DNA from: Rubrivivax gelatinosus
GTDB lineage: Bacteria; Pseudomonadota; Gammaproteobacteria; Burkholderiales; Burkholderiaceae_C
Length of the DNA: 64,000 nucleotides
Direction: 5' to 3'
Assembly: GCF_004340905.1 (NCBI RefSeq)
Contig: NZ_SLXD01000001.1
Span: forward strand, 558,001 to 622,000
The stretch's first letter is position 1. Each line of letters opens with the position of its first letter. Below the pieces are notes generated by a model that searched no databases, had not been told where the DNA came from, and worked only from the letters and a program-made list of their open reading frames with translations. Positions 1 through 64,000 of the stretch are shown here, piece after piece. The translations under genes were made by a program, and so were the position numbers.

Positions 1-538
1 GCTGTGGCCGCAGTTCGCCTACGGCCGCAACGCCGTCTACCCGCACGGCGATCACGGCAACGCGCTGCTGTCCAAGTACCCGATCGTCGCCTACACCAAC
101 CACGACGTCTCGGTCGACGGCCACGAGGCGCGCGGCCTGCTGCACTGCACGCTGCGCCTGCCGGCCGAAGGCGCGCAGGTGCACGCCGTCTGCGTGCACC
201 TGGGGCTGGCCGAGGGCCATCGCCGGCGCCAGCTCGACCGGCTGTGCGAGCTGGTGCGGCGCGAGGTGCCCGACGACGCGCCGCTGGTCGTCGCCGGCGA
301 TTTCAACGACTGGCGCGACCGCGCCCACCCGGTGCTCGAGCGCGGCCTCGGTCTGCACGAGGTGTTCGTGAAGGCGCACGGTCGTTCGGCACGCACCTTC
401 CCGGCGCGATTCCCGCTGCTGCGCCTGGACCGCATCTACGTGCGCAACACGCGCGGCCACCGCCCGCTGCCGCTGCCGCACCGGCCCTGGGCGCATCTGT
501 CGGACCACGCGCCGCTGGCTGCGGAGATCGCGCTGTGA
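1..538 (+). CDS. ybhP: Endonuclease/exonuclease/phosphatase family protein, YbhP-like (5' truncated)
   Basis: Only the last 178 residues are present because the gene starts before the window. The family is a metal-dependent phosphoesterase fold. Visible motifs are [11 protein letters not shown] near the start, the metal-binding GDFNDW, and SDHAPL close to the C-terminus, which carries the catalytic Asp-His pair. The stop overlaps the GTG start of the cardiolipin synthase gene by GTGA. In E. coli the same order ybhP-clsB-ybhN is found, so a role alongside phospholipid synthesis is inferred. The actual substrate is unknown. Confidence 0.85.
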
Positions 539-1776
539 AGCTGCGGCCACGCTGGCAGGACGGCAACACCGTCGAGCTGCTCGAAAACGGCGAGGCCTTC
601 TTCCCCGCCGTCTTCGACGCCGTCCGCAACGCCCGCCACGAGGTGCTGCTGGAGACCTTCATCCTCTTCGAGGACAAGGTCGGGCTGGCGCTGCACGCGG
701 CGCTGCTGGAGGCCGCACAGCGCGGCGTGCAGGTCGACGTGATGGTCGACGGCTTCGGCTCGCCCGACCTGTCGCCCGAGTTCACCGGCTCGCTGCGCGC
801 CGCCGGCGTGCGCCTGCGCAGCTTCGACCCGAGCTGGCGGCTGTTCGGCCGGCGCTTCAACGTGCTGCGCCGCATGCACCGCAAGATCGTCGTCGTCGAC
901 GGCGAGACGGCCTTCGTCGGCGGCATCAACTACTCGGCCGACCACCTGGCCGACTTCGGGCCGGAGGCCAAGCAGGACTACTCGGTGCGGCTGCGCGGGC
1001 CGGTGGTCGAGACCATCCGCCAGTTCGCGCTCGCCGCGATCCGCGGCGGCACACGCGGCGAGCCGCCGGTGCAGCGGCCGCGGCTGCCGCCGCCGCGCAC
1101 CGAAGGCCCGGTGCAGGCAATGCTCGTCACGCGCGACAACCTCGAGCACCGCGCCGACATCGAACGCCAGTACCGCGCCGCGCTGCGCGCCGCGCGCCAC
1201 AGCGTGATCATCGCCAACGCCTACTTCTTCCCCGGCTGGCGTTTCCTGAAGGAGCTGCGGCGCGCGGCCCGGCGCGGCGTGGACGTGCGCCTGGTGCTGC
1301 AGGGCACGCCCGACATGCCGATCGTGAAGACCGCCGCCGGCCTGCTCTACGAGCACCTGCTGCGCGACGGCGTGCACATCCACGAGTACTGCGACCGGCC
1401 GATGCACGGCAAGGTGGCGGTCGTCGACGAGGACTGGGCGACGGTGGGCTCGAGCAACCTCGACCCGCTGAGCCTGTCGCTGAACCTGGAGGCCAACGTC
1501 ATCCTGCGCGACCGCGGCTTCGCGGCGCAGCTGCGCGAGCGGCTGCAGCACCTGATCCGCCACAGCTGCGAGGAGGTGAAGCCCGAGCCGACGCCGCGCT
1601 GGCGGCTGTGGGTGCGGCTGCGCAGCTACTTCGTGCTGCGCTTCGCCCAACGCTTCCCGCTCTGGGCGCGTGTGCTGCCGGCGCACCGGCCGACGCTGCA
1701 GCTGGTCGAAACCCCGCCGCCGCCCGCGCCGGCCTCCGAACGCGAAGACGAGGCGCGGAGCCTGCATGCCGGATGA
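535..1776 (+). CDS. clsB: Cardiolipin synthase B (phospholipase D family)
   Basis: This 413-residue protein should condense phosphatidylglycerol (with phosphatidylethanolamine in E. coli ClsB) into cardiolipin at the inner membrane. Two HxKxxxxD catalytic motifs are present: HRKIVVVD at residues 115-122 and HGKVAVVD at 291-298, the second followed by GSSNLD. It lacks the N-terminal double membrane anchor of ClsA, as ClsB does. The GTG start overlaps the upstream stop and the 3' end overlaps the next start, so the three genes look translationally coupled. The reading frame stays open far upstream of the GTG, but that part is antisense-like and is covered by the upstream gene. Confidence 0.9.
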
Positions 1777-2743
1777 GGCCGCACCGCGCCGCGCTCGCGC
1801 GCCTTCGTGGTGGCCGCGCGCACGCCGCTGGCTGGGCATCGCCTTCATCGTCGTCGTCGGCGCGCTCGTCGCCAAGGTTGCACGTTCGATGGACTGGGGC
1901 GCGGCCTGGGACGCGCTGCAGCGTGTCGAGCCGGGGACGCTCGCGCTCGCGGCGGCGCTGGCCGCGGCCAGCCACGCGCTCTACGCCACCTACGACCTGA
2001 TCGGCCGCCAGCTGACCGGCCACGGCCTGGCCGCGCCCCGCGTGGCCGCGGTGGGCTTCATCTCCTATGCCTTCAACCTCAACCTGGGCGCGCTGGTCGG
2101 CGGTTTCGCGCTGCGCTACAAGCTCTACGGCCAGCTCGGGCTGGCGCCCGGCGTCGTGACGCGCGTGCTGGGTTACAGCCTGCTGACCAACTGGCTGGGC
2201 TACTTCGTGCTCGGCGGCACGGTGCTGCTGCTGCGGCCGCCGGCGCTGCCGCCGGACTGGGAGCTGGGCCGCACCGCGCTGCGGTTGCTGGGCGGCGCGC
2301 TGCTGCTGGCCGCGGCGGGCTACGTCGCGCTGTGCGCCTTCGCGCGGCGGCGCAGCTGGCGGCTGCGCGGCCACGAGCTGGTGCTGCCGCCGCTGCGCGT
2401 GGCGCTGCTGCAGCTGCTGCTGTCGGCGACGAACTGGGCGCTGATCGCCGGCGTCTGCCACGTGCTGCTGGGGCGCACGCTGCCCTACCCCGACGTGCTG
2501 ACGGCGCTGCTGCTGGCGGCCGTGGCCGGCGTCGTGACGCATCTGCCGGCCGGGCTGGGCGTCATCGAGGCGGTGTTCGTCGCGCTGCTGGGCGCGCGGC
2601 TGGGCCAGGGGCCGGTGCTGGCGGCCCTGCTGGCCTACCGCGCCGTCTACTACCTCGCGCCGCTGGCCGTGGCCACCACGCTGTACTTCGCGCTCGAGGC
2701 GCGCGGCAGGCAGGCCGCGCCAGCGCCGTCTTCGGCGCGCTGA
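1766..2743 (+). CDS. ybhN: YbhN/lysylphosphatidylglycerol synthetase TM-domain membrane protein
   Basis: A 325-residue integral membrane protein of the UPF0104/LPG-synthase transmembrane family. A basic N-terminus (RARRW) leads into the first hydrophobic helix, and about eight membrane segments follow. The family landmarks FNLNLGALVGG and THLPAGLGVIEAVF are present. It has no soluble aminoacyl-transferase domain. The start at 1766 overlaps the clsB stop by 11 bases. Position after clsB suggests a role in lipid transport or cardiolipin handling, but the reaction is not established for this family. Confidence 0.85.
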   Translation: MPDEAAPRRARAPSWWPRARRWLGIAFIVVVGALVAKVARSMDWGAAWDALQRVEPGTLALAAALAAASHALYATYDLIGRQLTGHGLAAPRVAAVGFISYAFNLNLGALVGGFALRYKLYGQLGLAPGVVTRVLGYSLLTNWLGYFVLGGTVLLLRPPALPPDWELGRTALRLLGGALLLAAAGYVALCAFARRRSWRLRGHELVLPPLRVALLQLLLSATNWALIAGVCHVLLGRTLPYPDVLTALLLAAVAGVVTHLPAGLGVIEAVFVALLGARLGQGPVLAALLAYRAVYYLAPLAVATTLYFALEARGRQAAPAPSSAR

Positions 2744-2997
2744 CGGCGCCGCCGCCGGCGCCTGTTCCCGACCATTGCACTGCGGCAGTTGCCGCGTCGC
2801 CACAACGCCAGCGGGGTCTCTGCGAGGCAGACGCCGTTGCGATTTGGTCGATTTATCCGGCTTTGCGCTGTGTCAGATCGTGACCGCGGGGTCAGGACTG
2901 GAATGCATCCGTCGTCTGGACTGATTCCAGATCGCCCCGGTGCCCGATGGGCCGTCCCGGCCACCGGCTACAGATTCGGACGGATAGAGGAGATTCC
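2744..2997. other. Intergenic region before the cytochrome c peroxidase
   Basis: This 254-base gap is less GC-rich than its surroundings around 2830-2900 and must hold the promoter for the peroxidase gene. A clear ribosome binding site, AGAGGAG, lies 5 bases before the ATG at 2998. I see no hairpin ending the ybhN operon and no convincing -35/-10 pair. Confidence 0.4.
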
Positions 2998-3996
2998 ATG
3001 CGCATTCGTTGGACCCCGGTCGCCCTGGCCGCCGCCAGTGTCCTGGCCGTCGGCGCGGCCGTTGCCCAGAGCCAGGAGCCGATCCAGCCGATCGTGCCCC
3101 CGCAGCAGGTGAACCTGGGCATGGTCGAACTGGGCAAGAAGCTGTACTTCGACCCGCGCCTGTCCAAGTCGGGCTTCATCTCGTGCAACTCGTGCCACAA
3201 CCTGTCGATGGGCGGCACCGACAACATCCCGACCTCGATCGGCGACCGCTGGCAGCAAGGCCCGATCAACGCGCCGACGGTGCTGAACTCCAGCCTCAAC
3301 GTCGCCCAGTTCTGGGACGGCCGCGCGGCCGACCTGAAGGCCCAGGCCGGCGGCCCGATCGCCAACCCGGGCGAGATGGCGTTCACGCACACGCTGGCCC
3401 TGGGCGTGCTCGAGTCGATCCCGGCCTACCAGCGCGAGTTCAAGCAGGTCTTCGGCAAGGACAAGATCGACATCGACCAGGTCACGGCCGCGATCGCCGA
3501 GTTCGAGAAGACGCTGGTGACGCCGAACTCGCGCTTCGACCAGTGGCTGCTGGGCAAGAAGGACGCGCTGAACGCCGACGAACTCGCCGGCTACAAGCTG
3601 TTCAAGGAAAGCGGCTGCGTCGGCTGCCACAACGGCCCGGCCGTCGGCGGCAACTCGTTCCAGAAGATGGGCGTGGTCGCGCCGTACAAGGCCAGCAGCC
3701 CGGCCGAGGGCCGCGTCGCGGTCACCGGCAAGGACGCCGACCGCTTCAACTTCAAGGTGCCGACGCTGCGCAACGTCGAGATGACCTACCCGTACTTCCA
3801 CGACGGCGCGGCCAACACGCTGACCGAAGCCGTGGACATCATGGGCCGGCTGCAGCTGGGCAAGAAGTTCACGCCCGACGAGAACGCCAAGATCGTCTCC
3901 TTCCTGAAGACGCTGACCGGCGACCAGCCGAGCTTCACGCTGCCGATCCTGCCGCCGTCCAGCGACAAGACCCCGCGGCCGCAGCCGTTCAAGTAG
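2998..3996 (+). CDS. Di-haem cytochrome c peroxidase, periplasmic
   Basis: This 332-residue protein should reduce hydrogen peroxide to water in the periplasm with electrons from small cytochromes. A signal peptide ends near VAQS at residues 22-25. Two c-haem sites are present: CNSCH at 63-67 (high-potential or peroxidatic half) and CVGCH at 207-211. The landmarks NAPTVLNSSLN, FWDGRA, VPTLRNVEMTYPYFHDG and FLKTLTGD fit the CcpA/MauG family. Length is normal for the bacterial peroxidases. The ATG at 2998 is chosen for its ribosome binding site and signal peptide. It is monocistronic, with a terminator downstream. Confidence 0.93.
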   Translation: MRIRWTPVALAAASVLAVGAAVAQSQEPIQPIVPPQQVNLGMVELGKKLYFDPRLSKSGFISCNSCHNLSMGGTDNIPTSIGDRWQQGPINAPTVLNSSLNVAQFWDGRAADLKAQAGGPIANPGEMAFTHTLALGVLESIPAYQREFKQVFGKDKIDIDQVTAAIAEFEKTLVTPNSRFDQWLLGKKDALNADELAGYKLFKESGCVGCHNGPAVGGNSFQKMGVVAPYKASSPAEGRVAVTGKDADRFNFKVPTLRNVEMTYPYFHDGAANTLTEAVDIMGRLQLGKKFTPDENAKIVSFLKTLTGDQPSFTLPILPPSSDKTPRPQPFK

Positions 3997-4027
3997 CCCC
4001 ACCGCGCCGGCCCGCCGGCGCCACCCC

Positions 4028-4062
4028 GCCCCGCGGCCTGTCCGGCGCGGGGCTGTTCTTTT
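4028..4062 (+). terminator. Rho-independent terminator after the peroxidase gene
   Basis: An 8-bp perfect stem (GCCCCGCG with CGCGGGGC) closes a 10-base loop and is followed by the T-rich run TGTTCTTTT. It lies 32 bases past the peroxidase stop. Confidence 0.8.
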
Positions 4063-4138
4063 GTCGACGACACACTGATCGCCGGCGTCAGAGCACGCCG
4101 CTGCCGACACCGGGCGCGCCGCTTGCTGACGGCGCCGG

Positions 4139-5473
4139 ATGCGCCCCGCCCTGCCCTTCACGCTCCTGGCCCTGCTGTGCCTGCTGGTGGCGTGGAGCGC
4201 GGGCGCACAGCCGCAGCCGCCCGCCGCGGCGTTCGTGCTCCGGCTCGACGGCGCCGTCGGCCCGGCGGCCGCCGACCACCTGAAACGTGGCATCGCCGCC
4301 GCCCATCGCGACGGCGCGGCGGTCGTCGTGCTGCAGATCGACACGCCCGGCGGGCTGGACACGTCGATGCGCGAGATCGTGCGCGCCATCACCGCCGCGC
4401 CGCTGCCGGTCATCGCCTGGGTCGGGCCGGCGGGCGCACGCGCCGCCAGCGCCGGCACCTTCATCGTCTACGCCAGCCATCTCGCGGCGATGGCCCCGGG
4501 CACCAACCTCGGCGCGGCGACGCCGGTGGCGCTGGGCGGGCCGCCGGTCGAAGCCGGGCGCGCCGCCTCCACGCCCGACCCGTCGGCGGCCAAGGCGATG
4601 AACGACGCGGTCGCCTACCTGCGTTCGCTGGCCGAACTGCGCGGGCGCAATTCCGACTGGGGCGAACGCGCGGTCCGCGACGCTGCCAGCCTGGCCGCGC
4701 CGCAGGCGCTGGCCGCCGGCGTCGTCGAGATCGTCGCCGAATCGGTGCCGGCGCTGCTGGCGCAGGCCGACGGCCGCAGCGTGAAGCTGGCCGCCGGCAC
4801 GGTGACGCTGCACACCGCGGGCCTGGCGCTGCGCCACCACGAGGCCGACTGGCGCACGCGTGCGCTGGCCGTGATCTCCAACCCCAACCTGGCGCTGATC
4901 CTGATGGCGATCGGCGTCTACGGCCTGCTGTTCGAGGCCATGAGCCCGGGCGCGCTGGTGCCCGGCGTCGTCGGCGCGATCAGCCTGCTGCTGGGGCTGT
5001 ACGCGCTGTCGACGCTGCCGGTGACCGTCGCCGGCCTGGCGCTGCTGCTGCTGGGCCTGGCGCTGATGATCGCCGAGGCTTTCGCGGCCTCGTTCGGCGT
5101 GCTCGGTCTGGGCGGCGTCGTCGCCTTCGTGCTGGGCGCGCTGCTGCTCGTCGACACCGAGGTTCCGGGCGCCGTCGAGGTCTCGCTGCCGCTGGTCGCC
5201 GGCCTGGCGCTGGCCTGTGCGGCCGCGGCGCTGCTCGTCGTGCGCGCGGCGCTGCAGGCGCGGCGCCAGCAGCCGCGCAGCGGCACGCCGGCGATGCTCG
5301 GCGAGACGGCGCGTGTGCTCGACTGGGCCGGCAGCCAGGGCCACGTGCTGCTGCAGGGCGAACGCTGGCGCGCCGTCGCCGAGGCCCCGCTCGCCCCGGG
5401 CGACGGGGTGCACGTGCTCGGCGTCGACGGCCTCACGCTGCGCGTCGCACGCGCGGCCCCACCCCCGGGCTGA
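4139..5473 (+). CDS. NfeD family membrane serine protease (NfeD1b type)
   Basis: A 444-residue membrane protein with a signal peptide (ends near AGAQ), a ClpP/SppA-like protease domain, four to five membrane helices and a C-terminal OB-fold. The catalytic Ser is in the ASAGTF motif around residue 105, and the partner Lys is expected in SAAKAMNDAVAY. The C-terminal domain (AMLGETARVLDWAGSQGHVLLQGERWRA) is the NfeD OB domain. NfeD proteases cleave the C-terminus of stomatin partners, and a stomatin gene lies 27 bases downstream. The ATG has no strong ribosome binding site. Confidence 0.88.
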   Translation: MRPALPFTLLALLCLLVAWSAGAQPQPPAAAFVLRLDGAVGPAAADHLKRGIAAAHRDGAAVVVLQIDTPGGLDTSMREIVRAITAAPLPVIAWVGPAGARAASAGTFIVYASHLAAMAPGTNLGAATPVALGGPPVEAGRAASTPDPSAAKAMNDAVAYLRSLAELRGRNSDWGERAVRDAASLAAPQALAAGVVEIVAESVPALLAQADGRSVKLAAGTVTLHTAGLALRHHEADWRTRALAVISNPNLALILMAIGVYGLLFEAMSPGALVPGVVGAISLLLGLYALSTLPVTVAGLALLLLGLALMIAEAFAASFGVLGLGGVVAFVLGALLLVDTEVPGAVEVSLPLVAGLALACAAAALLVVRAALQARRQQPRSGTPAMLGETARVLDWAGSQGHVLLQGERWRAVAEAPLAPGDGVHVLGVDGLTLRVARAAPPPG

Positions 5474-5500
5474 GGCCCGCACCACCCGACGGAGATGCCG

Positions 5501-6262
5501 ATGTCCTCGCTGCTGATCTTCAGCCCGCTGCTGTTCCTCGTGATCATCGTGCTCGCGATGTCGATCCGCATCCTGCGCGAGTACGAGCGCGGCGTGGTCT
5601 TCACGCTCGGCCGCTTCACCGGCGTGAAGGGGCCGGGGCTGATCCTGCTGATCCCGGTGCTGCAGCAGATGGTGCGTGTCGACCAGCGCACCCAGGTGCT
5701 GGACGTGCCGGGCCAGGACGTGATCTCGCGCGACAACGTCTCGGTGCGGGTCAGCGCGGTGATCTATTTCCGCGTCGTCGGCCCCGAGCCCTCGGTGATC
5801 CAGGTGGAAAACTACCGCCAGGCGACGAGCGAGCTGGCGCAGACGACGCTGCGTTCGGTGCTCGGCCGCCACGAGCTCGACGCGATGCTGTCCGAGCGCG
5901 ACAAGCTCAACGCCGACATCCAGAACATCCTCGACGCCCAGACCGAGGCCTGGGGCGTGAAGGTCGCCAACGTCGAGTTGAAGCACATCGACCTGGGCGA
6001 GAACATGGTGCGCGTGATGGCGCGCCAGGCCGAGGCCGAACGCGAGCGCCGCGCCAAGGTGATCAACGCCGAAGGCGAGGAACAGGCCGCGCGCAAGCTG
6101 CTGGAAGCCGCCCAGGTGCTGTCGGCGCAGCCCGAGGCGATGCAGCTGCGCTATCTCTCGACGCTGGCGACGATCGGCACGCAGAACAGCTCGACGATCG
6201 TGTTTCCGTTCCCGATCGACCTGGCCTCGATGCTGCGCGGCGCCGCACCGCCGGGACGCTGA
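5501..6262 (+). CDS. SPFH/stomatin-family membrane protein (slipin)
   Basis: A 253-residue protein with one N-terminal membrane helix, an SPFH domain ([38 protein letters not shown]) and a helical tail rich in A, E and R. It should form membrane-bound oligomers that organise lipid microdomains and act with the neighbouring NfeD protease. Of two in-frame ATGs, 5501 is chosen because GGAG lies at 5491-5494, the right distance from it but directly against 5495. The stop overlaps the next gene by one base. Confidence 0.9.
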
Positions 6263-6651
6263 TGCCCTGGCTCAAGCTCGTGCACCTCGCCGCGGTGATC
6301 GTCTGGTGCGGCGCGCTCAGCTACCTGGCGCTGGCGCTGGCGAGCGCCGCGGAGCTGCCGCGGCGCTCGCTGCCGCGGGCGCTGTTCACCAGCGTCGCCA
6401 CACCGGCGGCGCTGGTGGCCATCGCCTCGGGCACGGCGATCTTCGTCTGGCACGGGCCCTACGCGGCGTGGCTGGTGGCCAAGCTGATGCTGGTGGCGCT
6501 GCTGGTGCTGGGCCATGCGCTGGCCGGCGTGCTGGTGCTGCGCGTGGAACGCGACGGCGCTGCCGTGCCACGCGCCGGCGCGACGCTGCTCGGCTGGACC
6601 CTGGCATGGCTGGGCGCGATCGCGTGGATCGTGCTCGCCAAACCGTTCTGA
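6262..6651 (+). CDS. CopD-like small membrane protein
   Basis: 129 residues with four predicted membrane helices: around [17 protein letters not shown], then AALVAIASGTAIFVW, LMLVALLVLGHALAG and LGWTLAWLGAIAWIVL. The histidines in KLVHLAAVIVW and VLGHALAG resemble CopD family members, which are linked to copper handling or haem-protein membranes. It is coupled to the stomatin gene by a TGATG overlap and lies just before the oxidase cluster. A role in oxidase copper supply is only inferred. Confidence 0.7.
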   Translation: MPWLKLVHLAAVIVWCGALSYLALALASAAELPRRSLPRALFTSVATPAALVAIASGTAIFVWHGPYAAWLVAKLMLVALLVLGHALAGVLVLRVERDGAAVPRAGATLLGWTLAWLGAIAWIVLAKPF

Positions 6652-6682
6652 GACCGGCGCCGTGTGCCAGCGCCCGACGTGG

Positions 6683-7141
6683 TCAGCCGGCGGTGTCGAC
6701 GCCGACCGTCTTCTCGTAGACCAGGCGGCCGCCGAGGTAGGCCGCCAGCGCGATGAAGGCCGCCGTCAGCAGGCTCAGCGCCAGGCCCCAGGGCAGCACC
6801 ACCGCCTCGCGGTCGCCGACCAGGCGCAGCGTCCAGTTCAGCGTCGCCAGCGACAGCATCATCACCGCCAGCAGCGCATGCGCCCAGGCGACGACGAGGC
6901 GGCGCACGCGGGCGATCGCCAGCAGGTCGACGAGGCCGAAGACGCTGGCCACCCAGCCGCCCAGCGCGCCGACGCCGGCCAGCCAGAGCGCCGCCCGGGC
7001 CCAGAAGGCGTCGCCGCTGACCAGGAAACCGAGGTCGGCACCGACCAGCCCGATCAGCGCCGCCACCGGGAAGTGGATGACCATCGGGTGCAGCGGGTGC
7101 CCGGCGATCGCGGCGCGGCTGAGGATGGGTTCGGCCTGCAT
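6683..7141 (-). CDS. DUF2231 family membrane protein
   Basis: 152 residues with four membrane helices and the motif GHPLHPMVIHFPVA near the N-terminus, which marks DUF2231. Conserved histidines in such proteins suggest haem or metal contact, but no function is proven. It is transcribed divergently from the oxidase operon, and its ATG (7139-7141) abuts the likely subunit II start, leaving no room for a normal divergent promoter. Confidence 0.8.
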   Translation of the reverse strand: MQAEPILSRAAIAGHPLHPMVIHFPVAALIGLVGADLGFLVSGDAFWARAALWLAGVGALGGWVASVFGLVDLLAIARVRRLVVAWAHALLAVMMLSLATLNWTLRLVGDREAVVLPWGLALSLLTAAFIALAAYLGGRLVYEKTVGVDTAG

Positions 7142-7831
7142 CGGTCCATTCTGACCGCGGGCGCTGCCGCGGCGCTGGCCGGCTGCGAAGGCCCGCTGTC
7201 GGTACTGGATCCCGCTGGGCCGTCGGCACGCGCCGTGGCCGAGGTCTGGTGGTGGATGGCCGGCGCCGCGGCGCTGGTGTTCACCGGCACGCTGGCGGCC
7301 TGGATGCTGGCGATGCGCCGGCAGGCGCCGCCCGACGAGGCCCGGGCGCGGCGCGACGGCCGGCGCTGGCTGGTCGGCGGCGGGCTGCTGCTGCCGTCGG
7401 TGGCGGTGCTGGCGCTGCTGGTGCTGGGCTCGCCGGCCGCGCTGCACCAGCTGCCGCTGCCGGGCACCGGGACAGCGCCGCTGCGGGTTCACGCCGTCGG
7501 GCTGCAGTGGCACTGGGAGCTGGTCTACCCGGACGCCGGCATCAGCCTGGTCGACGAGCTGCGCATCCCGGCCGGGCGCCCGGTGGACGTGCACACCGAG
7601 AGCCGCGACGTGATCCACTCGTTCTGGGTGCCGCGCCTGGGCGGCAAGCTCGACGCGATCCCCGGCCACGTGCGTGTCGTGCGGCTGCAGGCCGACGCAC
7701 CGGGGCGCTACCGCGGCGTCTGCGCCGAGTTCTGCGGCCCGGGGCACGCCGGCATGGCGATGACGGTCGTCGCGATGGAGCCGGCCGAGTTCGACGCCTG
7801 GCTGGCGGCGCAGCCGGGTGCCGCACGGTGA
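7136..7831 (+). CDS. Cytochrome c oxidase subunit II (lipoprotein, no fused cytochrome)
   Basis: About 231 residues. A lipoprotein signal ends in LAGC, two membrane helices follow (WWWMAGAAALVFTG and WLVGGGLLLPSVAVLALLVLG), and the cupredoxin domain carries the CuA ligands CAEFCGPGHAGM plus the His of VIHSFWVP. No C-terminal cytochrome c domain is present, unlike caa3 enzymes. No ATG fits: the best signal peptide begins at a CTG at 7136, while in-frame GTGs at 7088 and 7097 would add an acidic leader. The start is therefore uncertain. The stop overlaps subunit I by GTGA. Confidence 0.85.
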   Translation: MHRSILTAGAAAALAGCEGPLSVLDPAGPSARAVAEVWWWMAGAAALVFTGTLAAWMLAMRRQAPPDEARARRDGRRWLVGGGLLLPSVAVLALLVLGSPAALHQLPLPGTGTAPLRVHAVGLQWHWELVYPDAGISLVDELRIPAGRPVDVHTESRDVIHSFWVPRLGGKLDAIPGHVRVVRLQADAPGRYRGVCAEFCGPGHAGMAMTVVAMEPAEFDAWLAAQPGAAR

Positions 7832-10380
7832 ACGGCCCGCTCGCGAGCGAACCGGCCGACGACGGCGCGCCGCCGCGCGAGCCGCAGGCGCTGCACGCGG
7901 AGTTCGAACGCGTCTGGGGCAACCCCAAGGGCTGGCAGGCGCTGGCCGTCGTCAACCACGGCAGCATCGCGGCGCGTTTCGTCGTCACCGGCGGCGTCTT
8001 CTTCCTCATCGCCGGGCTGCTGGCGATGCTGATGCGCGCCCAGCTCGCGCAGCCCGGCCACCAGGTGCTGGGCCCCGAGGCCTATGCCCAGGCCTTCACG
8101 ATGCACGGCACGCTGATGATGTTCCTGTTCGCGGTGCCGGTGCTGCAGGGTGTGGCCGCCTGGCTGCTGCCCAAGATGCTGGGCGCACGCGACCTCGTGT
8201 TCCCGCGCCTGTCGGCCTTCGGCTACTGGTGCTACGCCTTCGGCGGCACCCTCCTGACGGCCAGCCTGCTGCTCGGCGTGGCGCCCGACGCCGGCTGGTT
8301 CCTCTACACGCCGCTGTCCTCGGGCCGGCACTCGCCGGGGCCGAACTCCGACTTCTGGCTCATCGGCGTCACCTTCGTCGAGATCTCGACGATGAGCGCG
8401 GCCATCGAGGCCACGGTGGCGATCCTGCGCACGCGCGCGGCCGGCATGTCGCTGGACCGCATGCCGATCTTCGCCTGGGCGATGCTGGTCACCTCGCTGA
8501 TGATCGTCGTCGGCTTCCCGCCGCTGATCCTGGGCTCGCTGCTGCTGGAGCTGGAGCGCGCCGCCGGCTGGGCCTTCTTCGACCCCGCGCGCGGCGGCGA
8601 CCCGCTGCTGTGGCAGCACCTGTTCTGGCTCTTCGGCCACCCCGAGGTCTACATCATCTTCCTGCCGGCCGCCGGCATCGTCTCGACGCTGGTGGCGGCG
8701 CACGCGCAGCGGCCGCTGGTGGGCTACCGCTGGGTCGTCGTGGCGATGGTCTCGACGGGTTTCCTCAGCTTCGGGCTCTGGGTGCACCACATGTTCGCGG
8801 TCGGCATCCCGGCGCTGGCGCAGGCCTTCTTCTCGGCCGCCAGCATGCTGGTCGCGATCCCGACCGGGGTGCAGGTCTTCGCCTGGATCGCCACGCTGTG
8901 GGCGGGCCGGCCGAGCGGGAACGTGCCGATGCTGTGGCTGGGCGGCTTCCTGTTCGTCTTCGTCGCCGGCGGGCTGACCGGCGTGATGCTGGCGCTGGTG
9001 CCCTTCGACTGGCAGGTGCACGACACCCACTTCGTCGTCGCGCACTTCCACTACGTGCTCGTCGGCGGGATGCTGTTCCCGCTGGTGGCGGCGCTCTACC
9101 ACTGGCTGCCGCTGGCGAGCGGGCGGCTGAGTTCGCCGCGGCTGGCGCGGCTGGGCTTCTGGCTCAGCTTCGTCGGCTTCAACGGCAGTTTCCTGGTGAT
9201 GCACTGGACCGGGCTGATGGGCATGCCGCGGCGCGTCTGGCGCTACGACGCCGGGCTGGGCTGGGATCTGCCCAACCTCGTGTCGTCGGTGTTCAGCTTC
9301 GTGATGGCCTTCGGCGTCGCCGTCGTGCTGCTGGACCTGCTGCTGCACGCGCGCCTCGGGCGCCGTGCGCCGCCCAACCCCTGGAACGCCGACACGCTGG
9401 AGTGGGCCGCCGGCATGCCGCCGCGCGCCTACAACTTCGCCAGCCTGCCGCGGCTGGCGACACGCCACCCGCTGTGGGAGCGGCCGGAACTGCTGCGCAC
9501 GATCGCCGAGGGCCGCCACGCGCTGCCGCAGGCGGCGCACGGCCGGCGCGAGACGCTGGGCTGCGACCCGCTGAACGGCCAGCCGCGCGAGGTCATCCAC
9601 CTGCCGGGCAACAGCTGGCTGCCGCTGGTGGCCGCAACCCTGCTGGCTGCGCTGTGCATCGCGCTGCTGGCCAAGCACTACAGCGCGGCGGCGCTGCTCG
9701 GGCTGGCGGCGCTCGGCGTGCTGCTGCGCTGGTCCTGGCTGAACGGCGCGCACCCGCAGGCCGTGGCCGGCGAAGCCGCCGACCTGCCGCAGGGCCTGGC
9801 GCTGCACTCCCGCACGTTCGACGGGCCCGGCCTCTGGGGCATGGGGCTCGCGCTGCTGGCCGATGCGGCGCTGTACGGCTCGCTGCTCTTCGCCTGGGCC
9901 TACCTCTGGACCGTGGCGCCGGGCTTCAAGCCGCCGGCCCAGGCGGCGCTGCCCGGCTGGGCGCTGGGCGCGGTGGCCGCGGCCTTCGGGGCCGGGCATC
10001 TGCTGCAGCGGCAGGCGGTGGCACGCCTGCGCCGGTCGATGGCCGGCCGCCTGGCCGCGACGATGGCCGCGGCGGCGGCCTGCGGCGGTGCCGGCGCCGC
10101 CGGCCTGGGTCTGCTGCTGGCGACGGCGCCGCTGCAGCCGACGACGAACGCCCACGACGCCGTCGTCGTCTTCACGCTCGGCTTCCTGCTCGTGCACGGT
10201 GTGCTGGCCGGCGTGATGTCGGCGCTGCAGGCGGCGCGCGTGCGCGCCGGCCACGTCGGCGTCGCGGCGCCCTACGAGCCGACGGTGGTGGCGCGGTTCT
10301 GGGGCTTCAGCGTGGGCGCGGCGGTGCTCGCCTGGGCCGCGCTGTCGGGGCTGCCGGCGGCCTTCGGAGGCAGCGCATGA
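7828..10380 (+). CDS. Fused cytochrome c oxidase subunits I and III
   Basis: This 850-residue protein joins the catalytic subunit I (about residues 1-590) to subunit III (about 630-850). Subunit I shows the low-spin haem His in TMHGTLMMFLF, the binuclear centre HPEVY with its cross-linked Tyr, the copper-binding HHMFAVG, and the haem ligands HDTHFVVAHFHYVL. The subunit III part begins near LALHSRTFDGPGLWGMGLALLADAAL. It reduces oxygen to water and pumps protons across the inner membrane. The GTG start overlaps the subunit II stop, and an ATGA overlap leads to the next gene. Confidence 0.93.
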   Translation: MNGPLASEPADDGAPPREPQALHAEFERVWGNPKGWQALAVVNHGSIAARFVVTGGVFFLIAGLLAMLMRAQLAQPGHQVLGPEAYAQAFTMHGTLMMFLFAVPVLQGVAAWLLPKMLGARDLVFPRLSAFGYWCYAFGGTLLTASLLLGVAPDAGWFLYTPLSSGRHSPGPNSDFWLIGVTFVEISTMSAAIEATVAILRTRAAGMSLDRMPIFAWAMLVTSLMIVVGFPPLILGSLLLELERAAGWAFFDPARGGDPLLWQHLFWLFGHPEVYIIFLPAAGIVSTLVAAHAQRPLVGYRWVVVAMVSTGFLSFGLWVHHMFAVGIPALAQAFFSAASMLVAIPTGVQVFAWIATLWAGRPSGNVPMLWLGGFLFVFVAGGLTGVMLALVPFDWQVHDTHFVVAHFHYVLVGGMLFPLVAALYHWLPLASGRLSSPRLARLGFWLSFVGFNGSFLVMHWTGLMGMPRRVWRYDAGLGWDLPNLVSSVFSFVMAFGVAVVLLDLLLHARLGRRAPPNPWNADTLEWAAGMPPRAYNFASLPRLATRHPLWERPELLRTIAEGRHALPQAAHGRRETLGCDPLNGQPREVIHLPGNSWLPLVAATLLAALCIALLAKHYSAAALLGLAALGVLLRWSWLNGAHPQAVAGEAADLPQGLALHSRTFDGPGLWGMGLALLADAALYGSLLFAWAYLWTVAPGFKPPAQAALPGWALGAVAAAFGAGHLLQRQAVARLRRSMAGRLAATMAAAAACGGAGAAGLGLLLATAPLQPTTNAHDAVVVFTLGFLLVHGVLAGVMSALQAARVRAGHVGVAAPYEPTVVARFWGFSVGAAVLAWAALSGLPAAFGGSA

Positions 10381-10721
10381 GGCTGACGGCCGACCACCCG
10401 CTGCAGCTCGTCGCCGGGCTCACGGTCTGGGCCGCCTGGTTCGTCGCCGTCTACGGCGGGCTGTCCCTGGGCTGCGCCTGGGTGCCGCCGGATCCGGCCG
10501 AGGGCGCCGCCACGGCACTCAACGCCGCACTGCTGGGCTTCAGCGTGCTGAGCTGCGCGGCGCTGGCCGCCGCTGCATGGGTCTGCGCGCGCGCAGCGCG
10601 TCGTCGCACGCAGCACGCGCGCCGCTTCGTGGCCGCGGTCTCGGCCGCGCTGTACGGCGTGGCGGCGCTGTCGACCGCCGTCATCGCGCTGCCTCTGCTG
10701 GCGCTGCCGCCATGCATCTGA
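10377..10721 (+). CDS. Small membrane protein of the oxidase cluster
   Basis: 114 residues with three predicted membrane helices. I do not recognise a named family. It is wedged between the oxidase subunit gene and the CtaG-type gene with overlaps at both ends, so it is probably a minor subunit or assembly helper of this oxidase. Confidence 0.7.
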   Translation: MRLTADHPLQLVAGLTVWAAWFVAVYGGLSLGCAWVPPDPAEGAATALNAALLGFSVLSCAALAAAAWVCARAARRRTQHARRFVAAVSAALYGVAALSTAVIALPLLALPPCI

Positions 10722-11503
10722 CGCTGCTGCTGCCGGCGCTGCTGCTGCCGGGCGCGGCGCTGGCGCACGCGCCGGGCAGCGGCGCGGAGACGCTGCTGCT
10801 GCGGCTGGCGCAGGCGCTGTTCGTCGTCAGCTGGTTCGGCTGGGCCTGGGGCGCGGCGCTGAAGCGGCCGACACCGGCGCGGCGCGCCGCGCTGCACGGC
10901 GGCATGGCGCTGGCCGGGCTGGCGCTGTTCGGGCCCTTCGACGACTGGGCGGCGCAGAGCACCAGCTGGCACATGCTGCAGCACATGCTGCTGATCGTCG
11001 GTGCGGCGCCGCTGCTGGTGCTGGCGCGGCCGCTGCCGCAGTGGCGCGCCGCCTTCGGCCATGGCACCGACCCGGCCTGGCGCGCCCTGCTGGCGCTGGC
11101 GCGCCGGCCGCTGGCCTGCGCGGCGCTGCACGGCGCGGCGATCTGGTTCTGGCACGCGCCCGCGGCCTACACCGCGGCGCTGCTCGATCCGGCGCTGCAT
11201 CTGGCCGAACACGCCAGTTTCGCCGGCAGCGCCGTGCTGTTCTGGCAGGCGGTGCTGGGCGCCGGGCGGGCACGCGTGGCGGCCGCCGGGCTGGCACTGC
11301 TGCTGACGCTGATGCACACCGGGCTGCTGGGCGCGCTGCTGACCTTCGCGCGCGAGCCGCTGTACCTGCGCGAGTCCCGCGAGCTGTGGGACCAGCAGCT
11401 GGCCGGGCTGGTGATGTGGATTCCCGGCGGCGCGGCCTACCTCGCGGCCGCAGCGGTGCTCGCGCGGCGCCTTCTGGCGCCCGGGCACCTGCAGCCGGGC
11501 TGA
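10712..11503 (+). CDS. CtaG/caa3-type cytochrome c oxidase assembly protein
   Basis: A 263-residue membrane protein with about seven helices and a signal-like N-terminus ending in ALAHAP. The pattern WHMLQHMLLIVGAAPLLVLARPLP, with two histidines, and the later WFWHAP and LHLAEHASF are typical of the caa3_CtaG family, thought to help insert copper into the oxidase. It overlaps the preceding gene by 10 bases and is the last gene of the cluster. Confidence 0.85.
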   Translation: MHLTLLLPALLLPGAALAHAPGSGAETLLLRLAQALFVVSWFGWAWGAALKRPTPARRAALHGGMALAGLALFGPFDDWAAQSTSWHMLQHMLLIVGAAPLLVLARPLPQWRAAFGHGTDPAWRALLALARRPLACAALHGAAIWFWHAPAAYTAALLDPALHLAEHASFAGSAVLFWQAVLGAGRARVAAAGLALLLTLMHTGLLGALLTFAREPLYLRESRELWDQQLAGLVMWIPGGAAYLAAAAVLARRLLAPGHLQPG

Positions 11504-11823
11504 CGTGTTGGCCCGCACCGCCCGGAGACATCCGGGGCAGCCGACCCGGCACGACGGGGGCAGACGATGGCCCACAAGATCGTGATCGACGCGGACGCGG
11601 GGCCCGTGGGCGGATCGGGTTCGGGGGGCTCGCTGGCGCATCACGCCGAGCACAGCCAGGTGCCGGCGGCGAAGTCGGTGCCGGTGCGCGTGCGGGGCAA
11701 CAGGCCGACGCTGCGCTGGCCTGCGAGCGGGGGGAAAGGTCGTGCTGATCGGGAGATCGCGGCGGCCGGTGTCGCCCGATACTCGGTGCTCCGGCCGACC
11801 GGGCCGCGCCGAGGAGAAGCAAG
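11504..11823. other. Gap between the oxidase cluster and the EAL gene
   Basis: These 320 bases hold no gene I can support. An ATG at 11567 has a G-rich upstream run and opens a frame with plausible codon use for about 45 codons, but that frame then runs antisense-like through the EAL gene. The EAL gene's ribosome binding site (GAGGAGAAG) ends about 4 bases before its start. No clear terminator or promoter was seen. Confidence 0.4.
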
Positions 11824-12603
11824 ATGCCGGATTCCGGCCATCCGGGACAGGACGGGCACTGCAGGATCTGCCGCGACGGGGAGGCCTTCGGCGCGCCGCT
11901 GGCCTTCGCGTTCCAGCCCATCGTCGACGTACCCGCACGCAGCGTGTTCGCCCACGAGGCGCTGGTACGCGGGCCCCGGGGCGAGCCGGCGGCCAGCGTG
12001 CTGGCGCAGGTCGACGACCGCAACCGCTACGCCTTCGACCAGCGATGCCGGCGCGACGCGATCGCCGCCGCGGCCCGCCTGGGGCTGAGCGAGCGGCTGT
12101 CGATCAACTTCATGCCCAACGCGATCTACCGTGCCTCGGCCTGCATCCAGGCCACGCTGCGCGCGGCCGACGCCTGCGGCTTCCCGCTCGACCGCATCAT
12201 GTTCGAGATCACCGAGACCGAGCGCGTTCGCGACGTCGCCCACCTGGTCGAGATCGTCACCGAGTACCGGCGGCTGGGCTTCCTGACTGCGCTGGACGAC
12301 TTCGGCGCCGGCTATTCCGGCCTGAACCTGCTGGCCGCGTTCGAGCCCGACATCGTCAAGCTCGACATGGACCTCACGCGCGCGCTGGACAGCCGGCCGC
12401 GCTCGCGCGTGATCGTGCAGTCGCTGGTGCGGCTGTGCGAGGAGCTGGGCATCGCCGTGATCGCCGAAGGCGTGGAAACGGCCGGCGAGCGCGACGCGCT
12501 GCTGGACTGCGGTATCACCCGCATGCAGGGCTGGCTGTTCGCGCGCGCGGCCTTCGACGCGCTGGTGCAGCCCGACCCCGGCGCCTGGGGCGCCGCGCGC
12601 TGA
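11824..12603 (+). CDS. EAL-domain cyclic di-GMP phosphodiesterase
   Basis: A 259-residue, nearly stand-alone EAL domain that should hydrolyse cyclic di-GMP to pGpG in the cytoplasm. The catalytic signature is complete: EALVR at 45-49, INFMPN, FEITET, DDFGAGYS, IVKLDMDL, and AEGVE near the end. No GGDEF, PAS or membrane segment is attached; the short N-terminus has a CRIC pair that might bind metal. A good ribosome binding site precedes the ATG. Its 3' end lies opposite an extension of the rhombosortase frame. Confidence 0.92.
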   Translation: MPDSGHPGQDGHCRICRDGEAFGAPLAFAFQPIVDVPARSVFAHEALVRGPRGEPAASVLAQVDDRNRYAFDQRCRRDAIAAAARLGLSERLSINFMPNAIYRASACIQATLRAADACGFPLDRIMFEITETERVRDVAHLVEIVTEYRRLGFLTALDDFGAGYSGLNLLAAFEPDIVKLDMDLTRALDSRPRSRVIVQSLVRLCEELGIAVIAEGVETAGERDALLDCGITRMQGWLFARAAFDALVQPDPGAWGAAR

Positions 12604-13181
12604 TCGCGGCCCTCAGACCGGTCGCGGCGCCGCCTGCGGGTTCGGAGCGTGGCACGCATCACGGCCGCCAGCGCCAGCCCGGCCAAGACACCGAGCAGGT
12701 GCTGCGACACCAGCACCGGTGCGCCGATCAGCTCGGCACTGCCGGCGGCCGGCCCCCACGCGAGTTCGACCAGGACCTTGGCGATGGCCGCCAGGCCCAG
12801 CAGCCGCGTCACCGGTTGCTGGGTCCGATCGGCGGCGAGCAGCACCGCGATCCCGTGCAGCGGGCCCGACAGGCCCGCCGCCCAGGCGTGCCGCGCCAGC
12901 AGGTGCTCGCCGAGCATCACCATCAGCGCCAGCAGCGGCAACGCGGCCAGCAGCCGCAGCCGTGCGGCGGGCGTGGCCAGGGCGACGAGCAGCAGCAGCG
13001 CGCCGAGGTCCAGCGCCCAGTGCGCGGCATTGGTGTGCACGAAGGCGCCGCTGGCCAGGCGCCACCACTGCCCGGCGTCGACCGCGGCGCGTACGTAGCC
13101 CGCCGCGTGCGGCCCGGCGGCGGTGGCCAGCACCGAGAGCGCCAGCCAGGCCGCCAGCAGCGCGGCCGCGCGGGCGTTCAC
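12312..13181 (-). CDS. Rhombosortase-type rhomboid protease with a long C-terminal extension
   Basis: 289 residues from a GTG start that overlaps the protease stop. Residues 1-180 form a small rhomboid with the catalytic Ser105 in GLSGPLHG, His161 in SQHLLG, and NAAHWALD in an early helix. This GLSGPLHG form is typical of rhombosortases, which process GlyGly-CTERM proteins. The usual length is near 190 residues. The last 100 residues read antisense to the EAL gene, are Ser- and Arg-rich and look non-coding in composition. A lost stop or frameshift near 12610 is likely. The protease next door has the expected substrate tail. Confidence 0.82.
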   Translation of the reverse strand: MNARAAALLAAWLALSVLATAAGPHAAGYVRAAVDAGQWWRLASGAFVHTNAAHWALDLGALLLLVALATPAARLRLLAALPLLALMVMLGEHLLARHAWAAGLSGPLHGIAVLLAADRTQQPVTRLLGLAAIAKVLVELAWGPAAGSAELIGAPVLVSQHLLGVLAGLALAAVMRATLRTRRRRRDRSEGRDQRAAPQAPGSGCTSASKAARANSQPCMRVIPQSSSASRSPAVSTPSAITAMPSSSHSRTSDCTITRERGRLSSARVRSMSSLTMSGSNAASRFRPE

Positions 13182-15208
13182 CGCGCGGCGCGACGCCAGA
13201 CCAGGCCCAGGGCGAGCGCCAGCAGCGCGCTCCAGTGCAGCGCGCCGCCGCCGCCTCCGCCGTCCTCGTCGGCCGTCGAGCTGCTGCCGGCGGCGGACAC
13301 GGTCAGCGTCACCGTGACCTGCGTCGCGTCGGAGACGTCGGCATCGGCGTCGTCGCTGACCGCCAGCACCACCGAGTACGTGCCTTCGACCGGGTTGTCC
13401 CAGCCGAGCACGTTGTCGCTCACCGTCATGCCGCTCGGTCCGCTGACCAGCGTGAAGTAGACGGTGTCGCCGTCGGCGTCGCTGCCTTCGAGCTCGGTGC
13501 TGAAGGCGGTGCCGGCGGTGGCCGTCCAGCGGTCGGGCAGGTCGGCGGTCGCCGGGTTGTTGACGCTGACGGTCCAGCTGCTCGAGCCGCTCTGGCCCGC
13601 CGAGGACGTGACCACGACCTTGAAGACCATCGGCGTGCCCTTGGTCGCCGGTGCGGTGAACGACAGGCTGGACGTCGCCGCGCCGTTCAGCGTCACGCTG
13701 GGGCCGGAGACCTGGGTCCAGGCGTAGCTGTAGCCGGAGTCCACGCCCGACACGCTGGCCGTCAGCGTCACGGTGGCCGAACCGGCGACGACGCTGGAGC
13801 CCGAGATCGTGACCACCGGCGTCTGCAGCGCGGCCACCGCCGCCTGGGCGTCGAGCATGCCGGCGCCGCACTGGCCCGCGTTGTTGGCGCAATAGGTGCC
13901 GGACGGGTGGCTGGCGGCAGTCGACACCAGCAGCGAGCGCACTTGGGCCGGGGTCAGCGAGTCGTCGACGGCCAGCAGCAGCGCCGCCGCCGCCGCGACG
14001 TGCGGCGTCGCCGCCGAGGTGCCGGCGAAGCCGGTCAGCTCGCTCATCGTGCCGGCGCTGCGCGTGCCGGTGTTGCCGATCGTGTAGGTGGCGCGGCTGT
14101 CGCAGCTCGTCAGCAGCATGCAGGACCCGCCGCCGGGCGCGGTCAGCGTCACGTCGGCCGAGTGGTTGGAATAGGACGCGAGGTCGCCGCCGACGGTGTG
14201 CGCGCCGACCGCGATGACGTCACTGCAGTTGGCCGGCGCGCCGACCGAGGTCGCGCCGTCGTTGCCCGCGGCGACGACGACCACCGCCTGGCGCGAGACG
14301 GCTTCGTCGACCGCCTCCTGCAGGTAGGCGTAGCAGCTGGTGCCGGCCTCGGCGCCCAGGCTCAGGTTGATGACGCGCGCCGGCGTGGTGTTCGTCGGCA
14401 CGCCGGAGACGCTGCCGCCGGCGGACCAGACCACGGCGTCGGCGACGTCCGAGAGGTAGCCGCCGCAGCGGCCGAGCGCACGGGCGTGCAGGATGCGCGC
14501 GTGGTTGGCGGCGCCGCCGGCGACGCCGTAGGCGTTGTTGGCCTCGGCGGCGATCAGGCCGGCGACGCCGGTGGCGTGCCAGGACGAGTCCGTGCCTTCG
14601 TCGTCGCAGTAGTCGCCGACGTCGGTCGGGTCGGCGTCGCGGCCGTCGCCGTCGCCGGCCATCGTGCTGTCGGAGATGAAGTCGTAGCCGCCGATCTGGT
14701 TGCTCGTCAGGTCCGGGTGGGCGAGCAGGCCGGTGTCGACGACGGCGACGACGATGCGGCTGCTGCTCGACGGCCAGGCCGCGAAGAGGTTGGCGGCGCC
14801 GGTGAAGCTGGAGCTTTCGCGCAGGCTCCACTGCGACGAGGCGTAGGTGTCCGACGGCAGCGCCGTGGCCTTCACGCGCACGTCGGGCAAGGCGTAGGCG
14901 ACGCTGGCGTCGGCGGCGACACGCGCCGCCACCTGCCGCGCGCGCGCCAGCGTCAGCGGCGCCGCCAGGGTGTAGACGGTGGCGCCGGTGGCCGTCTGGC
15001 GCAGCGCCGACAGCTCGACGCCGGCCGCCTCGGCGAGCGCCTTGACGCGCGTGCGGGCACGTTCGGTCGAAGCGGCCAGGGCCTGGGTCTTGTACTTGAC
15101 GACGAGGCGGGTGGTGGTGTCGGCCGTGGAGGCGGCACGAGCCGGCAGCGCCAGCCAGGCCGAGCCCGCCAGCGCCATGGCCAGAAGCGGTGTGAAGAGT
15201 TGACGCAT
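13178..15208 (-). CDS. Secreted S8 subtilisin-like protease with GlyGly-CTERM tail
   Basis: 676 residues: a signal peptide (ends near ARAAS), an inhibitor-like propeptide to about 118, and a peptidase S8 domain with Asp158 (VVDTG), His211 (SSWHATG), oxyanion Asn315 (AAGND) and Ser398 (GTSAATPHV). Two Ig/PKD-like beta domains follow from about 470 to 640. The C-terminus has a run of six glycines at 650-655, a hydrophobic helix and a basic end (WRRAAR), which is a GlyGly-CTERM sorting signal. It should be secreted, probably by the type II route, and cut by the adjacent rhombosortase. Confidence 0.93.
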   Translation of the reverse strand: MRQLFTPLLAMALAGSAWLALPARAASTADTTTRLVVKYKTQALAASTERARTRVKALAEAAGVELSALRQTATGATVYTLAAPLTLARARQVAARVAADASVAYALPDVRVKATALPSDTYASSQWSLRESSSFTGAANLFAAWPSSSSRIVVAVVDTGLLAHPDLTSNQIGGYDFISDSTMAGDGDGRDADPTDVGDYCDDEGTDSSWHATGVAGLIAAEANNAYGVAGGAANHARILHARALGRCGGYLSDVADAVVWSAGGSVSGVPTNTTPARVINLSLGAEAGTSCYAYLQEAVDEAVSRQAVVVVAAGNDGATSVGAPANCSDVIAVGAHTVGGDLASYSNHSADVTLTAPGGGSCMLLTSCDSRATYTIGNTGTRSAGTMSELTGFAGTSAATPHVAAAAALLLAVDDSLTPAQVRSLLVSTAASHPSGTYCANNAGQCGAGMLDAQAAVAALQTPVVTISGSSVVAGSATVTLTASVSGVDSGYSYAWTQVSGPSVTLNGAATSSLSFTAPATKGTPMVFKVVVTSSAGQSGSSSWTVSVNNPATADLPDRWTATAGTAFSTELEGSDADGDTVYFTLVSGPSGMTVSDNVLGWDNPVEGTYSVVLAVSDDADADVSDATQVTVTLTVSAAGSSSTADEDGGGGGGALHWSALLALALGLVWRRAAR

Positions 15209-15506
15209 CGAAGGTCCTGCGGGTCCCGCGCACGCACGGACGGCGTCGCGCTGGGCGTCTATTCGACGGGCAGGCGCCAGCGCTTGAGCCTTCGGACGCC
15301 CGCCTTTTCGCAGCTTTGCCGGGCGTCAACTTCGGACATCGAGACCACCGGTCGATCGCAAGGCACGGGCCGCGCGCCGAAACGTCTCTGCGGCCCTCGA
15401 TGCGGGCGCGTTTTCACCAATTTGCGATGTTGATGCAGCTCAAACAGTCCATAGGGGCCCAGCCTAGAGTGACTTCGTCCAACAAACCGAACCGGAGTCC
15501 AATACA

Positions 15507-16280
15507 GTGGACCACAAGACCAGCAAAGTCCCGTCGCTGCAGCGCGCGATGGCGATCCTGGATCACATCGCCGAGAAGGGCGCGAGCCAGGGCAGCGCCC
15601 TCGTTCCCGTCCTCAACGCGCCCAAGAGTTCGGTCTATGTGCTGCTGGACGAGCTGAAGAAGCTGCGCCTGCTCTCCCAGGGGCCCGACGGCCTGTACCG
15701 GCTCGGCATCAAGCTGATCGAGCTCGGCGAGCAGGCGGCAGGCCAGCTGGACCTGCGCGAACTGGCCCGGCCCCATCTGGTCGAGCTGATGCAGGACACG
15801 GGGCTGCTCTGCCACCTGGGCGTCATCGAAGGCGACGCCGCGTACTACATCCTCAAGGTCGAGTCGCCGGGGACCATCCGGGTGCGCTCCTGGGAAGGCA
15901 AGCGGCTGTCGCTGTACAGCTCCGGCCTGGGCAAGTGCCTGCTCGCCTGGACCGACAAGGACAAGCAGAACCAGCTGATCGGCAATCTGCAGTTCGTGCG
16001 CGCCACGCCGCAGACCATCACCAGCGTCGCCGAACTCGACGCCGCGCTGCGCCAGATCCGGGCGCGCGGCTGGAGCTACGACGACCGCGAGGATCTGGAG
16101 GAGATCCGCTGCGTCGCCTGTCCCGTCTTCGACGCCAGCGGAAACATCGCCGCCGCGATCTCGGCCGTCGGCACGACGCTGCAGATCGACGAACACAAGC
16201 TGCCCACGATCTCGGCCCAGGTCATGAAGACCGCGGCGCGGATCTCGGGCGAACTGGGCTACGTGCCCGCCAAGGTTTAG
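15507..16280 (+). CDS. IclR-family regulator of the rhamnonate operon (RhmR-like)
   Basis: 257 residues from a GTG start. An N-terminal winged helix (SLQRAMAILDHIAEKG, APKSSVYVLLDELKKLRLL) is followed by an IclR effector domain (GKCLLAW, CPVFDASGNIAAAIS). In E. coli the rhmDTA genes also sit beside an IclR-type gene (yfaX/rhmR). It is transcribed in the same direction as the catabolic genes and divergently from the S8 protease, so the 298-base gap before it must contain both promoters. The effector is probably rhamnonate or its dehydration product. Confidence 0.9.
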   Translation: MDHKTSKVPSLQRAMAILDHIAEKGASQGSALVPVLNAPKSSVYVLLDELKKLRLLSQGPDGLYRLGIKLIELGEQAAGQLDLRELARPHLVELMQDTGLLCHLGVIEGDAAYYILKVESPGTIRVRSWEGKRLSLYSSGLGKCLLAWTDKDKQNQLIGNLQFVRATPQTITSVAELDAALRQIRARGWSYDDREDLEEIRCVACPVFDASGNIAAAISAVGTTLQIDEHKLPTISAQVMKTAARISGELGYVPAKV

Positions 16281-16283
16281 TCG

Positions 16284-16318
16284 CCCGCGGTACTGGCCAC
16301 ACCGCGGGGGACTCTTTT
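16284..16318 (+). terminator. Possible terminator or attenuator after the IclR gene
   Basis: A 7-bp stem (CCCGCGG with CCGCGGG) with an 11-base loop lies 4 bases past the IclR stop and is followed by GGACTCTTTT. It would separate regulator and catabolic gene expression. Confidence 0.5.
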
Positions 16319-16429
16319 CGAGTCGACACGAGCACGCCGACAGCGGGCAGGCGCCAGGCGCCGCGAGCACCGCCTCTTCAAAGAATGCCTCGAACGACTC
16401 CGTACCGACGCAACTGAAGCAGGAACAAG

Positions 16430-17635
16430 ATGAAATTGCCAAAGATCAAGCAAGTCCGCGCTTACTTCATGGGCGGCGCCACGGCCGTCAAGGGCAGCGG
16501 CGGGGCCGATTACCACGACCAGGGCGGCAAGCACTGGATCGACGACCACATCGCCACGCCGATGAGCAAGTACAAGGAGTACGAGCAGTCGCGGCAGTCC
16601 TTCGGCATCAACGTGCTGGGCACGCTGCTCGTCGAGGTCGAGGCCGACAACGGCCAGAAGGGTTTCGCCGTCTCCACCGGCGGCGAGATGGGCTGCTTCA
16701 TCGTCGAGAAGCACCTCAACCGCTTCATCGAGGGCAAGTGCGTCTCCGACATCAAGCTGATCCACGACCAGATGATGAACGCGACGATGTACTACTCGGG
16801 GTCCGGCGGCCTGGTGATGAACACCATCTCGTGCGTGGACCTGGCGCTGTGGGACCTGTTCGGCAAGGTGCTGGGCCAGCCGGTGTTCAAGCTGCTGGGC
16901 GGCGCGGTGCGCGAGGAGATCCGCTTCTACGCCACCGGCGCGCGCCCGGACCTGGCGCAGAAGATGGGCTTCATCGGCGGCAAGATGCCGACGCACTGGG
17001 GGCCGCACGACGGCGACGCCGGCATCCGCAAGGACGCGGCGATGGTCGCCGAGTACCGCGAGAAGTGCGGCCCCGACTTCTGGCTGATGCTCGACTGCTG
17101 GATGAGCCAGGACGTCAACTACGCCACCAAGCTCGCCCACGCCTGCGCGCCGCACAACCTGAAGTGGATCGAGGAGTGCCTGCCGCCGCAGCAGTACGAG
17201 GGCTACGCCGAGCTCAAGCGCAACGCGCCGCCGGGCATGCTGGTCACCAGCGGTGAGCACCACGGCACGCTGCAGTCCTTCCGCACGCTGGCCGAGACCG
17301 GCATCGACATCCTCCAGCCCGACGTCGGCTGGTGCGGCGGCCTGACGACGCTGCTGGAGATCGCGGCCATCGCCAAGTCGCGCGGCCAGCTGGTCGTGCC
17401 GCACGGCTCGTCGGTGTACTCGCACCACGCGGTCATCACCTTCACGAACACGCCGTTCAGCGAGTTCCTGATGACCAGCCCCGACTGCTCGAGCTTGCGC
17501 CCGCAGTTCGACCCGATCCTGCTCGACGAGCCGGTGCCGGTCGACGGCCGCATCCACAAGTCGGTGCTCGACAAGCCGGGCTTCGGCGTCGAGCTCAACC
17601 CGGACTGCAAGCTGACGCGGCCCTACACCCACTGA
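16430..17635 (+). CDS. rhmD: L-rhamnonate dehydratase
   Basis: 401 residues of the enolase superfamily. It should dehydrate L-rhamnonate to 2-keto-3-deoxy-L-rhamnonate with Mg2+. Similarity to E. coli RhmD, from memory, is very high along the whole length: [85 protein letters not shown] and [11 protein letters not shown]. The metal-binding acids (Asp of MLDCW, Glu of WIEE, Glu of SGEHH) and the catalytic His of GSSVYSHH are present. Length matches the family. Confidence 0.96.
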
Positions 17636-17740
17636 GCCCCGGGTCGGCGAGCCCCGCCACCCGCCCCGCATGGGGCGGGCCGGGCGGAGCTCGCCCGCGC
17701 GAAACCTGCACTCGCAACCAAGGCTGAAGGACATCTCGCC

Positions 17741-19045
17741 ATGGCTACCACTCTGCTCGATCGGACCGTCACCAAGATGCGGTGGCGCCTGATCCCCTTC
17801 ATGCTGACACTCTACGTGCTGGCATTCCTGGACCGCGCCAACATCGGCTTCGCCAAGCAGGCCTACCAGCTCGACACCGGCCTGAGCAACGAGGCCTTCG
17901 CGCTCGGCGCCGGCATCTTCTTCGTCGCCTACGCCTGCCTCGGCGCGCCGGCCAACCTTCTGATGAAGAAGTTCGGCGCGCGCAAGTGGATCGGCGTGAC
18001 AACGCTGCTGTGGGGGCTGCTGTCGGCCGCCATGGCCTACGCCGACAGCGAAACCAAGTTCCTCGTCGTGCGCACGCTGCTCGGCGCCGCGGAGGCCGGC
18101 TTCTTCCCCGGCATGATCTACCTGACCTCGCAGTGGTTCCCGCAGCGCACACGGGCCAGCGTGATGGGGCTGTTCTACATGGGCGCGCCGCTGGCGCTGA
18201 CGCTGGGCTCGCCGCTGTCAGGGGCCCTGCTGGAGCTGCAGGGCGTGGGCGGCCACCCGGGCTGGTTCTGGATGTTCGTCATCGAAGGCCTGCTGGCCGT
18301 CGCGGCGGGCTTCTGGACCTTCGCCTATCTCGACGACTCCCCCGAGACGGCCCGCTTCCTGAGTGCCGAGGAGAAGCGCACGCTGCTCGACCAGCTGCAC
18401 AGCGAGGAGAGCGCCAAGGCCACGTCGCGCATCGCCGACGCGATCCGCAATCCGCAGGTCTGGCACCTGGCCTTCATCTACATGCTCATCCAGATCAGCG
18501 TCTACGGCCTGATCTTCTTCCTGCCGACGCAGGTCGGCGCGCTGCTGGGCAAGAAGGTGGGCTTCGAGGTCTCCGTCGTCTCGGCGATCCCGTGGATCGC
18601 CGCTCTGGCCGGCACCTACTTCATCCCGCGCTACTCCGACCGCGTCGGCGAACGCCGCAACATCGCCGCGGCGACGCTGCTGATGGCCGGCCTGGGCATC
18701 GGGGTCTCGGCGCTGGCCAGCCCGCTGGTGGCGATGGTGGCGCTGTGCTTCGCGGCCGCCGGCTTCATCGCCGTGCAGCCGGTGTTCTGGACCATGCCCA
18801 CCGGCCTGCTGTCGGGCACGGCGCTGGCGGCGGGCATCGGCTTCACCAACATGTTCGGCGCCGTCGGGGGCTTCCTGGCCCCGCTGATCCGCGTGAAGGC
18901 CGACACCTTGTTCGGCAACCAGATCGCCGGTCTGCTGACGCTGGCCGCGCTGGCGGTGCTCGGCTCGGTGGCCATCATGGCGCTCAAGCAGGTGCGAGCG
19001 ACCCCCGTCGCCCCGGCGGGCGGCTCGCGACTGGCCAAGACCTGA
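17741..19045 (+). CDS. MFS transporter, RhmT-like (anion:cation symporter type)
   Basis: 434 residues with twelve predicted membrane helices. The motif LYVLAFLDRANIGFAKQA near the N-terminus, R-rich loop between helices 2 and 3, and QWFPQRTRA between helices 4 and 5 are typical of the sugar-acid (ACS) branch of MFS. Lying between rhmD and fucO, it most likely imports L-rhamnonate with protons. Confidence 0.9.
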   Translation: MATTLLDRTVTKMRWRLIPFMLTLYVLAFLDRANIGFAKQAYQLDTGLSNEAFALGAGIFFVAYACLGAPANLLMKKFGARKWIGVTTLLWGLLSAAMAYADSETKFLVVRTLLGAAEAGFFPGMIYLTSQWFPQRTRASVMGLFYMGAPLALTLGSPLSGALLELQGVGGHPGWFWMFVIEGLLAVAAGFWTFAYLDDSPETARFLSAEEKRTLLDQLHSEESAKATSRIADAIRNPQVWHLAFIYMLIQISVYGLIFFLPTQVGALLGKKVGFEVSVVSAIPWIAALAGTYFIPRYSDRVGERRNIAAATLLMAGLGIGVSALASPLVAMVALCFAAAGFIAVQPVFWTMPTGLLSGTALAAGIGFTNMFGAVGGFLAPLIRVKADTLFGNQIAGLLTLAALAVLGSVAIMALKQVRATPVAPAGGSRLAKT

Positions 19046-19137
19046 TTCCCACCCCACCCTGGCAGGGCCGCGGCGCCGCTGGGCGTCGTGCAGATCCCGG
19101 TCTGCGCCGCGCCCTCAGCCTCCCCGGAGAGATGCAC

Positions 19138-20292
19138 ATGTCAAACCGTATCGTCCTGACCGAAACCTCGTTCTTCGGCGCCGGCAGCATCGGCGTCATC
19201 GGACAGGAAGTCGCCCGGCGGGGCTTCGCGCACGCCCTGCTGGTGACCGACAGCGGGCTGCCGGGCCTGGGCCCGGTGGAGAAGGTCGTGGCGGTGCTGG
19301 AGCAGTCCGGCATCGCCTTCACGCTCTTCAGCGAGGTCAAGCCCAACCCGAGCATCGCCAACATCCGCGCGGGCGTCGCCGCCGCGAAGGCCTGCGGCGC
19401 CGACTTTCTTCTCGCCGTCGGCGGCGGCTCGGCCATCGACGCCGCGAAGGGGATCGGCATCATCCTCGCCAACCCCGAGTTCGCCGACGTGCGCTCGCTG
19501 GAAGGCCTGTCGCCCACGCGCCGGCCCAGCGTGCCGCTGATGGCCGTGCCGACCACCGCCGGCACGGCGGCGGAGGTGACGATCAACTACGTCGTCACCG
19601 ACGAGGAACGGCGCCGCAAGTTCGTCTGCGTCGACCCGCACGACCTTCCGTTCGCGGCCATCGTCGACCCCGACCTGATGGCCTCGATGCCCCGCGGCCT
19701 GGCCGCGGCCACCGGCATGGACGCGCTGACGCACGCGATCGAGGGCTACGTCACCCGCGCCGCGTGGGAGATGACCGACATGTTCACGCTGAAGGCCATC
19801 GAGCTCATCGGGCCCAATCTGCGCGCCGCCGTGATCGACGGTTCGCCCGAGGCCCGCGAGAAGATCAGCCTGGCGCAGTACATCGCGGGCATGGGCTTCT
19901 CCAACGTCGGCCTGGGGCTGGTGCACGGCATGGCACACCCGCTGGGCGCGTTCTACGACACGCCGCACGGCGTGGCCAACGCGATGCTGCTGCCCCACGT
20001 CATGCGCTTCAACGCCCCGGCCACCGGCGAGAAGTTCCGCCACGTCGCGCGCGCGCTCGGCGTCGAAGGCACGGACACGATGACGCCGCCGCAGTACCGG
20101 GAAGCCGCGTGCGCGGCCGTGCAGCAGCTGGGCGCCGACCTCGGCATCCCGACGCGGCTGTCGAGCGTCGGCGTCGACGAAACCGAACTCCCGGCCCTGG
20201 CGGCCGCCGCCTTCGAGGACGTCTGCACGCCGGGCAACCCGCGCGCGGCCAGCCTCGACGAGATCCTGGAGCTGTACCGACAGCTCTTCTGA
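19138..20292 (+). CDS. fucO: Lactaldehyde reductase, iron-containing alcohol dehydrogenase
   Basis: 384 residues. It should reduce L-lactaldehyde, released by the RhmA aldolase, to 1,2-propanediol with NADH, or run in reverse. FucO landmarks are GGGSAIDAAKGIG (cofactor loop), NPEFADVRSLEGLSPT, PTTAGTAAEVTINYVVTDEE, and the iron ligands in DALTHAIEGY and GMAHPLGAFYDTPHG. ATG 19138 is preferred over 19132 because CGGAGAG lies right against the latter. It is not part of the E. coli rhmDTA cluster and makes a useful addition for aldehyde removal. Confidence 0.92.
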   Translation: MSNRIVLTETSFFGAGSIGVIGQEVARRGFAHALLVTDSGLPGLGPVEKVVAVLEQSGIAFTLFSEVKPNPSIANIRAGVAAAKACGADFLLAVGGGSAIDAAKGIGIILANPEFADVRSLEGLSPTRRPSVPLMAVPTTAGTAAEVTINYVVTDEERRRKFVCVDPHDLPFAAIVDPDLMASMPRGLAAATGMDALTHAIEGYVTRAAWEMTDMFTLKAIELIGPNLRAAVIDGSPEAREKISLAQYIAGMGFSNVGLGLVHGMAHPLGAFYDTPHGVANAMLLPHVMRFNAPATGEKFRHVARALGVEGTDTMTPPQYREAACAAVQQLGADLGIPTRLSSVGVDETELPALAAAAFEDVCTPGNPRAASLDEILELYRQLF

Positions 20293-20343
20293 CCCGCTGC
20301 CGGCCGCCACCCTGCGGCGGCCGCGGCTCACCCTTGGAACATC

Positions 20344-21147
20344 ATGAACAAGATCCCCTGCAACACCTTCAAGAAGGCCCTCCGGGCCGGGCAGACCCAG
20401 CTCGGCATGTGGCTGTCCTGCGCGAACGCGTACACCGCGGAGATCGCCGCGACCGCGGGTTACGACTGGCTGCTGATCGACGGCGAACACGGGCCGAACG
20501 ACGTGCCGACGCTGCTCGCGCAGCTGCAGGCCGTCGCCCCGTACGCGAGCCATCCGATCGTGCGGCCGGTCAACAAGGATCCGGCGCTGATCAAGCAGGT
20601 GCTGGACATCGGCGCACAGACGCTGCTCGTGCCGATGGTCGACACGGCCCAGGAGGCGCGGGACCTGGTCTGCGCGATGCGCTACGCGCCGCGCGGCATG
20701 CGCGGCGTCGGCGCGTCGGTCGCTCGGGCGGCACGCTGGGGCCGCATCCAGGACTACGCCGAGACGGTCGAGGAACAGCTGTGCCTGCTGGTGCAGGTGG
20801 AGTCGGTGCGCGGCCTGGAGAACCTCGACGAGATCCTGGCCGTCGAGGGTGTCGACGGCGTCTTCATCGGCCCGGCCGATCTGTCGGCGTCGATGGGCTA
20901 CATGGGCCAGTCTGATCACCCGGTGGTGCGGGCGGCGATCGAAGGCGCGATCCGGCGCATCCGCGCCGCGGGCAAGGCCGCCGGCTTCCTGGCACCGGAC
21001 CCGGCGGTCGCGCGCCACTACCTCGAATGCGGCGCGAACTTCGTCGCCATTGGCGTCGACACGATGCTGTTCACCAAGGCCATGAGCGACGCCCTGGTCG
21101 CCGTCACGGGCAGCGGGGCCACCGAACGGATGCCCAGCTCGTACTGA
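20344..21147 (+). CDS. rhmA: 2-keto-3-deoxy-L-rhamnonate aldolase
   Basis: 267 residues, the same length as E. coli RhmA. This class II HpaI-type aldolase should split 2-keto-3-deoxy-L-rhamnonate into pyruvate and L-lactaldehyde. Active-site landmarks are [15 protein letters not shown], the metal Glu in VQVESVRGL and the metal Asp in [11 protein letters not shown]. It is the last gene of the operon and lies directly before the prophage junction. Confidence 0.94.
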
Positions 21148-21153
21148 GGCGGC

Positions 21154-21188
21154 CAGCGTCCCGCGCGGCCACGCGGCTGGGGACGCTG
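21154..21188 (+). terminator. Long hairpin after rhmA
   Basis: A perfect 9-bp stem (CAGCGTCCC with GGGACGCTG) encloses a second GC-rich hairpin, just past the rhmA stop. There is no T-run, so it may protect the transcript 3' end rather than terminate by itself. Confidence 0.45.
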
Positions 21189-21239
21189 CATTCGTCCGGC
21201 CCGCACCCGCCTCAGGGCGGCCGGAGCCGGGCGAGCACC

Positions 21240-21270
21240 GAAAACGACGAAGCCCGCACGAAGCGGGCTT
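21240..21270 (-). terminator. Terminator originally serving tRNA-fMet
   Basis: Read on the minus strand this is an 8-bp stem (AAGCCCGC with GCGGGCTT) with a 5-base loop followed by CGTCGTTTTC. It lies just left of the prophage attachment repeat, exactly where the tRNA-fMet terminator would stand if the prophage were removed. The insertion has moved it about 40 kb from the tRNA gene. Confidence 0.75.
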
Positions 21271-21277
21271 CTGAATT

Positions 21278-21289
21278 TGGTTGCGGGGG
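21278..21289. other. Left attachment repeat (attL core)
   Basis: TGGTTGCGGGGG, identical to the first 12 bases of the tRNA-fMet gene read on the plus strand at 61860-61871 (minus-strand CCCCCGCAACCA). Chromosomal sequence lies to its left and phage sequence to its right. Confidence 0.8.
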
Positions 21290-21347
21290 GATGCAACTGC
21301 TCCCGGAGGCGTACCGCCAGATCCTGATTCGGCGCCGCGGCTGCTGA
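21290..21347 (+). other. Alternative 3' end of the integrase gene (used only after excision)
   Basis: If the two attachment repeats recombine, the integrase frame, which runs through the repeat at 61860-61871, continues here in phase and ends at the TGA at 21345-21347. It would replace the two-residue tail Arg-Ile by an 18-residue tail beginning MQLLPEAYRQ. Frame continuity was checked by hand. Confidence 0.6.
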
Positions 21348-21369
21348 TCCTCGCCCTCGGCAGAGGCCC

Positions 21370-21399
21370 TTGCCGGCGCGCGCGCCGACTGGATACACT
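21370..21399 (+). promoter_or_regulatory. Promoter of the Rha cassette with shared operator-like octamer
   Basis: TTGCCG (21370-21375) and TACACT (21394-21399) are 18 bases apart. The -10 region lies within GGATACAC (21391-21398). The same pair at the same spacing precedes the KilA-N cassette, and GGATACAC recurs twice in the repressor control region near 47.86 kb. Confidence 0.55.
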
Positions 21400-21454
21400 G
21401 TGTGTACCGCTGAAAGGCGGCCGGGATTGGCGTCCCGGTGCACCTGCGGCGAAG

Positions 21455-21484
21455 GCCGCACACCGCACGTCGTGCGGCTTTTTT
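21455..21484 (+). terminator. Terminator or attenuator inside the Rha leader
   Basis: A 7-bp stem (GCCGCAC with GTGCGGC) followed by six T residues stands between the promoter and the antirepressor gene. The equivalent hairpin in the second cassette has only a TTTAT tail. Confidence 0.6.
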
Positions 21485-21492
21485 CATTGCCT

Positions 21493-21589
21493 GGACCGCT
21501 CAATGGTGGCCCTGGCGGGGAGCCGCAAGGCTCGCCGGTTCCGTCCGCGGGTGCCCGGTACGCCAACCCGTCAGGGCTGCCGCCCCTTC
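21493..21589 (+). ncRNA. C4-like antisense RNA in the Rha leader
   Basis: This segment resembles the C4 antisense RNA of phages P1 and P7, which is cut from the leader of the antirepressor transcript and pairs with that same message. It has a GAGCC-GCAA-GGCTC hairpin and two single-stranded blocks: a' CGCCAA (21561-21566) and b' CTGCCGCCCC (21577-21586). Their complements a TTGGCG (21590-21595) and b GGGGTGGCAG (21599-21608) lie just before the ribosome binding site. A further copy of TTGGCG fills the loop of a perfect 6-bp hairpin at 21421-21438. The match to the C4 family is from memory; the complementarity is seen directly. Confidence 0.7.
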
Positions 21590-21637
21590 TTGGCGTTCGG
21601 GGTGGCAGTTGGCTCAACTGCACCCACGGAGGCCATC

Positions 21638-22240
21638 ATGGCTGACACCCCTCTCATCGCGACCGCCGAGGTCGCCCTCCCCCTTCTCCGCATCGCCGAT
21701 GGCCAGGCCACGGCCACCAGCCTGCAGATCGCCGAGCACTTCGGCAAGCGGCATGGTGATGTGATCCGTGCCGTCCGAAAGCTGGACTGCCCGCCGGAGT
21801 TCAGCCGACGCAATTTTGCGTCGGCGAAATATCTGGACGAACAGGGAAAGCCGCGCGACTGCTACCACGTCACCCGCGACGGCTTCTCCCTGCTGGCCAT
21901 GGGCTTCACGGGCAAGGAAGCGATGCGGTGGAAGCTGGCCTACATCGCCGCCTTCAACGCCATGGAGGCCCAACTGCGGGCGCTGTACGTGGCGCCGCTG
22001 GTCTGCGAGAAGGAGTTCCGCGACGGCATCAAGCTGCGCGACAAGCTGGTGCTGATGGAGCAGAGCCACAAGACGATGCGGCAACTGCGCGCCGAGGCGG
22101 ACCCGGCGGTGCAGCGCAACCTGTACTGGCAGCTCCGCCAGATCAACGAGACGCTGGGCATCCCCACCGAGGCGGCCGGCACGCTGCTGGGCGCCGCAGC
22201 CCCCGCTCTGCTGGCAGGCCAGGAAGGCGGTGCCCAATGA
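21638..22240 (+). CDS. Rha-family antirepressor/regulatory protein
   Basis: 200 residues. The N-terminal 110 residues match the phage Rha family (TSLQIAEHFGKRHGDVIRAVRKLDC, TRDGFSLLAMGFTGKEAMRWKLAYIAAFNAME), a DNA-binding module linked to antirepression. The C-terminal part (EQSHKTMRQLRAEADPAVQRNLY) shares a segment with the KilA-N protein of the second cassette. CACGGAGGCC supplies the ribosome binding site 3 bases before the ATG, and it is the presumed target of the antisense RNA. The stop overlaps the next gene by ATGA. Confidence 0.85.
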   Translation: MADTPLIATAEVALPLLRIADGQATATSLQIAEHFGKRHGDVIRAVRKLDCPPEFSRRNFASAKYLDEQGKPRDCYHVTRDGFSLLAMGFTGKEAMRWKLAYIAAFNAMEAQLRALYVAPLVCEKEFRDGIKLRDKLVLMEQSHKTMRQLRAEADPAVQRNLYWQLRQINETLGIPTEAAGTLLGAAAPALLAGQEGGAQ

Positions 22241-22452
22241 GACCCGCACCTGGCATGACGCGGCCGATGCTGCCCTACCCCCAGCTGCTGACCCTGCTCG
22301 ACGAGGCCGAGGTCGGCCTGGCCGGGCTGCTGGATCTGCTGGACAAGGCTGGCAACGCCAAGGCCGACTGCACGCAGCTCGCCTACCTGATCCGGCCCTT
22401 CCACCAGAAGATCGCCGCCGCCACCAACGACCTGCACGACATGAAGGTCTGA
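22237..22452 (+). CDS. Small helical protein, copy 1 (unknown function)
   Basis: 71 residues, almost wholly helical with a Leu-rich start (LLTLLDEAEVGLAGLLDLLDKAG) and one Cys. A second copy at 24573-24788 differs at only three positions. Each copy is coupled by an ATGA overlap to an antirepressor-type gene and followed by a terminator, so it probably acts together with that protein. I do not recognise a named family. Confidence 0.75.
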   Translation: MRPAPGMTRPMLPYPQLLTLLDEAEVGLAGLLDLLDKAGNAKADCTQLAYLIRPFHQKIAAATNDLHDMKV

Positions 22453-22470
22453 CGCCGCAAGGCAGCCACC

Positions 22471-22494
22471 AAGGGCCCCACACGGGGCCCTTTT
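22471..22494 (+). terminator. Terminator of the Rha cassette
   Basis: GGGCCCC and GGGGCCC form a 7-bp stem with the loop ACAC, followed by TTTTCAT. Confidence 0.85.
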
Positions 22495-23464
22495 CATATC
22501 CAGGCGCCGCCACAGCGGCCGAAGTCGACCGCCGATCGTCAACAGGGCGCCGACTTCCCAAGCCAGCCCGCCGTAGCCCCTCCGGCCGGCCGTGAGGTCG
22601 TCCCCCGAGAGGGCCTCGTAGCGAGGTCTCGCAAGTGGGTGCAAGCACGCTGCGCCTTTCGCTCGTTCGCAGCACCGGAGCAGGCTCCAGGCACGCCATG
22701 ATGAGTGCAGTTCTCTGTGGTTCTGGTGGGTGTCGGGAGAGGCATAACATCCCTAATCGGTGGATATACGCTCATCGGAAAGCGCTACAGCGACAGTCAC
22801 TTAGCTCGCATTGTTGAGATATAACATTTACATAACATACCCATTACCTAGTTATACCGACGAGTACTCACCAGCCACCAAGAAAAATCCATTTCAGATC
22901 AACAACTTAGCGAGCGGTTATGTTTCAGGTTAGGTCGGATTAGCCCCTCAACATAATCAGCAAATCATCGAAGAATCAAAGACTTAGGACGCCTTGGCGG
23001 GCGCAGTGAGGTCGGTTAGGTCGTCCCCGAGTGCCGCCCCGGATCGCTTCTCGACCGTCCGGTTGCACACCCTGGCCGGTCGGCAGCACCGGGAGGCCCA
23101 TGCGGCATGCGGAAGCCGTCGTTTCCCGTCGCCGCGAAGGGGGTGGAAAGCGCATCTAAGTGCCCGCCGCCGCACTTTTTTTCACTGCTCGTCGGCGCCG
23201 TCGAAAGGGACACACGAAGCGAGAGGGCGGGGCGGGGTCCCGAGCGCGCGCTGCGGGGTGTGACCGCCCCGCCTACCGCTTGATGCACCGGGCTGGTGCG
23301 ACCGGCGAGCGGGCGGCGAGGCGGCGACGGTTGCCCCCGCGCGCGGCGCGGCGAACGCTGTGGGCGATGCGGGGACTTCCGCATCGGGGTACGCCCGCCG
23401 CCGCGCGGCACGGCGGCAGCAGCACGGCCTCCGGATCAAGCTGCTCCTAAGCGAGCCGGGGCGC
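22495..23464. other. Non-coding region with an AT-rich island between the two cassettes
   Basis: No gene is supported here. From about 22740 to 22985 base composition drops sharply: 22801-22860 has 20 G or C of 60. This island carries TAACAT three times (22745, 22822, 22833), TTATGTT at 22918-22924 and its complement AACATAA at 22950-22956, plus GTGGATATAC near 22760. From 22985 on the sequence is GC-rich again. It might be an operator array, a replication origin or imported DNA. Confidence 0.5.
23158..23182 (+). terminator. Possible terminator without an upstream gene
   Basis: AAGTGC and GCACTT form a 6-bp stem with an 8-base loop; the T-run reaches seven bases. No coding region lies before it, so it could end a short untranslated transcript starting in the AT-rich island. 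Confidence 0.4.
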
Positions 23465-23494
23465 TTGCCGCGCCGTGCGCCGAGTGGATACACT
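23465..23494 (+). promoter_or_regulatory. Promoter of the KilA-N cassette with shared operator-like octamer
   Basis: TTGCCG (23465-23470) and TACACT (23489-23494) at 18-base spacing, identical in sequence and spacing to the Rha cassette promoter although the spacer differs. It contains AGTGGATACACTGTG. Confidence 0.55.
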
Positions 23495-23585
23495 GTGCTC
23501 GCCGCTGAAGAAGCGGCCGGGCGTGGAACCCCGTAGCACCCGCGGCGAAAGCCGCACGCCGCATGCCGTGCGGCTTTATCGTTTC

Positions 23586-23683
23586 GGACCGCTCAATGGC
23601 GGCCCTGGCGGGGAGCCGCAAGGCTCGCCGGTTCCGCTCCGCGGGTGCCCGGTAGTTCCAACCCGTCAGGGCTGCCGCCCTTC
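23586..23683 (+). ncRNA. C4-like antisense RNA in the KilA-N leader
   Basis: This is the paralogue of the leader RNA at 21493. The backbone GGACCGCTCAATGG and the GAGCC-GCAA-GGCTC hairpin are conserved, but the pairing blocks have changed together. Here a' is GTTCCAA (23655-23661) and its complement a is TTGGAAC (23686-23692). Block b' CTGCCGCCC (23672-23680) pairs perfectly with GGGCGGCAG (23696-23704), where copy 1 has a G-U pair. An upstream hairpin at 23518-23533 again presents TGGAAC in its loop. Confidence 0.7.
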
Positions 23684-23733
23684 GTTTGGAACCGTGGGCG
23701 GCAGTTGACTCAACTGCACCCACGGAGGCCACG

Positions 23734-24576
23734 ATGGCACCCCTTCCCGCTCGCGCCACTCCCTTCATCCTCGAAGACACCTACGTCCGGCAAGATGAGC
23801 AAGGCCGCTACTCCCTCAACGATCTCCACGTAGCAGCTGGCGGCCAACCTCGGCACCAGCCGAGCAACTGGCTGCGCACGGCTCAGGCGCAGGAGCTCGC
23901 CGCGGCCGCGAGCAATTCCTCAGATTCGAGGAATTGCCCATCGATCTCCTCGGTGCAGCAACGCGGGACCTTTGTCGTCCGTGACCTGGTCTACGCCTAC
24001 GCGATGTGGATCAGCCCAGAGTTCCACCTGAAGGTCATCCGCACCTTCGACGCCGTCGTCACCGGCCGCCTGTCGCCGGCTGCCGAGCCCGTCGGCGCCG
24101 TCTCCGGCCTGCCGGCCGCCAAGCTGATCAGCCTGCAGAACCAGAGCTGGTCACTGATCCAGCGGCTGCGCGCCGAGCGCGACCCCGAGCTGCGACGCGC
24201 GCTCTACGCGCAGCTGGCTGTCGTCATGGGCGACCTCGGCCAGGCGGCGCCGGCGCTGGAGAACATCGGCCGCGATGCCCCGGCCGTGCCGGCGGTCGTT
24301 GCCGACTTCTGGAAGGTCTACGTCCAGCTCGAGGCGAAGGGCGTGCGGCTGAACCACCACCGCAACCCGTCGCTCATCGCCGTGAACCTGCGCCACTTCG
24401 TCAAGGCCGCGGCCGAGCACAAGCTGCGTGCACCCCTGGCGCAGGCGCTGCGCGACAGCCTGAGGCTGAGTCGCGCGCCGCGCTTCGTCGACGCTCGCAA
24501 CGTCAAGAGCGGGCTGCTCGGCACGGCGATCTTCTGCTGGGTCTTCGAGGCCGAGCCGGAAGGCGGTGCGCAATGA
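23734..24576 (+). CDS. KilA-N domain antirepressor-like protein
   Basis: 280 residues. Residues 1-110 form a KilA-N DNA-binding domain (YSLNDLHVAAGG, QPSNWLRTAQAQEL, TFVVRDLVYAYAMWISPEFHLKVIRTFD). Next comes a segment shared with the Rha protein (QSWSLIQRLRAERDPELRRALY). The last 90 residues (VADFWKVYVQLEAKG to FVDARNVKSG and FCWVFEAE) match the C-terminus of the prophage primase/helicase. The first ATG after CACGGAGGCC is taken. P1 Ant also belongs to this antirepressor group. The stop overlaps the next gene by ATGA. Confidence 0.85.
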   Translation: MAPLPARATPFILEDTYVRQDEQGRYSLNDLHVAAGGQPRHQPSNWLRTAQAQELAAAASNSSDSRNCPSISSVQQRGTFVVRDLVYAYAMWISPEFHLKVIRTFDAVVTGRLSPAAEPVGAVSGLPAAKLISLQNQSWSLIQRLRAERDPELRRALYAQLAVVMGDLGQAAPALENIGRDAPAVPAVVADFWKVYVQLEAKGVRLNHHRNPSLIAVNLRHFVKAAAEHKLRAPLAQALRDSLRLSRAPRFVDARNVKSGLLGTAIFCWVFEAEPEGGAQ

Positions 24577-24788
24577 GGCCCGCACCTGCCATGACGCGGC
24601 CGATGCTGCCATACCCCCAGCTGCTTGATCTGCTCGACGAGGCCGAGGTCGGCCTGGCCGGTCTGCTGGACCTGCTGGACAAGGCCGGCAACGCCAAGGC
24701 GGACTGCACGCAGCTCGCCCACCTGATCCGGCCCTTCCATCAGAAGATCGCCGCCGCCACCAACGACCTGCACGACATGAAGGTCTGA
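24573..24788 (+). CDS. Small helical protein, copy 2 (unknown function)
   Basis: 71 residues, differing from copy 1 at positions 6 (Ala for Gly), 19 (Asp for Thr) and 50 (His for Tyr). The DNA is also nearly identical, so the duplication is recent or the copies are kept alike by conversion, whereas the adjacent antirepressors are unrelated at their N-termini. Confidence 0.75.
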   Translation: MRPAPAMTRPMLPYPQLLDLLDEAEVGLAGLLDLLDKAGNAKADCTQLAHLIRPFHQKIAAATNDLHDMKV

Positions 24789-24807
24789 CGAGACCAGGCA
24801 ACAAGAA

Positions 24808-24834
24808 AAGGGCCCCCGCAGGGGCCCTTATCGT
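24808..24834. terminator. Bidirectional terminator between the KilA-N cassette and portal gene
   Basis: GGGCCCC and GGGGCCC form a 7-bp stem with loop CGCA. TTAT follows on the plus strand, and TTTTCTTGTT follows on the minus strand, so it can end both converging transcripts. Confidence 0.8.
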
Positions 24835-24862
24835 GGTGGTGACTGGGACAGTCGCCCGGCAT

Positions 24863-25909
24863 CTACCTGACGGGGTCGGTTTGCCCCGTCTTGTCGCCCT
24901 CGCCGTCATCGACGACGTACGGCTCGAAGCTGATCACATCCTCGCCGAGCCAAGCGTTCACGGCGCGCAGCCGCTCCTGCAGCGGCCGGATCTCGTTGCG
25001 CGCGAACACCTTCGCCGCCGGCAGCACGGCGCCGAAGCCGCCGGTGTTGCCCGGCACGATGCCCAGCAACTGCGGCGGGATGCGGTGCGCGGCGAGCATG
25101 TCGTCGCGGCTGACCGCCTTGATGTTCAGGAACTCGTCCTTCGCCGCGACCTCGCTGACGGGGATCAGCTGAATGCCGTCCTTCTTGCCGTTCGGGCTGT
25201 ACAGGAAGAGGTTGCGGAAGTTCCCCGGGCCCTTGCTGTCGCGAAGCGCCTGCCGGATCGCGTCGATGTCGCCCTGCTGCTGTGCCGGGTCGGAGATGTA
25301 CAGGATGAAGCCGGCGTGGCTGCCGTTGTTGTAGTACTTGCGCCGGAAGAGCGTCGCCGACTCGTTCAGCCAGGCCGACTGCAGCGCGGACAGGTACTCG
25401 GGCAGGCCGTACACCTCCTGGTGGATGTCGGCTTCGCGAAGGTGGTGGATCGTGCCGCGATCGAACTGGTGCTCGTCGCGCCAGCCGCGCACGAAGAAGT
25501 AGTCGTCGAGGTCGGCCCCGCGGCGGACATACTTGGCCAGCGCGTGCTGCAGCCGCACCATGCGGCCGGTTCTGCTCCCTCGCCGCTCCAAGTAGGCGTT
25601 CCCGAAGATCAGGAAGTCCAGCACCCAGGCCGAGAAGGTCGCCCGGTCGAGCAGCGGGTGCTCGATGAAGGTGCTCGCGATGACGTTGCGCTTGAAGTAG
25701 ATCGCCGAACTGTGGTGCACCGCAGCGCGGAAGCTGGTGGCCAGCCCCTCCCAGGACACCGGCGGCTCGTACCAGCGGCCGTTGAGCCAGCACTCGACGT
25801 AGTCGAGGATTTCGCGCCGGTCCATCACGGGGACCGGGTCGCCGAAGGTGAAGGCCTCCAGTCGTGCGGCGTCGGCAGCCGGCGCGGCGCCGGCGGTGGG
25901 GGTGTCCAT
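24863..25909 (-). CDS. Q: Phage portal protein (P2 gpQ family)
   Basis: 348 residues, close to the 344 of P2 gpQ. It forms the dodecameric portal at one capsid vertex through which DNA is packaged. Family features include VECWLNGRWYEPPVSWEGLA near the start, HPLLDRATFSAWVLDFLIFGNAYLE, YFKRNVIAST, LFRRKYYNNGSHAGFILYISD and the HRIPPQLLGIVPGNTGGFG segment. The start at MDTPTAG overlaps the terminase stop as TGATG. Like P2 it is transcribed leftward with P. Confidence 0.94.
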   Translation of the reverse strand: MDTPTAGAAPAADAARLEAFTFGDPVPVMDRREILDYVECWLNGRWYEPPVSWEGLATSFRAAVHHSSAIYFKRNVIASTFIEHPLLDRATFSAWVLDFLIFGNAYLERRGSRTGRMVRLQHALAKYVRRGADLDDYFFVRGWRDEHQFDRGTIHHLREADIHQEVYGLPEYLSALQSAWLNESATLFRRKYYNNGSHAGFILYISDPAQQQGDIDAIRQALRDSKGPGNFRNLFLYSPNGKKDGIQLIPVSEVAAKDEFLNIKAVSRDDMLAAHRIPPQLLGIVPGNTGGFGAVLPAAKVFARNEIRPLQERLRAVNAWLGEDVISFEPYVVDDGEGDKTGQTDPVR

Positions 25910-27693
25910 CAGCAGATCTCCAAGATGCTGTTGCCCTCGGAGGTCGCGCCTTCGAGGGGTTCGTTGTCCATCGCATGCATGCAAGCCCAGGCCAGGTCGG
26001 CGTGCCCGGTCTCGTCGCTTCGGCCGGCGTCGTAGGTGACGGCGCGGCCGGAGGCCGTCAGGGTCTTGCGGATCGCCAGGAAGGCGTGCGCCAGGTCGAC
26101 CCAGGACGCGTCGAACTCAAGCCGGCCCTTCGAGATCACCGACTTCGCCTTCAGCACCAGGCGGGTCTTGACCTCGACCGAGTAGTTGATCGCCTTGGCC
26201 TGCGGGAAGAACTTCGACACCAGCTGGTAGACGCCTTGGCCGATGCCCGTGGTGTCGATGCCGATGTGCGTGACGTTGTAGGTCTGGGTGATCTTGCGGA
26301 TCGCCTCGGCCTGGGCCTCGAAGTCCAGGCCCCGGAACTGGTGGCGCTCCAGCGCGCGGAACTTCCCGCCCGGCGTGGCCGGCGGCGCCAGCACGACGAG
26401 GCCGGCGGTGTCGCCGGTGTGGCTCGGGTCGTAGCCGACCCAGACCGGCCGCCAGCCGAACGGGCGCTGCGTGAAAGGCTTGTAGTCGTCCCAGACCTCC
26501 CACGAGTCGACCATGCCGCGCTGCAGCTCGGAGAGCGGGAAGACGCTGTGCGAGTCGTCGATGAACTCGCACATCAGCAGGTTGGCGAACTCCTCGGGGT
26601 TGTATTCGAGGCGCAGCTCGTCGATGTCGAAGAGGTTGCAGCCGCCGGCCGCCGCGTCCAGGATCGTGACGATGTTCCGCCACACGCGATCCTCGCCAGT
26701 GAAGCCGCCGGCGAGCCGGTCGTGCGACAGGTCCAGCGCGATGCGGTCGGACTTCTCGCGGCGCTTGTTGAAGCGGTCGCCGCTCCAGTGCGCGTAGGCC
26801 TCGTGCTGGATGCTCGACGGCGTCGAGAAGTAGGTCTTCCGCCAGTGCTTGTGCATCGCCATGCCGCTGGCGACCTTGTTCAGCTCTTCGAAGCGGTGGG
26901 TCCAGAAGAACTCGTCGAAGTAGAAGTTCCCGTGGTAGCCCTGGGCGGTCTTCGCGTTGGTTCCCAGGAAGTACAGCGTGGCGCCGTTGGACAGGACGAT
27001 CGGGTCGCCGGTGAGCTGCACACCGCAGGCCTCCTGGGCGAAGGCCACGATGTACTGCCGGAAGATGTGCGCCTGCGCCTTCGAGGCCGATAGGAAGATC
27101 TGGTTGCGGCCGGTCTCGATCGCGTCGGCCAGCGCCTCCCGGGCGAAGTACCAAGTCGCGCCGATCTGGCGCGACTTGAGGATCATCCGGGTGCGCTCGT
27201 GCCCGTTGCGGAACCACACCTTCTGGTAGCCGAACAGGCTGTCGCGGAAGGCGTCGAGCAGCTTCTCGTGCTGCTCCTCGTCGATGTGGTTGCGGTCGGG
27301 GCGCTTCTTGGGGCCGGCGTTGCGGCGCTCGATGTTCGGGTTGAGGTCGGCTTCCTTGCCCGTCTGCTCGTAGCGGCGCACGCGCGCCAGGCGCTCGATT
27401 TGGCGCCCCAGCAGGTCGATCTCCTTGAAGTCCCCGCCGGTCTTCTGGTCCTTGCCGATCAGCTGCACCAGCCGGGCCTCGAGCGCTCCCTCGACGCGCT
27501 CGGTGGGTTGCGCCTTGTCCCAGGCCTCGGCATCCTTCCAGGTCTGAACAGTGGTGCGCGCCTCGCCGAGGTACTCGGCGATCGAAGAGATGCGCCAGCC
27601 TTGCCAGTAGAGGTGCCGCGCGGCGCGGCGGTTGCCGGCGCTGCGCTCTGCGGCCGGCACGGTCGGCGTCTGTACAGGGGCTGCTGAGGTCAC
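25909..27693 (-). CDS. P: Terminase large subunit, ATPase/nuclease (P2 gpP family)
   Basis: 594 residues, against 590 in P2. It drives DNA packaging and cuts the cos-type ends. An N-terminal helix-turn-helix (ISSIAEYLGEARTTVQTWK) is followed by the ATPase with a Walker A-like KSRQIGATWYFARE and Walker B FYFDEFFW. The nuclease domain begins near VGYDPSHTGDTAGLVV with further acids at GIDTTGIG and DETGHADLAWA. First gene of the leftward packaging operon. Confidence 0.95.
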   Translation of the reverse strand: MTSAAPVQTPTVPAAERSAGNRRAARHLYWQGWRISSIAEYLGEARTTVQTWKDAEAWDKAQPTERVEGALEARLVQLIGKDQKTGGDFKEIDLLGRQIERLARVRRYEQTGKEADLNPNIERRNAGPKKRPDRNHIDEEQHEKLLDAFRDSLFGYQKVWFRNGHERTRMILKSRQIGATWYFAREALADAIETGRNQIFLSASKAQAHIFRQYIVAFAQEACGVQLTGDPIVLSNGATLYFLGTNAKTAQGYHGNFYFDEFFWTHRFEELNKVASGMAMHKHWRKTYFSTPSSIQHEAYAHWSGDRFNKRREKSDRIALDLSHDRLAGGFTGEDRVWRNIVTILDAAAGGCNLFDIDELRLEYNPEEFANLLMCEFIDDSHSVFPLSELQRGMVDSWEVWDDYKPFTQRPFGWRPVWVGYDPSHTGDTAGLVVLAPPATPGGKFRALERHQFRGLDFEAQAEAIRKITQTYNVTHIGIDTTGIGQGVYQLVSKFFPQAKAINYSVEVKTRLVLKAKSVISKGRLEFDASWVDLAHAFLAIRKTLTASGRAVTYDAGRSDETGHADLAWACMHAMDNEPLEGATSEGNSILEIC

Positions 27694-27718
27694 CGATCGA
27701 GGCTATCTGCGGGCCTCT

Positions 27719-27769
27719 CGCGCGCGACCACAGCCATGCGCGGCTGGCATCCAGCCGCACCCGCGCGCG
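27719..27769. promoter_or_regulatory. Divergent late control region with inverted repeat
   Basis: Between the leftward P and rightward O genes, GCGGCTGG (27740-27747) and CCAGCCGC (27751-27758) form a perfect inverted repeat around CAT, flanked on both sides by CGCGCGCG runs. CCAGCCGCACC followed by CGCGCGCG recurs at 34244-34265 before the baseplate operon. P2-type late promoters need an Ogr/Delta activator and an Ogr-like gene is present, so this is a candidate late promoter element. It is not the classical TGT-N12-ACA box. Confidence 0.4.
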
Positions 27770-27834
27770 TTGAATCCAGCGGCGGCGGCAATGAGCATCG
27801 TCGGTGTCCCTCACACCCGACCAGGCACGACGAC

Positions 27835-28680
27835 ATGGCTCAGAAATCGAAGTGGTTCCGCGTGGCCACTGAAGGCGCGACGACCGACGGCCGCCGCATC
27901 GAACGCTCGTGGATCGAGCAGATGGCCGCCAACTTCGACCCGAAGCGATACGGCGCGCGCGTCTGGCTGGAGCACTTCCGGGGCATCTACCCCGACAGCG
28001 CGTTCCGCGCCTATGGCGACGTCGTCGGCCTGAAGGCCGAGAAGGTCGAGGACGGCAAGCTCGGCCTGTTCGCGCAGATCGCGCCGCTGCCCGAGCTCGT
28101 CGACATGGTCGGCAAGGGCCAGAAGATCTACACCTCGATCGAAGTGAACCCCAAGTTCGCCGACACCGGCGAGGCCTACCTGACGGGCCTGGCCGTCACG
28201 GACAGCCCGGCCAGCCTCGGCACCGAGGTGCTGGCGTTCGCGCAACAGCACCCGGACGCCAACCCGTTCACGAAGCGCAAGAGCCACGCCGACGCGCTGT
28301 TCACCGCGGCCGTCGAGGCCTCCCTCCAGTTCGAAGACGTCGCAGACGAGGACACCGGCGTGCAGCGCTTCGCGGCGCAGCTGCGCTCGCTCGTCGACCG
28401 CTTCAAGTCGCGCGCCAAGGGCGATGACGCCCGCTTCGGCGAAGTCGTCACCGCGCTGGGCGACATGTCCGAGGCCTTCGAGGCCGCGCTCGACGACCAG
28501 GCCGAGCAGTTCAAGGCCGCCGGCGACCGGCTGAAGAAGCTCGAGGACCAGGTCGTGAAGCTGTCGGCCGACCTGAAGGCCGCCCAGGACACGCTGGCCA
28601 AGGTCGACAAGACCGAGAACCACTCGACGCAGCGCCCGCCGGCCACCGGCGGTCCCGGCCAGGTCGTCACCGACTGCTGA
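27835..28680 (+). CDS. O: Capsid scaffolding protein/maturation protease (P2 gpO family)
   Basis: 281 residues (P2 has 284). The N-terminal serine protease domain has the expected triad Asp18 (TTDGRR), His47 (WLEHFRG) and Ser101 (IYTSIEV). The C-terminal part from about residue 180 is a long charged coiled coil (FKAAGDRLKKLEDQVVKLSADL) that scaffolds the capsid shell. It should cleave itself and gpN during head assembly. Confidence 0.93.
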   Translation: MAQKSKWFRVATEGATTDGRRIERSWIEQMAANFDPKRYGARVWLEHFRGIYPDSAFRAYGDVVGLKAEKVEDGKLGLFAQIAPLPELVDMVGKGQKIYTSIEVNPKFADTGEAYLTGLAVTDSPASLGTEVLAFAQQHPDANPFTKRKSHADALFTAAVEASLQFEDVADEDTGVQRFAAQLRSLVDRFKSRAKGDDARFGEVVTALGDMSEAFEAALDDQAEQFKAAGDRLKKLEDQVVKLSADLKAAQDTLAKVDKTENHSTQRPPATGGPGQVVTDC

Positions 28681-28729
28681 CCCGCCGCCCGCAGCCCCCC
28701 CTCACACCATCCCTGGAGCACACCACACC

Positions 28730-29743
28730 ATGCGCAACGAGACCCGCGCGGCCGTCAACGCCTACCTCTCCCAGCTCGCCAAGCTCTCCGGCGTCGACAG
28801 CGCCGAGAAGCAGTTCACCGTCGCCCCGAGCGTCCAGCAGACGCTGGAATCGAAGATCCAGGAGTCGAGCGCCTTCCTCTCGCAGATCAACGTCATCGGC
28901 GTGCGCGAGCTGCAGGGCGAGAAGCTCGGCCTGGGCGTCACCGGCCCGGTGGCCAGCCGCACGGACACGACGCAGAAGGACCGCGCGCCGCGTGACATCA
29001 CGACGCTCGACGCCGACGGCTACCTGTGCCGCAAGACCGACTTCGACACCTTCCTCTCCTACGCGAAGCTGGACGCCTGGGCCAAGTTCCCCAACTTCCA
29101 GCAGCTGGTGCGCGACGCGATCATCCAGCGTCAGGCACTGGACCGCATGATCATCGGCTTCCACGGCATCGAGGCGGCCACCGAGACCAACCTCGCGACC
29201 CACCCGATGCTGCAGGACGTCAACATCGGCTGGCTGCAGAAGATCCGCGCCGCGGCAGACCCGCGCGTGCTGGACAGCGGCAAGACGCCCGGCAAGGTGA
29301 CCTTCGGCCCGGCCGCGGGCGCCGACTACAAGAACCTCGACGCGCTCGTCTACGACGCGGTGCAACTGCTCGACCCCTGGTACCGCGAAGACCCGAGTCT
29401 GCGCGCCTTCGTCTCGCGAGACCTGGTGCACGACAAGCTGTTCCCGCTGGTCAACGACTCGCAGGACGCGACCGAGAAGGTGGCCGCCGATGTCCTCATC
29501 GGCGCCAAGCGCCTGGGCGGCCTGCAGCCGGTGCAGGTGCCCTATTTCCCCGAGGGCACTGTGCTCATCACGAGCTTCAAGAACCTGTCCATCTACTGGC
29601 AGGAAGGTGGCCGCCGCCGCACGGTGGTCGACAACGCCAAGCGCGACCGGATCGAGAACTACGAGTCCAGCAACGACGCCTACGTCGTCGAGGACTACGG
29701 CATGGTCGGCCTGGTCGAGAAGATCGAGCCGCTCAACGCCTGA
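28730..29743 (+). CDS. N: Major capsid protein (P2 gpN family)
   Basis: 337 residues with the HK97 fold inferred from the family. Landmarks include the N-terminal RNETRAAVNAYLSQLAKLSGV, FLSQINVIGVRELQGEKLG, QKDRAPRDITTLD, and near the end SIYWQEGGRRRTVVDNAKRDRIENYESSNDAYVVEDY. The N-terminal arm is probably removed by gpO. CCTGGAG lies 12 bases before the ATG. Confidence 0.95.
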   Translation: MRNETRAAVNAYLSQLAKLSGVDSAEKQFTVAPSVQQTLESKIQESSAFLSQINVIGVRELQGEKLGLGVTGPVASRTDTTQKDRAPRDITTLDADGYLCRKTDFDTFLSYAKLDAWAKFPNFQQLVRDAIIQRQALDRMIIGFHGIEAATETNLATHPMLQDVNIGWLQKIRAAADPRVLDSGKTPGKVTFGPAAGADYKNLDALVYDAVQLLDPWYREDPSLRAFVSRDLVHDKLFPLVNDSQDATEKVAADVLIGAKRLGGLQPVQVPYFPEGTVLITSFKNLSIYWQEGGRRRTVVDNAKRDRIENYESSNDAYVVEDYGMVGLVEKIEPLNA

Positions 29744-29754
29744 CGGGGAATCGC

Positions 29755-30462
29755 ATGGCCAAGAGCCCGGTCATGCTCGCCCGCGAGCGCAAGCTCGCGG
29801 CGCGGGCGGCGCAGACCACGCCGCATGGCGCCACAGTCACCGGCAGCGCCTACGAGCTGATGCTGGCGCAGCTCATCGAGCACAAGCGCGCGCTGAAGGA
29901 CATCCAGAGCGTCGAGCGCAAGATCGAAGCGAAGCGCAGCTTCCTGCCGGTCTACGACGCCTGGGTGACGGCCGCGCTGGAGCACGGCCGCGGCGCGCAG
30001 GACCTGGTGCTGATGACGCTGCTCGTGTGGTACCTTGACGTGGGCGATTTCGCCCGCGGCCTGGCCGTCGCAGAGTACGCCATCCGCCACGGACTCACGC
30101 TGCCCGACCAGTACGACCGCAAGCTGCCGACGCTGCTGCTGGATGAAGTCGCCGGCGCCGCGCTGGCCGGCAAGATTCCGGCGGAGACCGCCCTGCAGGT
30201 GCTGCAGCAGGTCGAGGCGCTGACCGCCGAGCACGACGCGCCCGACCAGGCGCGCGCGAAGCTGCAGAAGGCGATCGGTTACGCGCTGATCGGCCGGCTG
30301 TGGGCCAGCGACGTCGACATCGCCGCGCTGCCGCAGGACGTCGCCCAGGCAGCCCTGCCACCCCTGCGCCGCGCGCTCGAACTGTTCGAGGGCGTCGGCG
30401 TGAAGAAGGACATCGAGCGCCTCGAACGCCGGCTGAAGGCCGCCGGCGGCGAAGGCGCGTGA
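29755..30462 (+). CDS. M: Terminase small subunit/endonuclease (P2 gpM family)
   Basis: 235 residues. It recognises DNA for packaging together with gpP. A basic N-terminus (MLARERKLAARAA) and YELMLAQLIEHKRALKDIQSVERKIEAKRSFLPVYDAWV, followed by an all-helical body, match the gpM family. It starts 12 bases after the capsid gene, with GGGG just upstream. Confidence 0.92.
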   Translation: MAKSPVMLARERKLAARAAQTTPHGATVTGSAYELMLAQLIEHKRALKDIQSVERKIEAKRSFLPVYDAWVTAALEHGRGAQDLVLMTLLVWYLDVGDFARGLAVAEYAIRHGLTLPDQYDRKLPTLLLDEVAGAALAGKIPAETALQVLQQVEALTAEHDAPDQARAKLQKAIGYALIGRLWASDVDIAALPQDVAQAALPPLRRALELFEGVGVKKDIERLERRLKAAGGEGA

Positions 30463-30498
30463 TACCGATCGGCCCCGCGCCCCGGGGGCTCGGGCTGA

Positions 30499-30526
30499 GT
30501 CCAGGGCGGCGCAAGCCGCCCTGGAC
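30499..30526 (+). other. Perfect 12-bp hairpin between M and L
   Basis: GTCCAGGGCGGC pairs fully with GCCGCCCTGGAC across a GCAA tetraloop. No T-run follows (GTTGACG), so it is more likely an RNA processing or stability element than a terminator. Confidence 0.6.
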
Positions 30527-30556
30527 GTTGACGCCCGATCACCCCCGACCTACACC

Positions 30557-31027
30557 ATGAGCTTCCTCGGCAGCACCATCCCTCCGACGGCTGAAGAAGA
30601 GCCGCCGCTGGCCAACGACGGCTTCGCGCCGGAGATCGACCTGCAGGCGGTGCGCGCGGCGATCCGGCTCGACGGCACCGTGACGCCGGCGCGGCTGCGC
30701 CACGCCGTGACCAACGCGGTGCTGGAGGTCAACGCCGCGATCGCCGACTGGCGAGCCGCGCAGCGGGCGGCGGGCTACGACACGCTCGCCGAGGTCCCTG
30801 GTCCAAGGCTGGGAGAGGAGCGCGCGCTGGTTCTGCACTACCTGCGCGCCGTGTACGCATCCGCGCATGCGAGCCTAGTGGAGGCCTACCGGGACTTCGA
30901 CACGACCGGCGCCGGCGACAAGCGCGCCGAGAAGCTCGAGCTCAGCGCCGACGCGCTGCGCCGTGACAGCCAGTGGGCGATCGCGGATCTCGTCGGCCGC
31001 CGGCGCACGACCGTGGAGCTGATCTGA
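30557..31027 (+). CDS. L: Head completion protein (P2 gpL family)
   Basis: 156 residues. It closes the filled head before tail joining. The family pattern of an N-terminal loop followed by IRLDGTVTPARLRHAVTNAVLEVNAAIADWR and a helical C-terminus ending in DLVGRRRTTVELI is seen. TGATG overlap leads to gene X. Confidence 0.9.
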   Translation: MSFLGSTIPPTAEEEPPLANDGFAPEIDLQAVRAAIRLDGTVTPARLRHAVTNAVLEVNAAIADWRAAQRAAGYDTLAEVPGPRLGEERALVLHYLRAVYASAHASLVEAYRDFDTTGAGDKRAEKLELSADALRRDSQWAIADLVGRRRTTVELI

Positions 31028-31233
31028 TGCAGGTGCGCGCGCTCCAGGGCGACACCGTCGACGCGCTGTGCTGGCGCCACCTCGGCCGCACGCAGGGCGT
31101 CGTCGAAGCGACGCTCGAACTCAACAAGGGTCTGGCCGCGAGCAGCGTGCTCGCCGCCGGGCAGCTGGTCGAGCTGGCCGAGCCGGCGGCCAGCACCACC
31201 ACCACCCGCTCGACCGTCCAGCTCTGGGAGTGA
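31027..31233 (+). CDS. X: Tail protein X, LysM-like (P2 gpX family)
   Basis: 68 residues: VRALQGDTVDALCWRHLGRTQGVVEATLELNKGLA is the LysM-like fold typical of gpX, which contributes to the tail. It overlaps the L stop by one base. Confidence 0.9.
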   Translation: MQVRALQGDTVDALCWRHLGRTQGVVEATLELNKGLAASSVLAAGQLVELAEPAASTTTTRSTVQLWE

Positions 31234-31240
31234 CCCCGAC

Positions 31241-31642
31241 ATGCCTCCGGAAACCGTCCCGAACACCGCCAGCCTGACGGCTGGCTCCCTGGCTGCGATC
31301 GCCGCCGGCATGCCCTCGGGCCTCACCATCGCCGCGGCCATCGTCGGCGGCCTCATCGCGGTCTGGATGGAGCACAGCGACGAGATCTCGATCAGCCTGC
31401 GCTGGGTCGGCGGCGCCGCCCTGCGCGTCATCGTGTCGGCCGCCGCCGGCATCGCGCTCGCCGCGATCGCGCTGGCGATCGCGGCGCATCCGGAGAGCGT
31501 GCTGGCGCCTATCGCCGGCGCGCCGGAGTGGGCCCTGGCCGGCGTGATCGCCGCCAGCGTCCGAAAGTTCGCGCCCCTGGCCTGGTCGGCCGCCACCGCC
31601 TGGCTGCAGCGCAAGACCACCCGGGCGGCCGCTGAGGAGTGA
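31241..31642 (+). CDS. Phage membrane protein, probable holin
   Basis: 133 residues with three hydrophobic helices (TIAAAIVGGLIAVWM, ALRVIVSAAAGIALAAIALAIAA, WALAGVIAASV) and a basic C-terminus. It lies between gpX and the lysozyme, where P2-like phages carry gpY-type holins, and should form the inner membrane lesion that lets the lysozyme out. Confidence 0.7.
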   Translation: MPPETVPNTASLTAGSLAAIAAGMPSGLTIAAAIVGGLIAVWMEHSDEISISLRWVGGAALRVIVSAAAGIALAAIALAIAAHPESVLAPIAGAPEWALAGVIAASVRKFAPLAWSAATAWLQRKTTRAAAEE

Positions 31643-31644
31643 CC

Positions 31645-31947
31645 ATGGACCTGCTGTTCGGCCTCGCGTGCATCCTCGTCGCCGGCGTCGTCATGACGCT
31701 GGCCCTCGTGATCCTCGGGACGTCGGCGCGCCGCGAGCTGTCGCTGCGCACCGCCGCGGCGGCCACGCTCGCGCTGAGCGGCGTCGGCCTGCTGGTGCTG
31801 GGCATCGACGGTGCCCAGGCCGGCGCCGAGCGCTGGCTGGCGCTGCTGCTGCCGCTGGCGGCCGCGCTGTGGAGCGCACACGCCTGGCGCCACCGGCGCC
31901 GCCGCGCTGCGGCCAGGCCTCCGCTCACCGCGAGGCGCTCGTGGTGA
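31645..31947 (+). CDS. Small membrane protein of the lysis region
   Basis: 100 residues with three predicted helices and a strongly basic C-terminus (HAWRHRRRRAAARPP). I do not recognise a family. It may be an antiholin or second holin. ATG 31645 follows GAGGAG. Confidence 0.65.
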   Translation: MDLLFGLACILVAGVVMTLALVILGTSARRELSLRTAAAATLALSGVGLLVLGIDGAQAGAERWLALLLPLAAALWSAHAWRHRRRRAAARPPLTARRSW

Positions 31948-32204
31948 TCCGCGACGACCTGCTGCAGCACGCCGCAGTGGGCGGGCAGATCTGCGGCTTG
32001 GTGATCATGCTGCTGGTGCCCCACGGCTGGAGCCTGGGCCCGGCCATCGGCTTGGGCCTGCTGCTGGCCGGCGCCGCCGCGCTCGGCCGGGAAGCGTGGC
32101 AGTGGTGGAAGCGCACGGGCACGGCCGCGCCTGACGACGCCGCCGCCACCTACGCCGGCGCGCTGCTGATCGCGGCGGTCGCCCAGTGGGCGATCGGGGG
32201 CTGA
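31944..32204 (+). CDS. Small membrane protein of the lysis region
   Basis: 86 residues from a GTG that overlaps the preceding stop by GTGA. Two or three hydrophobic stretches (GLVIMLLVPHGWSLGPAIGLGLLLAG, YAGALLIAAVAQWAIGG) surround a basic loop. It is the third consecutive membrane protein before the lysozyme. Function unknown, probably holin-related. Confidence 0.65.
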   Translation: MIRDDLLQHAAVGGQICGLVIMLLVPHGWSLGPAIGLGLLLAGAAALGREAWQWWKRTGTAAPDDAAATYAGALLIAAVAQWAIGG

Positions 32205-32206
32205 CC

Positions 32207-32776
32207 GTGGCCGCGAAGACCGCCGCGCTGCGCGACGTGCCGCCCGAAGGGCTGGAACTGGTGAAGTCCTTCGAAGGCTGCCCCGACGGCGACCCGAGCA
32301 CCGTCAACCTCGACCCCTACCTGGACCCGGTCGGGATCTGGACCATCGGCTGGGGCCACGCGATCGCCGACGGCGCCGGGCGCTGGCTGCGCGGGCCGGC
32401 GGCCGCCGTCCAGGCCCGGGCGCTGTACCCGGGCGGCATCACCCGGGACCAGGCCGAGACGCTGCTGCGCGCCGACCTGCTCGACGCCTGCCGCGACGTG
32501 CAGCGCCTGGTGACGGGGCCCCTGAGCGACGCGCAGTTCGGCGCCCTGGTCAGCTTCACCTTCAACCTCGGCGCACCGGCCCTGGCCAGATCCAAGCTGC
32601 TCGCGTGCCTCAACGCAGGCGACGCCGCCGGCGCCGCGGACCAGTTCCTCGTCTGGGACAAGGCGCGTGTGGACGGCGTGCTCCAGGCGCTACCGGGGCT
32701 GACGCGCCGCCGCCGCGCCGAACGCGCGCTGTTCCGCGGCCAGGACTGGCGAGCCGCATCCAGGAGCCCACGATGA
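32207..32776 (+). CDS. Endolysin, GH24 lysozyme
   Basis: 189 residues from a GTG just after the upstream stop. The T4-lysozyme catalytic pattern is present: Glu in LVKSFEGC, then Asp and Thr in YLDPVGIWTIGWGHA. It cuts the peptidoglycan glycan backbone. No signal peptide is seen, so release depends on a holin. An in-frame GTG at 32186 inside the upstream gene is a weaker alternative start. Confidence 0.9.
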   Translation: MAAKTAALRDVPPEGLELVKSFEGCPDGDPSTVNLDPYLDPVGIWTIGWGHAIADGAGRWLRGPAAAVQARALYPGGITRDQAETLLRADLLDACRDVQRLVTGPLSDAQFGALVSFTFNLGAPALARSKLLACLNAGDAAGAADQFLVWDKARVDGVLQALPGLTRRRRAERALFRGQDWRAASRSPR

Positions 32777-33312
32777 ACCGTCTCACCGTCGTCGCCATCG
32801 CAGCGCTCGCAACGCTGGCCAGCGGCCTCATCGCCTGGGGCCTCGGGTCGGCAGCCGGGGCTGCAGACGCCCGCACCGCCTGCTCGGCCGCGGAAGACAG
32901 GACCACCGCAGCCCACGCCCAGGCCGCGGCGTCGGCGGCCACCAGCGTGCTCTACACCGAGCGCGACGTGCGCCAGCTGCTCGACGACCAGGCCGCCAAC
33001 CTCCGAAAGGACGCCGACCGTGAGAAGGCATCTCGTGATCGCATCGCTGCTGACGTCCGCGCTGGCGCTGTCCGCATGTCAATCCCCGTCGCCGCCGCTG
33101 CGCCTGGTGCAGCCGCCTGTGGTGCAGCTTCCGCCGCTGCCGCCGGAGATCGGCACGAAGCGCGAGCCGAACTTGCGCCAGAGACTGGACTCGCTCTTAC
33201 AGCCATCGCCGACGACGGCGACGACGCCATCGCCCAGCTCAACACCTGCATCGACGCCTACAACGGCGCCCGGGCCCGGCTCGCGGGCCAGCAGCTGACC
33301 GAGGTGCGCTGA
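32773..33312 (+). CDS. i-spanin (Rz-like)
   Basis: 179 residues with an N-terminal membrane anchor (LTVVAIAALATLASGLIAWGLGSAAG) and a periplasmic helical, Ala- and charge-rich body. It overlaps the lysozyme stop by ATGA and contains the o-spanin gene in another frame. It should fuse the inner and outer membranes at the end of lysis together with the nested lipoprotein. Confidence 0.85.
   Translation: MNRLTVVAIAALATLASGLIAWGLGSAAGAADARTACSAAEDRTTAAHAQAAASAATSVLYTERDVRQLLDDQAANLRKDADREKASRDRIAADVRAGAVRMSIPVAAAAPGAAACGAASAAAAGDRHEARAELAPETGLALTAIADDGDDAIAQLNTCIDAYNGARARLAGQQLTEVR
33020..33298 (+). CDS. o-spanin (Rz1-like lipoprotein), nested in the i-spanin gene
   Basis: 92 residues in the +1 frame, wholly inside the i-spanin gene. 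A signal peptide ends in the lipobox LSAC, followed by a Pro-rich segment (SPSPPLRLVQPPVVQLPPLPP) as in Rz1 proteins. The GTG start has CGAAAGGACG upstream. It should be an outer membrane lipoprotein that pairs with the i-spanin. Confidence 0.88.
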   Translation: MRRHLVIASLLTSALALSACQSPSPPLRLVQPPVVQLPPLPPEIGTKREPNLRQRLDSLLQPSPTTATTPSPSSTPASTPTTAPGPGSRASS

Positions 33313-33803
33313 TGTACAAGCCGGCCAGCCTGCGCGATCACCTGACGTCGGCGCTGCCCGACCTGCGCCGCGACCCCGACAAGCTGGCGATCAGCATCCA
33401 GAAGGGGACGGTCCAGGCCACGGCGGCCCCGGGCCTGTCGAACCTGCTGCAGTACACGCTGCGCCTGCTCTTCCTCGACTACGCCGGGCACGTCGACGCG
33501 ATCACGGTGCCGCTGCTGGCCTGGCTGCGCCGGCACCAGCCCGAGCTGCTGGACAACCCGGACCTGCGCGCGCGTGCAGTGCGCTTCGAGGTCGACTTCC
33601 TGAACGCGAAGACCGTCGACCTGCAGATCGAGCTGGACCTGTCCGAGCGCGTTATCGTCACCGAGTCCACCGAACAGCCCGGCCGCCTGGATGCTCGGCA
33701 CCCGGTCGAGCCGGCCCTGCTCGACGACCGGCCGATGCCCGAGCACTGGGAGCTGTACCTGCGCGACCAGTTGCTCGCGTCCTGGGATCTGCCGGCCAGC
33801 TGA
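33312..33803 (+). CDS. R: Tail completion protein (P2 gpR family)
   Basis: 163 residues starting YKPASLRDHLTSALPDLRRDPDKLAI, typical of gpR. It is needed to finish the tail for joining to the head. One-base overlaps connect it to the i-spanin and gpS genes. Confidence 0.9.
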   Translation: MYKPASLRDHLTSALPDLRRDPDKLAISIQKGTVQATAAPGLSNLLQYTLRLLFLDYAGHVDAITVPLLAWLRRHQPELLDNPDLRARAVRFEVDFLNAKTVDLQIELDLSERVIVTESTEQPGRLDARHPVEPALLDDRPMPEHWELYLRDQLLASWDLPAS

Positions 33804-34240
33804 TGGACAGCCTGCGCGCACTCGAAGACTGGGCGGAGCCGCTGCTGCGCCAGCTGAGCCGCGCCGAACAGCGCAAGCTGGCCCGCACCGTCGCGCGCGA
33901 GCTGCGCCGCAGCCAGGCGGCGCGCATCGGCCAGCAGCGCAACGCCGACGGCTCGCCATACGAGCCGCGGCTCGACCGTCGCCGCCTACGCGAGCGCATG
34001 TTCCAGCGCTTGCGCACGGCCGCGCGATTGCGCATGCTGGCGGACGCCGAGGGCGCAGCCGTCGGCTTCACCGGGCGCACCGCCAGAATCGCCCGCGTTC
34101 ACCAGCTCGGCCTGCGCGACCAGGTGCAGCCCGGCGGCCCGACCCACATCTACGCGCGCCGCGAGCTGCTCGGTTTCACGCCCGGCGACGTCGAACTCGT
34201 GCGCGACCTCCTCCTGCAGCACCTGACCGCTCGCGGCTGA
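33803..34240 (+). CDS. S: Tail completion protein (P2 gpS family)
   Basis: 145 residues. The pattern LARTVARELRRSQAARIGQQRNADGSPYEPR and FTGRTARIARVHQLGLRD is characteristic of gpS/virion morphogenesis proteins at the tail terminus. It ends the R-S pair before a short promoter-sized gap. Confidence 0.9.
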   Translation: MDSLRALEDWAEPLLRQLSRAEQRKLARTVARELRRSQAARIGQQRNADGSPYEPRLDRRRLRERMFQRLRTAARLRMLADAEGAAVGFTGRTARIARVHQLGLRDQVQPGGPTHIYARRELLGFTPGDVELVRDLLLQHLTARG

Positions 34241-34243
34241 CAG

Positions 34244-34265
34244 CCAGCCGCACCTCGCGCGCGCG
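34244..34265 (+). promoter_or_regulatory. Candidate late promoter element before the baseplate operon
   Basis: CCAGCCGCACC followed by TCGCGCGCGCG repeats the element before gene O (27751-27769), and lies 34 bases before the gpV start in a 58-base gap. Function is inferred only from position and repetition. Confidence 0.35.
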
Positions 34266-34298
34266 ACTGGCGCACGCCCCGCCGGCACCATCAGCCGG

Positions 34299-34751
34299 AT
34301 GGAATCGGAGCTGTCCCGCCGCCTTGCAAACGTCATCCGCGCCGGCGTCGTCGCGCACGTCGACGGCGCCGCGGCGCGCGTGCGCGTGCGCAGCGGCGAG
34401 CTGCTCACCGACTGGCTGCCCTGGCTGGTGCAGCGCGCCGGCGACGTCGTCACCTGGTGTGCGCCGTCGGTGGGCGAGCAGTGCCTGCTGCTGGCGCCCG
34501 GCGGCGATCTCGCCGCGGCCGTCGTGCTGCCCGGCATCTACAGCACTGCCGTCCCGGCGCCGGCACAGGATGTCCAGGTCGCGCTCGTGCGCTTCCCCGA
34601 CGGGACGGTGCTGCGGCACGACTTCGCCGCGCGCGAGCTGCTCATCGATGTCGCCGCGGGCGGCAGCCTGACGCTGCGCTGCGGCCCCTCCAGCCTCGTC
34701 CTCGACGCCGAAGGCGCGCGCATCACCGCGCCGCGCATCGACCTGAACTGA
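34299..34751 (+). CDS. V: Baseplate spike protein (P2 gpV family)
   Basis: 150 residues. It forms the trimeric membrane-piercing spike at the tail tip. The N-terminal OB-like domain (VVAHVDGAAARVRVRSGELLTDWLPWLVQRAG), PSVGEQCLLLAPGGD and a C-terminal beta-helix (GGSLTLRCGPSSLVLDAEGARITAPRI) fit the family. Confidence 0.92.
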   Translation: MESELSRRLANVIRAGVVAHVDGAAARVRVRSGELLTDWLPWLVQRAGDVVTWCAPSVGEQCLLLAPGGDLAAAVVLPGIYSTAVPAPAQDVQVALVRFPDGTVLRHDFAARELLIDVAAGGSLTLRCGPSSLVLDAEGARITAPRIDLN

Positions 34752-34755
34752 GCAC

Positions 34756-35226
34756 ATGGCCGTCACCCTGTCCCCCGCGACCGACCTGCCGCTGATCCTG
34801 GCCCAGGAGCACGAGGTCAGCCAGATCGCAACGGTCACGGCCGCGAGCGACCTGCCGGAGGACCCGGTCACCGAGGTGACCTGGAGCGCGCCCGAGCCGC
34901 TGCCGCCGCAGTGCACCGTCGTGGTCGCCGTCCCGTCGCTGACGCTGACGATCCCGCATTTCGCCGACCTCTTCCCGATCCGCGAGATCCGCTTCCTGCG
35001 GGCCGGTGAGATCGCCTCGTGCACGCGCTGGGTCGACCTGCCGGCCGACGCGGAAGATGTCGTCGCCTACCGGCCCGACACGCGCTCGATGCGCGACTTC
35101 GCGTTCCGCGTGGCCGCCAAGACGCAGGCCGGCCTGACGGCCGCCGCCACCTACGTCATCCGCGTCTACGCCAACTACAGCCTGGGCCGAGACACCCTGC
35201 AGGAGGCGATCGATGCCCGCCGTTAG
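34756..35226 (+). CDS. Conserved phage baseplate-region protein (unknown)
   Basis: 156 residues, mostly predicted beta strands (TEVTWSAPEPLPPQCTVVVAVPSLTLTI), with no recognised family. It sits between the spike gpV and a PAAR protein and overlaps the latter by 14 bases, so it is probably a baseplate or spike accessory. Confidence 0.65.
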   Translation: MAVTLSPATDLPLILAQEHEVSQIATVTAASDLPEDPVTEVTWSAPEPLPPQCTVVVAVPSLTLTIPHFADLFPIREIRFLRAGEIASCTRWVDLPADAEDVVAYRPDTRSMRDFAFRVAAKTQAGLTAAATYVIRVYANYSLGRDTLQEAIDARR

Positions 35227-35500
35227 CCGCCTAGGCGACACCTGCACCGGACATGGCTGCTTCCCGCCACGCGCGAGCACGGGCGGCAGCGGCAGCGTCT
35301 TCATCAACGGGAAGCCGGCGCACCGGCAGGGCGATGGCTGGGCCGTGCACAGCTGCGGCGATTCGCACCACGCCTCCCAGCTCGCCAGCGGCAGCGCCAG
35401 CGTCCGCGCCAACGGCCTGCCGCTCGCGCGCATCGGCGACCCGATCGCCTGCGGCTCGGCGGTCGCCGTCGGCAGCGACAACGTCTTCGCGGGGGGCTGA
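35213..35500 (+). CDS. PAAR-domain spike tip protein
   Basis: 95 residues with PAAR hallmarks: MPAVSRLGDTCTGHGC, GSGSVFINGKPAHRQGD, HSCGDSHHASQLASGSASVRANGLPLARIGDPIACGS. It should cap the gpV spike as a sharp metal-binding cone. Overlaps both neighbours. Confidence 0.92.
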   Translation: MPAVSRLGDTCTGHGCFPPRASTGGSGSVFINGKPAHRQGDGWAVHSCGDSHHASQLASGSASVRANGLPLARIGDPIACGSAVAVGSDNVFAGG

Positions 35501-35862
35501 TGCAGGGCATGAACCGCACCAGCGGCGCCGCGATCTCCGACGTCGCCCATCTGCAGCAGAGCATCGCCGACATCCTCGGCACGCCGCTCGGCACGCGGCT
35601 GATGCGCCGCGACTACGGCAGCCTGCTCCCCGAGCTGCTGGACCAGCCCGACAACGGCGCCACGCGCGTGCGGCTCCACGCGGCCATCGCCTCGGCGCTC
35701 ATGCGCTGGGAGCCGCGCATCCGCCTGTCGAGCGCAGCCATCAGCACCGGCACGCGCGCCGGACAGGTCATCGTCGACATCACCGGCACCTACATCCGCG
35801 CGTCGGGTGAGCAGCAGCTCCTCGCGCTGCGCGTGCCGATCCTCGCCGCAGGAGCCGTATGA
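35500..35862 (+). CDS. W: Baseplate protein W (gp25-like)
   Basis: 120 residues of the GPW/gp25 family: SVLQQSIADILGTPLGTRLMRRDYGS-like start, here HLQQSIADILGTPLGTRLM, and ITGTYIRASGEQQLLALRVPI. It joins the sheath to the baseplate wedge. ATG 35500 overlaps the PAAR stop. Confidence 0.92.
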   Translation: MQGMNRTSGAAISDVAHLQQSIADILGTPLGTRLMRRDYGSLLPELLDQPDNGATRVRLHAAIASALMRWEPRIRLSSAAISTGTRAGQVIVDITGTYIRASGEQQLLALRVPILAAGAV

Positions 35863-36761
35863 GCAACGCTCAGCTCATCGACATGTCCAAGCTGCCGGCC
35901 CCGACGGTCGTGCAGACCCTGGACTTCGAGACCATCTTCGCTGGGCTGAAGGCCGACCTGGTGGCCGCCTATCCCGACGCCGCCGACGTGCTCGAGCTGG
36001 AGTCCGAGCCGCTGACGATCTGGCTGCAGCGCACCGCCTACGAGGTACTGCTGCTGCGCAGCCAGATGAACGACGCAGCGCGGGCCGTCATGCTGGCCTA
36101 CGCCACCGGCAGCGACTTGGACCAGCTCGGCGCGTTCTTCGGCGTCGAGCGCCTGGTCGTCACGCCGGCAGACGTCGAGGCGATCCCTCCGGTGGAAGCC
36201 GTGATGGAGAGCGACGACGCGCTGCGCGAGCGCATTCAACTTTCGCCGCAGGGCTACACGACGGCCGGCCCGGTGGGTGCCTACGTCTACCACGCACGCT
36301 CGGCCTCGGGCCAGGTCCTGGACGCGTCGGCAACGAGCCCGTCGCCCGGGCAGGTGCTGGTCAGCGTGCTGTCCAGCACCGGCGACGGCACGGCCGGCGC
36401 CGAGCTGCTGGCCACTGTGGCTGCGGCGCTGTCGGCAGAGGATGTGCGGCCCATCACCGACGAGGTCGTCGTGCAGAGCGCGACGATCGTGCCCTACCGC
36501 ATCGAGGCCACCGTCTACACGCTCTACGGGCCGGACTCGTCGACGGTGCTCTCCACCATCGACACCCGCATCCGCGCCTACGCGGCAGCGCAGCACCGGA
36601 TCGGACGCCAGCCGACGCTCTCGGGCATCTACGCGGCGCTGCACATCGACGGCGTTCAGCGCGTCGTGCTGACCTCGCCGGCGGCCGACGTCGCCGTCGG
36701 GGCGACCCAGGCGTCGTGGTGCGAAGAGATCTCGATCACCTACGGGGGTACGGGTGACTAA
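35859..36761 (+). CDS. J: Baseplate assembly protein J
   Basis: 300 residues of the gpJ family, a baseplate wedge component. TLDFETIFAGLKADLVAAYPDA near the start, AYATGSDLDQLGAFFGVERL and LRERIQLSPQGYTTAGPVGAYVYHARSA are diagnostic. It overlaps W by ATGA and I by 8 bases. Confidence 0.93.
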   Translation: MSNAQLIDMSKLPAPTVVQTLDFETIFAGLKADLVAAYPDAADVLELESEPLTIWLQRTAYEVLLLRSQMNDAARAVMLAYATGSDLDQLGAFFGVERLVVTPADVEAIPPVEAVMESDDALRERIQLSPQGYTTAGPVGAYVYHARSASGQVLDASATSPSPGQVLVSVLSSTGDGTAGAELLATVAAALSAEDVRPITDEVVVQSATIVPYRIEATVYTLYGPDSSTVLSTIDTRIRAYAAAQHRIGRQPTLSGIYAALHIDGVQRVVLTSPAADVAVGATQASWCEEISITYGGTGD

Positions 36762-37302
36762 GTCGCTGCTGCCGCCCAACGCCGGCGCGCTCGACCGAGC
36801 CGCCGAATCGGCCGTCGCCAACGCGATCGGGGCCATCCCGATCCCGCACCGGGATCTCTGGTCGCCCGAGCGCTGCCCGATCGACCTGCTGCCCTGGCTG
36901 GCCTGGGCCGTCGGGGTCGAGGGCTGGCGCTCGTACTGGCCGGAGGCGCTCAAGCGCGAGCGCGTGCGCCGCGCCATCGAGATCTCCCGCACCAAGGGCA
37001 CTGTGGCCAGCGTGCGCCGGGTCGTGGAGAGCTTCGGCGGACAGATCGCCCTGCGCGAGTGGTGGCAGACGACGCCGAAGGGCACGCCCCACACCTTCGA
37101 GCTCGTGCTGACGCTCACGGGCGACAGCGGCGCCGAAACCAGCGCCGCCTTCGTCGACGACGTCATCGCCGAGGTCAACCGCACGAAGCCGCTGCGCAGC
37201 CACTTCACCTTCGTCCAGGGGCTCGCTGCCCAGGCCGGCGCGTCGATCGTCGCCGCGGCGCGACCAGCCGCCTACGCCAGGCTCGACCTGGCCGTCCAGT
37301 AA
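36754..37302 (+). CDS. I: Baseplate/tail protein I
   Basis: 182 residues, GTG start. The gpI family pattern LLPPNAGALDRAAE, PIPHRDLWSPERCPIDLLPWLAWAVGVEGW and RRAIEISRTKGTVASVRRVVE is clear. It links the baseplate to the tail fibre. Confidence 0.93.
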   Translation: MTKSLLPPNAGALDRAAESAVANAIGAIPIPHRDLWSPERCPIDLLPWLAWAVGVEGWRSYWPEALKRERVRRAIEISRTKGTVASVRRVVESFGGQIALREWWQTTPKGTPHTFELVLTLTGDSGAETSAAFVDDVIAEVNRTKPLRSHFTFVQGLAAQAGASIVAAARPAAYARLDLAVQ

Positions 37303-37307
37303 CCGCT

Positions 37308-39029
37308 ATGACCGCCCTCGTCTTCAAGCTCTCCGACGCCGGCCGCGCCGCGTTCGTCAACCCGTCGAACACCGGCACCGTCGCACGCACGGTGGTCTCG
37401 GTGGGCATCACCGCGACCGCGTTCGCGCCGACCGCCGCCCTGGCCGCAGTGCCCAACGAGATCAAGCGCCTGGCGACGATCAGCGGGGCCGCTGTGGGCG
37501 ACGACACGGTGCACGTCACGATCCGCGACGAGAGCGCCGACGTCTATTCGGCGCGCGGCTTCGGGCTGTACCTCGACAACGGCGTGCTCCTCGGCACCTG
37601 CAGCCAAGCCGGCGTGATCGTCGAGAAGTCCGCAGGCGCGCTGATGCTGCTGGCGACCGACCTGCGCTTCATCGACAGCGCGGTGCCGGCCAGCGCCGTC
37701 CAGTTCGGCAACGCCGACTTCATGAATCCGCCGGCGACGACCTCGCGGCAGGGCGTCGTCGAGCTGGCGACCCCTGACGAAGCCGTGACCGGCACGGACG
37801 CCGCCCGGGCTGTCACGCCGCTGGCGCTTGCCTCGGTCGCCAACCTGCTGATGCAGGCGATTTACACCCGTGCGACCTGGGGCACGACCCTGAACGCCTA
37901 CGGCATCAGCGACGCCTACACGAAGACGGCGGTAGATCAACTGCTCGCCGGGAAGGCCGCCAAGGGCACGACGCTGGGCGCTTACGGCATCGCCGACGCC
38001 TACACGAAGGCGTCGGTCGACCAGGCGCTCGCCGCCAAGGCGGACAAGGGCACGACCCTGGGCGCCTACGGGATCACCGATGCGTACACCGCGGCGGCTG
38101 TCGATCAGCTGCTCGCCGGGAAGGCCGCCAAGGGCACGACGCTCGCGGCATACGGCATCAGCGACGCAGCTCCCGCGTCTCACGTCGGGGCAACCGGCGC
38201 TGCTCACGGCGTAGCCACCTCGTCGGCCGCAGGGTTCATGTCGGCGGCGGACAAAGCGAAGCTCGACGGTGTTCAGGCTGGCGCGCAACAGCAGGCCGTC
38301 ACCTCGGTCGCTGGTCGGTCCGGCGCGGTTACGCTCAGCAAGGCGGACGTAGGTCTCGGGGCTGTCAACAACACCGCCGACAGCGCGAAATCTGTCGCCA
38401 GTGCCGCGAAGCTCACCACGGCACGGAAGATCAACGGCGTCGACTTCGACGGCTCAGCCAACATCACCGTCTACGACGAAACGAAGCTGCCGAAAACGGG
38501 CGGGACGGTGACCGGGAATGTCATCGCTCAGCAAGAGGGGAAAGGCGGCGTCGCGATCCGATCGACCGCCACAGACGGCAGAACCGGGCTGGTGTCGTTC
38601 GACGGGCAGAACGGGACGCGACAGGGGTACATCGGCTACTCCAACAGCGAATCGACGACCATGGACGGCGGCAGCCTCACCTATGCCGCCGCGGCGCATG
38701 CGTTCTACGGGGCGATGACCCGCAACGGAAAGAACATCGTCGACATCGCCGAGTTCGTGGCCTCCATCGCCGCCAACGGCTACTGCAAGCTCCCGAATGG
38801 CCTGATCGTCCAGTGGGGCACCTACACCGGGCTGTCGAGCGGGAACACCGTCGTCTACTGGCCGATGACATTCCCGAACCTGTGTTTCGGGGGCGTCGCG
38901 TCGTTCGCCAACTCTTTCGCCACCTCCGCGGACGGGGGTCTCGGCCTGGCTGCCGTCTACACGACGAGCGGGACCATCAGGTCGTCGCAGGGCAGTGCCT
39001 CGGCCTTCGTCATCGTCATCGGCTACTGA
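37308..39029 (+). CDS. H: Tail fibre protein (P2 gpH-like)
   Basis: 573 residues. The N-terminal DUF3751-like part (TALVFKLSDAGRAAF) attaches to the baseplate. A fibre shaft follows with 28-residue repeats (residues about 192-287), then a GAVTLSKADVGLGAVNNTADSAK segment common to fibres. The C-terminal receptor-binding head (LIVQWGTYTGLSSGNTVVYWPMTFPN to VIVIGY) resembles gp53-type fibre tips. It determines host range. ATG 37308 is 3 bases after the gpI stop region. Confidence 0.92.
   Translation: MTALVFKLSDAGRAAFVNPSNTGTVARTVVSVGITATAFAPTAALAAVPNEIKRLATISGAAVGDDTVHVTIRDESADVYSARGFGLYLDNGVLLGTCSQAGVIVEKSAGALMLLATDLRFIDSAVPASAVQFGNADFMNPPATTSRQGVVELATPDEAVTGTDAARAVTPLALASVANLLMQAIYTRATWGTTLNAYGISDAYTKTAVDQLLAGKAAKGTTLGAYGIADAYTKASVDQALAAKADKGTTLGAYGITDAYTAAAVDQLLAGKAAKGTTLAAYGISDAAPASHVGATGAAHGVATSSAAGFMSAADKAKLDGVQAGAQQQAVTSVAGRSGAVTLSKADVGLGAVNNTADSAKSVASAAKLTTARKINGVDFDGSANITVYDETKLPKTGGTVTGNVIAQQEGKGGVAIRSTATDGRTGLVSFDGQNGTRQGYIGYSNSESTTMDGGSLTYAAAAHAFYGAMTRNGKNIVDIAEFVASIAANGYCKLPNGLIVQWGTYTGLSSGNTVVYWPMTFPNLCFGGVASFANSFATSADGGLGLAAVYTTSGTIRSSQGSASAFVIVIGY
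37881..38168 (+). repeat. Tandem 84-bp repeats in the tail fibre gene
   Basis: Three full units and one partial unit of 28 residues of the form GTTLxAYGIxDAYTKxxVDQxLAxKAxK, starting at 37881, 37965, 38049 and 38133. They form the repeated fibre shaft and could expand or contract by recombination. Confidence 0.85.
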
Positions 39030-39040
39030 GCGCCCCCACC

Positions 39041-39526
39041 ATGAGCCTCTTCTATTCCGCTGCCACCGGCGGCTTCTACGACGACAGCCTGCACGACACC
39101 TTGCCGGCCGATGCCGTCGAGGTCGACGAGCAGACCTACCGGACGCTCCTCGCAGGGCGTTCCGCCGGCCACCCCATCTCCGCCGACTCCGCCGGCCGCC
39201 CCGTCCTGGGCGAACGCCCGGGCCAGACGCTGGAACAGTCCTGCGCTGCGCTGAAGGCCGCGGTGCAGCTGCGCCTGGACGAAGCCGCCCAGGCCGCCGG
39301 CTACGACGACATCAAGAGCGCCGTCAGCTACGCCGACGAGCCCGCAGTGCGCCAGTACCAAGCCGACGGCCTGCGGCTGCGCGCCTGGCGCTCGCGCGTT
39401 TGGGCGTTCGCGCTGCCCGTCATCAACAGCGTCGCCGCCGGCGAGCTTGCGCCCGATGCAGCCTCCGCGCAGCTGGCCGCGCTGCCGGAGCTCGACTCCC
39501 CCACCACGACCACGACCGAAAACTGA
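39041..39526 (+). CDS. Tail fibre assembly protein (P2 gpG-like position)
   Basis: 161 residues starting LFYSAATGGFYDDSLH, with ISADSAGRPVLGERPG, typical of fibre chaperones of the Tfa/DUF4376 kind. It lies directly after the fibre gene, as gene G does in P2, and should help fibre trimerisation. Confidence 0.8.
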   Translation: MSLFYSAATGGFYDDSLHDTLPADAVEVDEQTYRTLLAGRSAGHPISADSAGRPVLGERPGQTLEQSCAALKAAVQLRLDEAAQAAGYDDIKSAVSYADEPAVRQYQADGLRLRAWRSRVWAFALPVINSVAAGELAPDAASAQLAALPELDSPTTTTTEN

Positions 39527-39561
39527 CCGCGGCGCCGCCGCCCACCTCCCTGGAGACCTCC

Positions 39562-40746
39562 ATGTCCCTGACCACCTACCACCACGGCGTCCGCGTCACC
39601 GAGCTCAGCGAAGGCGCCCGCACCATCCGCACCGTCTCGACGGCCATCATCGGCCTGGTGGCCACGGCCGCCGACGCCGACGCCGCGACCTTCCCGCTCG
39701 ACAAGCCGGTTCTGCTGACCAACGTCTGGGCGGGCATCTCGAAGGCCGGCACGCAGGGCACGCTGGCCACCGCGCTGAACGCCATTGCCGCCCAGGCCCG
39801 GCCGGTCGTCGTCGTGGTGCGCGTCGCCGAAGGCGAGACCGCCGCGGCGACGACGACCAACGTCATCGGCGGCGTCAACGTCGCAGGCCAGTACACGGGC
39901 GCCAAGGCGCTGCTGGCGGCGCAGGCTCAGCTCGGCGTCAAGCCCCGCATCCTGGGCGCGCCGGGCCTCGACACCCAGGAGGTGACGTCCGCCCTGGTGG
40001 AGATCGCCCAGAAGCTGCGAGCGATGGTCTACGCGTCCTGCCACGGCGCCGCGACGATCGCCGCGGCCCAGACCTACCGCGAGCAGTTCGGCCAGCGCGA
40101 GCTGATGCTGATCTACCCGGACTTCACCGCCTGGGATTCCGTGGCCAGTGCCTCGGCCGCCGTGCCGGCTGTCGCCTACGCGCTCGGCTTGCGCGCCAAG
40201 ATCGACGAGGAGATCGGCTGGCACAAGACGCTGTCCAACGTCGTCGTCAACGGCCCGAACGGCATCACGAAAGACGTCTTCTTCGACCTGCAGAGCGAGT
40301 CGACCGACGCCGGCTTGCTGAACGCTGCCGACATCACCACGCTGATCAACCAGGGCGGCTACCGCTTCTGGGGCAGCCGGACCTGCAGCGAGGACACGAA
40401 CTTCGCATTCGAGTCGTCGACCCGGACCGCCCAGGTCCTGGCCGACACCGTCGCCGAGGCGCACTTCGCGGCCGTCGACCTGCCGCTGCTGCCGGGCTCG
40501 GTGCGCGACATCCTGGACGGCGTCAACGCCAAGCTGCGCGAGCTGAAGACCGGCGGCTACATCCTCGACGGCACCGCCTGGCTGGACGAGGAGATCAACA
40601 CCGCCGACCGCCTGAAGGCCGGGAAGCTGGTGATCGACTACGACTACACGTCGGTGCCGCCGATCGAGGACCTGGCCTTCCGCCAGCGCATCACCGACCG
40701 CTACTACGGCGACTTCGCCAGCAGCGTCGCCACCTCGGCCGCCTGA
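39562..40746 (+). CDS. FI: Tail sheath protein (P2 gpFI family)
   Basis: 394 residues (P2 FI has 396). The contractile sheath subunit: TTYHHGVRVTELSEGARTIRTVSTAIIGLVATA, ILGAPGLDTQEVTSALVEIAQKLRAMVYASCH, GYRFWGSRTCSEDTNFAFESSTRTAQVLADT. TGGAGACCTCC gives the ribosome binding site. Confidence 0.96.
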   Translation: MSLTTYHHGVRVTELSEGARTIRTVSTAIIGLVATAADADAATFPLDKPVLLTNVWAGISKAGTQGTLATALNAIAAQARPVVVVVRVAEGETAAATTTNVIGGVNVAGQYTGAKALLAAQAQLGVKPRILGAPGLDTQEVTSALVEIAQKLRAMVYASCHGAATIAAAQTYREQFGQRELMLIYPDFTAWDSVASASAAVPAVAYALGLRAKIDEEIGWHKTLSNVVVNGPNGITKDVFFDLQSESTDAGLLNAADITTLINQGGYRFWGSRTCSEDTNFAFESSTRTAQVLADTVAEAHFAAVDLPLLPGSVRDILDGVNAKLRELKTGGYILDGTAWLDEEINTADRLKAGKLVIDYDYTSVPPIEDLAFRQRITDRYYGDFASSVATSAA

Positions 40747-40776
40747 GCCCCCTCACCCTGACCAGAAGGAACCGTC

Positions 40777-41286
40777 ATGGCTCTCCCGAAGAAGCTCAAA
40801 AACTTCGTCCTCTTCAACGCCGGCAACAGCTACCTGGGTGAGATCCCCGAGGTGGTGCCGCCGAAGCTCAGCCGCAAGACCGAGGACTACCGAGCCGGCG
40901 GCATGGGCGGCTCGGTGAAGACCGACCAGGGACTCGAGGCCCTGGAGATGGAGTGGACCGCGGCCGGCTACCTGCGCAGCCTGTTCGTCCAGTTCGGCAC
41001 GCTCAAGCACGACGGCGTGCAACTGCGCTTCGCCGGCGCGCTGCAGGCCGACGACTCCGAGACCGTCACGCCCGTCGAGATCGTCGTGCGCGGCCGGCAC
41101 ACCGAGATCGACTTCGGCACCGCCAAGGCCGGCGACAACACCGAGATCAAGGTGAAGACCGCGATCAGCTACTACCGCCTCACGCTCAACGGCGAGGTCC
41201 TGATCGAGATCGACCTGGTCAACATGATCGAGAACGTCGGCGGCGTCGACCGCATGGCCGCCGTGAAGGCGGCGCTGGGCGTCTGA
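40777..41286 (+). CDS. FII: Tail tube protein (P2 gpFII family)
   Basis: 169 residues. ALPKKLKNFVLFNAGNSYLGEIPEVVPPKLSRKTEDYRAGGM is the standard FII start. It stacks as the rigid inner tube through which DNA passes. Confidence 0.95.
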   Translation: MALPKKLKNFVLFNAGNSYLGEIPEVVPPKLSRKTEDYRAGGMGGSVKTDQGLEALEMEWTAAGYLRSLFVQFGTLKHDGVQLRFAGALQADDSETVTPVEIVVRGRHTEIDFGTAKAGDNTEIKVKTAISYYRLTLNGEVLIEIDLVNMIENVGGVDRMAAVKAALGV

Positions 41287-41302
41287 AGCACTGGAGCACA
41301 CG

Positions 41303-41638
41303 ATGAACAACGACACCACCACCCAGGTCGCCGCCTCCATCCGCGAGGTGCAGCTCGACAGCCCGCTGATGCGCGGCGAGCAGCGGATCACCTGCATCGG
41401 CCTGCGCCGCCCTCGCGCTGGCGAGCTGCGCGGCATCTCGCTCGCCCAGCTTCTGCAGCTCGACGTCGGCGCGCTGCAGGCGGTCCTGCCGCGCATCACC
41501 GTGCCCACGCTCACCCGGGCCGAGGTCGACCAGCTGGACCCGGCCGACCTGGTTGCGCTGGGCACGGAGGTGGCCGCTTTTTTGCTGCCGAAGGCGGCGC
41601 TGGCGGCCGCCGAATCCCCGACCGCGTTGATGCACTGA
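41303..41638 (+). CDS. E: Tail assembly protein E (P2 gpE family)
   Basis: 111 residues of the phage tail assembly E/chaperone group: VQLDSPLMRGEQRITCIGLRRPRAGELRGISLAQLLQLDVGALQAVLPRI. A slippery T TTT TTG near its 3' end (41578-41584) allows a -1 shift into the E' frame with no stop between, giving an E+E' fusion as in P2. Confidence 0.93.
   Translation: MNNDTTTQVAASIREVQLDSPLMRGEQRITCIGLRRPRAGELRGISLAQLLQLDVGALQAVLPRITVPTLTRAEVDQLDPADLVALGTEVAAFLLPKAALAAAESPTALMH
41578..41584 (+). other. Programmed -1 frameshift site, T TTT TTG
   Basis: The heptamer is in the right phase for gpE (codons GCT TTT TTG). After a -1 slip the frame passes through 41585-41637 without a stop and joins the E' frame that ends at 41757. 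The same heptamer is used in phage P2. Confidence 0.88.
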
Positions 41639-41757
41639 TGGCCGACCTGGCGGTGGTCTTCCACTGGCCACCGTCCGAGATGTCGGCCATGCACATCGAC
41701 GAGCTGATGGACTGGCACGAGATGGCCCGCGAGCGGGCTGAACAGCAGAGCGACTGA
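41638..41757 (+). CDS. Tail assembly protein E' (GpE family)
   Basis: 39 residues, MADLAVVFHWPPSEMSAMH onward, ending MARERAEQQSD. This is the small GpE-type protein seen in P2-like phages, mainly made as the C-terminus of the E+E' frameshift product. The ATG overlaps the E stop, and the stop overlaps the tape measure start. Confidence 0.85.
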   Translation: MADLAVVFHWPPSEMSAMHIDELMDWHEMARERAEQQSD

Positions 41758-44165
41758 TGGCGGCGAACGATCTCCGCCTGCAGGTGATCCTGCAGGCCCT
41801 CGACAAGGCGACGGCGCCGCTGCGCGCCATCGAGCGCAGCTCGAAGGGCGCCGCTACGGCGCTCAAGGCCGCGCGCGAGCGCGTCGCCGAGCTGAACGCG
41901 CAGCAGCGTGCGATCGACGGCATGCGCCAGCAGCAGGCAGCACTCGCCGAGACCACCAACAGGCTCAAGGTGCTCCGCGCGCAGCTGGACAGCATGCGCA
42001 CGGCCGGCACCGCCTCGACGCGGCAGATCGCCGCCCAGGAGCGCGCCGTCGCCAAGCAGACGGCCGCCTACGAGGCCCAGCGCCAGGCGCTGGTGCAGCT
42101 GCGCACGCGCATGAACAGCCTGGGCATCGGCAACGTCGCCCAGGCCCAGGCGAGGCTGGCCAGCGAGACCGACCGGGCGAACGCCGCCATCGCCCAGCAG
42201 ACGGCCAAGCTGCAGGCGCTCGCCGCGCGCCAGCGGCAGCTCGACGCCATCGCGGCGCGGCGCGACCAGGCCCAGACCCGGGCCGGCCAAATCGCGGCCG
42301 CCGGCGTCGGCGCCACAGCCGCCGGCGCGGCGACGCTGACGCCCATCGCCCAGGCCGTGCGCGAGTACTCGCGCTTCGAGGACGCGATGCTGGGCATCGC
42401 CCGCCAGGTGAACGGCGCCCGCAGCCCTACGGGAGAACTGACGGCTCTCTACTGGGACATGGCCCGGCAGATCCACCAGCTCGGCCGCGAGATCCCGCTG
42501 GCGACGACCGAGATCGCCGACATGGTGACGGCCGGCGCGCGAATGGAGGTGCCCACCGAGCAGCTCGCCGAGTACACCCGTCAGGCCGCAATGATGGCGA
42601 TCGCCTTCGACGCTGTGCCCGGTGAGATCGCCGAGCAGATGGGCAAGATCGGGAAGAACTTCCAGATCCCGCTCACCGGCATCTCCGGTCTGGCGGACGC
42701 GATCAACTACCTGGACGACAACGCGATCAGCAAGGGCAGCGAGATCATCGACGTCCTCAACCGCATCAGCGGCGTCGTCAGCACCGTCGCCATGTCGTCG
42801 AGGGACGCTGCCGCGCTGGCCAGCACGCTGCTCACGCTCGGCGAACGGCCGGAGACCGCGGCCACCGCGATCAACGCCATCACGCAGAAGCTCGCTGCTG
42901 CCACCAAGGGCACGAAGAAGTTTCAGCAGGCCGTCTCCGAGATCGGCCTCGACAGCGGCGCGATCCAATCCGGCATGGCGAAGGACGCCACCGGCACGCT
43001 GCTCAGCGTCGTCGAGGCGATCCGCAAGCTGCCCGAGGCCAAGCGGGTCGGCGTGATGGTCGAGCTGGTCGGCATGGAGCACAGCGACACGCTGGCCAAG
43101 CTCGTGACGAAGCCCGAGGAGCTGCGGCGCCAGCAGCAGCTCGCCAACGGCATGGAGGCTTCCGGATCGATGGCGCGCGAGTTCGCGGCGCGGGTGGATA
43201 CCCTCTCCGCGCGCTGGCAGATGGCCAACAACCGAATGTTCGAGGCCTCCAGCACGATGGGCAAAAGCCTGCGGCCGGCGCTGGTCAGCGTCATGGACAC
43301 GGCCAGCGCGGTGCTCGAACGCGTCAGCGCCTGGGCCACCGCGCACCCGCAGCTCACCGCGGCGATCCTGAAGACCGGCGCTGTCATCGGCGTGCTGCTG
43401 CTCGTCGTGGGCGGCCTGCTGCTGGCCGTCGCGTCGGTGCTTGGTCCGCTTGCCCTGCTGCGCTACAGCTGGGCGATGCTCGGCCTGCAGGGGCCGATCC
43501 TGATGGGTGTCATCCAGGGCATCGGGTCGGCGATGCTGGTGCTCGGCCGCGCGATGCTGGCCAACCCCGTGATGCTGGCCGTGGCAGCTCTGGCCGCCGG
43601 CGCCTGGCTGCTGTACAGCAACTGGGACCGGGTGGGCACGCTATTCACGACCCTGCCGGCGCGGTTCGCGGCCGCTGGACGCGAGATAGTCCAGGGCCTG
43701 GCCAACGGCATCACCAACTCGATCGCGGCGGTGCGGGAGGCCGTGGGCGGCGTCGCTGACGCGGCCCTGGGCTGGTTCAAGGCCAAGCTGGGCATCAAGA
43801 GCCCGAGCCGGGTCTTCATGGCCGCCGGCGGCGACGTCGCCGCCGGCGCTGCCATCGGTATCGACCAGGGCCGTGAGGACGTTCGCCGCGCGGCCCTCGG
43901 CCTGGCCGATGCCGCCGGCGAGGGCGCGCCTTCGGCAGGCGCAGGCACCGGCAAGGCGCGCACGCAGCGCACCGCGCCGCTCACGACGGGCTACCGTGGC
44001 GGCGCCGCCGCAGCCGCCAGCGGCCCGCACCAGATCACGATCCACGCCCAGCCCGGCATGGACCCCCAGGCGATCGCCAGGGCCGTCTCCGCCGAGCTGG
44101 ACCGACGAGACGCGGCTGCCCGTTCGCGCCGGCGCTCGACGCTCACCGACCCGGCCGACTACTGA
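41757..44165 (+). CDS. T: Tape measure protein (P2 gpT family)
   Basis: 802 residues (P2 gpT 815). It sets tail length. An N-terminal coiled coil (ALDKATAPLRAIERSSKGAATALKAARERV) precedes the TP901-type core (MLGIARQVNGARSPTGELTALYWDMARQIHQLGREIPLATTEIADMVTAGARM). Two to three hydrophobic helices follow at about residues 535-615. The C-terminus has KLGIKSPSRVFMAAGGDVAAG. Confidence 0.93.
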   Translation: MAANDLRLQVILQALDKATAPLRAIERSSKGAATALKAARERVAELNAQQRAIDGMRQQQAALAETTNRLKVLRAQLDSMRTAGTASTRQIAAQERAVAKQTAAYEAQRQALVQLRTRMNSLGIGNVAQAQARLASETDRANAAIAQQTAKLQALAARQRQLDAIAARRDQAQTRAGQIAAAGVGATAAGAATLTPIAQAVREYSRFEDAMLGIARQVNGARSPTGELTALYWDMARQIHQLGREIPLATTEIADMVTAGARMEVPTEQLAEYTRQAAMMAIAFDAVPGEIAEQMGKIGKNFQIPLTGISGLADAINYLDDNAISKGSEIIDVLNRISGVVSTVAMSSRDAAALASTLLTLGERPETAATAINAITQKLAAATKGTKKFQQAVSEIGLDSGAIQSGMAKDATGTLLSVVEAIRKLPEAKRVGVMVELVGMEHSDTLAKLVTKPEELRRQQQLANGMEASGSMAREFAARVDTLSARWQMANNRMFEASSTMGKSLRPALVSVMDTASAVLERVSAWATAHPQLTAAILKTGAVIGVLLLVVGGLLLAVASVLGPLALLRYSWAMLGLQGPILMGVIQGIGSAMLVLGRAMLANPVMLAVAALAAGAWLLYSNWDRVGTLFTTLPARFAAAGREIVQGLANGITNSIAAVREAVGGVADAALGWFKAKLGIKSPSRVFMAAGGDVAAGAAIGIDQGREDVRRAALGLADAAGEGAPSAGAGTGKARTQRTAPLTTGYRGGAAAAASGPHQITIHAQPGMDPQAIARAVSAELDRRDAAARSRRRSTLTDPADY

Positions 44166-44181
44166 TCCCGGAGACCCGACC

Positions 44182-44601
44182 ATGATGATGGGCCTCGGCC
44201 AGTTCGTCTTCTCGCTGCAGACGCTGGCCTACCAGGAGCTGCAACGCAGGACCGCATGGCGCCACGCCAGCAACGCCCGCGTCGGCGCGCGCGCCGGCCG
44301 GCAGTACGTCGGGCCCGGCGACGACACGATCACCCTCTCGGGGGTGCTGGTGCCCGAGGTCGCAGGCAAGGCGGCATCGCTCGACCAGCTGCGCGAGATG
44401 GCCAACAGCGGCAAGGCCTGGCCGCTCGTCGACGGCGCCGGCCGCGTATATGGCGCCTACGTGATCGAGGACATAAGCGAGACCCGCACGCTGTTCACCG
44501 ATACCGGCGTCGCCCGGCGCATCGAGTTCGGGATCACGCTGCAGCGCTTCGATGACGACCTGACCGATTCGATCGGACAGAGCACCGCGACGGCGTCATG
44601 A
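44182..44601 (+). CDS. U: Tail protein U
   Basis: 139 residues of the gpU family: MGLGQFVFSLQTLAYQELQRRTAWRHASNARVG and DTITLSGVLVPEVAGKAASLDQLREMA. Needed for tail assembly near the baseplate. Three consecutive ATGs offer starts; the first, 7 bases after the upstream purine-rich CCGGAGACC, is used. Confidence 0.92.
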   Translation: MMMGLGQFVFSLQTLAYQELQRRTAWRHASNARVGARAGRQYVGPGDDTITLSGVLVPEVAGKAASLDQLREMANSGKAWPLVDGAGRVYGAYVIEDISETRTLFTDTGVARRIEFGITLQRFDDDLTDSIGQSTATAS

Positions 44602-45641
44602 GCGGCGTCCAGCAGGCGGCGCTGCGTGCGCCCGACTACCGTATCAGCCTCGGCGGCCGCGACATCACGCGGTCCGTCGAGCCGCGCCTGGGCAGCCTGA
44701 CCCTCACCGAGTGCCGAGCCGGCCAGGCCGACCAGCTCGACCTCGAGCTGAGCGACCACGACGGCCTCCTCGAGATCCCGCGCCGCGGCGTGACGCTCAG
44801 CCTGGCCATCGGCTGGGCCGGTGAGCCGCTGGTCGACAAGGGCACCTTCATCGTCGACGAGGCCGAGCACAGCGGCCCGCCGGACAAGGTCGTCATCCGA
44901 GCGCGCAGCGCCGAGCTCGCCGGCGATCTGCGCACGCGCCGTGAAACGTCCTGGCACGACACGACGCTCGGCGCAATCGTGCGCACGGTGGCGAAGCGCC
45001 ACTCGCTGGAGGCGAAGGTCGGCGATGTGCTGGCCAGCCGGGCGATCGCGCACATCGACCAGACGCAGGAGAGCGACATCGCCTTCCTGACGCGCCTGGC
45101 GCGGCGCCACGACGCCGTGGCCACCGTGAAGGCGAGCCGCCTGCTCTTCCTGCCGATCGTCGGCGCACGCAACGCGGGCGGCGTCCAGGTGCCCACGCTG
45201 ACGATTCGGCGATCCGACGGCGATCAGCACCGATGGCACGCGGCCGAGCGCGACGCCTACACGGGCGTGAGGGCGTACTGGCACGACCCGAATCGCGCAA
45301 AGCGCCGCGGCGTCACCGTTGGCACGGACGCCAACGCCAAGCGCTTGGCCGAGACGTTCAGCAGCGAGGCCGACGCGCTGACCGGCGCGCGCGCCGAGTG
45401 GGGGCGGATCCAGCGCGGCGCGGCGACGCTGGAGCTGACACTGGCGCACGGCCAGCCAGCGCTGGCGCCTCAAACTCCGGTGAAGGTGACAGGGTTCAAG
45501 GCGCCGATCGAAGCCGCGGAGTGGCTGGCGGTCAAGGTGACCCACTCGATCAGTGAAGGCAGCGGCTTCACCACGGCCGTCGAACTGGAGACCGGCATCC
45601 CCGAGGGGACCGCCGGGGCTAGAGTCGAGGACGTCGGCTGA
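44598..45641 (+). CDS. D: Late control/baseplate hub protein D
   Basis: 347 residues of the gpD family, which forms the baseplate hub around the spike. APDYRISLGGRDITRSVEPRLGSLTLTECRAGQADQLDLELSDHDG and QESDIAFLTRLARRHDAVATVKASRLLFLP are diagnostic. It is the last structural gene and overlaps U by ATGA. Confidence 0.93.
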   Translation: MSGVQQAALRAPDYRISLGGRDITRSVEPRLGSLTLTECRAGQADQLDLELSDHDGLLEIPRRGVTLSLAIGWAGEPLVDKGTFIVDEAEHSGPPDKVVIRARSAELAGDLRTRRETSWHDTTLGAIVRTVAKRHSLEAKVGDVLASRAIAHIDQTQESDIAFLTRLARRHDAVATVKASRLLFLPIVGARNAGGVQVPTLTIRRSDGDQHRWHAAERDAYTGVRAYWHDPNRAKRRGVTVGTDANAKRLAETFSSEADALTGARAEWGRIQRGAATLELTLAHGQPALAPQTPVKVTGFKAPIEAAEWLAVKVTHSISEGSGFTTAVELETGIPEGTAGARVEDVG

Positions 45642-45653
45642 CGCGCCGGCGGC

Positions 45654-46046
45654 TCAGCGCATCGCGCGCACGGCCGCGTCGACGAGGAAGCCGGAGCGGG
45701 TCTTCCCGTTCGCCTTCGCGAAGGTGTCGATCCGCTGGAGGATGCGGCGGGGGACCGTGATGTTGATCTTCTCCGCACGGCCGTCGAAGCGGCTCGTGTC
45801 GATGTCGACCACGGCCCACACGCCGCCGGCGTAATCGCCATTGCCGAGATGGCTGGCCACAGGCGCAGCCACCGGGAGGTCTTTACCGTCCTCGGCCAGC
45901 CCTTCGAGATGCAAGTCGATCGCCTCGCGCACGCTCTCCAGCGCCTCATCGAAGGTGTCGCCGGCCGAGAAGCAGCCGGGCAGGTCAGGGACGGTGACGC
46001 CGTAGCGGACGCCGTCGTCGGTGTGGAGCACTACCGGGTATTGCAT
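45654..46046 (-). CDS. hicB: HicB antitoxin with ribbon-helix-helix domain
   Basis: 130 residues. The N-terminal partial RNase H fold (VTVPDLPGCFSAGDTFDEALESVREAIDLHLEGL) binds the toxin, and the C-terminal EKINITVPRRILQRIDTFAKANGKTRSGFLVDAAVRAM is a ribbon-helix-helix DNA-binding domain. It follows hicA by 11 bases. It should neutralise HicA and repress the operon through the inverted repeat upstream. Confidence 0.9.
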   Translation of the reverse strand: MQYPVVLHTDDGVRYGVTVPDLPGCFSAGDTFDEALESVREAIDLHLEGLAEDGKDLPVAAPVASHLGNGDYAGGVWAVVDIDTSRFDGRAEKINITVPRRILQRIDTFAKANGKTRSGFLVDAAVRAMR

Positions 46047-46057
46047 GGTCTTTCCTT

Positions 46058-46240
46058 TCACTTCCAGCCGGCCTGCTTCTTGATGCTGTTCAGCGTGCCC
46101 TTCGGGATATCCGAGTCGGGGTGCTTGACGGTCACCAGCCCCGGGCGGGTCGGGTGCTTGAACTGGTGGTGTGAGCCCTTCACGCGGGCCAGGAACCAGC
46201 CGTTCGCTTCGAGCATCTTGATGACCTGCTTGCTGTCCAT
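46058..46240 (-). CDS. hicA: HicA mRNA interferase toxin
   Basis: 60 residues with a double-stranded-RNA-binding fold: MDSKQVIKMLEANGWFLARVKGSHHQFKHP, where the His of GSHH is the catalytic residue, and VTVKHPDSDIPKGTLNSIKKQAGW. It cleaves mRNA when free. MDSK is taken as the start, with GAGAATT upstream; an earlier in-frame ATG would lie inside the -10 region. Confidence 0.9.
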   Translation of the reverse strand: MDSKQVIKMLEANGWFLARVKGSHHQFKHPTRPGLVTVKHPDSDIPKGTLNSIKKQAGWK

Positions 46241-46247
46241 GTCGAGA

Positions 46248-46275
46248 ATTATATCCACCATACCCACCGCGTCAA
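46248..46275 (-). promoter_or_regulatory. hicAB promoter, TTGACG-16-TATAAT
   Basis: On the minus strand TTGACG (46275-46270) and the perfect TATAAT (46253-46248) are 16 bases apart, 8 bases before the hicA start codon, so the message is nearly leaderless. Confidence 0.8.
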
Positions 46276-46287
46276 CACGGTAGGTAT
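46260..46287. promoter_or_regulatory. Inverted repeat operator overlapping the hicAB -35
   Basis: ATACCCACCG (46260-46269) and CGGTAGGTAT (46278-46287) match as an inverted repeat with one mismatch and an 8-base spacer. It covers the -35 element and is the likely HicB binding site; it could also affect the divergent orphan hicB gene. Confidence 0.65.
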
Positions 46288-46356
46288 AGGGCGCAGCGCG
46301 ACGCGAGGTGAGCGGGGCGGGCTATCCTCGTAGCCGAAAGCAGGGGGACGTGCAGC

Positions 46357-46776
46357 ATGAAGTATCCGATCGCCATCGAGCCCGAGAAGCCAGGGACCAC
46401 CTGGCGCGTCACGGTGCCTGATCTGCCGGGCTGCAGCGCCGTCGGCGCCGGCGTCGACGACGCCATTCGGGCGGCGAGCGCAGCGATCGCGAGGTGGATC
46501 GACGCGGCCGTCGCCGAAGGCCGGGACATCCCCCTTCCCCGTCCGATCGACATGCACCGCCAGGGCGAGCGATTCGCCAGCGCCATCTGGGCGCTAGCCG
46601 ACGTCGACCAGAACGTACTGGAGGACCGCGTCGAGCGGGTGAACATCTCCCTGCCGTCTCGCGTGCTGCGCCGCGTCGATGAAGCGGCCCACCATGCACG
46701 CGAGACCCGGTCAGGCTGGCTGCTGCGCGTGGCCGTGGAGGCCATCAGCCGCGGGCGACACGCCGGCGGCGGGTGA
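46357..46776 (+). CDS. Orphan HicB-family protein with ribbon-helix-helix domain
   Basis: 139 residues with the same two-domain layout as the prophage HicB: WRVTVPDLPGCSAVGAGVDDAIRAASAAIARWID and ERVNISLPSRVLRRVDEAAHHARETRSGWLLRVAVEAI. No hicA lies beside it on the same strand. It is transcribed divergently from hicAB. AGGGGGA gives the ribosome binding site. It may be a remnant, a decoy antitoxin or a second regulator of hicAB. Confidence 0.85.
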   Translation: MKYPIAIEPEKPGTTWRVTVPDLPGCSAVGAGVDDAIRAASAAIARWIDAAVAEGRDIPLPRPIDMHRQGERFASAIWALADVDQNVLEDRVERVNISLPSRVLRRVDEAAHHARETRSGWLLRVAVEAISRGRHAGGG

Positions 46777-46899
46777 GGTGTCGAGACGATCGCGCCAGGC
46801 TCTGCAGCGCCCGTGCGGCCGGCGAGCTGAGCTGCCACTGTCCCGACGCGGCCGCAGTGTCGCCAGCAGCGATGACCTGGGCCATCGCCCCGAAGGGGG

Positions 46900-47412
46900 T
46901 TAGCAGTCAGTGGCTGTTCCGGCCTCGGCAGCAGAGTCCGGAAGGACGCCTGTCTGCGCCAGCTCGAAGAACTCCGGCTCGCTGACGATGTAGGAGCCGA
47001 GTTCGCGGGCGCCTTCGACCTTCGTCGGGCCGGCGTTCGGCCCCGCCACCAGGAACATGAGGTCGCGCGTCACGCTCTTGACGACCCTGAGTCCAGCATC
47101 GGCGGCAACACGCTCGAGGTGAGCTCGTTGCACGGCCGCGAACCCCGTGAAGAGGATCGCCGGCCTGGCGCCAGGTGGCGTCTCTCTCCTGACAACTGGA
47201 GGCGGTGGAGCGTCGGGCTCACGCAAGTATTCTCGCCCGCGCAGGTACTCAACGACGCGATCCTTCCGGAACGACAGCACCTGGTTCGCCTCGGGGTCGA
47301 ATCCCTGAATGTAGTGGCCGGTCTCCACCCAGGCTGTCAGCCTGCGCACGCTGGCGCGACCGTGGCCGCTGACATAGGTGAACTCAATCGAGCCTCGATC
47401 GGCTTCCGTCAT
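46900..47412 (-). CDS. BRCT-domain protein downstream of the repressor
   Basis: 170 residues. The C-terminal 80 residues form a BRCT domain of the DNA ligase type (ILFTGFAAVQRAHLERVAADAGLRVVKSVTRDLMFLVAGPNAGPTKVEGARELG to IVSEPEFFEL). The N-terminal half (IEFTYVSGHGRASVRRLTAWVETGHYIQGFDPEANQVLSFRKDRVVEYL) resembles a WYL-like ligand domain. It follows the XRE repressor in the same direction, so it should be expressed in the lysogen. Function unknown; binding of phosphorylated protein or DNA ends is possible. Confidence 0.8.
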   Translation of the reverse strand: MTEADRGSIEFTYVSGHGRASVRRLTAWVETGHYIQGFDPEANQVLSFRKDRVVEYLRGREYLREPDAPPPPVVRRETPPGARPAILFTGFAAVQRAHLERVAADAGLRVVKSVTRDLMFLVAGPNAGPTKVEGARELGSYIVSEPEFFELAQTGVLPDSAAEAGTATDC

Positions 47413-47474
47413 CCTGCCCTCATCGCTGGTGGCCTCCGCGCTATCGGCGCGTGGGCCAGCACCATGCCACCGGC

Positions 47475-47804
47475 TCAGCGCTTGGCGACTTGAGCGAGCG
47501 CAGTGAGGACGTACCGCACTGCCGCTTTGCCCTCATCGGTGGCCGCGGCGTAGTGCTCCAGCAGCGAGACCTGCTCTGAGCTGAGGCGATCGGAGAAGGT
47601 GGCCGAACGGACACCTGTCACGACGTAGAGCACGTCGACACCGTGGCCCGCCACGGCGGCAAGGTAAGCCGCGTCCGGCACGCGATCCCCGCGCTCGTAC
47701 CTCAACTGGGCGTCCTTCGAGACCTGGCCAAGAGCTCCGAACTCGGTCTGCGTGAGTCCGAGTCGTGCGCGTTCTTCGCGTAGGCGATCAGCAAGATCAG
47801 ACAC
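47475..47804 (-). CDS. XRE-family phage repressor
   Basis: 109 residues with an N-terminal helix-turn-helix (LREERARLGLTQTEFGALGQVSKDAQLRYERGDRVPDAAYL) and a short helical C-terminus that may dimerise. It lacks a LexA-like peptidase domain, so induction probably depends on antirepressors rather than RecA cleavage. It is divergent from the early operon and is the presumed lysogeny repressor. Confidence 0.85.
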   Translation of the reverse strand: MSDLADRLREERARLGLTQTEFGALGQVSKDAQLRYERGDRVPDAAYLAAVAGHGVDVLYVVTGVRSATFSDRLSSEQVSLLEHYAAATDEGKAAVRYVLTALAQVAKR

Positions 47805-47908
47805 AAAGCCACTTTCATTGTTGACAAGTAGTGTTTTGGCAACCTAAAGTTGTGTATCCACTACCGCACACGAGGATACACACCGTGTGCCCTCGGAGCC
47901 CTTGCCGC
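47805..47908. promoter_or_regulatory. Divergent repressor/early control region
   Basis: This gap separates the leftward repressor and the rightward early operon. TTGACA (47821-47826) and TAAAGT (47845-47850) at 18-base spacing are a possible rightward promoter. GTGTATCC (47852-47859) and GGATACAC (47874-47881) form a perfect 8-bp inverted repeat, and GGATACAC also occurs in both antirepressor promoters. It is the best candidate operator. Confidence 0.6.
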
Positions 47909-48124
47909 ATGCCCGCACCCGCTAACTCGCAGCCACCGCGCAAGCGCGCGCCGAACGGCGTGCTCTCCCGCACCCCGGTCGCGCTCCGGCTCCTGGAGGA
48001 AGAGAAGGCCGAGCTGGAAGCCCTGGCGGCCCGAGAAGCACGGTCGACGGCTGCACTCGCGCGGCTGCTGTTCCTTCGCGGCCTCCAGGCGTACCGCGCC
48101 GACCAGAAGGTCCTCCCTGAGTAG
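47909..48124 (+). CDS. Small putative DNA-binding protein, first early gene
   Basis: 71 residues. After a Pro- and Arg-rich start, TPVALRLLEEEKAELEALAAREARSTAALARLLFLRGLQAY has the spacing of a ribbon-helix-helix protein. Position opposite the repressor suggests a Cro-like role. An open frame extends to 47831 across the operator, so the ATG at 47909 is preferred. Confidence 0.65.
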   Translation: MPAPANSQPPRKRAPNGVLSRTPVALRLLEEEKAELEALAAREARSTAALARLLFLRGLQAYRADQKVLPE

Positions 48125-48145
48125 CAATCACCGAGGAATCTGAGC

Positions 48146-48340
48146 ATGTACCCCGACCCGAAGCGCGTCCGCGACAACCGCCTGACGATCCGGCTCGACG
48201 ACTACGAGCACGACCTCGTCACCGCCCTGGCGAACTACCAGGGCGAGCAGGTGAGCACGTTCCTGCGGCAGATCGTCATCAAGGAAGCCCAGCAGGTGCT
48301 GGCGGCAGCCACCCAGAGTGTCGAGCGCCGCTCGGCCTGA
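48146..48340 (+). CDS. Small ribbon-helix-helix protein
   Basis: 64 residues: RLTIRLDDYEHDLVTALANYQGEQVSTFLRQIVIKEAQQVL fits a ribbon-helix-helix (MetJ/Arc-like) DNA-binding fold. Second gene of the early operon, probably regulatory. Confidence 0.7.
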   Translation: MYPDPKRVRDNRLTIRLDDYEHDLVTALANYQGEQVSTFLRQIVIKEAQQVLAAATQSVERRSA

Positions 48341-48412
48341 CGCCAGGAGCTGAACAGCACCTGTTGCGCACCAGCTCGTCGCCAAAACGTCTGACGGAAA
48401 GCACCCTCTTCA

Positions 48413-48616
48413 ATGCCCGAGCACGACATCCAGCTCAGCGAGGCCGACACCGCGCTGCTCGAGCAAGTGCGGCAGCGCCACGGCCTGGACTCGATCGAGC
48501 AGGCCGCCGAGATGCTGGCGAAGGCCCGGCTGCGCCGAGCTGCGCACACCAGCAACGGCCGCGGCCGCGCGCTGCAGTTGGTGGCCGGCCCCCCCCAGCG
48601 AGGTAACCGCTCATGA
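48413..48616 (+). CDS. Small helical early protein (unknown)
   Basis: 67 residues: LSEADTALLEQVRQRHGLDSIEQAAEMLAKARLRRAAH is helical and also resembles ribbon-helix-helix proteins. It overlaps the Ogr-like gene by ATGA. Confidence 0.6.
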   Translation: MPEHDIQLSEADTALLEQVRQRHGLDSIEQAAEMLAKARLRRAAHTSNGRGRALQLVAGPPQRGNRS

Positions 48617-48960
48617 GCCGCCCGCGCGCCGCACGCCTGGGTGTCCGCTGCCCGCACTGCGACGCGCGGTGCGTCGGCCAGCGCGACCGCCGCATCTCGC
48701 GCGTGCTGACCGAGGTCGACTACCTCTGCACCAACCCCGAGTGCAACCACCGCTTCGTCGTAGCCGTCGAAGCCGTGCGCACGATCGGGCTCTCCTCGAC
48801 GCCGCGCACCGACGTGCACCTGCCGCTGTCGAGCCACATCCGCCGCGGCGTCATCGCCACGCAGATCTCGACGCTGCCGCCGGCGCGCAGCAGCGACGAA
48901 TGGCCCGCTGGCCAAGCCGCCAGCGACTCCACCGGCGACCTGTTCGAGGCGACCGGATGA
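48613..48960 (+). CDS. Ogr/Delta-like zinc-finger late transcription activator
   Basis: 115 residues. CPHC near residue 13 and CTNPEC near 40 are the four zinc ligands of the Ogr/Delta family, followed by FVVAVEAVRTIGLSSTPRTDVHLP. P2 Ogr activates late promoters through RNA polymerase alpha. Here it is an early gene, not located after gene D as in P2. Confidence 0.88.
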   Translation: MSRPRAARLGVRCPHCDARCVGQRDRRISRVLTEVDYLCTNPECNHRFVVAVEAVRTIGLSSTPRTDVHLPLSSHIRRGVIATQISTLPPARSSDEWPAGQAASDSTGDLFEATG

Positions 48961-49073
48961 CCGCACCACCCACCCCGTCAGGCCCCGCCTGACCGGCTGA
49001 ACCCACCCAAAACCACCCGCTGCAGGGCCTGTTCGGAGGCCCCTGCGGATCAGCTCACGCCTACGAGACCGCC

Positions 49074-49538
49074 ATGGCCACACGCCCCCGCCGATCACCC
49101 GCCAAGTCCTCATACGAGGGCGTCATGCAACAGCTCGCCCGGCGCGACGCCGCCCCCCTGGCTGAAGCGGCGCTGGAGCACGAACTGGAACGCCACCGCA
49201 CGGCGCTCGCAGTGCTGGAACGCCTCGCCGTTCAGCTGCAGGTGCTGGACACCTTCCGCCCGGCGCTGGCTGCCAAGGGCGTGAAGATCTCATACGGCCA
49301 GCTCAGCACGATCGGCGCTTTCGACAAGGTCGTGTACTTGAGCGACCCGATGTTCGCGGGCGACTGGGGCCAGCGGCTGAAGGCAGCCCTGCTCGAGCTC
49401 GGCTGGAAGCTCGTCGAGTGCCGGGACCACGGTAGCTACGAGTCGGTGAAGCTGACCACCACGGTGGACCGCCGCCGCTGCACGCTGCAGTTCACCGCGT
49501 ACAAGCCGAAGGCGGCGACCGGAGCGGGTGCAGCGTGA
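49074..49538 (+). CDS. Early phage protein (unknown)
   Basis: 154 residues. An Ala-rich helical N-terminus with ALEHELERHRTALAVLERLAVQLQVLDTFRPAL precedes a mixed domain. No family recognised. It overlaps the primase gene by GTGA, so it may act in replication. Confidence 0.6.
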   Translation: MATRPRRSPAKSSYEGVMQQLARRDAAPLAEAALEHELERHRTALAVLERLAVQLQVLDTFRPALAAKGVKISYGQLSTIGAFDKVVYLSDPMFAGDWGQRLKAALLELGWKLVECRDHGSYESVKLTTTVDRRRCTLQFTAYKPKAATGAGAA

Positions 49539-52255
49539 GCCCCGACCTGCTCAAGGCCGTCCTGGAAGAGCTGGGCGAGTTCGGGTTCAAGGAAGAGGGC
49601 TCCGGCAAGGAGCGCTGGCTGCGCAAGGGCACCTGCCCGAGCTGCGGCAAGCGCGAGCTGTGGGCGATCGGCAATGCGCCCTGGGTCGTGAAATGCGCGC
49701 GGCTGAACAACTGTGGCTACGAGGCCCACGTCAAGGACCTGTACCCGCACCTGTTCAGCGACTGGAGCAAGCGCGCCAAGGATCGGGCTGCGGCCAACCC
49801 GTCAGAGCCTCCCAACCCGCGCGCCGCGGCTGACCTGTACATGTCCGAGGGGCGCGGCTTCCAGCTCGCGCTGATCAATGGCTGGTACACCCAGGAGCAC
49901 TACTGGGACGACGAGGCCGACAACGGCCGCGGCGCCGGCAGCGCGACCGTCCGCTTCGCCGTCGGCGACACCTACTGGCAGCGGATCATCGACAGGCCCG
50001 AGCGCTTCGGGAAAAAGAAGGCGCACTTCAAGGCAGGCTCCAGCTACCGCGGCCAGTGGTGGCAGCCGCCCGGCATGCTGCCGGCCGAGTGCCGCGAGAT
50101 CTGGATCGTCGAAGGAATCTTCGACGCGATCGCGCACTTCCACCACGCTGTCCCGGCCGTCGCCGCGCTCAGCTGCAACAACTACCCCGAGAAGGCGCTC
50201 GCCGAGCTGCGCATCGCCGCGGCCGCTCGGGGCGTAGAGCCGCCTACCCTCGTCTGGGCACTCGACGGGGACGCAGCTGGTCGCGCCTACACGCTCAAGC
50301 ACGTCGAGCGGGCGCGCAAGGAAGGCTGGACCTGCGAGGCCGCGCAGATCCCGCAGAGCGGCCGCGGCAAGCTCGACTGGAACGACATGCACCAGCGCGG
50401 GCGCCTTGAGGCCAAGGACCTCGAGGAGTACCGCTACCACGGCGCGCTGCTGATCGCCGAGAGCGCCAGCGCCAAGGGCCTGCTGATGTACCGCCACAGC
50501 GGCGGCGCACGGCCCGAGTTCGACTTCGATTTCCGCCGGCGCCTGTACTGGTTCAAGCTGGACGTGGAGGCCTTCAACCGGGCCTTCCAGCAGTTGGAGA
50601 AGGACGACGAGGGCAAGCGCAGCGAAGAGGAACTGCGCGAGGAGGCTCTGAAGAAGAGCCACACGATCCGCCCGATCGCCAACTGCTTCCCGGTGCCGCT
50701 GTACTTCCAGGAGAACAAGCTCACCGACGAGAGCTGGTACTACTTCCGCGTCGAGTTCCCGCACGACGCGGCGCCGGTCAAGAACACCTTCAGCGCGGCC
50801 CAACTCAGCGCCGCGGCCGAGTTCAAGAAGCGGCTGCTGGGCATCGCGCCTGGCGCCGTCTTCAGCGGCACGAGCCAGATGCTCGAACGAATGATGGAGC
50901 GGCAGCTCTACGCGATCAAACGCGTGGAGACGGTCGACTTCATCGGCTACTCGGCCACCCACGGCGCCTACGTGCTGGGCGACGTCGCTGTGCAAGGCGG
51001 TCAGGTGCACGAGATCAACGCCGAGGACTTCTTCGACCTCGGCAACAAGCTCGCGCTGAAGAGCCTCAACCAGTCCGTCGCCCTCAGCATCAACAGGGAC
51101 GCGCAGGACTACCGGGCCGACTGGCTGGGCCTGCTGTGGCGGTGCTTCGGCGCCAAGGGGCTGGCCGCCCTCACGTTCTGGTTCGGCGCGCTGTTCGCCG
51201 AGCAGATCCGCGGCTCGCAGAAGTCGTACCCGTTCCTCGAGGTCGTCGGCGAGGCCGGCGCCGGCAAGTCGACGCTGATCGAGTTCCTCTGGAAGCTGGT
51301 TGGCCGGCGCGACTACGAGGGCTTCGACCCGTCGAAGTCCTCGCTCGCGGCCCGGGCCCGGAACTTCGCCCAGGTGTCCAACCTGCCGGTCGTCCTGATC
51401 GAGAGCGACCGCGAGCGCACCGGCGACAACCCGCACGTCAAGTCGTTCGATTGGGACGAGTTGAAGACCTGCTTCAACGGCCGCAGCGTGCGCGCCCGCG
51501 GCATGGCCACCGGCGGCAATGAGACCTACGAGCCGCCCTTCCGCGGCGCGATCGTCATCAGCCAGAACAACCAGGTCGCCGCCTCCGACGCGATCCTGCA
51601 GCGGATCGTGCACCTCGACTTCGACCGCAAGGGGCAGACGCCGGCGACGCGCGAAGCAGCGATCACGCTGGAAAGCATGCCGGTCGAGCAGGTCAGCGGC
51701 TTCGTGCTGCGCGCCGCGACGGCCGAGGCCCAGGTGCTGGCCAAGGTCGCCGAGCGCACGCCGGTGCACGAGGCCCACCTGCAGACGCTGGTGAAGAGCA
51801 CCCGGATCGCGAAGAACCACGCGCAGATGAAGGCGCTGGCCGACGCGCTGTGCCTGGTGGCGCCGATCACCGATGAGCAGCTCGCCGCCCTGCAGGCCCA
51901 GATCGACACGATGGCCGTGCAGCGCCAGGCGGCGATCAGCGCCGACCACCCGATGGTGGCCGAGTTCTGGGAGGTCTTCGAGTACCTGGAGAACTTCCAG
52001 GCGCTCAACCACGCGCGCGACGAAGACGTCATCGCCGTCAACCTCAACCACGTCTACGAGGTCGCGCGCGAGCACGGGCAGACGCTGCCGCCGCTGGGCG
52101 ACGTCAAGAAGGTGCTGAAGACCAGCCGGTCGCGCCTCTACGTCGACAGCAAGAACGTCAACAGCGGCCTCCGCGCTCGCGGGGAAAACGTCGCCGCGGT
52201 GCTGTTCTGCCACCGCTTCCTCAAGCCGGGCGTCAAGCCCACCGGCAAGCACTGA
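49535..52255 (+). CDS. Toprim-type primase/helicase fusion
   Basis: 906 residues, GTG start. Zinc-binding N-terminus (CPSCGKRELW with C and C later); TOPRIM domain with Glu in EIWIVEGIFDAIA and Asp residues in LVWALDGDAAGRA; helicase-like ATPase with Walker A GEAGAGKSTL near residue 573 and ENNQ-like IVISQNNQVAASDAILQRIVHLDF. The last 90 residues (VAEFWEVFEYLENFQALNH to YVDSKNVNSG) are shared with the KilA-N protein. It replaces the gpA initiator of P2, which is absent. Confidence 0.87.
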   Translation: MSPDLLKAVLEELGEFGFKEEGSGKERWLRKGTCPSCGKRELWAIGNAPWVVKCARLNNCGYEAHVKDLYPHLFSDWSKRAKDRAAANPSEPPNPRAAADLYMSEGRGFQLALINGWYTQEHYWDDEADNGRGAGSATVRFAVGDTYWQRIIDRPERFGKKKAHFKAGSSYRGQWWQPPGMLPAECREIWIVEGIFDAIAHFHHAVPAVAALSCNNYPEKALAELRIAAAARGVEPPTLVWALDGDAAGRAYTLKHVERARKEGWTCEAAQIPQSGRGKLDWNDMHQRGRLEAKDLEEYRYHGALLIAESASAKGLLMYRHSGGARPEFDFDFRRRLYWFKLDVEAFNRAFQQLEKDDEGKRSEEELREEALKKSHTIRPIANCFPVPLYFQENKLTDESWYYFRVEFPHDAAPVKNTFSAAQLSAAAEFKKRLLGIAPGAVFSGTSQMLERMMERQLYAIKRVETVDFIGYSATHGAYVLGDVAVQGGQVHEINAEDFFDLGNKLALKSLNQSVALSINRDAQDYRADWLGLLWRCFGAKGLAALTFWFGALFAEQIRGSQKSYPFLEVVGEAGAGKSTLIEFLWKLVGRRDYEGFDPSKSSLAARARNFAQVSNLPVVLIESDRERTGDNPHVKSFDWDELKTCFNGRSVRARGMATGGNETYEPPFRGAIVISQNNQVAASDAILQRIVHLDFDRKGQTPATREAAITLESMPVEQVSGFVLRAATAEAQVLAKVAERTPVHEAHLQTLVKSTRIAKNHAQMKALADALCLVAPITDEQLAALQAQIDTMAVQRQAAISADHPMVAEFWEVFEYLENFQALNHARDEDVIAVNLNHVYEVAREHGQTLPPLGDVKKVLKTSRSRLYVDSKNVNSGLRARGENVAAVLFCHRFLKPGVKPTGKH

Positions 52256-52274
52256 CCACCACCAGGGAGGCTCC

Positions 52275-52481
52275 ATGCACCTCGCACTCGTCCATTCGTC
52301 CCCGGCCGCGGCGGCGGCCATGCCCGGCCCGGCGCTGCAGCGCTACGCCGTCGTGCACGTCGACGACGACGGCCGCCGCCGCGCCTACAGCGAGCTCGCG
52401 CCGTCGGCGCGCGCCGCCGAGGACCGCGCCGTCGACCGCTTCGGCCTGCCCCGCCTGCTGCGCGCCTGGAGGGCCTCGTGA
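52275..52481 (+). CDS. Small early protein (unknown)
   Basis: 68 residues, with YAVVHVDDDGRRRAYSELAPSARAAEDRAVDRFGLPRLLR. AGGGAGG gives a good ribosome binding site. No family recognised. Confidence 0.55.
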   Translation: MHLALVHSSPAAAAAMPGPALQRYAVVHVDDDGRRRAYSELAPSARAAEDRAVDRFGLPRLLRAWRAS

Positions 52482-52624
52482 TGGCAAGCGTGCAGCGCGT
52501 GCAGCGCCACTACGTCACCGCCTGGGGCATCGGCTTTCGCCTCGGGCTGCTCTACGGCGTCGCCGGCGGCGGTGCCGTCATGGCGGCCGTCTTCCAGGTC
52601 GCGCTGCTCTGGCCGGCGCGCTGA
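52481..52624 (+). CDS. Small membrane-like protein of 47 residues
   Basis: MASVQRVQRHYVTAWGIGF onward, ending VFQVALLWPAR. One hydrophobic stretch of about 25 residues after a basic start. It is joined to its neighbour by a TGATG overlap. Function unknown. Confidence 0.5.
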   Translation: MASVQRVQRHYVTAWGIGFRLGLLYGVAGGGAVMAAVFQVALLWPAR

Positions 52625-52649
52625 TTCACCCGTCCCCGAGGACTTGACC

Positions 52650-53378
52650 ATGAACCACCCCACCACCATCGGCGTCGATCTCGCGGCCGGGCCCGACGTC
52701 GCCGCCTTCATCCACTGGCCGCCGGCCCAGACGCCTCTGCCGGCGATCCTGGGCCTGTGCGGGCTGCCGGGCGCAGGCAAGGATGCCGCCGCCGAGGTGC
52801 TCCAGCGCCACGGCTGGCGCCGCATCGCCTTCGCCGACGCGCTGCGCCGCGAGATCTCCGAGGCCTGGGGCGTCGACGTGCGCCTGCTGCAGGACCGCGG
52901 CACCAAGGGCGTGCCGCTGGGCGCGCTGGCCATCTGCCGCTGCGCGGAGCCGGCGTTCATCGGCTGGGCCCGCCGCGAAGGCCTGGACCTCGCCGCCCCG
53001 CGCAGCCCGCGCTGGCTGATGCAGCGCTACGCGACCGAGTTCACTCGCGACCGCGATCCCGACTACTGGGTGCGCCAGGTGCGCGAGTGGCTGCTGCAGC
53101 AGCTGGGCGCCGGCGCGATGCGCCTGGTGATCACCGACGTGCGCTTCGGCAACGAAGCAGAGATGGTGCGTGCCCTCGGCGGCCGCCTGGTGCGCTTGCA
53201 TCGCCGCGAGGTCGAAGTGCTGACGCCCGACACCGCCGACCACGCGAGCAACGCGCTGGAGCGCCTGCAACCCGAAGAGCACCTCTCGAACGACGGCAGC
53301 CTGCAGGCCCTGGCCGACGGCGTCGAGCAGCTGGTGCGCCAGCTCTTCGGCAATGCCGCCCTGGGAGGTGCCCGATGA
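52650..53378 (+). CDS. Deoxynucleoside monophosphate kinase (T4 gp1-like)
   Basis: 242 residues. P-loop GLCGLPGAGKDAAAEVLQRHGWRRIAFADALRREI, plus FTRDRDPDYWV and LVITDVRFGNEAEMVRALGG, match phage dNMP kinases. It would convert dNMPs to dNDPs for phage DNA. In T4 this enzyme also accepts a modified base nucleotide. It precedes the methylase genes. Confidence 0.85.
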   Translation: MNHPTTIGVDLAAGPDVAAFIHWPPAQTPLPAILGLCGLPGAGKDAAAEVLQRHGWRRIAFADALRREISEAWGVDVRLLQDRGTKGVPLGALAICRCAEPAFIGWARREGLDLAAPRSPRWLMQRYATEFTRDRDPDYWVRQVREWLLQQLGAGAMRLVITDVRFGNEAEMVRALGGRLVRLHRREVEVLTPDTADHASNALERLQPEEHLSNDGSLQALADGVEQLVRQLFGNAALGGAR

Positions 53379-53893
53379 GCCGCCGCCCGCAGTTCCGCCA
53401 CACGCGGGAAGAGCTGCTCCACCGCATGGAGCTGAGGCAAGCGCGCCGCCGGCACCTGACGCCCGACCAGGTCAAGGCCCTGGCGCTGGCGCACCTGACG
53501 AACGTCGACGCGATCGCACGCGGCCAGGCCGACGCCGGCGTGCTCTGGGACCTCGCCGAGGCTGCCCTGCAGTGGAGCCTGGTCGCTGACGCGCTGCGCC
53601 AGCAGCACCCGGACAACGCCGACCTCGAGGAGGCCGCCGTCGGCATGCGCCAGCACCTGGACACAGCGATCGGCGTGGTGAAGCGCTGGTCGGCCACCGG
53701 CCGCATCGTCTTCCGGGGCCCGGAGCTGACCCAGGCGCGCGAGGCCATCGACTGGATGGATGCGCTGGCCGAGACCGTCGACCAGCTCACCGCGATCGCT
53801 TGCGCCATGCAGTGCCAGCGGATGCTGGATCCGCTGAAGAAGGCGCACCCGGCGCCGGCGGCGCGCCGCTCGGAACTGGCGGAGGCCGCCTGA
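53375..53893 (+). CDS. Early phage protein (unknown, helical)
   Basis: 172 residues, entirely helical in appearance with a basic N-terminus (HTREELLHRMELRQARRRHLTPDQVKALALAHL). No named family recognised. It overlaps both the kinase and adenine methylase genes. Confidence 0.6.
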   Translation: MSRRPQFRHTREELLHRMELRQARRRHLTPDQVKALALAHLTNVDAIARGQADAGVLWDLAEAALQWSLVADALRQQHPDNADLEEAAVGMRQHLDTAIGVVKRWSATGRIVFRGPELTQAREAIDWMDALAETVDQLTAIACAMQCQRMLDPLKKAHPAPAARRSELAEAA

Positions 53894-54753
53894 TGTCCAC
53901 GATCAGAAGGCCTGCTCTGCGGTACCACGGTGGAAAGTTCCGACTTGCACCGTGGGTGGCGCAGTTCTTCCCGCCGCACTCGGCCTACGCCGAGCTGTTC
54001 GGCGGGGCGGCGTCGCTGCTGCTGCTCAAGCCGCCGGTTCCAGCGGAGGTCTACAACGACCTCGACGAGCGCGTTGTGAACTACTTCCGCGTGCTCCGGG
54101 ACCCGGTGAAGTCTGCGGAGTTGCAGCGCCGCTGCTCGCTCACGCCGTATGCGCGCGCCGAGCTGGAGTGGTCTTTCGGCGAGCCCACTGACGATGTCGA
54201 CGCCGCTCACCGGCTGGTCGTCCGGTCGTTTCTTGGCCACGGGTCGGACTCCGCTACGCGCGTCTCGCGCACCGGCTTTCGGGCCCGGCTCACCGACGGC
54301 CGTGCGCTGAACTCCGCGGAGTGGGCAACCTGGGCGAACTGCATCCCGGCGATGCGCGATCGCCTCATGCGCGTGCTGATCGAGAACGACCGCGCGGAGC
54401 GCATCGTCGACCGCATGGACGGGCCTGGCACGCTGTTCTACGCCGACCCGCCGTACTTGCACTCCACCCGCTCCGGCAAGACCGGCCGGTCGGGGAGCAA
54501 CGGCTACTTGCACGAGATGTCCGACGAGGACCACGCAGCGCTGCTGGAGCGGCTGCGGGGGGCCGTCGGCATGGTCGTGCTCTCGGGCTATCCGAGCGCG
54601 CTCTACGACGAGACCCTGCAAGGCTGGGAACGTCACGAGCGCCGGGCCATCGCCGACTGCGCTGCGATCCGCACCGAGGTCGTGTGGATCAACCCTGCCT
54701 GCAGCGCCGCGCTGGCGCGCAGCCGCGGCGGCCTGTTCGAGGAGGCCGCTTGA
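53893..54753 (+). CDS. DNA adenine methyltransferase (D12 class)
   Basis: 286 residues. LRYHGGKFRLAPWV and YAELFGGAASLLL form the SAM-binding site, and ADPPYLHSTR is the catalytic DPPY motif of N6-adenine methylases. No restriction enzyme gene lies beside it, so protection from host restriction or control of phage functions is likely. TGATG overlaps on both sides. Confidence 0.92.
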   Translation: MSTIRRPALRYHGGKFRLAPWVAQFFPPHSAYAELFGGAASLLLLKPPVPAEVYNDLDERVVNYFRVLRDPVKSAELQRRCSLTPYARAELEWSFGEPTDDVDAAHRLVVRSFLGHGSDSATRVSRTGFRARLTDGRALNSAEWATWANCIPAMRDRLMRVLIENDRAERIVDRMDGPGTLFYADPPYLHSTRSGKTGRSGSNGYLHEMSDEDHAALLERLRGAVGMVVLSGYPSALYDETLQGWERHERRAIADCAAIRTEVVWINPACSAALARSRGGLFEEAA

Positions 54754-55667
54754 TGCGCGCCATTGACCTCTTCGCCGGCGCCGGCGGCTTCAGCACCGGC
54801 GCGAGCATGGCCGGCTGCCGCGTGCTCTGGGCCGCGAACCACTGGCCGGTGGCCGTCAAGTGGCACGCCGCGAATCACCCCGAGACCGAGCACGCTTGCC
54901 AGGACCTGCAGCAGGCCGACTTCCGCGCCGCGCCGGCGCACGACATCCTTCTGGCATCGCCGGCGTGCCAGGGCCATAGCCCGGCGCGCGGCAAGGACCG
55001 CCCGCACCACGACGCGCAGCGCGCAACCGCCTGGGCCGTGGTCTCCTGCGCCGAGGTCCACCGGCCGCCGGTCGTCGTCGTGGAGAACGTCCCGGCCTTT
55101 GCGGCCTGGGTGCTGTACCCGGCCTGGTGCGCCGCGATGCACGCGCTGGGCTACGCGCTCGCGCCGATGATCCTCGACGCTGCCGACGCCGGCGTGCCGC
55201 AGCAGCGCCGCCGCCTCTTCGTGGTCGCGACGCGTTCGCGTCACCCGATCGAGCTGCAGCTTCCGCGGCGCGAGCACCAGCCCGCCGCCGCGGCGATCGA
55301 CTTCAGCGCCGGCCGCTGGTCGCCGATCGAGCGGCCGGGTCGCAGCGCGCGCACGCTGGCGCGCATCGCCGCCGGCCGCCGCAGTTTCGGCGCCCGCTTC
55401 GTCGCGCCGTACTACGGCAGCGGCAGCGGCGAGACCGGCCGCAGCCTGGGGCGACCCATCGGCACGCTGACGACGCGCGCGCGCTGGGCCGTCGTCGACG
55501 GCGAACGCATGCGGATGGTGCTCGCCACCGAGGGGCGCGAGCTGATGGGTCTGCCGGCCGGCTACCTGCTGCCGGCGAACGAGGCGACCGCCTGGCACCT
55601 GATCGGCCAAGCCGTCTGCCCGCCCCAGGCCGCGCAGCTGATCGACGCGATCCGGAGGGCCGCCTGA
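54753..55667 (+). CDS. DNA cytosine-5 methyltransferase
   Basis: 304 residues. Motif I DLFAGAGGFSTG, catalytic motif IV SPACQGHS, motif VI VVENVP, motif VIII QQRRRLFVVA and motif X AVCPPQA are all present. The target-recognition region is short (about residues 170-250). An orphan phage enzyme coupled by overlaps to the adenine methylase and the PP-loop protein. Confidence 0.92.
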   Translation: MRAIDLFAGAGGFSTGASMAGCRVLWAANHWPVAVKWHAANHPETEHACQDLQQADFRAAPAHDILLASPACQGHSPARGKDRPHHDAQRATAWAVVSCAEVHRPPVVVVENVPAFAAWVLYPAWCAAMHALGYALAPMILDAADAGVPQQRRRLFVVATRSRHPIELQLPRREHQPAAAAIDFSAGRWSPIERPGRSARTLARIAAGRRSFGARFVAPYYGSGSGETGRSLGRPIGTLTTRARWAVVDGERMRMVLATEGRELMGLPAGYLLPANEATAWHLIGQAVCPPQAAQLIDAIRRAA

Positions 55668-56755
55668 TGTCCGTCTTCCACGTCGTCAGCTGCAGCGGTG
55701 GCAAGGACTCCGACGCCACGCTAGACCTCGCGCTGCGGCGGTTCCCCAAGAGCCGCGTCATCGCGATCTTCTGCGACACCGGCAACGAGCACGCCCTGGT
55801 CTACAGCCACCTCGAGTACCTGGAGTCTCGGCACGGCATCACGATCGTCCGGCTGATGGCGGACTTCGCCGAGGACATCGCCCGCAAGCGCATGTACATC
55901 GCCCGCGACGTCCGGACCCGTCGCGAGTACGACCGCGTGCCGCGGCTCGATGCGAGCGGCCGGCCGGTCTACCGCCGCACCAACGCCGGCGAGGTCGAAC
56001 TTCGCGAGGTGAAGCGCGACGGAAAGACGGTGCTGGAGCCGGTGCCGCGCATGAAGAAGGCCGGCGGCCGGCGCGTCCGCTGGAGCAACAAGGCCAAGCG
56101 TCGCGCGCTGGAGACGCTGCATCCATCCGGCAACCCGTTCCTGGACCTCTGCATGCTGAAGGGGCGGTTCCCGAGCCGCAAGGCGCAGTTCTGCACACAG
56201 GAGCTGAAGACCATGATGGCCGTCGCCTTCCAGCTGGAGCTGGTTGAGCAGGGGCACCGTGTCGTCTCCTGGCAGGGCGTGCGGCGCGACGAGTCCCTGA
56301 ATCGCGCGAAGGCGAAGCTGTTCGAGCGCATCGCTCCCAGGTTGTATGCCTACCGGCCGCTGGTCGAGTGGTCAGCGGTGCAGGTGTTTGCGCACCTGGC
56401 CGCTCACGACGTTCAGCCCAACGAGCTCTACCGGCTCGGCATGTCCCGCGTCGGCTGCATGCCGTGCATCAACGTCAACAAGGGCGAGCTGCGCGAGATC
56501 GCTGCGCGCTGGCCGGAAGAGATCGACCGCATCGCCGAGTGGGAGGCTCGTGTCGGCCGGTGCTCGAAGCACGGTTACTCAACCTTCATGACCGACGCGC
56601 ACCCGGCCAAGGACCGCCGAGTCATCTTCGCCGAGCTGATGAACATCCGCGCGCGCGTCGAGTGGTCGAAGACCAGCCGCGGCGGAAAACAGATCGACCT
56701 GTTCGCCGACGCGCCGCCGGCGGCATGCAGCTCGGCTTACGGCCTCTGCGAGTGA
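55667..56755 (+). CDS. PAPS-reductase-like PP-loop protein (phage)
   Basis: 362 residues. SCSGGKDSDATLDLALRRFP is a PP-loop ATP-binding motif, and FCTQELK, SWQGVRRDES and RVGCMPCINVNKGEL are features of phage PAPS-reductase/DndC-like proteins. The GCMPC cysteines could hold an Fe-S cluster or act on sulfur. It is probably not assimilatory; location after two DNA methylases suggests a role in nucleic acid modification or counter-defence, which is inference. Confidence 0.82.
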   Translation: MSVFHVVSCSGGKDSDATLDLALRRFPKSRVIAIFCDTGNEHALVYSHLEYLESRHGITIVRLMADFAEDIARKRMYIARDVRTRREYDRVPRLDASGRPVYRRTNAGEVELREVKRDGKTVLEPVPRMKKAGGRRVRWSNKAKRRALETLHPSGNPFLDLCMLKGRFPSRKAQFCTQELKTMMAVAFQLELVEQGHRVVSWQGVRRDESLNRAKAKLFERIAPRLYAYRPLVEWSAVQVFAHLAAHDVQPNELYRLGMSRVGCMPCINVNKGELREIAARWPEEIDRIAEWEARVGRCSKHGYSTFMTDAHPAKDRRVIFAELMNIRARVEWSKTSRGGKQIDLFADAPPAACSSAYGLCE

Positions 56756-56763
56756 ACCGCCTG

Positions 56764-56991
56764 ATGAGCCCCTTCGACCCGAACTACCGCGGCCAGGTTG
56801 CCGCCGAGCTGACCTCGCCCGCCGGCCGCGCCCGCGCCGAAGCCTCGCGCGCGGCGCGCCGCCGGCGCGAGCTGCAGCTGACGTCCGATGACCCGGCCCA
56901 GCGCTGGAACGCCAGCTGCGCCGTCGCCGGTCTCGGCGTCCCCAGCGACCCGGCCAAGGCCGCCCGAATCCGCAAGCCATCGCGGCTGTAG
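56764..56991 (+). CDS. Small basic phage protein (unknown)
   Basis: 75 residues, MSPFDPNYRGQVAAELTSP onward, rich in Arg and Ala. A GTG at 56752 overlapping the upstream stop would add four residues and is an alternative start. Confidence 0.55.
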   Translation: MSPFDPNYRGQVAAELTSPAGRARAEASRAARRRRELQLTSDDPAQRWNASCAVAGLGVPSDPAKAARIRKPSRL

Positions 56992-57016
56992 CCGCACAAC
57001 AGAGGGAGTCCACACG

Positions 57017-57355
57017 ATGTGCAAGAAGAGCTGCAGCGGCGCCTGCCGCTGCGCCAACGCCAGCAACGCGACGGCCGTCGACGCCGTCAACGCGCTCGGC
57101 GCCGCCCTATCGCAGCCGCCCGCCGGCGGCAAGCAGATGACCGACGAGTGGCTCGTCGAGCAAGCCGGCCGCGCGGCCTGGATCGCCGCGGCAGGTTTCG
57201 CGCCCGAGGCGCAGGAGGCCGCGTTCCTGCGCGGCATCGCCAACCGGGTGCTGATGAGCTTCGGCAGCGACCCCGCCGCCGCGCTGGCGATCCCGTTCAG
57301 CGGCCGCCTGCGCGCCGGCACCGAGGTCGTGCACCGGGAGGCTCCGACGTGCTGA
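57017..57355 (+). CDS. Small Cys-rich N-terminus phage protein (unknown)
   Basis: 112 residues. CKKSCSGACRC at the N-terminus could bind a metal; the rest is helical (EWLVEQAGRAAWIAAAGFAPEAQEAAFLRGIANRVL). AGAGGGAG precedes the start. No family recognised. Confidence 0.6.
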   Translation: MCKKSCSGACRCANASNATAVDAVNALGAALSQPPAGGKQMTDEWLVEQAGRAAWIAAAGFAPEAQEAAFLRGIANRVLMSFGSDPAAALAIPFSGRLRAGTEVVHREAPTC

Positions 57356-57519
57356 AGCTGCTCAACGCCGCCGCGGCGGCGATCGGCTGGCTGACGGTCG
57401 TCGCCGCGCTGCTGGCGGCTGTCGGCATCGGCCGCTTCATCTGGGGCTTCGAGCTGGGCGGCGAGCCCGCGCAAGAGGCTGATCAACAACCCGCCGCGCT
57501 GCTGGCCAGCGCGCGCTGA
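57349..57519 (+). CDS. Small membrane protein (unknown)
   Basis: 56 residues from a GTG overlapping the previous gene by 7 bases. One membrane helix, AIGWLTVVAALLAAVGIGRFIWG. Function unknown. Confidence 0.55.
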   Translation: MLKLLNAAAAAIGWLTVVAALLAAVGIGRFIWGFELGGEPAQEADQQPAALLASAR

Positions 57520-57529
57520 GGAGCGATCC

Positions 57530-57838
57530 ATGTGCAACTGCAGGAAGGAACTGGAGACAGCGCTCGCCGAGCACTACGCCAGGAAGAACCCGGGCATCTC
57601 CAACGTCCAGATCGAGCTTCAGGGCTACGGCTTCAGCATCGTGGACAACACGATGGTGATGATCGGGTGCATGCCCTACAAGGTCCAGGCTGTGCACCCG
57701 AAGAAGGACGGCGGGCACTCCGAGAAGCGCAAGACCGGGTTCATGCACTTCAAGCACTGCCCCTTCTGCGGCGACCTGTACCTGCCCGCGAAGACGCAGC
57801 CCGAAGCCGCCACGCCGGAGCCGGCCCATGCCGGTTGA
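57530..57838 (+). CDS. Small phage protein with CPFC motif (unknown)
   Basis: 102 residues. CNC at the start and HFKHCPFCGDLYLPA near the end suggest zinc binding. GAGGAG lies 5 bases before the ATG. Such phage zinc-ribbon proteins are common but uncharacterised. Confidence 0.65.
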   Translation: MCNCRKELETALAEHYARKNPGISNVQIELQGYGFSIVDNTMVMIGCMPYKVQAVHPKKDGGHSEKRKTGFMHFKHCPFCGDLYLPAKTQPEAATPEPAHAG

Positions 57839-58205
57839 CCTGTCCGTCCTGCTCCCCGAGCTGCGCCAGGTCCTCGCCACCTTCCCGGGCGGCGCAACGC
57901 AGGCGACGGCGGCGGTGCAGCGTGCGCTGGAGGGCGTCGCGGTCGGCCGCGCGCTGCGCCGCTTCATCGAAGCGGCCACCCAGGCCGCGCCGGCGCTGCT
58001 GGCCGAGCTGGACCAGCACGGCGACCCCAAGCCCGCCGAGACGGACCTCGACGAGCTGATCAAGCACACCCTGCTCTTCTGCAAGTCGCCCGAAGTCGCG
58101 GCCCGCGCCGCGGCGCATGACGGCTGGATCGCCGGCTACCAGGCGGCGGCCGTCAAGGCTGCGGCGAAGAGCGACATCACCCAAGAGGCCCAAGATGGCA
58201 TCTGA
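57828..58205 (+). CDS. Helical phage protein (unknown)
   Basis: 125 residues, helical, Ala-rich (AAVQRALEGVAVGRALRRFIEAATQAAPALLAEL). Overlaps both neighbours by about 11 bases. No family recognised. Confidence 0.6.
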   Translation: MPVDLSVLLPELRQVLATFPGGATQATAAVQRALEGVAVGRALRRFIEAATQAAPALLAELDQHGDPKPAETDLDELIKHTLLFCKSPEVAARAAAHDGWIAGYQAAAVKAAAKSDITQEAQDGI

Positions 58206-58827
58206 CCGCCCCATCCTCTTCAGCGGCCCCATGGTCCGCGCGCTGCTGGCCGGCACCAAGACGCAGACGCGGCGGGTGGTCAAGCCGCAGCCGGTCGAGC
58301 ATCCTGCCTTTGCTGGCGGCGCCTTCATTGAGCACAAGCGCCTCGGGCAGGTCGGCGTGGAAGCGCTGGTCGCCGATGTCATGACCTACGGCGCCCCCGG
58401 CGACCGGATGTGGGTGCGGGAGACGTTCCGGCGCGTTGACGGCCAGACCTTGCCTTGGATCGAGACCGACTACCGCGCCACCTACCAGCACGGGGACCGG
58501 CTCGGCGACCACTTCGGCGGCAAGCCGCGCTGGACGCCCGCGATCCACATGCCGCGACACGCCAGCCGCATCACGCTGGAGATCACCGGCGTGCGCGTCG
58601 AACGGCTGAAGGCGATCAGCGAGGCGGACGCGATCGCCGAGGGACTGATGCCGCTCGGCTCTGGAGCAGACCGTACATGGACGGTCGACGGCGACGCCGC
58701 GAGCGAGCACGAGGCTGCGCGCGACACCTACGCGTGGCTCTGGGAGCAGATCAACGGCGCCGGCTCGTGGGACGCGAATCCCTGGGTCTGGGCCACCACC
58801 TTCAAGCGCGTGGAGACCGCACGATGA
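58195..58827 (+). CDS. ASCH-like phage protein
   Basis: 210 residues. RPILFSGPMVRALLAGTKTQTRRVVKPQP, GDRMWVRETFR and HASRITLEITGVRVERLKAISEADAIAEGL are the hallmarks of the phage ASCH-like/YqfB-fold group, proposed to bind RNA. The C-terminus NPWVWATTFKRVE is also typical. Confidence 0.82.
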   Translation: MASDRPILFSGPMVRALLAGTKTQTRRVVKPQPVEHPAFAGGAFIEHKRLGQVGVEALVADVMTYGAPGDRMWVRETFRRVDGQTLPWIETDYRATYQHGDRLGDHFGGKPRWTPAIHMPRHASRITLEITGVRVERLKAISEADAIAEGLMPLGSGADRTWTVDGDAASEHEAARDTYAWLWEQINGAGSWDANPWVWATTFKRVETAR

Positions 58828-59474
58828 CCATCAACGCTTACCCCCTGCACTGGCCCGAAGGCTGGAAGCGCACCCCAGCCGGCGGCCGCCGGCCCGGTCA
58901 CTTCGGCAAGCGCCGGCAGCAGCGCAACGGCGCCTACGCGATGCTCGAGGACCTCACGGTCACCGAGGCGGTGCGCCGCGTGCTCGAGGAGCTGCAGCGC
59001 ATGGGCATCGACCGCCAGGATGTCGTCATCAGCACGAACGTGCGCACGCGCCTGGACGGCCTGCCGCGCGCCGGCGAACGTGCGCCAGAAGATCCCGGCG
59101 CTGCCGTCTACTGGCAGGAGCCGATCGGCGCGCGCCGCTGCATCGCCGTCGACCAGTACCTGCGCGTCGAGCACAACCTCGCCGCGATCGCCGCGACGCT
59201 GGACGCCATGCGGGCGATCGAGCGCCACGGCGGCGCCGCGATCCTGGAGCGCGCCTTCACCGGCTTCACGGCCCTGCCGGCGCCAGGCGCAGCGCGCGAG
59301 TGGTGGGAGGTCCTCGGCGTCGCACGCTCCAGCACGCTGGAGCAGGCCCGGGCCGCGTACCGGCGCCTCGCGGCGCTGCGGCACCCTGATCGCGGTGGCG
59401 ACGCCCACGAGATGGCGGCGATCAACGCGGCCTGGCAGGCCGCCCAGGAAGCGATCGGGGGTGGCCGTGGCTGA
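58824..59474 (+). CDS. Phage protein with C-terminal J domain
   Basis: 216 residues. The last 60 (WWEVLGVARSSTLEQARAAYRRLAALRHPDRGGDA) form a J domain with the HPD tripeptide needed to stimulate DnaK ATPase. The N-terminal 140 residues include a segment on ISTNVRTRLDGLPRAG of unknown role. It may recruit host DnaK to phage replication or assembly. Confidence 0.85.
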   Translation: MTINAYPLHWPEGWKRTPAGGRRPGHFGKRRQQRNGAYAMLEDLTVTEAVRRVLEELQRMGIDRQDVVISTNVRTRLDGLPRAGERAPEDPGAAVYWQEPIGARRCIAVDQYLRVEHNLAAIAATLDAMRAIERHGGAAILERAFTGFTALPAPGAAREWWEVLGVARSSTLEQARAAYRRLAALRHPDRGGDAHEMAAINAAWQAAQEAIGGGRG

Positions 59475-59694
59475 CAACCTCGACGTGGCAGGAGCGCGCT
59501 TCCAGCGCGCCGTGGAAGACCTGCTCGCTATCGACTACCCCACCGCGCTCTCCATCGTCACCGGCACCTTCGTGAGCTTGACGTTGGAAGTCATGCGTCG
59601 CCACGGCCACGAACCGAGCGGAGATGTTCGGATCGACGGAGGGGAGAACCGCGACATCACGATCCATGCGCCGAAGGCTGGAGGCGCTCGATGA
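59467..59694 (+). CDS. Small phage protein (unknown)
   Basis: 75 residues from a GTG overlapping the J-domain gene. ARFQRAVEDLLAIDYPTALSIVTGTFVSLTLEVMRRHGHEP is helical. No family recognised. Confidence 0.55.
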   Translation: MADNLDVAGARFQRAVEDLLAIDYPTALSIVTGTFVSLTLEVMRRHGHEPSGDVRIDGGENRDITIHAPKAGGAR

Positions 59695-59915
59695 GCAGAT
59701 GGCCCAACGAGCGGTACCACGCAGAACCCGTGTACGACGTCCAAGACGGCGGCACCGGGGCGCATGCTCGTGAAATCACCGGCTGGGACGTGGTGAACAG
59801 CGAAGGCATCTACGAGGCAGGCCCGTTCATGAGCGAACCCGAGGCGGCGGCAGAAGCCGAACTCCTGAATCGGCGCGCGGCGTCGGCGCTGGAAGCCGGG
59901 AGGCCCCGTGGCTGA
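59691..59915 (+). CDS. Small phage protein (unknown)
   Basis: 74 residues with YDVQDGGTGAHAREITGWDVVNSEGIYEAGPFMSEPEAAAEAELLNRR, similar in layout to small phage proteins that describe a beta sheet plus helix. Overlaps neighbours by ATGA and 8 bases. Confidence 0.55.
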   Translation: MSRWPNERYHAEPVYDVQDGGTGAHAREITGWDVVNSEGIYEAGPFMSEPEAAAEAELLNRRAASALEAGRPRG

Positions 59916-60165
59916 GCGACTGCCCCCGCAGCTGGCGCCGACTCGCGACGACCTGCAGCTGTCGCTAGCCGAGCTGCGGCACCGCGCGCCGCGCATGCCG
60001 TCCTCGCTGGACGAGGCGCTGGCCAGCCCGACCTGGCACAAGCTGATCCGCTGCCACGCCAGCGCCAGGCTGCGCGAGGCCTCGGCGCGGCCGCGCGCCG
60101 CGGCGGCGCCGCGGCGCCCGGTGCCGTCCTTCGACGCCCGGCGGGCCGCCGCCGGCGACCTGTGA
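59908..60165 (+). CDS. Small phage protein (unknown)
   Basis: 85 residues from a GTG with GGAGGCC upstream. Helical N-terminal half and an Arg/Ala/Pro-rich C-terminus. No family recognised. Confidence 0.5.
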   Translation: MAERLPPQLAPTRDDLQLSLAELRHRAPRMPSSLDEALASPTWHKLIRCHASARLREASARPRAAAAPRRPVPSFDARRAAAGDL

Positions 60166-60291
60166 CCGCGCGTACCATGCCCCGCTGCCCAGCCGCCCGT
60201 CACGCCGCCGCGCGCCAGCTCGTCGAGATGCTGGCCGCGGACATCGCGCGCGAGCTGCTGGCCGCGACCCACTCCCGAGAAGCTCGCCCTA

Positions 60292-61936
<1,645 letters not shown>

Positions 61937-62007
61937 ACTGAGAAAGTGACTATAACACGCTTTCGTCGCACCGCGCTAGCCCCGGCCGCGCAAAGACGTG
62001 GATCGGC

Positions 62008-62970
62008 TCAAACGCGGTAGCGGTCGACCCAGTGGAAGTACATCGCCCAGCCGTGCGCCAGGCCCAGCGCCACCGGCAGCATCCACGCCGCGGACAGGAG
62101 GCCACGGCGCGCACGGCAGGGCACTTGCCGGATGCAGCGGGCCGCGAGTGCGACGCAGGCCAGCACCGCGACGGCGAGCATCAGCGCCCTCAGCCACGGC
62201 AGCACCGCCATGTTCACGCCCTCACCTCGCAGATAGGCAGCCGTCGGCTCGGTGAGGCCCAGGGTCAGCATCGCCACGCCCACCGGCAGCACGACGACGC
62301 TCGCCGGCCCGCCGGGCAGCGCGCCCCGGCAGGAAGCCGCCGCGAGCAGACGCCAGCTGCCGAGCCCGACGGCCAGGCCGCCGAGCATCCAGGCACCCAG
62401 CGCGGCGGCATCCAGCCACGCCTCCTGTCCGGCCTCCATCGGCCAGCGCGCCAGCCAGAACTCGGCCATCGCCTGCCGCAAGGACACGAAGCCGGGGTTG
62501 GCGCCCCATTGGAAGTAGGCCGGCGCGAGACCGAACAGGAAGACGTGCGTCGCGACCGCATGCCGATGCATCGCCGTGCGAGACAGCAACACCATCGGCA
62601 GCAGCACCGGCAGCAGCAATCCCCAGGCGAGGTAGCGGGCCGCAAGCGCGATGCGGTCCGTCGGGCTGGCCTGCAAAGGCGGCTTGGGCAGGACCGACGT
62701 GGCCGCGGGCGCCTCGCCGGGCGCACAGGCCTCGCCTTCGACGAAGCTCGACGCACCCCAGCCGTCGGAGAACAGGCGCACCTCCGGCGGCGGCGGTGGC
62801 AACACGGTCAGCACGACGGCGAGCGCCAGCAGCAGCCCGGCTCCCGCCAGCCACAGCAGCCGGACCGGGCTGCGGCGCGCAACCGCGGCCTGGATCGCCG
62901 CCATGATGCATTGCGCGCTTGAACGCTGCGGCCGGCCTGTCGCCGGCGCTGAAGCGGCTGTCGTCAGCAT
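62008..62970 (-). CDS. Multi-pass membrane protein (unknown)
   Basis: 320 residues from the first ATG; an ATG at 62904 would give 298 and places the first helix (LLWLAGAGLLLALAVVLTVLP) nearer the start. After a periplasmic loop of about 60 residues come at least six helices. The gene is not recognised. It stands alone between tRNA-fMet and rplQ. Confidence 0.7.
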   Translation of the reverse strand: MLTTAASAPATGRPQRSSAQCIMAAIQAAVARRSPVRLLWLAGAGLLLALAVVLTVLPPPPPEVRLFSDGWGASSFVEGEACAPGEAPAATSVLPKPPLQASPTDRIALAARYLAWGLLLPVLLPMVLLSRTAMHRHAVATHVFLFGLAPAYFQWGANPGFVSLRQAMAEFWLARWPMEAGQEAWLDAAALGAWMLGGLAVGLGSWRLLAAASCRGALPGGPASVVVLPVGVAMLTLGLTEPTAAYLRGEGVNMAVLPWLRALMLAVAVLACVALAARCIRQVPCRARRGLLSAAWMLPVALGLAHGWAMYFHWVDRYRV

Positions 62971-63125
62971 GGCGCCAGTCTAGATGCGACGCATTCGCGT
63001 CCTTTGGCCCAGGTCAGCGAGTCCAAGGACTTTGGGACGGGGGAACGTTTGGAGCGACCGCGAGCGGGCCGTCGGGAAGACGCCGGACATCGTCCGGCAG
63101 ACGCCGCGTTGCGCGGCGCCGCAAA

Positions 63126-63153
63126 CAAAAAGGCCGTCGATCTCTCGACGGCC
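63126..63153 (-). terminator. Terminator of the rpoA-rplQ operon
   Basis: On the minus strand GGCCGTCGA and TCGACGGCC form a 9-bp stem with loop GAGA, followed by TTTTTG. It lies 8 bases past the rplQ stop. Confidence 0.92.
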
Positions 63154-63160
63154 CCTCGCC

Positions 63161-63553
63161 TTATTCGGCGGCTTCGGTGGTCTCTTCGGCCGGTTCCGGA
63201 CGGTCGACCAGCTCGACGAAGGCCATCGGCGCGTTGTCGCCGACGCGGAAGCCCATCTTCAGGATGCGGGTGTAGCCGCCCGGACGAGCGGCGTAGCGCG
63301 GGCCGAGTTCGTTGAACAGCTTGGTGACGACTTCGCGATCGCGGGTGCGGTCGAACGCCAGGCGGCGGTTGGCCAGCGTCGGGGTCTTGCCCAGCGTGAT
63401 CAGCGGCTCGACGACGGCGCGCAGTTCCTTGGCCTTCGGCACGGTCGTCTTGATCGCCTCGTGGCGGATCAGCGAGTTGGCCATGTTGCGCAGCATCGCG
63501 AGGCGATGGCTGCTGGTGCGGTTCAGTTTGCGGAGTCCGTGGCGGTGGCGCAT
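63161..63553 (-). CDS. rplQ: 50S ribosomal protein L17
   Basis: 130 residues. [20 protein letters not shown] and [23 protein letters not shown] are universally conserved in L17, which sits near the polypeptide exit tunnel. It follows rpoA as in most bacteria. The acidic C-terminus [11 protein letters not shown] is common in betaproteobacteria. Confidence 0.97.
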
Positions 63554-63700
63554 GGCGCGTTCCTTCTTTGGTTATGACACCCCGGCCGTGTCAGGTACCG
63601 AGGCTGGACCGGGCCCCAAAGGCCCTTACGACACCGCGGCTCCCGTCACCGGGAGCCGCAGCGGTTTCTTGCAGCGGGGGCCGCGCGCGGCCCCGCGATC

Positions 63701-64000
63701 TCAACGCTTGTCGAGACCTTGCGGCGGCCAGTTCTCCAGGCGGGCGCCCAGGGTCAGCCCGCGCGAGGCCAGCACTTCCTTGATCTCGTTGAGCGACTTG
63801 CGACCCAGATTCGGGGTCTTCAGCAGCTCGGTCTCGGTGCGCTGGATCAGGTCGCCGATGTAGTAGATGTTCTCGGCCTTCAGGCAGTTGGCCGAACGCA
63901 CCGTCAGCTCGAGCTCGTCGACCGGACGCAGCAGGATCGGGTCGAAATTCGGCGTGCGCTGCGGCTGCGGTTCGAAAATGTCGCTGACCTGGCCTTCGAG
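63701..64000 (-). CDS. rpoA: RNA polymerase alpha subunit, C-terminal part (5' beyond window)
   Basis: The last 99 residues are present. They include the linker and C-terminal domain: [64 protein letters not shown]. This domain contacts UP elements and activators, including Ogr-type phage proteins. The rest of the gene lies to the right of the window. Confidence 0.96.

Follow-up and report, generated by a model that had tools for sequence, protein, structure and literature searches.

Two C4-like antisense leaders with different a′ codes in one Rubrivivax gelatinosus prophage

Can a single prophage carry two C4 antisense RNAs, each addressed to its own message? C4 is a classic antisense RNA, known experimentally mainly from phages P1 and P7. 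The question is raised by two similar leaders, each ahead of a different regulator gene, in the window (the whole stretch analysed: 64,000 nucleotides of R. gelatinosus contig NZ_SLXD01000001.1, positions 558,001 to 622,000). Coordinates below count from its first letter.

Two leaders of the C4 family and their genes

21278–61871, no strand: host prophage; a 12-bp direct repeat, TGGTTGCGGGGG, stands at both ends, which are inferred from it
21499–21587, +: C4 antisense RNA, prophage copy 1 (RF01695, fold); b′ 21545–21554, a′ 21560–21566
21638–22240, +: Rha-type antirepressor/regulator gene, copy 1 (Pfam PF09669, E 2.1e-29; PHROG 518, E 1e-44)
22237–22452, +: first 71-aa ORF, overlapping the rha stop (ATGA)
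23592–23682, +: C4 antisense RNA, prophage copy 2 (RF01695, fold); b′ 23639–23648, a′ 23655–23661
23734–24576, +: KilA-N-type antirepressor/regulator gene, copy 2 (Pfam PF04383, E 4e-20; PHROG 129, E 1.4e-38)
24573–24788, +: second 71-aa ORF, overlapping the kilA-N stop (ATGA)

The original prediction called both leaders C4-like. The Rfam C4 covariance model, a check named beforehand, agrees, with 61.5 bits for copy 1 and 63.2 bits for copy 2 against a cut-off of 45. In their minimum-energy folds both copies form a long closing stem (P1) and two hairpins, with a′ unpaired between P3 and P1 and b′ within P3. In both, a′ and b′ are complementary to a2 and b2 ahead of the next gene's ribosome site, an additional target pair (a1, b1) lies upstream of C4, and an antirepressor-type gene follows 3′ (Rha or KilA-N, classed by domain only). 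On model score and predicted fold we assign both leaders to the C4 antisense RNA family. In phage P1, C4 is cut out of the transcript by RNase P. Read by eye against the RNase P site GGW, stem P1 starts with GGT in copy 1 and GGC in copy 2; PMC5320573 gives GGC at this position for two Acinetobacter baumannii C4-like RNAs.

The two C4 leaders are spaced 2.1 kb apart inside one prophage, which encodes portal, terminase, capsid, tail and integrase and has a tRNA gene at its right end. The 71-aa ORFs belong to no Pfam or PHROG family. No relative of the 71-aa ORF was found in the genome contigs collection, its sole match in the viral contigs collection is the contig holding the same prophage, and the second ORF gave no alignment with P1 Icd. 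In the phages collection, two partial matches to the first cassette cover 24% and 8% of the query.

The two cassettes are near-identical in their leaders and their 71-aa ORFs, so they share an origin, and the second might be a decaying duplicate without function, as in another genome (locus L101) where a decayed copy sits beside an intact one. However, both leaders retain matched blocks, Shine-Dalgarno sites and full-length ORFs, and the genes in the two cassettes belong to different families; we consider decay improbable.

Pairing blocks and the a′ code

21421–21438, +: copy 1 a1 hairpin, perfect 6-bp stem, a1 TTGGCGT (21427–21433) in the loop
23518–23533, +: copy 2 a1 hairpin, 4-bp stem, a1 TGGAAC (23524–23529, 6 nt) in the loop
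21440–21449, +: copy 1 b1 GCACCTGCGG, pairing with b′ with one G-U pair
23536–23545, +: copy 2 b1 GCACCCGCGG, 10 pairs with b′
21590–21596, +: copy 1 a2 TTGGCGT
23686–23692, +: copy 2 a2 TTGGAAC
21620–21632, +: copy 1 b2 (21620–21625) and Shine-Dalgarno GGAGG (21628–21632) of the rha-type gene
23716–23728, +: copy 2 b2 (23716–23721) and Shine-Dalgarno GGAGG (23724–23728) of the kilA-N-type gene

The complementary blocks had been proposed to differ in concert between the copies. We located them where predicted, and a′ (ACGCCAA in copy 1, GTTCCAA in copy 2) fits its own a1 and a2 in each case. Both hairpins that hold the upstream target copy in a loop were confirmed, as was the change in the second block (b′/b1) from G-U in copy 1 to G-C in copy 2. 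The b′ sequence itself, CCGCGGGTGC, is the same in both copies, and b2 is GCACCC in both, immediately 5′ of GGAGG.

The two arms behave differently in pairing energy. For a′ with a2, the own combinations give −10.4 and −8.9 kcal/mol and those with the other copy's block −3.7 and −2.9, whereas b′–b2 pairing amounts to −19.8 kcal/mol in every combination. The claim that each antisense RNA recognises its own message finds support in the a′ arm, where the energies favour the own a2, but not in b′. Cross-silencing between the cassettes is possible because b′ is identical in both copies.

Is the a′ code a general property of C4 loci? We parsed 206 loci, drawn from a second pass of 225 records after 19 were dropped for want of a clean a′ fold (13 of 173 in the first pass); the first profile left 8 loci unmatched, and the fetched loci are part of all C4 matches found. 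An initial impression that half of the Rfam C4 matches lay on the wrong strand was ruled out: the loci had merely not been turned to match, and the Rfam strand is right. Over at least 7 nt, a′ fits its own a2 in 167 of the 206 loci (leader-swap mean 14.7, maximum 24) and its own a1 in 182 (mean 17.5, maximum 29; 200 shuffles each). It is matched over 7 nt by both blocks in 155 loci and by either in 194. A stem of at least 4 pairs flanks a1 in 133 of 181 loci, versus 7% with shuffled flanks. The internal evidence for RNA pairing, originally drawn from two copies, therefore extends to the family, with own-leader matches far above leader swaps. On this sequence record the a′ recognition code is real, and concerted change of a′, a1 and a2 is the rule among C4 RNAs; the code can now be read across 206 loci with 60 distinct a′ 7-mers.

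These counts bear on two other readings. Since b′ is the same, either C4 might silence both genes, and the a′ difference would then be drift or fine tuning without separate specificity. Identical b′ and b2 fit this, as does the preponderance of the b′–b2 energy over the −8.9 to −10.4 kcal/mol of a′–a2; that identical b′ carries most of the pairing energy counts against separate specificity. Copy 1 C4 can also pair out of register with the copy 2 a1 hairpin (−10.2). Yet a 4-nt difference is said in PMC5320573 to suffice to restrict P1/P7 cross-reaction, and the match of a′ to both targets in 155 loci despite a′ variation would be unlikely if a′ were unimportant. We regard shared control as a minority possibility. 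Far less probable is a drift of C4 RNAs to host mRNAs, as proposed for A. baumannii, where, according to PMC5320573, one genome likewise holds many C4-like RNAs with varied a′. Wide a′ variation is the basis of those authors' case, and it is found here too, but an own a1 or a2 follows that variation over 7 nt in the 194 loci above; the targets compared here are own-leader ones, and those proposed there are host mRNAs.

The a′ arm does not change faster in general. Only in close pairs, those with 0.87 to 0.97 identity outside the a blocks, are the a blocks less alike (0.82 to 0.88). In pairs at 0.82 to 0.87 this difference is absent (a blocks 0.824; 102 of 158 pairs differ in a′), and at 0.75 to 0.82 it is reversed (0.900; 29 of 54 differ); these block identities rest on pairwise alignments that are sometimes off. 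Column entropies of a′ (1.58, 1.48, 1.26, 0.86, 0.86, 0.21 and 0.42) fall within the range of the remaining C4 columns, whose mean is 1.04 and maximum 1.94, and we claim no positive selection.

A predicted terminated leader upstream of C4

21370–21399, +: copy 1 promoter-like hexamers TTGCCG-18-TACACT, as read in the sequence
23465–23494, +: copy 2 promoter-like hexamers, the same motif
21404–21484, +: copy 1 IsrK-like leader (a1, b1, hairpin, terminator); RF01394 36.5 bits (E 1.7e-5), short of the gathering score, 50
23501–23580, +: copy 2 IsrK-like leader; RF01394 29.1 bits (E 0.0013), again short of 50
21445–21460, +: copy 1 antiterminator-like hairpin TGCGGC-GAAG-GCCGCA, overlapping b1; probability 0.96 in nascent RNA and 0.03 after terminator completion
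21463–21484, +: copy 1 terminator-like hairpin with a T-run, lying between b1 and C4 (stem 21463–21477; a longer alternative stem is predicted)
23558–23584, +: copy 2 terminator-like hairpin with a weak T-rich tail (stem 23558–23574)

Directly 5′ of C4, both copies carry an IsrK-like leader ending at a terminator-like hairpin. The isrK model matches just before C4 in 16 of 20 relatives, 2 of them above the cut-off, and a terminator-like hairpin separates b1 from C4 in 135 of 204 loci versus 31.7% in shuffles. The RF03163 c4-a1b1 model gave 29.9 bits for copy 2 (23488–23537) and 20.1 for the other leader, both below its gathering score of 46.7, and a promoter scan of both leaders found no consensus promoter. 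Judged by sequence, the a1-b1-terminator leader of C4 operons resembles the IsrK sRNA, a new link that suggests a possible role for a1 and b1; on this view the short RNA should be a decoy for C4. The IsrK-like leader was not noticed in the original prediction.

Prophage Gifsy-1 has a matching layout. There IsrK scores 79.3 bits and lies 25 nt ahead of a C4 match of 69 bits, and we read STnc1160 (orf45) as the C4 of Gifsy-1; the terms ‘C4 RNA’ and ‘phage P1’ are absent from the text of PMC4825925. At each of the 12 published positions checked, the letter is the expected one; G28 and G31 map to a1 and C159 and C162 to a′, which is where the complementary mutations were made (PMC4825925). The isrK-orf45-anrP locus likewise has a short terminated leader RNA, a read-through mRNA and an antirepressor-like gene; the short RNA activates in trans, and complementary mutant pairs were described (PMC4825925). 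The authors of that work had themselves put forward the idea that IsrK may inactivate the processed STnc1160 RNA by binding it (PMC4825925). C4 follows isrK directly there, and the isrK model matches the R. gelatinosus leaders, weakly; Gifsy-1 has a single cassette as opposed to two. Two published results speak against plain C4 titration in Gifsy-1: constitutive orf45 (STnc1160) made IsrK-mediated growth arrest stronger, not weaker, and an early stop codon in orf45 lowered activation, which the authors read as translational coupling (PMC4825925). Translation of the orf45 type is not a conserved coding feature of C4, its frame not being kept across the 206 C4s: an early ATG occurs in 127, the frame ends near the next start in 21 (18 and 19 for the other two frames), and in copy 2 of the R. 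gelatinosus prophage a stop lies inside C4.

The hairpin at the 3′ edge of b1 invites another account: by binding a1 and b1, C4 would disrupt an antiterminator hairpin and so let the leader terminator form, restraining the operon it belongs to in the manner described for phage P4 CI RNA. That RNA is likewise an antisense RNA flanked by two complementary sites (seqA, seqC) in its own transcript (PMC4825925); it acts by transcription termination, and is likened here by description only. A hairpin with dG ≤ −5 stands at this edge in 69% of 147 loci (43 distinct arm pairs) versus 15% in shuffles. Among 97 loci selected because a terminator, a1 and b1 were all present, it overlaps the terminator 5′ arm in 89 (59% in shuffles), and blocking a1 and b1 lifts terminator probability by more than 0.05 in 38 and drops it in 5, while single shifted control blocks lift it in 15 and drop it in 16. 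The Gifsy-1 authors raised the possibility for STnc1160 (PMC4825925). Against attenuation, however, the b1-hairpin overlap has a median of 2 nt; the terminator is favoured anyway in copy 1 (0.97 to 1.00; copy 2, 0.71 to 1.00); in phage P1 its probability goes from 0.50 to 0.43 with both sites blocked and to 0.67 with b1 alone blocked; and constitutive STnc1160 does not prevent IsrK action in Gifsy-1 (PMC4825925). We hold attenuation, too, to be a minority possibility.

We favour, at a probability of roughly 0.7, the reading that the two cassettes are separately addressed immunity operons of the C4 type, each made up of a short decoy, an antisense repressor and a target. Transcription would start at a promoter just upstream and run through a1 and b1; a fraction of transcripts would end at the terminator 5′ of C4 as a short IsrK-like RNA, and the remainder would read through into C4, a2, b2 and the gene. 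Once excised, C4 would use a′ and b′ to pair in trans with a2 and b2; this would mask the Shine-Dalgarno region, and the lysogen would not make the Rha-type or KilA-N-type protein. The short leader RNA, with its target copies a1 and b1, could bind C4 and relieve the block. With different a′ codes the two switches would be separately settable, with some cross-silencing via the shared b′. What the sequence establishes is membership of the C4 family, the a′ and b′ codes with their concerted change from locus to locus, the arrangement of the leader, the families of the genes and their place in a single prophage; that the cassettes here are expressed and processed, that the leader acts as a decoy and that the specificities are separate is what we infer. 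Against the operon model we count the leader scores below the IsrK and c4-a1b1 gathering thresholds, the missing consensus promoter and the weak terminator tail of copy 2.

The layout agrees with c4-icd-ant of P1/P7, which has the same order (a1, b1, C4, a2, b2, gene) and falls in the same Rfam family. The P1 record annotates a1, b1, c4, a2 and b2, then icd and ant1, with a1 and b1 marked as ‘putative’ target sites. The a′ block is likewise the specificity arm there, according to PMC5320573. Unlike P1/P7, the R. gelatinosus prophage has two operons with different a′ in one prophage and, unlike P1-type immI, C4 stands directly before the Rha or KilA-N gene with no icd between.

Code sharing and tandem arrays

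Do co-resident leaders avoid each other's codes? Related leader pairs (identity at least 0.83) share a′ in 16 of 69 cases within genomes versus 117 of 234 between them, a difference that looked strong by Fisher test. It was lost on shuffling genome labels inside related-leader groups, where 866 of 2000 shuffles fell at or below the observed sharing (548 at identity ≥ 0.80, 1227 at ≥ 0.85). At ≥ 0.80, 12 genomes show less sharing within than between, and 4 show more. An unmatched test points rather to more sharing than expected, with 53 of 231 pairs sharing against a permutation mean of 0.184; 1832 of 2000 shuffles gave a value no higher than the observed one. Both a′ and b′ are the same in 1 of 96 co-resident pairs and 3 of 399 other related pairs; that 0 of 2000 shuffles fell at or below this fraction is an artefact, since one pair is unbreakable by the shuffle and the pair number varies, and the count itself was 1, as observed, in 1896 of 2000. 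Avoidance of shared codes among co-resident leaders is not shown.

Tandem copies had been predicted to be unusual. They are uncommon, same-strand C4 matches within 10 kb occurring in 8 of 121 C4-positive genomes, but not unique: runs of as many as four occur, and other genomes, too, have tandem cassettes whose codes differ. Such sets are material for asking how many bases must differ to keep two immunity systems apart in the same cell. We speculate, tentatively, that C4, c4-a1b1 and IsrK all belong to a single three-part RNA switch, made up of a terminated decoy, an antisense repressor and a self-addressed message, that its codes are interchangeable and number in the dozens, and that prophages build tandem arrays, two here, for triggering several antirepressors independently or by the matching decoys of another phage. 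The code match is incomplete in the tandem copies at L203 of genome G1149 and in the decayed second copy at L101; a pair 16 kb apart in G647, with the same a′ and no a2 match, was left out of the tandem count. The longest array, in genome G1044, has four C4 copies in a row with four different codes.

Two C4 leaders with different antisense blocks

We denote the antisense blocks of the C4 RNA a' and b', their upstream targets a1 and b1, and the targets before the ribosome site a2 and b2; the a' sequence of a cassette is its code. The complementary blocks of the original prediction are all present at both leaders (copy 1 and copy 2), and both leaders exceed the cut-off of the Rfam C4 model:

21499-21587, C4 RNA of copy 1 (61.5 bits, cut-off 45)
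23592-23682, C4 RNA of copy 2 (63.2 bits, cut-off 45)

No further C4 match was found in the same genome among the 150 of 3136 first-look candidates that were scored. The minimum-energy folds of both leaders have the C4 shape, in which a long stem encloses two hairpins and a' is left unpaired. The noted change from a G-U to a G-C pair fits b1, which carries U at 21445 (copy 1) and C at 23541 (copy 2). The C4 family itself is already known; these data confirm that both cassettes are genuine and that their a' codes, each matched, differ.

It had also been proposed that each C4 RNA recognizes its own message. The a' arm does discriminate, with a'-a2 pairing energies of -10.4 and -8.9 kcal/mol for the own and -3.7 and -2.9 kcal/mol for the crossed combinations, but b' binding is equal for both leaders (-19.8 kcal/mol). 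An out-of-register contact of the copy 1 C4 RNA with the a1 hairpin of copy 2 is also possible (-10.2 kcal/mol). In P1/P7, the classic C4 phages, a four-base difference is reported to be enough for specificity (PMC5320573). Given the equal b' binding and the possible cross-contact, separate specificity of the two RNAs is likely by this analogy rather than demonstrated.

Codes across C4 loci and in tandem cassettes

C4 matches were present in 48/399 genomes of the family, 55/399 of the order and 24/369 of the class, together 121 distinct genomes (counted by handles). From 106 genomes, 225 distinct C4 records were fetched and oriented, 206 of them with a clean a'. An own-leader match of 7 nt or more joins a' to a2 in 167 of the 206 loci (leader swaps: mean 14.7, maximum 24, 200 shuffles) and to a1 in 182 (mean 17.5, maximum 29, 200 shuffles). 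The counts for b' against its own b2 and b1 are 148 and 154 (swap means 9.3 and 11.5, maxima 17 and 19). This control preserves composition and position, not descent, and the loci are not independent because relatives are included. The code in C4 loci is real, and 60 distinct a' 7-mers occur.

Among 96 pairs of related leaders (identity 0.87 to 0.97 outside the a blocks), a' differs in 69, each change requiring three places to be altered. In these pairs, unlike in more distant ones, similarity is lower in the a blocks than elsewhere; the greatest variability among the C4 columns lies outside a'.

Same-strand C4 matches at most 10 kb apart occur in 8 of the 121 C4-positive genomes, a count from which short contigs may hide further pairs; location of both members in one prophage was examined for the window pair only. 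The codes of the tandem genomes (G numbers, surveyed genomes) are:

Window: ACGCCAA and GTTCCAA
G529: CTTCCAA and CGTCCAA; b' also different
G215: ACGCCAA and AGTCCAA
G513: CTGCTAA and CCGCCAA
G1015: CTGCGAA and CTCTCAA; genes of Rha and P22_AR_N type (by eye)
G1149: ACGCCAA and CCGCCAA; 6-nt matches or an imperfect a2
G674: a1 matched but a2 missing in one copy, the other copy decayed
G1044 (locus L209, G1044:C9 1700-3091): 1.4 kb with four C4 leaders, each above the Rfam cut-off

The four G1044 leaders all differ in a'. Each a' has matches of 7 or 8 nt in the a1 and a2 of the same leader, and b' is common to three of the four. No description of tandem C4 sets with different codes was found in the literature searched; c4 antisense RNA and c4-a1b1 are listed in a table of PMC2864571 (further literature: PMC12197685, PMC8546580).

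Related C4 leaders co-occur in one genome much more frequently than under label shuffling (96 within-genome pairs versus a mean of 38). Avoidance of a' sharing by co-resident cassettes, suggested by a simple test, was not demonstrable with relatedness controlled. Locus L103 (G647) has two C4 leaders 16 kb apart with a common a' and a1 and different b'; a matching a2 is absent for both in the stretch searched.

The upstream leader, IsrK and possible attenuation

At relaxed thresholds, two further RNA models match upstream of the C4 RNAs:

21404-21484, isrK, copy 1 (36.5 bits, cut-off 50)
23501-23580, isrK, copy 2 (29.1 bits, cut-off 50)
21393-21441, c4-a1b1, copy 1 (20.1 bits, cut-off 46.7)
23488-23537, c4-a1b1, copy 2 (29.9 bits, cut-off 46.7)

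These matches, below the model cut-offs, suggest that the window leader is IsrK-like. Among 20 relatives picked from loci with C4 on the plus strand, 16 have an isrK match just 5' of C4 (E <= 0.01), two of them above the cut-off. The a1/b1 region of P1 is also matched by the isrK model, below cut-off (35.1 bits). In prophage Gifsy-1, a C4 match (69 bits) lies 25 nt downstream of isrK (79.3 bits):

NC_010392 34131-34316, minus strand, orf45/STnc1160 region; scores as C4 directly after isrK, and a2 follows
Operon positions: a1 26-32, C4 103-186, a' 157-164, a2 192-198

The expected letter was found at all 12 published positions checked. Mapped onto the blocks, the complementary mutant pairs reported for Gifsy-1, G28A/C162U and G31A/C159U (PMC4825925), therefore connect a1 with a'. 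The Gifsy-1 authors describe a 45-aa ORF (orf45) at the C4 site (PMC4825925), a frame that is not conserved across the loci surveyed. They also note STnc1160, a processed RNA downstream of IsrK, compare it with P4 CI RNA and suggest that it may be inactivated by IsrK (PMC4825925); we read STnc1160 as a C4 RNA. Constitutive orf45 makes the IsrK-mediated arrest more pronounced, and an early stop codon in orf45 lowers activation (PMC4825925), which together argue against a plain titration model. The terms 'C4 RNA' and 'phage P1' are absent from the text of PMC4825925. IsrK and C4 antisense RNA stand side by side in a table of Rfam hits for Xylella (PMC12189769), the only paper found to name both (subscription journals lay outside the search). 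No description of IsrK as the leader that carries a1 and b1 in a C4 operon was found in the literature searched.

Of 204 loci, 135 have a terminator-like hairpin with a T-run that separates b1 from C4, versus 31.7% in shuffles. A second hairpin (dG <= -3 in 113 of 147 loci examined) begins within the last two or three b1 bases in 82 of these 113, and in 89 of 97 loci chosen for terminator, a1 and b1 the hairpin from the b1 edge overlaps the terminator. This is the layout expected of an attenuator, in which C4 would drive switching at the leader terminator; the folding evidence for such switching is, however, mixed, and we therefore retain attenuation as a rival or addition to antisense pairing.

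Prophage setting and downstream genes

Further features of the prophage are:

21278 and 61860, 12-bp repeat TGGTTGCGGGGG, second copy inside a tRNA gene, at its end
22237-22452 and 24573-24788, 71-aa ORFs, each in ATGA overlap with the end of an antirepressor-type gene

Both cassettes lie between the 21278 repeat copy and the portal gene. The prophage, which from its gene order we take to be P2-like, encodes portal, terminase, scaffold, capsid, baseplate, tape measure, tail and integrase functions, and the same stretch is present in a 40,734-base IMG/VR contig. Copy 1 is followed by a Rha-type gene (Pfam Phage_pRha, E 2.1e-29) and copy 2 by a KilA-N-type gene (Pfam, E 4e-20). The two leaders resemble each other closely, and the 71-aa ORFs, which matched no Pfam or PHROG family, are near-identical, whereas the genes between are from different families; thus the cassette frame was duplicated or exchanged, with a differing middle.

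In the family, Rha-type and P22_AR_N models are both present, but the Bro-N, Phage_pRha, AntA, KilA-N, P22_AR_N and ORF6N models together cover no more than 15 of 89 first ORFs scanned. The median first ORF is 103 aa (100 ORFs at 112 C4s examined, simple start-codon rule). In most cassettes the ORF after C4 is therefore short and lacks these domains, unlike in the window, where an antirepressor-type gene directly follows C4.

Between the cassettes, 22750-22990 is A+T-rich (42.7% G+C versus 71% window-wide, below all 1276 same-size windows compared) and is possibly an insertion. At 60292-61881 the integrase gene adjoins the tRNA gene; it also matches a DNA invertase family (PHROGs, E 7.8e-19). 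A weak L17 ribosomal protein leader match lies on the minus strand at 63577-63625 (36.4 bits versus 34.9, E 0.16).
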